This document shows positions 1 to 20,703 of a DNA stretch of 20,703 bases, piece after piece (position 1 is the first letter of the stretch; every line of letters starts with the position of its first letter). Source of the DNA: a virus; the IMG/VR virus record IMGVR_UViG_3300033553_000181, positions 1 through 20,703 of that record; one strand, written 5' to 3'. The translations under genes and the position numbers were made by a program. The notes under the pieces were generated by a model. That model saw only the letters and a list, made by a program, of their open reading frames with translations, was not told the origin of the DNA and made no database searches.

Positions 1-59
1 ACGGAAGTGGCTAACAGCAAAATGGCGATAATCAGATTAAAGATCTTATTTTTCTGCAT
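1..59 (-). CDS. Partial gene: N-terminal signal peptide or membrane anchor, function unknown
   Basis: Only the first 19 codons are in the window; the gene continues past position 1. The ATG at 59-57 is preceded by GGGAG five bases upstream, a good ribosome binding site, and begins 13 bases after the stop of the collagen-like gene. The peptide reads MQKNKIFNLIIAILLLATS: a positive N-terminus (two lysines), a hydrophobic run of about 12 residues, then a small-residue end. That is the form of a Sec signal peptide, a lipoprotein signal or a single transmembrane helix. Spanin, holin or a small membrane virion protein are possible from its place after the ejection genes, but the sequence does not decide. 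The start is well supported; the function is not. Confidence 0.6.
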   Translation of the reverse strand, partial: MQKNKIFNLIIAILLLATS

Positions 60-72
60 TTTCACTCCCGGA

Positions 73-387
73 TTAACGAAAAACTTTATAGTGCCAGCTG
101 CCGGCAATCGTAAAAACTGCCAAGTCAACCGTGAGCGTAGCATCATCAACGGCCATGACCCGGCTGGGCCTGATCCGCTGGCCGCTGTCGTCCCACACTG
201 CAACATCAACAAAACGCTCAGTCAGGCTATGGTTAATGGTGAGGATCCCGGCCACCAGGTCAGCGGCCACAAAAGGAGTGGCGATGCCGTTGGTAGCATC
301 AGCACCTGCCGGACCGGCCGGACCAATGGGGCCTTGCGGGCCGGCAGGGCCTGTTTCCCCTTTAGGACCGGGAACGGATGCTTCCAC
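73..387 (-). CDS. Collagen-like phage fibre protein
   Basis: The 104-residue product has two parts. Residues 7-30 are eight G-X-Y triplets rich in proline and alanine, the pattern of a collagen-like triple helix. Residues about 45-104 form a beta-rich domain (INHSLTERFVDVAVWDDSGQ, then IRPSRV, then a TLTVDL strand and a final GSWHYKV strand) resembling a small C-terminal domain common on phage fibres and spikes. The start is GTG at 387-385; its G overlaps the TAG stop of the gene before, and GAGGAAG lies just upstream, so translational coupling is likely. Collagen stalks in phages usually make trimeric fibres on tail or capsid; which one applies here is inferred. It lies at the distal end of the visible structural operon, where fibre or appendage genes are common. 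Confidence 0.72.
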   Translation of the reverse strand: MEASVPGPKGETGPAGPQGPIGPAGPAGADATNGIATPFVAADLVAGILTINHSLTERFVDVAVWDDSGQRIRPSRVMAVDDATLTVDLAVFTIAGSWHYKVFR

Positions 388-740
388 TACACTTCCTCAA
401 CATTAAAGGGTATAATCTCCCCCTTCGCATTGCGCTCGATATGGCAGCGGTAGGTCTTCTTCGGTTTCGGCTTGTGCATCTCCTGCATCATATCCAGTAT
501 TGCGCCCTGAGTGGCGATAATACCGGCGGTGTTGGCTTCGCTCGCTTTGGCGACGGTGAGCAGGGCGGCAATGGTTTGTTCGGAAATGGCTTCTTCGACC
601 GGCTCTTTTGTTTCCGCTTTCACTTCCGGCTTAACATGCTTGCGTCGGGGAAAATAAGGTTTGCCGGCGGAGGTCTTGAGGGGCTTGCCGGACTGGCGCC
701 TGGCACTGATCAGTTCGTCATCGGAAAAGACTCGGCTCAT
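387..740 (-). CDS. Small charged helical phage protein, function unknown
   Basis: The chosen start is the ATG at 740-738, giving 117 residues. It overlaps the TAA stop of the giant gene upstream (TAATG) and has GGGAGG six bases before it; a longer version from 758 has no reason to be preferred. Residues 1-45 are basic and probably disordered (RRQSGKPLKTSAGKPYFPRR). Residues about 50-90 look like one long helix (EEAISEQTIAALLTVAKASE onward), possibly a coiled coil. The C-terminus (YRCHIERNAKGEIIPFNVEE) looks like a small beta hairpin. The N-terminal VFSDDEL resembles the YLSDEDV motif at the start of the giant upstream protein. I do not recognise a family. The position suggests a minor virion or fibre-associated protein. 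Confidence 0.65.
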   Translation of the reverse strand: MSRVFSDDELISARRQSGKPLKTSAGKPYFPRRKHVKPEVKAETKEPVEEAISEQTIAALLTVAKASEANTAGIIATQGAILDMMQEMHKPKPKKTYRCHIERNAKGEIIPFNVEEV

Positions 741-3700
741 TACTTGCCTCCCATACACGTTCTCAATTTCTGGTAAATATCAAGGTCGGCGTCTATACGG
801 GCCAGTTCCTTATGCGCATCAACGAGCACACCCTCAACAGGAACACCTCTCGTGTCAAACCCGTCAATCTTGATCTCCACCCCGGCCAGCTGCTCCTTGG
901 TGAAGGTCTGAAGCTGTGTAGATTCTACATTATTTTCAGGAGTTGCAACAGGTTTATCAGACTCTACTTTAAGTTTTTTTAAGGTATCAACCTCACCATC
1001 CACCGCAACAACCGGGGCCTCACTAGCCGCCCCGGTATTCTCTAATTGCGCGGCGCTGTCATTGCCGGGGGAAGCAACGTCAGCCGCCTGATTGTCCTGC
1101 TGTGCCGTCTTACCTCCTTCTGGTTGAGGTTGATCTGCTTCATTGGTGGCCTCTGGGTTGGCTTGCGCAAGGTCTGGGTAGTCTGCCAGGACACTATCAG
1201 GAACGGCCTTACCCTCGGCAATGGCATGTTTCACCTGTTCTTGATGGAGATCCCTTGAATATTGGTTTCTCTGCTCCTGATACCATGCCCACGAAAAAGG
1301 CTCATTTTTTCCTATATGATAAAACGCGCTCTCATACTGGTTGTAGGTTCCCTTTCTGTTGGATAGTTTTTCAGAGATAGAGCCTTTCCCGGCAATACTC
1401 TTAGAGGAGGCAATGAGTTTCCCGTCTTTTCCGTAAGCCTCATAGATATAACTTCCACTGCCGATATCCCTCTGAACGGTCACATAAGAGATCCAGTCAT
1501 TATCTTGATAGCTCGCCATCTCTTCAAGGTGTTCATTCAGCCCATCTACAAACTCACTTTTTGTTTGTTCCCACATCTTCTTTCTTGTGGGCTCGGCCGG
1601 GGTGTCTTGCCCTGGATCGGTGGCACTATCCGTGGTGGTTTTGGTATTCTCGACAACAAGGGTATTTCCTTCTCCTTGGGTGAAGGCATAAGCAGGCTTA
1701 CCATCCTTGTCGGTGCCGAAAACCTCAGACTGACGCATTGACGCCCCGTGTTCTTCGCTCGCGTACAACTTCAACGCTCTGGCTACCCTGTGGGCGTCTT
1801 CCTTGGTGCCGTCATGGGGGGCGGATATCTTTATTGCCTCGCCGTCTCCATTCAACGGTCTTGCGTTCATCAGGACCATATTAGGACCGGAAGCCACCTC
1901 CTTGCCGGTTTTTATGCCGGGCCTGACCACCTCAAGGTTGCTTTCCGATTCCGCAATGGAATCAGCAAGGCTCGGTTCTTTTGGAGCTCCGGAAATGTCA
2001 CCGGAAATGTCACCCGCAACAGCTTGATCTTGTTGCTGATCGGCCACATCTGCCGTTTTATTTGTCACGCTATTTGTCACGCTATTGTCGCCGGCCAGAT
2101 ACTTCTCCCGAATAAAGAAACCGCCATCCTTTTTGAAGGTGTACTTGTCAATAGCCTGGGCCTCTTCCTTGGTGAGATCGGTGCGGACAATGCCCTTGAT
2201 GATCTTACCCTTGCCGCCCTTGGTGACGTGCTCGACCAGATCCAGAGTTTGTGTCTCACTATTGGCCGTTTCGTTAACGTCAACGGGCTTTGTCGTTAAT
2301 TCTTGAGACTCAACAGCCTGACCGACGACTGCCCCTTTCTTCGGTGCCGACGACTTGACCCACTCCCTGAACTTGTCCACCGGCATCTTGACCACGGACT
2401 TGCCGCCATCCCAGCCTGATTCATAGTTGGAGTTATAAACCTCCATAGCCTCGGCCTCGCTGGTGACACCCAGCACAACCTTATGCTCATCGAATTTGCC
2501 GTCCTTGTTATGCTGATTGACGATATAGGCATCCTGGGACCCGCCTTGATACCCGGGAGCCATCACCACGTCTACATGGTCCTTGTCGTAGCCTACCGAC
2601 CCTTTCACATAGCCATAGTCCGCTTTCATCTCGATAGACCAGGCCTTGCCGTCCTTATCGGTACCGCTACGGGTTGTCCCGGCTGGATTCTCGACGGTGA
2701 TATTCAGGCCATCAAGAGAGACATGGGCCTTCTTATAGTTACCGGCCTCCGCCATGGCCTCAGACGGTGCGGCATTAACCTCCTGGCCGTGCGCCACTGA
2801 ATCAGGATTGGCGATGATCGCGTGATTGGTTGGCTCACTCGCCTCAACTGCCTCTGCCGGCCGATATATCCCTGCTTGTGCCGGAATAACATTACTGCCC
2901 GCCCATAGGGTTCTGCCGGACGCATCAACTCTGCCCTTCACGTCCTGAATGTCTGCGTCTTTCCTAGTGGCGATAAAGCCGCTGTTGGTTGCCGGGTCCG
3001 GGGTTACGTTGTAGCCTGCCAGATCGATGTTGTTGTCTGCGGCGTGTTTCTTGAGGATTGATTCGGATAGGAAGCCTTGGCCGTCAGGTTGGGCTATGAT
3101 CGAGGGGGCTGGCTTGCCATCGGGAATTCTGTCCACGGTGGTTGCTGGACTGGTATCTTCTCCAGGACTCGCCCCCATCTCTTTTTGTGGATCTCCTCCC
3201 AATCTTGCCGGGTCAACGCCATTGATTCCTCCGGACTGGTCGGCCACAACTGCGGGTTGTCCGGGTTGTTCATTCTGCGTTCCTTGATCCTGTGGACCCA
3301 TTACCTGCTGTGAAGGGAGAGCACCGATGCCGCCCATGGCCAGGGCCTTACTAATTACACCGGTCGGTGCTGGTGGCTGTATGACTGGTGCGGCCGGTGG
3401 TGCTGGTGCGGCCGGTGGTGGCTGAGACGGGGTATCGTTTGCCGGGGTGGCAATGCCGTTTGCGGCCGGGTTGGTGTTCTCGGGGATGGTTGGTTCTGCC
3501 GCAGGATCTTCGACAACAGTGCTTGAAGCGGATGGCAGCATATTGGCGGCCCCACCCATAAAGCCACCCACCACAAGACCTTGTGCGGCTGACTCCGGCA
3601 CGCCTTCCATGAGAGGCTTACCAAGGGCCGCATTCTGGAACATCGTTTCCTGGATGGACTGCGGCAGCTCTTCAAATGCGCCCTCACTGATACCGCCGCC

Positions 3701-4459
3701 GATGATCCGTTTCGCAATCTCGGCAACACCAACTTTCTCGCCTGCAGGATTGAGTGTGCCCATGGCCAGCATGGTATCAGGATCGGCAAAGCCCAGCTTC
3801 TGCGCCAATCGTCCACCAGCCAGGCCAAAGGCGGACGTGCCGATACCGGCGAGCCCTGAATACATGGCGCCCTTGGCCGTCAGTTCCTTATCGGGCATCT
3901 GCTGCCGTATGTCTTCAGCCATACTGCCGGCACCAATAACGCCTTCTCCGGTTGCGCCGGCAATGGTTCCCAAAGTGGCAGGCGCGAACCGGGTAGCAAG
4001 TTTTGGCGCAAGTTTTGTGATGCCATTCCTTGCTACGGCGCCTACTCCGCCACCGGCCAGCATCAGCGGTACCGTTTCAACTATTGCATGGCCGATGGTG
4101 CTTGGGTTCTTCACCATCGCGCCGACCGTCCCAACGAATCCTTCTGCGCTCCCTACTTTTGCATTCGCCTCTTTCTGCGGGTCTGAGTACAGGTCGGAAA
4201 GGGTATTCTGCGTAAGGGTGGGGTCGTAGCCGAGCTTATCCATTCCCCTGCCAACAAGACCGCCAGTAGCCAGGTTGCCGAGACCTACGGCAGCGGAGCC
4301 AAGGCCGACAACACCTTTTGCCGCCGTGACGCCGATATCGGCAGCGGTACCGAGGACGGTTCTTCCAGGCTTGGTGCCATAAACCTCTTCATCAGACAGA
4401 TATCCGCTCTTCTCTTTAGGAGGTCCATAGACATCTTCGTCTGAAAGGTAGTCGCTCAT
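740..4459 (-). CDS. Giant polyvalent-type virion/ejection protein with inorganic-pyrophosphatase-like domain
   Basis: The product has 1239 residues in several blocks. Residues 4-12 and 20-28 carry a duplicated motif (YLSDEDVYG, YLSDEEVYG). Residues about 33-310 are rich in Gly/Ala hydrophobic segments, like the membrane-active N-termini of phage ejection proteins, with a conserved-looking stretch near 250-300 (EGAFEELPQSIQE). A Pro/Ala-rich linker follows (about 330-400). Residues about 575-702 match the InPase domain of polyvalent proteins: YGYVKG at 615-620, DKDHVD at 625-630, FDEHKVVLG at 656-664 and a FREWV end. The three Asp of the DxDxxD signature are kept. A segment near DKYTFKKDGGFFIREKYL is also typical of such proteins. 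The C-terminal about 45 residues (VDAHKELARIDADL, ending CMGGK) look like a conserved tail. Polyvalent proteins are thought to be delivered with phage DNA to counter host defences; that role here is inferred. A sigma70-like promoter lies just upstream. Confidence 0.85.
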   Translation of the reverse strand: MSDYLSDEDVYGPPKEKSGYLSDEEVYGTKPGRTVLGTAADIGVTAAKGVVGLGSAAVGLGNLATGGLVGRGMDKLGYDPTLTQNTLSDLYSDPQKEANAKVGSAEGFVGTVGAMVKNPSTIGHAIVETVPLMLAGGGVGAVARNGITKLAPKLATRFAPATLGTIAGATGEGVIGAGSMAEDIRQQMPDKELTAKGAMYSGLAGIGTSAFGLAGGRLAQKLGFADPDTMLAMGTLNPAGEKVGVAEIAKRIIGGGISEGAFEELPQSIQETMFQNAALGKPLMEGVPESAAQGLVVGGFMGGAANMLPSASSTVVEDPAAEPTIPENTNPAANGIATPANDTPSQPPPAAPAPPAAPVIQPPAPTGVISKALAMGGIGALPSQQVMGPQDQGTQNEQPGQPAVVADQSGGINGVDPARLGGDPQKEMGASPGEDTSPATTVDRIPDGKPAPSIIAQPDGQGFLSESILKKHAADNNIDLAGYNVTPDPATNSGFIATRKDADIQDVKGRVDASGRTLWAGSNVIPAQAGIYRPAEAVEASEPTNHAIIANPDSVAHGQEVNAAPSEAMAEAGNYKKAHVSLDGLNITVENPAGTTRSGTDKDGKAWSIEMKADYGYVKGSVGYDKDHVDVVMAPGYQGGSQDAYIVNQHNKDGKFDEHKVVLGVTSEAEAMEVYNSNYESGWDGGKSVVKMPVDKFREWVKSSAPKKGAVVGQAVESQELTTKPVDVNETANSETQTLDLVEHVTKGGKGKIIKGIVRTDLTKEEAQAIDKYTFKKDGGFFIREKYLAGDNSVTNSVTNKTADVADQQQDQAVAGDISGDISGAPKEPSLADSIAESESNLEVVRPGIKTGKEVASGPNMVLMNARPLNGDGEAIKISAPHDGTKEDAHRVARALKLYASEEHGASMRQSEVFGTDKDGKPAYAFTQGEGNTLVVENTKTTTDSATDPGQDTPAEPTRKKMWEQTKSEFVDGLNEHLEEMASYQDNDWISYVTVQRDIGSGSYIYEAYGKDGKLIASSKSIAGKGSISEKLSNRKGTYNQYESAFYHIGKNEPFSWAWYQEQRNQYSRDLHQEQVKHAIAEGKAVPDSVLADYPDLAQANPEATNEADQPQPEGGKTAQQDNQAADVASPGNDSAAQLENTGAASEAPVVAVDGEVDTLKKLKVESDKPVATPENNVESTQLQTFTKEQLAGVEIKIDGFDTRGVPVEGVLVDAHKELARIDADLDIYQKLRTCMGGK
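1989..2089 (-). repeat. Short in-frame tandem repeats in the linker of the giant protein
   Basis: Two separate 12-bp perfect duplications lie close together. Positions 1989-2000 and 2001-2012 repeat CCGGAAATGTCA (plus strand) and encode GDISGDISG. Positions 2059-2070 and 2071-2082 repeat TATTTGTCACGC, with a shortened third copy to 2089, and encode a TNSVTNSVTN run. Both lengths are multiples of three, so the frame is kept. They lie in a region rich in Asp, Gln and Ser that is probably disordered. Replication slippage is the simplest origin. Confidence 0.8.
2867..2890 (-). repeat. Decayed VIPAQAGI-type palindromic element inside a coding region
   Basis: On the minus strand the bases ATTCCGGC-ACAA-GCAGGGAT (2887-2868) form an imperfect palindrome; six of eight arm positions pair. 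In the reading frame they encode VIPAQAGI, residues 524-531 of the giant protein. This peptide is the usual translation of a short dispersed palindromic repeat found across many proteobacterial genomes (the dRS3/REP-like ATTCC...GGAAT class). The surrounding protein is low-complexity linker. The match is short, so origin from a host repeat is an inference. Confidence 0.5.
3385..3420 (-). repeat. 18-bp perfect tandem repeat coding a Pro/Ala linker
   Basis: Positions 3385-3402 and 3403-3420 are identical 18-base units (CTGGTGCGGCCGGTGGTG on the plus strand). On the coding strand they produce the Pro/Ala-rich stretch PPAAPAPPAAP near residues 347-358 of the giant protein. The unit keeps the reading frame and sits between the membrane-active N-terminal part and the central domains. 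Confidence 0.8.
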
Positions 4460-4514
4460 TTATGCACCATGTTTGCAGCTTTTAGAGGAATAAGGCTATC
4501 GTTTTTGATTTTTT

Positions 4515-4543
4515 ATTATGCCACGAAAAGCACAAAATAACAA
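4515..4543 (-). promoter_or_regulatory. Sigma70-like promoter driving the giant late gene
   Basis: On the minus strand TTGTTA (4543-4538) and CATAAT (4520-4515) are separated by exactly 17 bases. The -10 box matches five of six consensus positions and is preceded by TGG, an extended -10 form; the -35 matches four of six. Transcription would start near 4508, about 50 bases before the ATG at 4459. It lies in an AT-rich 124-base gap (4460-4583), the only gap in the left 15 kb of the window. That fits separate control of the genes from 4459 leftwards. Confidence 0.6.
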
Positions 4544-4583
4544 ATATTTACACTCGCTCCTTAAAGTTATTTCTTAAGGATAA

Positions 4584-5879
4584 TTAAGCCGGTTTCCATC
4601 CCTTTCCGTCCCATATAATCGGAACGCCGCTCGCGCTGACTGCTTTATGACCAACTGGCAAACCCTTTGTCTCTTTAGGGGGAGGGGTTAAAGCCTGTGA
4701 CCCCTTCTGTACCTGGATCTCTTCATAGGTCTCCGGGTCAACAAGGATTGTCTCGGAACCCATGCCGTCAGCGGTTGCCCTGGTCATGGTAATGGGTCGC
4801 TGCTTCTTGTCGGTCTTGCCCTGCCTTAATCTGATCTCGTCGGCTATGGCCTGTTTGTTTTCGGCTGGCACATTAGGATCGTTGTATTGGGCAAAGAGGT
4901 TGTTGAGAGCCTGGGTCTGGTCGAGTCCTAACTGTTTGCCCTGGTTGTCGAGGGTATGGCCTTCCCGAACTGGGCCATCGTTATCGTAGTTCAGATCCTG
5001 GCCCCGGCCTGTTAGTAAATCCCGGCGCAGGTTGCCGTCTGCCGTCAGGTCTTGACCCCTCACATCAATGTCTTGACCGCGCATGGCGATATTGTTTTTA
5101 TCGGCATCATTAAAGGCTTGCTGCTTTTGCAGATCAGCTTTCTGGCCCCAGCGGGAGGTTATCATTGACCCCATAGAGGACATATCCACGTCCATAATTT
5201 CCGGTCGGGCTATTTCCGGCCTTGCGATTGTTTGACGTTGACCTGATGGCTGGCCTAATGCTTGACGGCTGGGATTATTGGCTTCATATATGGCGCTCTT
5301 CGTGAAGCGGTCCCGCTCGTCGGCTGGCATCCCATCAAACTCGACATCCAGGTTGCCTATTCGGTTGCCTTGGTTACTGACTGGGTTTTTAATTAAATTA
5401 TTGCGTAACGGCAAATGTTCCGTGCCCGGTGTTACCGTAATGGACCCTTTACCACCATCGGCCTGCTGTAATGACACCTTGTTCGTATTGGTCACGTTAT
5501 CAGGTTGGCCTACGGTTTCTCTGGCGGCCGCACCCATTGGCGGCCTAGTTATCGGTTGAAAGGCTTTCGGCCTGGGGAAATTACCACCGGCGATATCCTG
5601 CTGCAACTGGCCGCCGAAGGCTTGTAGTCGTTTATTCTTCTCCGGGTAACCCTTTAAGGCGTCATTCTGGCGGGCATTGGCTTGTTGCAATCCTGTAACC
5701 GGAGCCATCATGCTTCGACCAAGGGCGCGACCACCGGCCCCGCCTGCATATTTGTCAGCCACATTGGCGGCAGTGCGAAGCCCGCCTTTGATGGCATCAA
5801 CATTGGCCTGTTGGGCCTTGGCCGTCGGGGTGCCGGGGGCGAACTGGTTGTACGGTTTTTTATCTTGTGGCCATGCCAT
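4584..5879 (-). CDS. Probable internal virion protein, low-complexity and repeat-containing
   Basis: The product has 431 residues. The ATG is preceded by AAGGAG seven bases upstream. The first 100 residues are Ala/Gly/Gln-rich, with a GGAGGRALGR stretch near 46-55. Residues 220-228 duplicate RPEI (ARPEIARPEI). Residues about 267-298 hold three RGQD copies (MRGQDIDVRGQDL, then GRGQDLN), a pattern frequent in phage internal virion proteins that form long helices. The C-terminus (IIWDGKGWKPA) looks like a compact strand motif. I recognise no enzyme. Its place between the helical 321-residue protein and the giant protein suggests a protein packaged in the capsid or tail and ejected with DNA. Confidence 0.7.
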   Translation of the reverse strand: MAWPQDKKPYNQFAPGTPTAKAQQANVDAIKGGLRTAANVADKYAGGAGGRALGRSMMAPVTGLQQANARQNDALKGYPEKNKRLQAFGGQLQQDIAGGNFPRPKAFQPITRPPMGAAARETVGQPDNVTNTNKVSLQQADGGKGSITVTPGTEHLPLRNNLIKNPVSNQGNRIGNLDVEFDGMPADERDRFTKSAIYEANNPSRQALGQPSGQRQTIARPEIARPEIMDVDMSSMGSMITSRWGQKADLQKQQAFNDADKNNIAMRGQDIDVRGQDLTADGNLRRDLLTGRGQDLNYDNDGPVREGHTLDNQGKQLGLDQTQALNNLFAQYNDPNVPAENKQAIADEIRLRQGKTDKKQRPITMTRATADGMGSETILVDPETYEEIQVQKGSQALTPPPKETKGLPVGHKAVSASGVPIIWDGKGWKPA

Positions 5880-5895
5880 AGTATTGCTCCTTTAA

Positions 5896-6861
5896 TTATG
5901 AAAATGAGTTCTGGCCGGTACTGACGATACTGTTTAAGGACGATAAGGCAGAAGCGGCAACTTTGGCATAGGCATCAGCCGCTGACGATGCTGCCAACAC
6001 ATTGCCGTCAATCTTGCGCTGGATAGCATTAAGCCAGGTCTGTTCGTGCTGAACACTGGCGCTCATCCGGTTATCCTGGGAGCCTAACACTAATTGATCT
6101 CTGGTTAATCTGGCCCGATACAAATCAGAAGTGGCGGCCATCATCTTCGCCTTGGCATCGGTATTAATCCCGGCCAGACGACTAGCGGCATCAGGGGCGG
6201 TCATCAGGGAACGGATATAATCGCTGGCGCTGCTCATGGCTTTGAAGCGGCAATCAATGGCGTTGGTAATGGCAAACTTGATTGACTCAATAACTATCTC
6301 CGCCTGCTTGGTGGCGATGGTGGTAGAGGCTTCCCCGATCTTAGAGGCCTGTTCATAACGGGCTTGGTTGAGGTCGTGGACCATCGGCCCTTGCGGGAGG
6401 GAAAAACCACGGGCGGAGTAACTGCTGGTGATGGACGCAGCCACTCTCGTTCCGTCCTTAATAATTCTACTTCGCGCCCGCTGCCAAATTTGTTCTTCAA
6501 CCGCTGCCGGTATCCCGGTGCCGCCGTTGGTGATGGTGTTTATCAGCCAGCTTTGGGCCTCGTCAAAGGCGTCCGAGGTCAACGGGTAATAGGTAGTAAA
6601 ATAGCCAGCCAACTGCCCCGATAACAGGCCGATCAGGTTACTCAGCTGGGCGTCATAGGTCAGTAGCGAATTTTCAACAGCGGGAACGTCCGGTTCAACA
6701 GCAGTTAATTCATGGGTCGGCACATAGTAATTAGTGCCCATGCTGCGCCCTTCACTGAGGTCCAACACCCGATCAGCTGCCGTATCAACATTAGCCGTGG
6801 CATTATTGGCCGTGGCCAAGGTGTTTTCAATAATCTGATTGATAAACTCTTTCGGTGTCAT
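5896..6861 (-). CDS. Helical podovirus tail or ejection protein, function unknown
   Basis: The 321-residue product is almost all alpha-helical by composition. It contains IWQRARSRIIKDGTRVA and RGFSLPQGPMVHDLNQAR near residues 125-170. This resembles a pattern (W-RAR-R, then GF-LP-G) that I associate with a family of podovirus structural proteins, placed next to tail genes and often called hypothetical or tail protein. The second half has long Ala/Ser-rich helices ending SALSSLNSIVSTGQNSFS. The ATG at 6861 overlaps the stop of the preceding tail gene (ATGA), with GAGGA nearby, so the two are probably translated together. A role in ejection or the tail tube is inferred from position; the family assignment is from memory. 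Confidence 0.68.
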   Translation of the reverse strand: MTPKEFINQIIENTLATANNATANVDTAADRVLDLSEGRSMGTNYYVPTHELTAVEPDVPAVENSLLTYDAQLSNLIGLLSGQLAGYFTTYYPLTSDAFDEAQSWLINTITNGGTGIPAAVEEQIWQRARSRIIKDGTRVAASITSSYSARGFSLPQGPMVHDLNQARYEQASKIGEASTTIATKQAEIVIESIKFAITNAIDCRFKAMSSASDYIRSLMTAPDAASRLAGINTDAKAKMMAATSDLYRARLTRDQLVLGSQDNRMSASVQHEQTWLNAIQRKIDGNVLAASSAADAYAKVAASALSSLNSIVSTGQNSFS

Positions 6862-8003
6862 ATTTTCCTCGTCAAAGGGTTAGGGTCAAAGGCTATGGTT
6901 TCCAAATCAAAAGAGTCGCCGTTCTGGTTTTTCAGGGTGAAGTTCCAGTAATTACCAACTAACCCCTTGCCGATATCAACTCTATGATTTTTGATCTCGT
7001 CGCTGTAACTGCGGGCCTCGTAGGTGTAAACCTGTTCGTCGGCATCGGCTTGTAATAACAATTTGCCGCCGGAGCCAACACCCAGATACACAGCCGGCAC
7101 TCTCTTCTTTTGCGTGGAACCAAAATCAGAGCGGCCAAAGTCGATGAGGGCGTCAATATCCTGTCCGGCGTCATCATCCCCGATCAGTTCATAAATACCA
7201 TCTTCAGCCAGGCCGTAGGATTTACCATCCACGGTGACAAATTCGTGAAAGCCGTAATCGTCATACTGGCTGGTGGCCATGGTATCGAGATTGAGCACCC
7301 AGGTCCGGCTTGTTTCATTCAAGACTGGTTTCAGCCCGATCTGCAGCAGGATCAAAGACACCGAGTCAATAGCGCTGAGCAGATTAAGGACGTAGGAACC
7401 AACCAAGGAACCGTGAGAGGTTGAGGTTGAACTACTGAGCAGATTCAGCAGTTGAATCCGGGTCAGGCTGCCGTAACTGGTGGATGTGATATTTGACAAC
7501 AGAGACAGCTTCTGGACCCGTGACAGGCTGCCGTAGGAGGTCATTCGTGAAGTGGAGAACAACCGTAAGGCGTCGTCACAGATCCCGAACGATCTCAGGG
7601 CCGGTAAATCCTGGGAACTGAAAGCATATTCGGTGTTGGTGCCGATGGATTGCAGGGCGGGAATATTGACGCTGCCGGTCGAGGCTGCCCCTGCCGTATA
7701 ACCAAAAGAGGTGAAGGCGGGCAGATGGGCATAACCGTACTGGGGTCCCGGTGGTACGTACTCGTTAGTGGCGCTGGAGATAAGGGCCGGTAAGGATTGG
7801 GAAGAGAAGGCGTAAGCAGTATTGCCGCCGACCGATTGCAAAGCGGGCAGATTCGCGGACCCTTGCGAAGCAACAGAGGCAACAGCCGTCAACGTCCCGC
7901 TGCCGCTCATGGTGACGGTGGTCCGGGCCTTGATCGTTAAAGTACCCGTGCCCCCTAAGAAACAACGATACTGGTCAAAAGTCAGAGAACCGGAGCCTTG
8001 CAT
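6858..8003 (-). CDS. Tail protein with internal repeats and conserved C-terminal tail domain
   Basis: The product has 381 residues. Residues 51-77 and 113-139 are a duplicated unit (NLPALQSVGGNTAYAFSSQ and NIPALQSIGTNTEYAFSSQ). Residues 157-216 are three copies of a 20-residue repeat beginning YGSL, YGSL and HGSL and ending with an LLS segment. Residues about 232-381 form the C-terminal domain: TWVLNLDT, a VDGKSYGLAEDGIYEL strand pair, DFGRSDFGSTQKKRVPAVYL, and the end GKGLVGNYWNFTLKN followed by a DSFDLETI strand. This block resembles a conserved domain seen on phage tail proteins. The gene starts right after the preceding TAG with GGGAGGGTG as ribosome binding site. It probably forms part of the tail tip or a fibre base. 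Confidence 0.78.
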   Translation of the reverse strand: MQGSGSLTFDQYRCFLGGTGTLTIKARTTVTMSGSGTLTAVASVASQGSANLPALQSVGGNTAYAFSSQSLPALISSATNEYVPPGPQYGYAHLPAFTSFGYTAGAASTGSVNIPALQSIGTNTEYAFSSQDLPALRSFGICDDALRLFSTSRMTSYGSLSRVQKLSLLSNITSTSYGSLTRIQLLNLLSSSTSTSHGSLVGSYVLNLLSAIDSVSLILLQIGLKPVLNETSRTWVLNLDTMATSQYDDYGFHEFVTVDGKSYGLAEDGIYELIGDDDAGQDIDALIDFGRSDFGSTQKKRVPAVYLGVGSGGKLLLQADADEQVYTYEARSYSDEIKNHRVDIGKGLVGNYWNFTLKNQNGDSFDLETIAFDPNPLTRKI

Positions 8004-8627
8004 CTACACCCTCCCGAATTTAACGCTGCCCGTAGTAAAGGCGGCACTGGTGATGGTATCGCCGGATGTATAGAGATAGCCGTAACCGAACAAGGGACCT
8101 GCTGCCGGGATTAATGATTTGTAGGCATAGTTGCCGTTAAGGTAAACAATCACCTCGTCCGGCTGCCGGTAGATTCTGGGGTTAATAGCCTTGGCCCCTA
8201 ACTGCTTGACCTTAACCCCGGACTCCATAACCCAGACCCCGGAATCATCCACTAACAATCCATGTTTAAAAGAGCCGAGGCTGTGCCCTTCCTTGTTCTG
8301 CCTGCCGATGCCAAGGAAGGCCACACCGCTGACAGTATAGCTTAAAAAGCTCCCTAAAGTAAGCTCATCAATGGTTCTGGCCCAACTGTTCCAGCCCCGC
8401 TGCGTCAGGTAATCTATCTGGGACGGAGTGGGCGGGATAGCCGGAATAGCGGCGATGGCGTCCTGTGCCGGAAGCCAGGTCTTGATAGTGGCGGTCGGTA
8501 AAGGGGCTGATGGTGCGCCGGAGGGGTCGGGGGTCGGGGTGCCGTCAATAACAATCCTGGTCTGATAATCAACCCAATCGTCCCACGGTAGTTCGTAGCC
8601 ATCACCGGGATTATATAAGCTGTCCAT
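8004..8627 (-). CDS. Phage tail-region protein, function unknown
   Basis: The product has 207 residues. Residues 30-60 are Pro/Ala/Thr-rich, probably a linker. The rest is beta-rich: SFLSYTVSGVAFLGIGRQNK, SFKHGLLVDDSGVWVMESG and a DEVIVYLNGNYAYKS strand resembling lectin-like sandwich domains. It starts one base after the previous stop, without a strong ribosome binding site, so coupling is likely. Gly-rich strands and its position between other tail genes suggest an appendage component. I do not recognise a named family. Confidence 0.65.
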   Translation of the reverse strand: MDSLYNPGDGYELPWDDWVDYQTRIVIDGTPTPDPSGAPSAPLPTATIKTWLPAQDAIAAIPAIPPTPSQIDYLTQRGWNSWARTIDELTLGSFLSYTVSGVAFLGIGRQNKEGHSLGSFKHGLLVDDSGVWVMESGVKVKQLGAKAINPRIYRQPDEVIVYLNGNYAYKSLIPAAGPLFGYGYLYTSGDTITSAAFTTGSVKFGRV

Positions 8628-8628
8628 A

Positions 8629-9126
8629 TCAGTTCACGATAACTTGAGAGGGATAGGAAGTGAAGCCGTAAAAGAGATAGAACCAAGTCCCTTGCGTGGT
8701 ATTCCAAGCGCCGATAAAAGTACCGGATAGGTACGGAGTGGGTAGGAAGGCCAGTGGTCTCCCTAGCAAGCCGTTATTCTGGATGGCGGTCAAGGCTCGA
8801 TGCCATTCATCTTTCAAGGCTGTGCGTCTGCTGGCCAGATTTACCCCGGAGAGAATAGCGGCGGCGTAATTATCATAGAAAGGGCGAACCGTTGATGCGT
8901 ACCTGGTTTCCGCTTGCGTGGCTCTTCTGATATATTGGCCTAAAGGTGGAGTCGCCGGGGCCACCCACGTTACTAAACTGTCCGTGGGCGTGATCTGCTC
9001 GATAGCGGTAACTGGTGAGCGGTCACTCCAATAACCAGCTCTCGCGGCCACACCGGGCGAGCCAGCCGTACCCGGCACACCGGCGGCTGTCACATCAACA
9101 GTAAAGTCTTTGATTAATTGAGTCAT
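8629..9126 (-). CDS. Small phage tail-region protein, function unknown
   Basis: The product has 165 residues. The ATG overlaps the TGA stop of the propeller gene (ATGA). The N-terminus includes GVPGTAGSPGVAARAG, a short glycine/proline stretch. The centre (RRATQAETRYASTVRPFYDN through RRTALKDEWHRAL) looks helical, and the C-terminal 40 residues (GAWNTTQGTWFYLFYGFTSY, PSQVIVN) look like beta strands with many aromatics. No family is recognised. The tight linkage with the propeller gene suggests the two act together, for example as connector and receptor-facing part. Confidence 0.62.
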   Translation of the reverse strand: MTQLIKDFTVDVTAAGVPGTAGSPGVAARAGYWSDRSPVTAIEQITPTDSLVTWVAPATPPLGQYIRRATQAETRYASTVRPFYDNYAAAILSGVNLASRRTALKDEWHRALTAIQNNGLLGRPLAFLPTPYLSGTFIGAWNTTQGTWFYLFYGFTSYPSQVIVN

Positions 9127-10034
9127 ATCAAGACCTCAGATTGACTGTGAAGCGATTGCCAAAAAGGCGGGACGGTCAGATCATAATCCAACCATGTCCC
9201 ATCAGGGGATGTGGCTACTTTGTCATAATTATTTGAGATGGCACAAAAAACAGTACCATTCCAAGCAATAGCATTCCATGTCAACGAATATGGCATAGTG
9301 TGAGCGGTCCATGTTATGCCATCAGGAGAGGTTGCCGTTTTGTTGGAGTTATATTTGATGGCGCAGAATAGCGTGCCGTTCCAGGCTACAGCCCGCCACC
9401 CGTTTGCATAAGCTGAAACTGTTTGTTTGGTCCATGTAATGCCGTCAGGAGAGGTGGCCACATTATCCGAGGCATAGTTAATTGCACAAAATATTGTTCC
9501 GTTCCATATTATATCTTGCCAACTGTATGAATCAATGAGGGCGTACGGTGCCCATGTCCATGTTATGCCATCAGATGAGGTTGCCACATCACCGAACTCC
9601 GAGATGGCACAAAAAACAGTACCATTCCAAGCAATTCCTATCCATGTCCTTTCAGCCGGCAGGGTCCGCTGGGTCCAGGTTATGCCATCGGGCGAAGTGG
9701 CGGCAATATCGGTCCAACTGGAGGCCAGGGCGCAAAACACCGTGCCGTTCCAGGCAAGCGCGTACCAGGCGCTTGAGACTGGAAGTGTTCCTTGTGTCCA
9801 AACTATCCCGTCTGATGATGTCGCGGAGACACTGCCACCTACCGCACAAAAAACAGAGCCGTTCCACTCGATCGCTAACCAACCCCCTAACGGAATCGTC
9901 CTCTGCATCCATGTCCTGCCATCTTGTGAGGTCGCGGCGACAGTACCATCGGCTACAGCACAAAAGACAGTGCCGTTCCAAGCAATTGCGGCCCATGCGC
10001 TTGACACCGGCATTGTTGATTTTACAGATATCAT
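9123..10034 (-). CDS. Seven-repeat beta-propeller-like tail protein
   Basis: The 303-residue product consists of seven repeats beginning at W14, W52, W90, W131, W172, W213 and W253, with spacings of 38, 38, 41, 41, 41 and 40. Each has the form W-x-x-I-A-W-N-G-T-V-F-C-A followed by A-T-S-x-D-G-x-x-W-T. The SxDGxTW part resembles the Asp-box of BNR/sialidase-type propellers but is one residue shorter. Seven repeats plus an N-terminal strand (MPVSS) that matches the end of repeat 2 suit a closed seven-bladed propeller. Every repeat has one Cys at the same place. No sialidase catalytic residues are evident, so binding of a host surface glycan is a better guess than cleavage. The ATG has no clear ribosome binding site and follows the previous stop by three bases, which suggests coupling. 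Confidence 0.82.
   Translation of the reverse strand: MISVKSTMPVSSAWAAIAWNGTVFCAVADGTVAATSQDGRTWMQRTIPLGGWLAIEWNGSVFCAVGGSVSATSSDGIVWTQGTLPVSSAWYALAWNGTVFCALASSWTDIAATSPDGITWTQRTLPAERTWIGIAWNGTVFCAISEFGDVATSSDGITWTWAPYALIDSYSWQDIIWNGTIFCAINYASDNVATSPDGITWTKQTVSAYANGWRAVAWNGTLFCAIKYNSNKTATSPDGITWTAHTMPYSLTWNAIAWNGTVFCAISNNYDKVATSPDGTWLDYDLTVPPFWQSLHSQSEVLI
9235..9269 (-). repeat. 35-bp exact direct repeat in the propeller gene, copy in blade 7
   Basis: This 35-base segment is identical to 9601-9635. It encodes IAWNGTVFCAIS from residue 256. The offset between copies is 366 bases, exactly three repeat units (122 codons). Other blades share the amino-acid motif but differ in codon choice, so this identity points to recent duplication or gene conversion rather than only protein-level conservation. 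Confidence 0.9.
9601..9635 (-). repeat. 35-bp exact direct repeat in the propeller gene, copy in blade 4
   Basis: This is the second copy of the repeat at 9235-9269 and encodes IAWNGTVFCAIS from residue 134. The bases on both sides differ at once, so the identity is confined to the core strand region of the blade. Recombination between the copies would delete or duplicate three blades without shifting the frame. Confidence 0.9.
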
Positions 10035-10037
10035 AAT

Positions 10038-11858
10038 TTATGGAAAATAGTTATAACCGTCATAATTGACCCTTATAGTTTGCGGCAAGGCTGGTGGCGG
10101 CGAGGGGTAATCTTGCATAGCCTTGACCATGGCGTCATTACCGTACAAGGCTGTTTCAAAACAATCTGCCCCAGAACCATCCGCTAACGGTTCACTAACT
10201 GGAAAAGGCAGGCGCATCATTATGTTCCAGCTATTCAAGCCTTCTAGTTCTTTCGCAGAGGTCCATAACAGGCTGGTAAAGTGGTAACGAATTTCATCTT
10301 CAGCAGTCGGCTCAATTGGGGTATATTTAACCACCCCGATCAAAACAATTTTATCGGTTGTCACCTGGACCGGCCTGACTTGCATCAAAGTGCAGAGGTC
10401 CGGCATATCTGGTAGCTTAATCCATTCCGTAAAAGGGGAGCCGTAATAGGTGGCCCTGATCTCTTTCGCCACATCGTTGCAGGCACAGAAATACAGACCA
10501 TTACTAGCATAACTGATCTCCGGGCGGGTACCGGGATTGTCCGTTACCTCAACCGGCACAATGATAGTTGAGTCGTGCATGCCTGTGGCGTTGATCTTCA
10601 CCCCGGACAGCCTTCTGGTCCAGATTTGCACCTCATTATTTTCATCATGGAACATTACCGAGTCATGCGGGTTCCAGGCATAGACATCTCTGAGATTAGC
10701 CGGACTGGGCCACACAAACAGATAATGCAGCATCTTACCCACGGCCCGCCAATCCACGACACTCGGAATAAGGGTTCTGGTGGTTCTGGCCAGTAACAGC
10801 GGCATAAACTGGTCGGAGTTAATCAGGGTGGCGGTGTTGCCAACGGTTACAGACAAAAAAACCCGCCACTTTCTTTCAGCCGGATTGGCATTAAACCAGT
10901 CATTCGGCTGGTCAAGGGTGGAGCCGTCAATAGAGATGGCATCCACATCAAACCATAAGGCTTGGATAAAGACCTGCTCGCCCGTAGTGGCCCGAAAGGC
11001 ATAAGCGCCGATCTGGCGGACGGTTGATTTAAAAGTCGTCAGCATCAGATTACGCAGGCCGCTGGGCATCCCCGTTGTCACAATATCCGCAAGGTACATA
11101 AAACCATAAGCCGGAGTCTGTACCTGTGTTTCCGGGTCAACCGCCTCGTCAATTACAATAGCACTGATATGGCGGGGAGTGGTGTCGTCATAAACCCAGT
11201 CCAGGATAGTATCGGCAATCGCGATCTGCACTTGACCCGGTAGATTGAAACAGGTTTTTCTTATATCGCCTGCCCCGTTAATCACCGTTACTGAGCGCCG
11301 CCCTTCCGTATTTTTGCCGTTGCCATTATACAGATTGGTGGCTGAATCCAGCACCTGATAAGGATAATCAGGGGTTCCGTTCTCGTTAAAGTCTAAAAAT
11401 TGGTTATCAGTAATAGTAACATTCAGGGCCTCAGCCAGCTTGTACGGCATCAAGGACGGTTTGCCTGAATACTGAGCCACTAAGGTCATGGTCGGCTCAT
11501 GGAAGGCCGCACTGACTACCGGCTTAAAGGCTAGAGTGGTCCATTCGGTATAATCCAGCCCGAAGCGCAGTCCTTCGGTGTCATTAAAAGGGATATAGCT
11601 GTCGGTGTAGCCGGTACAACCGCCAGCCCAATAATCAGCAACCGCCATCTTGATACCGGATTGCGTCGAACAGGCCACAATCGCCCCCATCGGCGCGGTA
11701 ATCCTGCCACCCTCAAGACCGTCCAACTGGTGAACCTTGACCAGAAAACCATCCAGCATCGTGGCCTTGCCTGGTACGCCCATTTCCTTGATAGCGGCTA
11801 ACTGTTTTCTGGCAAACCACTTGCGTTTAAGGCTGCGGTCGCCGTCACAGGTTATCAC
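10038..11858 (-). CDS. Large tail-region virion protein, function unknown
   Basis: The product has 606 residues, with a GTG start at 11858-11856 overlapping the stop of the gene before (GTGA); GGCGAG lies just upstream. The N-terminus is charged (RSLKRKWFARKQLAAIKEMG). The rest is mixed beta and loop with many Trp and Tyr. Residues 156-164 read DFNENGTPD, a DxNxNG-type calcium-binding loop pattern as in dockerin or thrombospondin repeats; it is a single copy, so this is weak. I recognise no named domain. Size and position next to the propeller gene suggest a major tail, spike or fibre component. No signal peptide or membrane segment is evident. Confidence 0.7.
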   Translation of the reverse strand: MITCDGDRSLKRKWFARKQLAAIKEMGVPGKATMLDGFLVKVHQLDGLEGGRITAPMGAIVACSTQSGIKMAVADYWAGGCTGYTDSYIPFNDTEGLRFGLDYTEWTTLAFKPVVSAAFHEPTMTLVAQYSGKPSLMPYKLAEALNVTITDNQFLDFNENGTPDYPYQVLDSATNLYNGNGKNTEGRRSVTVINGAGDIRKTCFNLPGQVQIAIADTILDWVYDDTTPRHISAIVIDEAVDPETQVQTPAYGFMYLADIVTTGMPSGLRNLMLTTFKSTVRQIGAYAFRATTGEQVFIQALWFDVDAISIDGSTLDQPNDWFNANPAERKWRVFLSVTVGNTATLINSDQFMPLLLARTTRTLIPSVVDWRAVGKMLHYLFVWPSPANLRDVYAWNPHDSVMFHDENNEVQIWTRRLSGVKINATGMHDSTIIVPVEVTDNPGTRPEISYASNGLYFCACNDVAKEIRATYYGSPFTEWIKLPDMPDLCTLMQVRPVQVTTDKIVLIGVVKYTPIEPTAEDEIRYHFTSLLWTSAKELEGLNSWNIMMRLPFPVSEPLADGSGADCFETALYGNDAMVKAMQDYPSPPPALPQTIRVNYDGYNYFP

Positions 11859-12301
11859 TCGCCGGGCAGGCCAACAGCATAGGCGCTGACATCCGGCAGA
11901 CTCATACCGATAGTCCAGGCCACGGAGTTGACAATCAGATCAGCATTAAGCAGACCGATCGAGCCTTGCGCCCTATAAGCCGAAGCGCTGGCAGTACCAT
12001 CATCGGCTAGATCGACATGTCGATAAAAGGAAGGGGTGCCAGCGGCGGTGATAACAAAGGTCCACGCCTCAGAGGTCTTTTTTACCGCCATACCGTTGAC
12101 CGGCGCAGCTTCAAAAGTAACGCCGGTGCCTGCCCCATTCAAGGATATAGTGCCAAGTAATACCGCTGCGCCCAAGGAATCCTGCGCATTAGTCGGCACA
12201 GCGCCGCTGTAACACCTGAAAATCTTGCCAGCCATCAGGGCGATGTAATCATCACTTGATAGAAGGGCATTGCGTAAGCCGGTACTGATTTTAAAAGCCA
12301 T
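11855..12301 (-). CDS. Small beta-rich phage structural protein
   Basis: The product has 148 residues. It begins MAFKISTGLRNALL, then has IFRCYSGAVPTNAQDSL, a Gly-rich strand (GTISLNGAGTGVTFEAAP), a Trp strand (EAWTFVITAAGTPSFYRHV), GSIGLLNADLIVNSVAWTIG and a short final strand. This pattern recurs in a family of small virion proteins of many phages, known to me only as hypothetical or structural. The start is preceded by AAAGGAG. It is the last of three similar-sized beta-rich genes in tandem. Tail, neck or capsid decoration is possible; I cannot choose. Confidence 0.7.
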   Translation of the reverse strand: MAFKISTGLRNALLSSDDYIALMAGKIFRCYSGAVPTNAQDSLGAAVLLGTISLNGAGTGVTFEAAPVNGMAVKKTSEAWTFVITAAGTPSFYRHVDLADDGTASASAYRAQGSIGLLNADLIVNSVAWTIGMSLPDVSAYAVGLPGE

Positions 12302-12312
12302 TATTATCTCCT

Positions 12313-12705
12313 TTAACTGAGGGCGGCGATCATGTCACCGATATTAAGAACAAGCGGGTTAGCGTTATCAATGGTCGCAGGGGTCTGGAGTTCACCGATG
12401 ATCCAGCAGTTACCGCCAGTCAGGGCGTCCCAAATAGAGATATGACTGCCGGTATAAGTGCCAGCCGTAGGCGTCCAGGTAACAGAACCGACATTGGTGC
12501 TGCTGCCGGTGGTCGGGGTGGTAAAGGTCACAGCCTTGCGGACAAACCCGGCATCGTCACCGGCTACCAGTTCGCCAACCGTCCCGTCTTCGGTAGGGTC
12601 GGCATCATGGACCGCAGCATACCAGGCGGTCGGGCGGGTCGGTACGGCATCAGCGGTAAAGGCCCAGATCAACAGTTTGTTTTCAGCGTAGTTGGATAAA
12701 CTCAT
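12313..12705 (-). CDS. Small beta-rich phage tail or fibre-associated protein
   Basis: The 131-residue product starts at the ATG at 12705-12703 (MSLSNYAENKLLIWAF), not at the in-frame start 27 bases further up. The chosen ATG has GGGGGC before it and lies two bases after the preceding stop, and homologous phage proteins typically begin MSLSNYAENKLL. It continues with TAWYAAVHDADPTEDGTV, FVRKAVTFTTP, GSVTWTPTAGTYTGSHISIW and DALTGGNCWIIGEL. This is a recurring small phage structural family with a beta-sandwich look. An exact role is not established from the sequence. Confidence 0.75.
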   Translation of the reverse strand: MSLSNYAENKLLIWAFTADAVPTRPTAWYAAVHDADPTEDGTVGELVAGDDAGFVRKAVTFTTPTTGSSTNVGSVTWTPTAGTYTGSHISIWDALTGGNCWIIGELQTPATIDNANPLVLNIGDMIAALS

Positions 12706-12707
12706 AG

Positions 12708-13121
12708 TTAAGCCCCCAGGTTGTCTACCCAACCAGCGGTGACATCCAATGCTTCGCCAATATCCATCGGCTTTGGTGACGGACTAGCTACAACATCAGC
12801 TAAAATGCCAGTGGTAGAGCCGATAACCGGGTTAGATGTGATAAATCTACCTCGCACGGTTTCAGCTACAGGGAAAACAACTTTCAGGTCAGCCCCGGCA
12901 TTGGAGAAAATACCATCGGCATAGGCATCAGGAACTAATAACGGCCTGGTCCCGCCTTCATAAGTAGTGATTTCTCCGGCTGTTGCCAACAAAGAGGCCA
13001 TGGTATCTGTAGCTGCTGGCGTATGGGCATTTTTATACAAGCCGATATACCAAGCGGTGACTTGGGTGCCGCCCAGCATAGCCGCGCTGTTGCGGTAAGT
13101 CCTAAATTCGTTCGTGAGCAT
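12708..13121 (-). CDS. Small beta-rich phage structural protein
   Basis: The product has 137 residues, beginning MLTNEFRTYRNSAAMLGG, then VTAWYIGLYKNAHTPAATDT, an EITTYEGGTRPLLVPDAY segment and later beta strands (DLKVVFPVAETVRGRFITS, GSTTGILADVVAS). The layout (short N-terminal helix, a Trp-Tyr strand, then a beta sandwich) parallels the next gene. Its start lies directly after the stop of the nozzle-like gene, with GGAGG upstream, so both come from one transcript. The family is seen in many phages but has no firm function; a tail or neck attachment role is possible. Confidence 0.7.
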   Translation of the reverse strand: MLTNEFRTYRNSAAMLGGTQVTAWYIGLYKNAHTPAATDTMASLLATAGEITTYEGGTRPLLVPDAYADGIFSNAGADLKVVFPVAETVRGRFITSNPVIGSTTGILADVVASPSPKPMDIGEALDVTAGWVDNLGA

Positions 13122-14339
13122 TTATGCCCTCCTGATGGTTTCGGCTGCCGTATATGCACGGTTGGCCCTTGGTGACATGGTGGGGTTGATTAAGGTGGTA
13201 ATGGCCTGTTTCAGACCGTTATCCTCGCGAATAAGCATGGTGCCTTTGCTACTGTAGTCAGGGGCGACTTGATTCTCCTGGACGTTCTTTATTTCTCCAC
13301 CATTGCCGGCTATGATCTGGCCGCGCTCTGAAAACCATGTGACATTATCTGGTAGTTTTTTACCGGTACCCAGAGCCGCCCCATAGTCGAGTTTAGTCAA
13401 CTGCTGCCAGTTATCTGGAGTGCCTGATAGAAAGTAAGTTTGGTCCGCAACAATCCACACGCCATCATCAACCGGCTCACAGACTGTTATGTCTGCTGGG
13501 AATTGAAAGTAGCTGTCACTGAGTTGGGAAATAAGGTCCGGTGAATACGGCACGGTCACATAGAGCACCGACCCTTGGGCAATTAACAGGCGGCCATTCT
13601 GCTCCCGAATAATCTGGCCTGCCGGTGGTCTGGTCATCCATAGAGTATCAAGAACCTTACCGCCGTCATAATCAAAGAGGACTTGATAACTGGTCACTCC
13701 CAAGGCCACTTCCCCGCATTGAAAGAAGATATCGTTGTCGGGAGTGGTCAAATATAACCGCATGGCTGTTATTCTTGCATCATTCGGGTGCGGCAAGTGA
13801 GTGAAGGTCAGACCACAATTAGCGGGACCGGTTACTGATACAAAGTCACTGGCCCCTGATTCGTTACCGTTGGTGTCAACATAGGTCATGCAGGCCAGAT
13901 AAACCCCGGCATTAAAGGTGCCGCTCGTGACATTTACGATAGGGGTAGGCGGGTTATCCAAACCCCACACCGTGGCTACGTTGTTCACGATCTTTAAAGA
14001 TTTGAGACCGTCGCTGAAATAGACCGCGCCGTTAAACTCGTGAAAGGTGAAGGTCGTGCCGGTCACGATGGCTAAAGTGGTACCGAGCCAGGTCGTGGTA
14101 TTGACCGACTTCAAGCGGCCATGCTCGACCGCGAAGAGGCCGAAGCTACAACCGAAGCCGCCTTTCAAGCCGGACGAGCCGTAACGCTTAGTCATACCTT
14201 GACGGCGACTGCCTTTCCCGGCATTATCGAAGTCGGTGTTGACGGCATTGCGGACAGCGGCCAGGCCTTCCATGCTGCCTTGTGGCAGGGCATGGTCGGC
14301 GGCCAGGTTATTCATACCTGAGAAGGGTCCGATTTCCAT
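13122..14339 (-). CDS. Tail nozzle / packaged-DNA-stabilisation-like protein
   Basis: The product has 405 residues. The N-terminal signature EIGPFSGMNNLAADHALPQ, then VRNAVNTDFDNAGKGSRRQG, is characteristic of a podovirus family placed right after the head-to-tail adaptor gene. The centre has repeated beta hairpins (TFTFHEFNGAVYFSDGLKSL, GLDNPPTPIVNVTSGTFNAG, YLACMTYVDTNGNESGASDF), suggesting a propeller-like body. Gene order matches the slot that P22 gp10 or a nozzle protein fills, but I see no direct sequence similarity to gp10, so the functional name is inferred. Its ATG overlaps the adaptor stop (TAATG), which implies coupled translation. Confidence 0.72.
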   Translation of the reverse strand: MEIGPFSGMNNLAADHALPQGSMEGLAAVRNAVNTDFDNAGKGSRRQGMTKRYGSSGLKGGFGCSFGLFAVEHGRLKSVNTTTWLGTTLAIVTGTTFTFHEFNGAVYFSDGLKSLKIVNNVATVWGLDNPPTPIVNVTSGTFNAGVYLACMTYVDTNGNESGASDFVSVTGPANCGLTFTHLPHPNDARITAMRLYLTTPDNDIFFQCGEVALGVTSYQVLFDYDGGKVLDTLWMTRPPAGQIIREQNGRLLIAQGSVLYVTVPYSPDLISQLSDSYFQFPADITVCEPVDDGVWIVADQTYFLSGTPDNWQQLTKLDYGAALGTGKKLPDNVTWFSERGQIIAGNGGEIKNVQENQVAPDYSSKGTMLIREDNGLKQAITTLINPTMSPRANRAYTAAETIRRA

Positions 14340-15040
14340 TATAGGGTCACATTGCTGCGAACAAGCATGTCGGTTCGTCTCAGTCTTGCCTGATCCGCAT
14401 CCTGGCGCGTACCGAAGTAATCACTGAACCTTTTTTCATAGACTGCAGCCATCTCAGGGCTTTCGTAATCAGGGTCCGGCTTCGATAACACCCGATGATG
14501 GACCCATAAAGCCAGAAAGCGATGATGACCGCTGGCAATCTCCGGCAGGTCGATCATCGGATCAGGCGGCGGTTCCGGTACCGGGTCGGCTGGCAAAGCC
14601 ATAACGGTTAAGGGTGTGCGCTGCACTTCCATATCCAGGGTGTAAGCGGCAAGCGGCGCCGGAACAATTTGCACCGAAGTTTCATCAACGACAATATATG
14701 CTGGATCGTCCGTGATATTCTCCCGCCATCCGGAGTAAACCCGGTCGAGCTCATCCCGCGAACGGTTCTCCAGGTAAATCACATTGCCGTCCGCATCTGT
14801 CAATTTAGCCCCCAGCACAGCGACTACCGCACCATGTAAAGCATAGGTGGCGGTAGCGCTGGTCACGGCTATCTGACAGACAGCCGCCGTGGTGGCATCA
14901 AACAATAATACCTTGCGGCGGCAGGCCTCATCCTGGGCATCGTTGAACAGGCTGACAACAGTCAAGTCTGACGTTCCGAAAGGAGCGACATCATCCGATG
15001 ATTCAAAACGGTACTGGGCCAGCAGTTCAACGATATTCAT
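14339..15040 (-). CDS. Head-to-tail adaptor protein (phage adaptor, DUF6682-like)
   Basis: The product has 233 residues. The N-terminal part is helical (SLFNDAQDEACRRKVLLFDA), followed by strands (AVCQIAVTSATATYAL), a GNVIYLENRSRDELDRVYSG segment, an AYIVVDETSVQIVPAP stretch and a C-terminal helical bundle (HHRFLALWVHHRVLSKPDPD, then a Tyr/Arg-rich helix). This is the layout of phage adaptor proteins, analogous to P22 gp4, that sit under the portal ring. Residues 145-170 are a Pro-rich insertion (PADPVPEPPPDPM). The start overlaps the RyR-gene stop (ATGA). Position between capsid and nozzle-like genes supports the role. Confidence 0.78.
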   Translation of the reverse strand: MNIVELLAQYRFESSDDVAPFGTSDLTVVSLFNDAQDEACRRKVLLFDATTAAVCQIAVTSATATYALHGAVVAVLGAKLTDADGNVIYLENRSRDELDRVYSGWRENITDDPAYIVVDETSVQIVPAPLAAYTLDMEVQRTPLTVMALPADPVPEPPPDPMIDLPEIASGHHRFLALWVHHRVLSKPDPDYESPEMAAVYEKRFSDYFGTRQDADQARLRRTDMLVRSNVTL

Positions 15041-15789
15041 TTAGCTCCGCGCTCACCGATGAGGTTAACGATCTTGGCCCGCATATTTTCCGGCTTCATG
15101 TTGTGCGCCAGTTTCTCGCCGTAATGCTCTTGCGCGTAGGCCTTTAACGCCACGGCGTCCATCCCTTCCAGGTTTGGGAGGATGGCGGGCATGGTAAAGA
15201 CTTTCTTGTCATCATCGGCAACAGGGCCAACAAGAACTTCATCGTTGGCGTCAACCTGGGCGTAAACATCGGTATGGGCCAGCATTCTCTTTGCCGTTTC
15301 AATCAGGACGTTATGTACCTGGCCAGGGGTCCACACGAGGCCAGTTCCATACAGACTGTCACAATGACTATCACGCCCGCCGATATACATGATACCGACT
15401 ACGCCAGGAACGACAGGAGTTACCACCTTGGCCGGTGATTCCTTAAGGACTGAGACAATGGAGTGGACGACTGCCCTGAATATGACGTCCTTGGTCTGCT
15501 GCTCAACCGGCAACTCCGCAAACGGGACAATGCAGGGGTGGATCTTTAACTCAGCGTCCTTTTCTTCCCCGAATATCCAGCCATCAGCTATTTCCCGGGC
15601 CATCCAGCTTTCATGACTGGCCTCCGGGCCTGCATCTGGGTTTTTGGCATGAAATTCAACCCCGGCAATCACGCTTTCTTTCTGCCATTCCGGGCATTCA
15701 TTCCACGGCAGTTGGCTAGTATCGCCCAAAGCCTCACAGTACGCTCTGTTGACTTCATGGGCTATTCTGGCAACATCTTCTTTCTTCAT
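15037..15789 (-). CDS. RyR-domain phage protein with C-terminal SAP/LEM-like tail
   Basis: From the preferred start at 15789 the product has 250 residues. Residues 3-107 match the RyR domain: VARIAHEVNRAYCEALGD, WQKESVIAGVEFH, ASHESWMAREIADGWIFGE, then KIHPCIVPFAELP. Residues about 130-177 form a separate unit (MYIGGRDSHCDSLYGTGLVW, then a LAHTDVYA end) seen in other phage head or tail proteins. Residues 209-250 look like a small helix-extended-helix domain. The ATG at 15789 has GAGGG five bases upstream; the ATG at 15801 would have its GGAG buried in a strong hairpin (15804-15833). RyR domains bind ligands in the receptor, but their role in phages is unknown to me. It sits between the decoration and adaptor genes, so a neck or capsid function is possible. 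Confidence 0.83.
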   Translation of the reverse strand: MKKEDVARIAHEVNRAYCEALGDTSQLPWNECPEWQKESVIAGVEFHAKNPDAGPEASHESWMAREIADGWIFGEEKDAELKIHPCIVPFAELPVEQQTKDVIFRAVVHSIVSVLKESPAKVVTPVVPGVVGIMYIGGRDSHCDSLYGTGLVWTPGQVHNVLIETAKRMLAHTDVYAQVDANDEVLVGPVADDDKKVFTMPAILPNLEGMDAVALKAYAQEHYGEKLAHNMKPENMRAKIVNLIGERGAK

Positions 15790-15803
15790 TGTTTCCCTCA
15801 TAT

Positions 15804-15833
15804 GGCTCCGTCCGGGGTGACTCGGACGGAGCC
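15804..15833 (-). promoter_or_regulatory. Perfect 11-bp hairpin before the RyR gene
   Basis: GGCTCCGTCCG (15804-15814) and CGGACGGAGCC (15823-15833) are perfect inverted arms with an 8-base loop. The stem lies 22 bases after the decoration gene stop and ends two bases before the ATG at 15801. On the coding strand no T-run follows, so it is not a standard intrinsic terminator. It may protect the upstream message from 3' exonucleases, mark a processing site, or mask a start. The structure is certain; the role is inferred. Confidence 0.8.
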
Positions 15834-15855
15834 TGTTATGGTTTATGCAACAGTC

Positions 15856-16293
15856 TTACGCTACGCCCTGATACTCGCCTTCGACTTTGGCATGGACGGT
15901 GGCGGCGGCAGACTGGGCGTTGGCCCCAACAACACAGGTAATGGTCAGGTATGAATCCTTAGCCAGCACAACAGGCGGGAAGATTTCATAAGTGGTTGTG
16001 GTGTCGGCGGTCTGCAGAGCATTGGCGCCGGTCCCGGCCACAGCGGTCAGGGACGCACCGGTTGAGCCGTCGATGTGCTCAAAGCCGATCTGGGCAGTCA
16101 AGGCCGGAGTGCCGTCGTCCAAGTCGCCCACGGTCTTAATGACTACACGGTCAACTTTGGTGCCGGCAGCGATACGGACAGGCCGCACCTTGTCGGCAGC
16201 GACCAGGGCAATGGCAACAGCCGCCTGGTTGATGAAAACAACACGGTTGGCGCCGGTTCGGGGGCCTCCGTTGTAGGTTGGTTGGATAATCAT
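15856..16293 (-). CDS. Probable capsid decoration or minor head protein
   Basis: The product has 145 residues, Ala/Val/Thr-rich and beta in character: NRVVFINQAAVAIALVAADK, RPVRIAAGTKVDRVVIKTVG, PALTAQIGFEHIDGSTGASL, then KDSYLTITCVVGANAQ and a last strand ending VEGEYQGVA. No hydrophobic anchor is present. It lies directly after the major capsid gene, the usual place of decoration proteins or head stabilisers. I do not recognise a named family, so the role rests on position and composition. The ATG is preceded by AAAAGGAATATTG, an AGGA-type ribosome binding site. Confidence 0.68.
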   Translation of the reverse strand: MIIQPTYNGGPRTGANRVVFINQAAVAIALVAADKVRPVRIAAGTKVDRVVIKTVGDLDDGTPALTAQIGFEHIDGSTGASLTAVAGTGANALQTADTTTTYEIFPPVVLAKDSYLTITCVVGANAQSAAATVHAKVEGEYQGVA

Positions 16294-16326
16294 ATCAATA
16301 TTCCTTTTCGTGAAAATTTAAGTTGA

Positions 16327-16348
16327 AGGGCGGGGTTTATACCGCCCT
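16327..16348 (-). terminator. Weak hairpin after the major capsid gene
   Basis: AGGGCGG (16327-16333) and CCGCCCT (16342-16348) form a 7-bp stem with an 8-base loop, 26 bases past the capsid stop. A smaller CCTG/CAGG stem (about 16346-16358) partly overlaps it, so two folds compete. No T-run follows on the coding strand, so full termination is doubtful. Partial termination or 3' end protection of abundant capsid message is more likely. Confidence 0.45.
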
Positions 16349-16373
16349 GTCTTTCAGGCTCTTACAAAATCCC

Positions 16374-17675
16374 TTACAGCTTGGCCGCTGAGTCGATTAC
16401 AAAAACGCCATTATCGGTTGGTTCCTTATTGCCCGCACCATCATCAAAGGTGAAGGTGAGCTTGGCCATGCCGCCCATGGATTCACCGGCAACTTCCATA
16501 TTGCGCTCAAAGTTGTACAGGTTCTCCATCCAGTTGAAGCCGGTATCAGAACCCTGATTGCGCCCGAAGACATAAGCAAGGGCCTGGGCTCCAAGAAGCA
16601 GAGCGCGGTCAACGCCGTGGGTTCCAGACAAGGCTGGGATCGTAACGTCAGTCTCTGTCTGCGCGGCCAAATAGCGATTGGCGACGGTGTGATACTTGAC
16701 ACCGGTGGTGCCGGGCGCAAAGCGGATGGCGAACTTGGGCTGTTTCCGCATCAGGATACCGGCCCACATGATACACTCACCGGAAAAGAGTGGGTGCTTG
16801 GAACCGTAACTCTTGCGAGCCCAGGCGTTCTGGGTGGCAGTGGCGAAAGACACACCGTTGGCGGCAGTGGCAGCGGCCTTGATTTGCGCCCACTGACGCT
16901 CGGTAAGATAAAGCAGGCCCTTGATTGGCTCGTCATCGGCTGCCGGGTCATCAGCAATCTTGACCGGCTGCAGGCCCATATTGTGATCGCTGATAAGGGT
17001 AGCCAGTTCATCAACATGGCCAAGGGTCCACAGATCGGTGGTGGCAATACTTGCAAGCTGTGCGCCTCCCTGGGTGAATCCGGTCCCATTGACAACCAAA
17101 TGGCGGTTATAGGTGGGTGCCTTCACAGTATTGACCATAATCTCGGAGAAATCAGGGTCAGTTGACAGAGGAACAACCCAATCTTTGCCGGTCTGAGTGC
17201 CACGGGCACCAGCCAGATGAACAAGGGCCTGCTGGCTGTGCAGACGGGGGAAATAACCAAGCAACTGCGCCATAGCCAGGCCGCGCAGCTGGTTGACAGT
17301 GCGCTGCTGGGCCATCTTGCCGCCAGCATCAACAACCTTAGTGGTGTTGTCGATCTTGATATCCTGGCTGGAGCTTGACAGTGCCTCGCCCTGACCTTCA
17401 GCGTTACGGTCGCCCATGATCGGCTTGCCGCTGATAGTATCGAAGCAGTCCACATTGACGGTTTCACCGGCAGACTTGGACAGATCGGTCACCCGGACAA
17501 TCGGCATATCCGGTACGGTCTGGCCTTTCAGTTTGGCCTCGGCATCGGACTGTTTGGGAGCGGGACCGGTCAGGCCCTTGAGCAGTGACGCCGCGGTAAC
17601 GACCTTGGCGAAGAGTGCAGCGCCAAAGACTTTGCGCGCCATTGCGGAACCGGTAGGTACGGTAGTTTGAGCCAT
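16374..17675 (-). CDS. Major capsid protein, N4 gp56 / HK97-fold type
   Basis: The product has 433 residues, within the usual range for this capsid family. The ATG has AAGGAG eight bases upstream. Features I associate with the N4 gp56-like capsid family (Phage_capsid_3/DUF4043 type) include an N-terminal region with AKVVTAASLLKGLTG, VRVTDLSKSAGETVNVDCFD, a GQGEALSSSSQDIKIDNTTK stretch, QQRTVNQLRGLAMAQLLGYF, LLYLTERQWAQIKAAAT, KHPLFSGECIMWAGILMRK and a C-terminal DRALLLGAQALAYVFGRNQG followed by NWMENLYNFERNMEV. Position after a scaffold-like gene supports it. It assembles the icosahedral shell. A strong terminator ends only 25 bases before its start codon, an unusual arrangement. Confidence 0.88.
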   Translation of the reverse strand: MAQTTVPTGSAMARKVFGAALFAKVVTAASLLKGLTGPAPKQSDAEAKLKGQTVPDMPIVRVTDLSKSAGETVNVDCFDTISGKPIMGDRNAEGQGEALSSSSQDIKIDNTTKVVDAGGKMAQQRTVNQLRGLAMAQLLGYFPRLHSQQALVHLAGARGTQTGKDWVVPLSTDPDFSEIMVNTVKAPTYNRHLVVNGTGFTQGGAQLASIATTDLWTLGHVDELATLISDHNMGLQPVKIADDPAADDEPIKGLLYLTERQWAQIKAAATAANGVSFATATQNAWARKSYGSKHPLFSGECIMWAGILMRKQPKFAIRFAPGTTGVKYHTVANRYLAAQTETDVTIPALSGTHGVDRALLLGAQALAYVFGRNQGSDTGFNWMENLYNFERNMEVAGESMGGMAKLTFTFDDGAGNKEPTDNGVFVIDSAAKL

Positions 17676-17696
17676 TATATTTTCTCCTTGATTTTG

Positions 17697-17743
17697 AAAT
17701 AAAAAAAGCCCGGTCCTCCCCTGTTAAGGGCAAGACCGGGCTT
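17697..17743 (-). terminator. Intrinsic terminator between scaffold and capsid genes
   Basis: AAGCCCGGTC (17706-17715) and GACCGGGCTT (17734-17743) are perfect 10-bp inverted arms with an 18-base loop containing further CCC/GGG pairing. On the minus strand the hairpin is followed directly by seven T and then ATTT, the classic intrinsic terminator form. It lies about 84 bases after the scaffold stop and ends just before the ribosome binding site of the capsid gene. Confidence 0.85.
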
Positions 17744-17747
17744 AAAA

Positions 17748-17765
17748 TGTTCCCCTTTGTGGGGA
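17748..17765 (-). promoter_or_regulatory. Small hairpin before the terminator, in the capsid leader
   Basis: TCCCC and GGGGA are complementary around a five-base ACAAA loop, with flanking AAAAT and ATTTT partly continuing the symmetry. It lies directly upstream of the terminator. A TATAAA box sits just before it (about 17768-17773, minus strand), but no acceptable -35 is found at the right distance. It may form part of an attenuator-like leader; the role is uncertain. Confidence 0.35.
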
Positions 17766-17826
17766 TTTTATAGCGATCCGGTTACTGCAAATTTTTTACT
17801 GCCTACAACTTACAACTCACTTCTTA

Positions 17827-18789
17827 TCAGCCAAATGAGGCGAGAACTTTGTCGATCTGGCCCGGGTCATTCAAAAAACGGTTAGTCAGGGATGAGCCGG
17901 AAAGCTGTGTGATCTGCTCCACCTCTGAACCGCCAGGGACCACGCCACCAGGAATATCACCCAAAGAGTAGATAGGGGCTTTTTCTGGATCATCGCCCGC
18001 CTCTTCCACTTTCGCCTTTGCCGGTGGTGGCTGCTTGGCTGCTGGCTTTATCCCGTTATTCTCCATGACTTCCCGGTGCGCCTTATCGAGGAACCACTGG
18101 TGATCCTTGGTCGCATTGGCCGGGTTGCTGGCGTACATCTTCACGGCGGCATCCAGTTCCGCATGTTTCTCGGGGTCGGCATTGTAATCAATCCCGTCCG
18201 GCTTGCCGCTTAGGAAGGTTGACACGGTGTTGTCCCAGATTGACTGGGCATCCGCTTCCGCCTTCTGCGCCATCTCCGCCTGCATCTCGCTGGAGATCTC
18301 GGCCTTGATCCTGACGGCCAGCAGGTTCTCCCGCTGAACGGTCAGCTCGCCTAATTCCTTCTGGTAGTCTTCCCAGCCAATCTCATCGAGTTCAAACTTC
18401 TCATTAAGCGCAGCCAGTCCGGCGGTGGTTGCCGCCACCAGTTCGGCATGATTCTCGGGAATAACCGCTTGATACGGCTTTGACTGCAGGGTCTCCAGGC
18501 GGCGCTTCATCTCCGCCAGTTCTTCCCTGGTTTCCTTGAGAACGGCATAGGGAATGGTCCCTTTTCCGCTCTTCGTCTCCACTCCGCCATGGCCTTCTTC
18601 GGCTGCGCCGGTCGCTGCGCCTTCTACAACCTGTTCGCCTTCTTCCTTCTCTCCGCCTGCCGATTCATCCGCCTGCAAGGTGTCGCCGTCTTTAGCGGCT
18701 CCAGTATCCCCCGGGGCTTCATTCGCCAGGGCGTCGATCTGGTCGATACTCATCTCTGCCATTGCTTCCATGTCATATTCCTTACTCAT
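17827..18789 (-). CDS. Probable capsid scaffold protein
   Basis: The 320-residue product is acidic and mostly helical. Residues 1-75 are Glu/Asp/Gly/Ala-rich and probably disordered. Residues about 80-105 (IPYAVLKETREELAEMKRRL) are a coiled-coil segment often present in phage scaffolds. Residues about 110-230 continue as helices (KFELDEIGWEDYQKELGEL). Residues 255-280 are a Pro/Lys linker, and the C-terminus (SSLTNRFLNDPGQIDKVLAS) is a short helix of the kind that binds capsid protein. It lies between portal and capsid genes, as expected. The ATG has AAAGGAG upstream. Confidence 0.82.
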   Translation of the reverse strand: MSKEYDMEAMAEMSIDQIDALANEAPGDTGAAKDGDTLQADESAGGEKEEGEQVVEGAATGAAEEGHGGVETKSGKGTIPYAVLKETREELAEMKRRLETLQSKPYQAVIPENHAELVAATTAGLAALNEKFELDEIGWEDYQKELGELTVQRENLLAVRIKAEISSEMQAEMAQKAEADAQSIWDNTVSTFLSGKPDGIDYNADPEKHAELDAAVKMYASNPANATKDHQWFLDKAHREVMENNGIKPAAKQPPPAKAKVEEAGDDPEKAPIYSLGDIPGGVVPGGSEVEQITQLSGSSLTNRFLNDPGQIDKVLASFG

Positions 18790-18803
18790 GCCGATCTCCT
18801 TTC

Positions 18804-18893
18804 GCCCTTACGCCGGGCCAACGATTGCGCCTATTGGCGAGTTGTTCTTTTGCCCTTTGCGCCGGGCCGACGAAACGCCACGAATGGCGAGGT
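18804..18893 (-). repeat. Imperfect 48-50 bp tandem repeat with hairpins, before the scaffold gene
   Basis: Copy A (18804-18843) and copy B (18852-18893) share GCCCTT, CGCCGGGCC, ACGA and GGCGAG in the same order (plus-strand reading). Each ends in a small inverted repeat: CGCC-TATT-GGCG at 18828-18839 and CGCCA-CGAA-TGGCG at 18876-18889. They fill almost all of the 115-base gap between the small conserved gene and the scaffold gene. No open reading frame or clear promoter explains them. A protein-binding site, RNA structure or mobile repeat is possible. Confidence 0.75.
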
Positions 18894-18904
18894 TTAAATA
18901 CTTG

Positions 18905-19234
18905 TCAAAGCTGCACTCCATCTTTAACCAACAGCCCTTTTGCGATCAGCTGCATATCCTTCAAGTGACGCTCAGTGGCGGCTAACGATCCCGCGCTACC
19001 TGTGCCCTCACTCGGACGTAGACCGCATTTCCATAGTTCGTCCATAAGCAACTGAGCTTCGGTCGTGGTCAGAGTTAAAAAAGGATCAGATATTTCGAGC
19101 CCTTCCTCGCGTTCTTTGAATATAATTGGCTCCGCAATATCTATGCGGCCAGGTGAACCGTTCATCGTTACAAAGAGAGCTATTTTCGACCCAAAAAACT
19201 GCCGTTCTGCATATATCTTCTTATCGTTTTTCAT
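18905..19234 (-). CDS. Small conserved phage protein between portal and scaffold, function unknown
   Basis: The product has 109 residues. The most recognisable part is residues about 55-95: FLTLTTTEAQLLMDELWKCG, then LRPSEGTGSAGSLAATERHL and KDMQ. This block recurs, to my knowledge, in small phage proteins near portal genes but has no assigned function. The N-terminal half has beta strands (SKIALFVTMN, RIDIAEPIIF). The ATG is preceded by AGGTGTAGG and starts two bases after the portal stop, so it is co-translated with it. A role in head assembly is plausible but not shown. Confidence 0.75.
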   Translation of the reverse strand: MKNDKKIYAERQFFGSKIALFVTMNGSPGRIDIAEPIIFKEREEGLEISDPFLTLTTTEAQLLMDELWKCGLRPSEGTGSAGSLAATERHLKDMQLIAKGLLVKDGVQL

Positions 19235-19236
19235 TC

Positions 19237-20703
19237 CTACACCTGATCCTCGAGAGTTTCTTGCACGCCATCTGCCCGCATCGTCTCAATTCCGGCTTGT
19301 TCACCGATGAATGGCGATGCTGGCAATGGGGTATCTGTAGTGCTTGTCGTCTGTGCTTCAGCGGCAGGCGCTCGTAATTCCGCAGGCACATCCGGAACAT
19401 CAATCTCCGGGAAGTTCGCCGCCTTCAGCAGTTCATCGGCAATGGGTGCGACATGGGGCACTGTGGCGATTACCTGGCCGGCCTGCATACTCGCATAGAT
19501 AGCCTTGACCATCTCCGCTACCGTTCCCGCGTCGGTCTTCTTGTTCTGACTGATAAGCTGATCAACCTTCATTTCCAGGAGCTTGACGTTGGCCTCGCTG
19601 GTTCTCTGCTCCAGGGCAGCCAATGCGGCGGCGGTCTGGCTGGCCTGGGCGTCGGCTGCAGCTTGTTCTTCGTCGGACAGCTTCGGCCCGAGTCCGGCCA
19701 TCTTCCTGATCTCTTCCGCCAGCTCTTCCTTATCCGGGGCATCCGATAGCAGGATCATGGCCGGGACAAAGACCGCCTGCATCTCCGGGGGCAGAGACTT
19801 GGCTACTTCACTCAGAATAGCCAGCTGCTGGGCCTTGAAAGAGGCGGTGGTTGGAATATCAGTCAACGTCACTTTGGCTTTGACTGAGGAGATGTCATTC
19901 TCAATTGTCTCCGCGCCGGTATTATCCTGCGTCCGCTGATTCAGGACCACGATGGACTTCTTGCCCTGCTGTTTGATTGCCACCCGGATCTCTTTTTTAC
20001 CCATATCCTCAAGCTGCAAGGCAAAAAGCATCTCCCCCACCTGGCGGCGCGCGAAAGAGGCATTGTCGTTGATCTCGGCCATCATCACGCCAGTCTGTTC
20101 AATCAGGCTGTTGATACCGATACCTGAAGTGGCCGCACCTTCCTTGCCCATTGATGCCTTAAAGATGCCGCCGGCCGATTCAATGTCGTTGGCGGCCTGC
20201 ATCCTTCGGTTGAACTGTTGGGCGTTGAGGTTAAACTCGGATTCAATCTTAAATTGTGCCTGTGGTTTGGTGGGATCCAGCAGAACAACAGCGTTCGGGC
20301 TTGATACCTGGTCTTGCACCTGGCGCCATGAGTTGTATTTCAGGTCAATGGCGTCACTGCTGGCAGTAATGCGCCGGGAGTTCAACAGCCAGTGCATCTT
20401 AGCATCGGCAGAGTTCACCACGTCCTGCGGCGATATCATGCCGCGGATCATGCCGTACCTGATACCCGACGAATCCTCTTTGTAGCCAAAGAACGGCACA
20501 TAAGGGAAATAGCGGTGCGGGTATGGTGTCGGCATATCGTAGAGCCGATGACAGCCAAGAAAGAAGGCAACCCGGATATCCGAGTAGGTCTTAGTCTGCG
20601 GCTTAATGAAACCCTGGGCAACTGCCATGGCGTGTCGTGGATCTTTTGGGTCAAACTTGACCATCGATCCATCCGGCAACTCCAAAACCTTGCCTCTCAC
20701 CCA
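19237..20703 (-). CDS. Portal protein, P22-like, 5' end missing
   Basis: The reading frame is open to the window edge (TGG at 20703-20701), so the GTG at 20700 is internal and the true start is outside. The 488 visible residues include PHRYFPYVPFFGYKED, IRYGMIRGMISPQDVVNSAD, MHWLLNSRRITASSDAI, NDNASFARRQVGEMLFALQL and KEIRVAIKQQGKKSIVVLNQ, a pattern typical of P22-type portals. Residues about 340-420 are Ala/Gln-rich helices (AALAALEQRTSEANVKLLEM), consistent with a barrel or C-terminal helical extension, and the end is Pro/Thr/Asp-rich. Portal forms the twelve-subunit ring at one vertex through which DNA enters and leaves. Terminase genes should lie just beyond the window. Confidence 0.88.
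   Translation of the reverse strand, partial: WVRGKVLELPDGSMVKFDPKDPRHAMAVAQGFIKPQTKTYSDIRVAFFLGCHRLYDMPTPYPHRYFPYVPFFGYKEDSSGIRYGMIRGMISPQDVVNSADAKMHWLLNSRRITASSDAIDLKYNSWRQVQDQVSSPNAVVLLDPTKPQAQFKIESEFNLNAQQFNRRMQAANDIESAGGIFKASMGKEGAATSGIGINSLIEQTGVMMAEINDNASFARRQVGEMLFALQLEDMGKKEIRVAIKQQGKKSIVVLNQRTQDNTGAETIENDISSVKAKVTLTDIPTTASFKAQQLAILSEVAKSLPPEMQAVFVPAMILLSDAPDKEELAEEIRKMAGLGPKLSDEEQAAADAQASQTAAALAALEQRTSEANVKLLEMKVDQLISQNKKTDAGTVAEMVKAIYASMQAGQVIATVPHVAPIADELLKAANFPEIDVPDVPAELRAPAAEAQTTSTTDTPLPASPFIGEQAGIETMRADGVQETLEDQV

What the first reader, a model, noticed from the sequence alone, without database searches (positions are those of the whole stretch)
740..4459. Giant late protein carries an inorganic-pyrophosphatase-like domain
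Residues about 575-702 read as the InPase domain described for polyvalent proteins of phages and conjugative elements, with YGYVKG, DKDHVD and FDEHKVVLG. The three Asp of the pyrophosphatase DxDxxD signature are kept, though the flanking positions differ (Lys and His instead of small and Pro/Glu). It sits in the ejection-protein block of the structural operon with its own promoter, so it may be injected with DNA. A delivered enzyme acting on pyrophosphate or a nucleotide signal could counter host defence or aid early replication. The domain match is from memory of the family; the function is inferred.
Basis: partly seen in the sequence, partly recalled or inferred. Interest (0 to 1): 0.75.

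Follow-up and report, generated by a model that had tools for sequence, protein, structure and literature searches.

The report
Phage entry protein with pyrophosphatase-like domain
A phage protein that is probably packed into the virus particle and injected with its DNA carries a stripped-down relative of the enzyme that splits pyrophosphate; the domain family was predicted in 2017, but I found no report that anyone has tested what it does.

Summary
The 1239-aa ORF at 740-4459 (-) matches Pfam InPase (PF18823), E 5.7e-47, residues 568-702. An AlphaFold model of the domain returns only type I inorganic pyrophosphatases among the 50 best PDB hits, though global overlap is modest (TM 0.3-0.46). 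The metal-site acids (E590, D625, D627, D630, D657/E658) and K660 are kept across distant relatives. The beta-hairpin, with the positions of E. coli K29, E31, R43 and Y51, is gone; R597 and Q649 are invariant instead. The family and its probable virion delivery were published by Iyer et al. 2017, so this is a new member of a known kind. The protein is a short form of 2743-5970-aa relatives; InPase is its only recognisable enzyme, on a helical N-terminal module shared with other giant phage proteins. Gene order places it where ejection proteins lie. The claimed promoter is no better than chance. I favour a virion-delivered phosphoanhydride hydrolase; nucleotide signal and pyrophosphate both remain possible substrates. 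Unexpected: a short motif duplicated at the extreme N-terminus occurs in 52 of 97 such proteins against 12 of 291 internal windows, possibly a packaging or ejection signal.

The parts
740..4459 (-). 1239-aa InPase-bearing protein (short form of a polyvalent giant)
   Evidence: ORF; Pfam and PHROG hits; start supported by L003 aligning from residue 1
4424..4456 (-). first copy of N-terminal motif, residues 2-12 SDYLSDEDVYG
   Evidence: self-duplication p 0.005 by shuffling; residues 1-31 have pLDDT below 50
4376..4408 (-). second copy of N-terminal motif, residues 18-28 SGYLSDEEVYG
3545..4357 (-). all-helical Gly/Ala-rich N-terminal module, residues 35-305, probably the virion/ejection part
   Evidence: AlphaFold2 pTM 0.67; best BFVD matches are giant phage proteins, 3 at E<1e-3; sequence relatives in Epa33/F116
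2354..2758 (-). InPase domain, residues 568-702
   Evidence: PF18823 E 5.7e-47; AlphaFold2 pLDDT 86; Foldseek top 50 all type I pyrophosphatases
2690..2692 (-). E590, aligned with E. coli pyrophosphatase E20; invariant
2570..2617 (-). Y615-G-Y ... D625-x-D627-x-x-D630 metal-site motif (E. coli Y55, D65, D67, D70)
2480..2491 (-). D657-E658-H659-K660 motif (E. coli D102 and K104 region)
   Evidence: D, E and K invariant in an unbiased set, H659 replaced by D or E in three divergent members
2093..2239 (-). small module that follows InPase, residues 741-789
   Evidence: 60-71% identical in L007-L011; found in the MTase-helicase gene next to solo InPase in Bordetella phage PHB04
740..2092 (-). C-terminal region, residues 790-1239, no detectable relatives
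   Evidence: no relatives of residues 741-1120 in viral contigs; phage tblastn of 741-1239 finds only 741-789
387..758 (-). 123-aa downstream ORF, overlaps the stop end of the InPase gene; follows the short form also in contig G008
   Evidence: tblastn match next to the 1118-aa short form; no Pfam hit
4584..5879 (-). 431-aa ORF upstream, possible second ejection protein
   Evidence: homologue in the same place in G002
5896..6861 (-). 321-aa ORF, relative of Epa33 'structural protein 4'
16374..17675 (-). major capsid protein (PF13252)
19237..20703 (-). P22-type portal protein, cut by the window end
   Evidence: PF16510 E 1.2e-60

Best explanation
The gene makes a late virion protein. Its helical N-terminal module, probably with the duplicated N-terminal motif, places it in the particle, and it enters the host with the DNA (inferred from gene order and shared module). 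Its InPase domain is a divergent type I pyrophosphatase fold that keeps the two-metal site and so probably cleaves phosphoanhydride bonds early in infection (fold and residues tested, activity inferred). Because the hairpin that carries several pyrophosphate-contacting residues is missing, and hosts already have their own pyrophosphatase, I lean slightly to a nucleotide-type substrate, such as a defence or alarm signal, over free pyrophosphate. The delivered-hydrolase part I hold at 0.6; the nucleotide-substrate step alone at about 0.4.
For: PF18823 E 5.7e-47. Foldseek top 50 are all type I pyrophosphatases, probability mostly 1.00. Profile search of PDB: a Pbunavirus portal at 9e-42, then mostly pyrophosphatases at weak E 0.04-1.1. 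hhalign with cellular pyrophosphatases, pairwise E 6e-5 to 2e-4. Metal-site residues and K660 kept in 76 relatives and in 13 members found without a motif filter. pN/pS 0.28-0.39 with saturated synonymous sites. Same place as 'structural protein 5' in Epa33, gene order shared. N-terminal fold shared with giants, some annotated RelA/SpoT, LT_GEWL, GNAT or RNA polymerase. Fused to portals whose barrel points into the head. Genomes with the InPase locus carry a cellular type I enzyme in 17 of 18 cases.
Against: No mass spectrometry or assay exists for this phage. Global TM to pyrophosphatases is only 0.3-0.46 with rmsd 7-11 A. Residues contacting substrate in E. coli are absent, so it could be inactive. 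Portal residues 529-765, which hold the domain, have no density. The argument from host pyrophosphatase is only suggestive.
Confidence: 0.6

Rival explanations
1. It clears pyrophosphate made by phage replication or transcription near the incoming genome, acting as an ordinary pyrophosphatase.
For: Fold and metal-site residues of type I pyrophosphatase kept; proposed by Iyer et al. 2017; some phages carry it as a solo gene.
Against: K29, E31, R43 and Y51 positions missing; genomes that carry the InPase locus nearly all have a cellular type I enzyme, so a few injected copies would add little.
Confidence: 0.3
2. It removes a host nucleotide signal, such as a defence second messenger or alarmone, before the cell can respond (the substrate version I lean to within the best explanation).
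For: Open pocket expected from the missing hairpin; invariant R597 and Q649; solo InPase in Bordetella phage PHB04 lies with an HD-type (p)ppGpp-hydrolase-like gene and a calcineurin-like phosphoesterase beside the portal; Iyer et al. note NUDIX and TmrB neighbours.
Against: One informative neighbourhood only; no PADLOC match; no ligand evidence.
Confidence: 0.4
3. The domain is catalytically dead and serves as a structural or DNA/metal-binding part of the virion.
For: Substrate residues lost; the domain is fused to portals, a structural setting.
Against: Metal-site acids and K660 are kept across sequences down to about 32% identity, stronger than structure alone would need; solo versions exist away from structural genes.
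Confidence: 0.15
4. The short form is a decayed or misassembled fragment of a giant DarB-like protein.
For: Relatives with 36-47% identical N-termini run on for thousands of residues, with helicase, ART and LPD domains in L003/G002.
Against: A second short form (1118 aa, G008) has a similar C-terminal tail and is followed by the same 123-aa ORF.
Confidence: 0.07

Closest known systems
InPase domain of phage polyvalent proteins (PF18823; Iyer et al. 2017, PMC5512222)
   Same: Same domain family, no beta-hairpin, phage late-gene setting, predicted virion packaging.
   Different: Here InPase is the only recognisable enzyme of a 1239-aa protein, whereas the polyvalent class is defined by several domains.
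Type I (family I) soluble inorganic pyrophosphatase (PF00719, E. coli Ppa)
   Same: Fold class, E20/Y55/D65/D67/D70/K104 equivalents and an acidic residue at D102.
   Different: No direct PF00719 match at E 0.1; hairpin and K29, E31, R43, Y51 positions missing; D97 equivalent variable; fused to a virion-type protein.
Pbunavirus portal C-terminal domain (Pa193/E217 gp19, residues about 635-759)
   Same: Same domain (E 9e-42) attached to a virion protein inside the head.
   Different: Fused to the portal; that part is unresolved in both structures.
DarB-like giants of Hollowayvirus and IMG/VR contigs
   Same: N-terminal helical module, gene position, duplicated N-terminal motif.
   Different: They also carry methylase, helicase or ART domains; Epa33 lacks InPase.

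Membership tests
InPase PF18823 | profile match above curated cut-off | tested here: met
   159.4 bits against 26.8
InPase PF18823 | type I pyrophosphatase fold lacking the beta-hairpin between strands 1 and 2 | tested here: met
   Foldseek top hits all type I enzymes; 8-residue deletion there in both MAFFT and hhalign alignments; TM below 0.5 is a caveat
Type I inorganic pyrophosphatase | direct match to PF00719 | tested here: not met
   no such hit at E 0.1
Type I inorganic pyrophosphatase | DxDxxD plus further acidic metal ligands | tested here: met
   D625, D627, D630, E590, D657/E658
Type I inorganic pyrophosphatase | PROSITE-type signature D-[SGDN]-D-[PE]-[LIVMF]-D-[LIVMGAC] (pattern from memory) | tested here: not met
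   DKDHVDV has Lys and His at positions 2 and 4
Type I inorganic pyrophosphatase | substrate residues K29, E31, R43, Y51 | tested here: not met
   no conserved counterparts
Type I inorganic pyrophosphatase | hydrolysis of pyrophosphate | not testable with these tools
   needs an assay
Phage polyvalent protein | several distinct effector domains in one polypeptide | tested here: not met
   only InPase is recognised; an unknown domain in 790-1239 cannot be excluded
Phage polyvalent protein | encoded among virion genes | tested here: met
   portal, capsid and connector genes on the same strand; order conserved
Phage polyvalent protein | present in virion and injected | not testable with these tools
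   needs mass spectrometry or a delivery assay
DarB antirestriction protein | N6-methylase plus SF2 helicase | tested here: not met
   absent from the 1239-aa protein

The most novel reading that the evidence does not exclude
InPase domains of phages are not pyrophosphatases but injected hydrolases of a host nucleotide signal, made by losing the pyrophosphate-gripping hairpin; in this short form the enzyme is the sole payload of a modular ejection protein addressed to the virion by a duplicated N-terminal motif.
Probability: 0.25. Interest if true: 0.7.

Novelty: new member of a known kind. Interest (0 to 1): 0.38.

Why it matters
InPase domains occur in hundreds of sequenced phages, including therapeutic Pbunavirus phages where the domain sits on the portal inside the head, yet no activity was found reported in the literature searched. 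A short protein with this one enzyme is a tractable subject for finding the substrate. The duplicated N-terminal motif, if it is a packaging or ejection address, could help to mark injected phage proteins from sequence alone.

Tried and rejected
Promoter for the gene: one site where 1.8 are expected, dropped. A hidden enzyme in residues 790-1239: no relatives found, so it was not modelled. N-terminal module against PDB: no hit below E 0.2. PADLOC: no match. Rfam and tRNA scans of the window: nothing. Duplicated motif as a universal address of head-injected proteins: P1 DarB, DdrB and DarA lack it, although P1 DdrA shows one; portal-fused and solo InPase mostly lack it, and so does the Vibrio phage douglas 12A4 giant. 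Invariance of FDEHK in A2 is partly built in by the scan pattern, so it was rechecked on an unfiltered set. Fragment or assembly error: unlikely given G008.

Full report
The observation. The window is a 20.7-kb virus contig. One ORF, 740-4459 on the minus strand, encodes 1239 aa. Pfam gives a single convincing family, InPase PF18823, at residues 568-702, E 5.7e-47; PHROGs matches are to giant proteins, DarB-like antirestriction proteins, minor head proteins and others over the same stretch.

Is it a pyrophosphatase fold? Three lines agree. A profile from 76 relatives searched against the PDB finds first the Pa193 portal (E 9e-42), then mostly type I pyrophosphatases at weak E-values (0.04 to 1.1), aligned over or near YG[YF]I...DxDxxDV. 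A profile-profile comparison with cellular pyrophosphatases (18 sequences) gives pairwise E 6e-5 to 2e-4. An AlphaFold2 model (pLDDT 86, pTM 0.82) searched with Foldseek returns only inorganic pyrophosphatases in its top 50, E from 2e-4. The caveat is real: TM-scores are 0.3-0.46 and rmsd 7-11 A, so the resemblance is local or core-level, and the tools do not return coordinates to measure the acidic cluster.

Active site. Mapped on E. coli numbering: E20 to E590, Y55 to Y615, D65 to D625, D67 to D627, D70 to D630, K104 to K660; D102 falls on D657 or E658, both invariant. K29, E31, R43 and Y51 have no conserved counterpart, because about eight residues are missing where the hairpin lies; the absence of the hairpin is already in Iyer et al. 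2017, its consequence for these residues is my reading of the alignment. R597 and Q649 are invariant. The 76-row set was collected with a motif pattern, so I repeated the check on 13 members found by tblastn (portal-fused, solo, jumbo-phage and cyanophage): E590, R597, Y615, D625, D630, Q649, D657, E658 and K660 stay invariant, position 627 is D or E, 659 is H, D or E, and the D97 position varies. pN/pS of 0.28-0.39 with saturated or near-saturated synonymous sites shows purifying selection.

The protein around it. It is a short form. Relatives in virus contigs have open frames of up to 2743-5970 aa, and those scanned add strawberry-notch or SNF2-type helicase, methylase, ART or LPD domains. 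A second short form, G008 with 1118 aa, has a similar C-terminal tail and is followed by the same 123-aa ORF as in the window, so the short form is a real architecture. Residues 35-305 are predicted all-helical (pTM 0.67); the best viral structure matches are pieces of other giant phage proteins, three below E 1e-3 and weaker ones annotated RelA/SpoT, LT_GEWL, RNA polymerase and GNAT. No PDB structure matches. A 50-residue module follows InPase (residues 741-789) in several relatives, and in Bordetella phage PHB04 it lies in the separate methylase-helicase gene just after a solo InPase gene. The rest of the C-terminus has no relatives.

Is it in the virion? Not shown. For it: it is encoded with portal, capsid and connector genes; the order head closure, structural genes, giant protein is shared with Epa33, where the homologue is annotated structural protein 5, and with three IMG/VR contigs; InPase is fused to portals or head proteins in BcepF1, Pbunavirus and others. 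In E217 the portal barrel projects into the head and only residues 97-528 of 765 were built; in Pa193 residues 529-765 had no density. So the one related PDB chain does not show the domain. InPase is rare in cellular genomes: apart from the centre genome, 1 of 142 genomes drawn from its class passes the cut-off, and 17 of 18 genomes that carry the InPase locus have a separate cellular type I enzyme.

Mechanism. Shown: fold class, kept metal-site residues, missing substrate residues, gene order. Inferred: packaging, injection, hydrolysis, substrate. I favour an injected phosphoanhydride hydrolase and lean to a nucleotide-type substrate, because the pyrophosphate-holding side is rebuilt and the host already has pyrophosphatase. 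Free pyrophosphate remains a close rival, and both were proposed in 2017. Searches of the open-access library for InPase, PF18823 or pyrophosphatase with phage terms found no experimental test of the domain; subscription papers are not covered.

An unexpected pattern. Residues 2-12 and 18-28 of the protein are two copies of one motif. Testing the first 70 residues of 97 non-redundant proteins (the window protein, its InPase relatives and the InPase-free Epa33 giant) against shuffles, 52 have a self-duplication at p 0.02 or less, against 12 of 291 internal windows. Each phage has its own version (GLFDDTQ, NHFDKFD, NPFDQFDA, PWEEF, GPWEKYQ; longer units in loci from Bacteroidota). Among 149 ORFs of seven phage contigs the large protein shows it in six of seven, with six other ORFs also at p 0.02 or less, about three being expected. 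Portal-fused and solo InPase mostly lack it (two portals are borderline at 0.02-0.03), as do P1 DarB, DdrB and DarA. It lies in a low-confidence, probably disordered tail and is not mentioned in Iyer et al. by a term search. A packaging or ejection address is a plausible but untested reading.

Verdict. New member of a known kind.

Noticed in passing
window 4376-4456 and relatives L002-L174: Short motif duplicated at the extreme N-terminus of InPase-bearing giants: 52 of 97 against 12 of 291 internal windows; sequence differs from phage to phage.
   Followed up: partly
L216 1893-14807 (Bordetella phage PHB04): Portal, HD_4 (p)ppGpp-hydrolase-like gene, calcineurin-like phosphoesterase, solo InPase and methylase-helicase gene lie in one stretch.
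   Followed up: partly
PDB 9b41 / Pa193 and E217 gp19 (not in window): The InPase domain of Pbunavirus portals lies in the part with no density, inside the head; a term search for 'pyrophosphat' finds nothing in either paper.
   Followed up: partly
window 9123-10034: 303-aa ORF built of about 38-residue repeats (WNGTVFCAV...ATSPDGITWT), like a beta-propeller tail protein.
   Followed up: no
window 73-387: 104-aa ORF with a collagen-like stretch (PF01391 E 2.4e-4, below cut-off), probably a tail-fibre piece.
   Followed up: no
plasmid records, (not in window): All 36 plasmid records with an InPase relative are typed non-mobilizable; they may be phage-plasmids.
   Followed up: no
L222 27542-27907 (P1 ddrA): P1 DdrA has a 20-residue N-terminal self-duplication (p 0.003), unlike DarA, DarB and DdrB.
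   Followed up: no
window 740-2092 (residues 790-1239): C-terminal 450 residues have no detectable relatives in viral contigs or phage records.
   Followed up: partly
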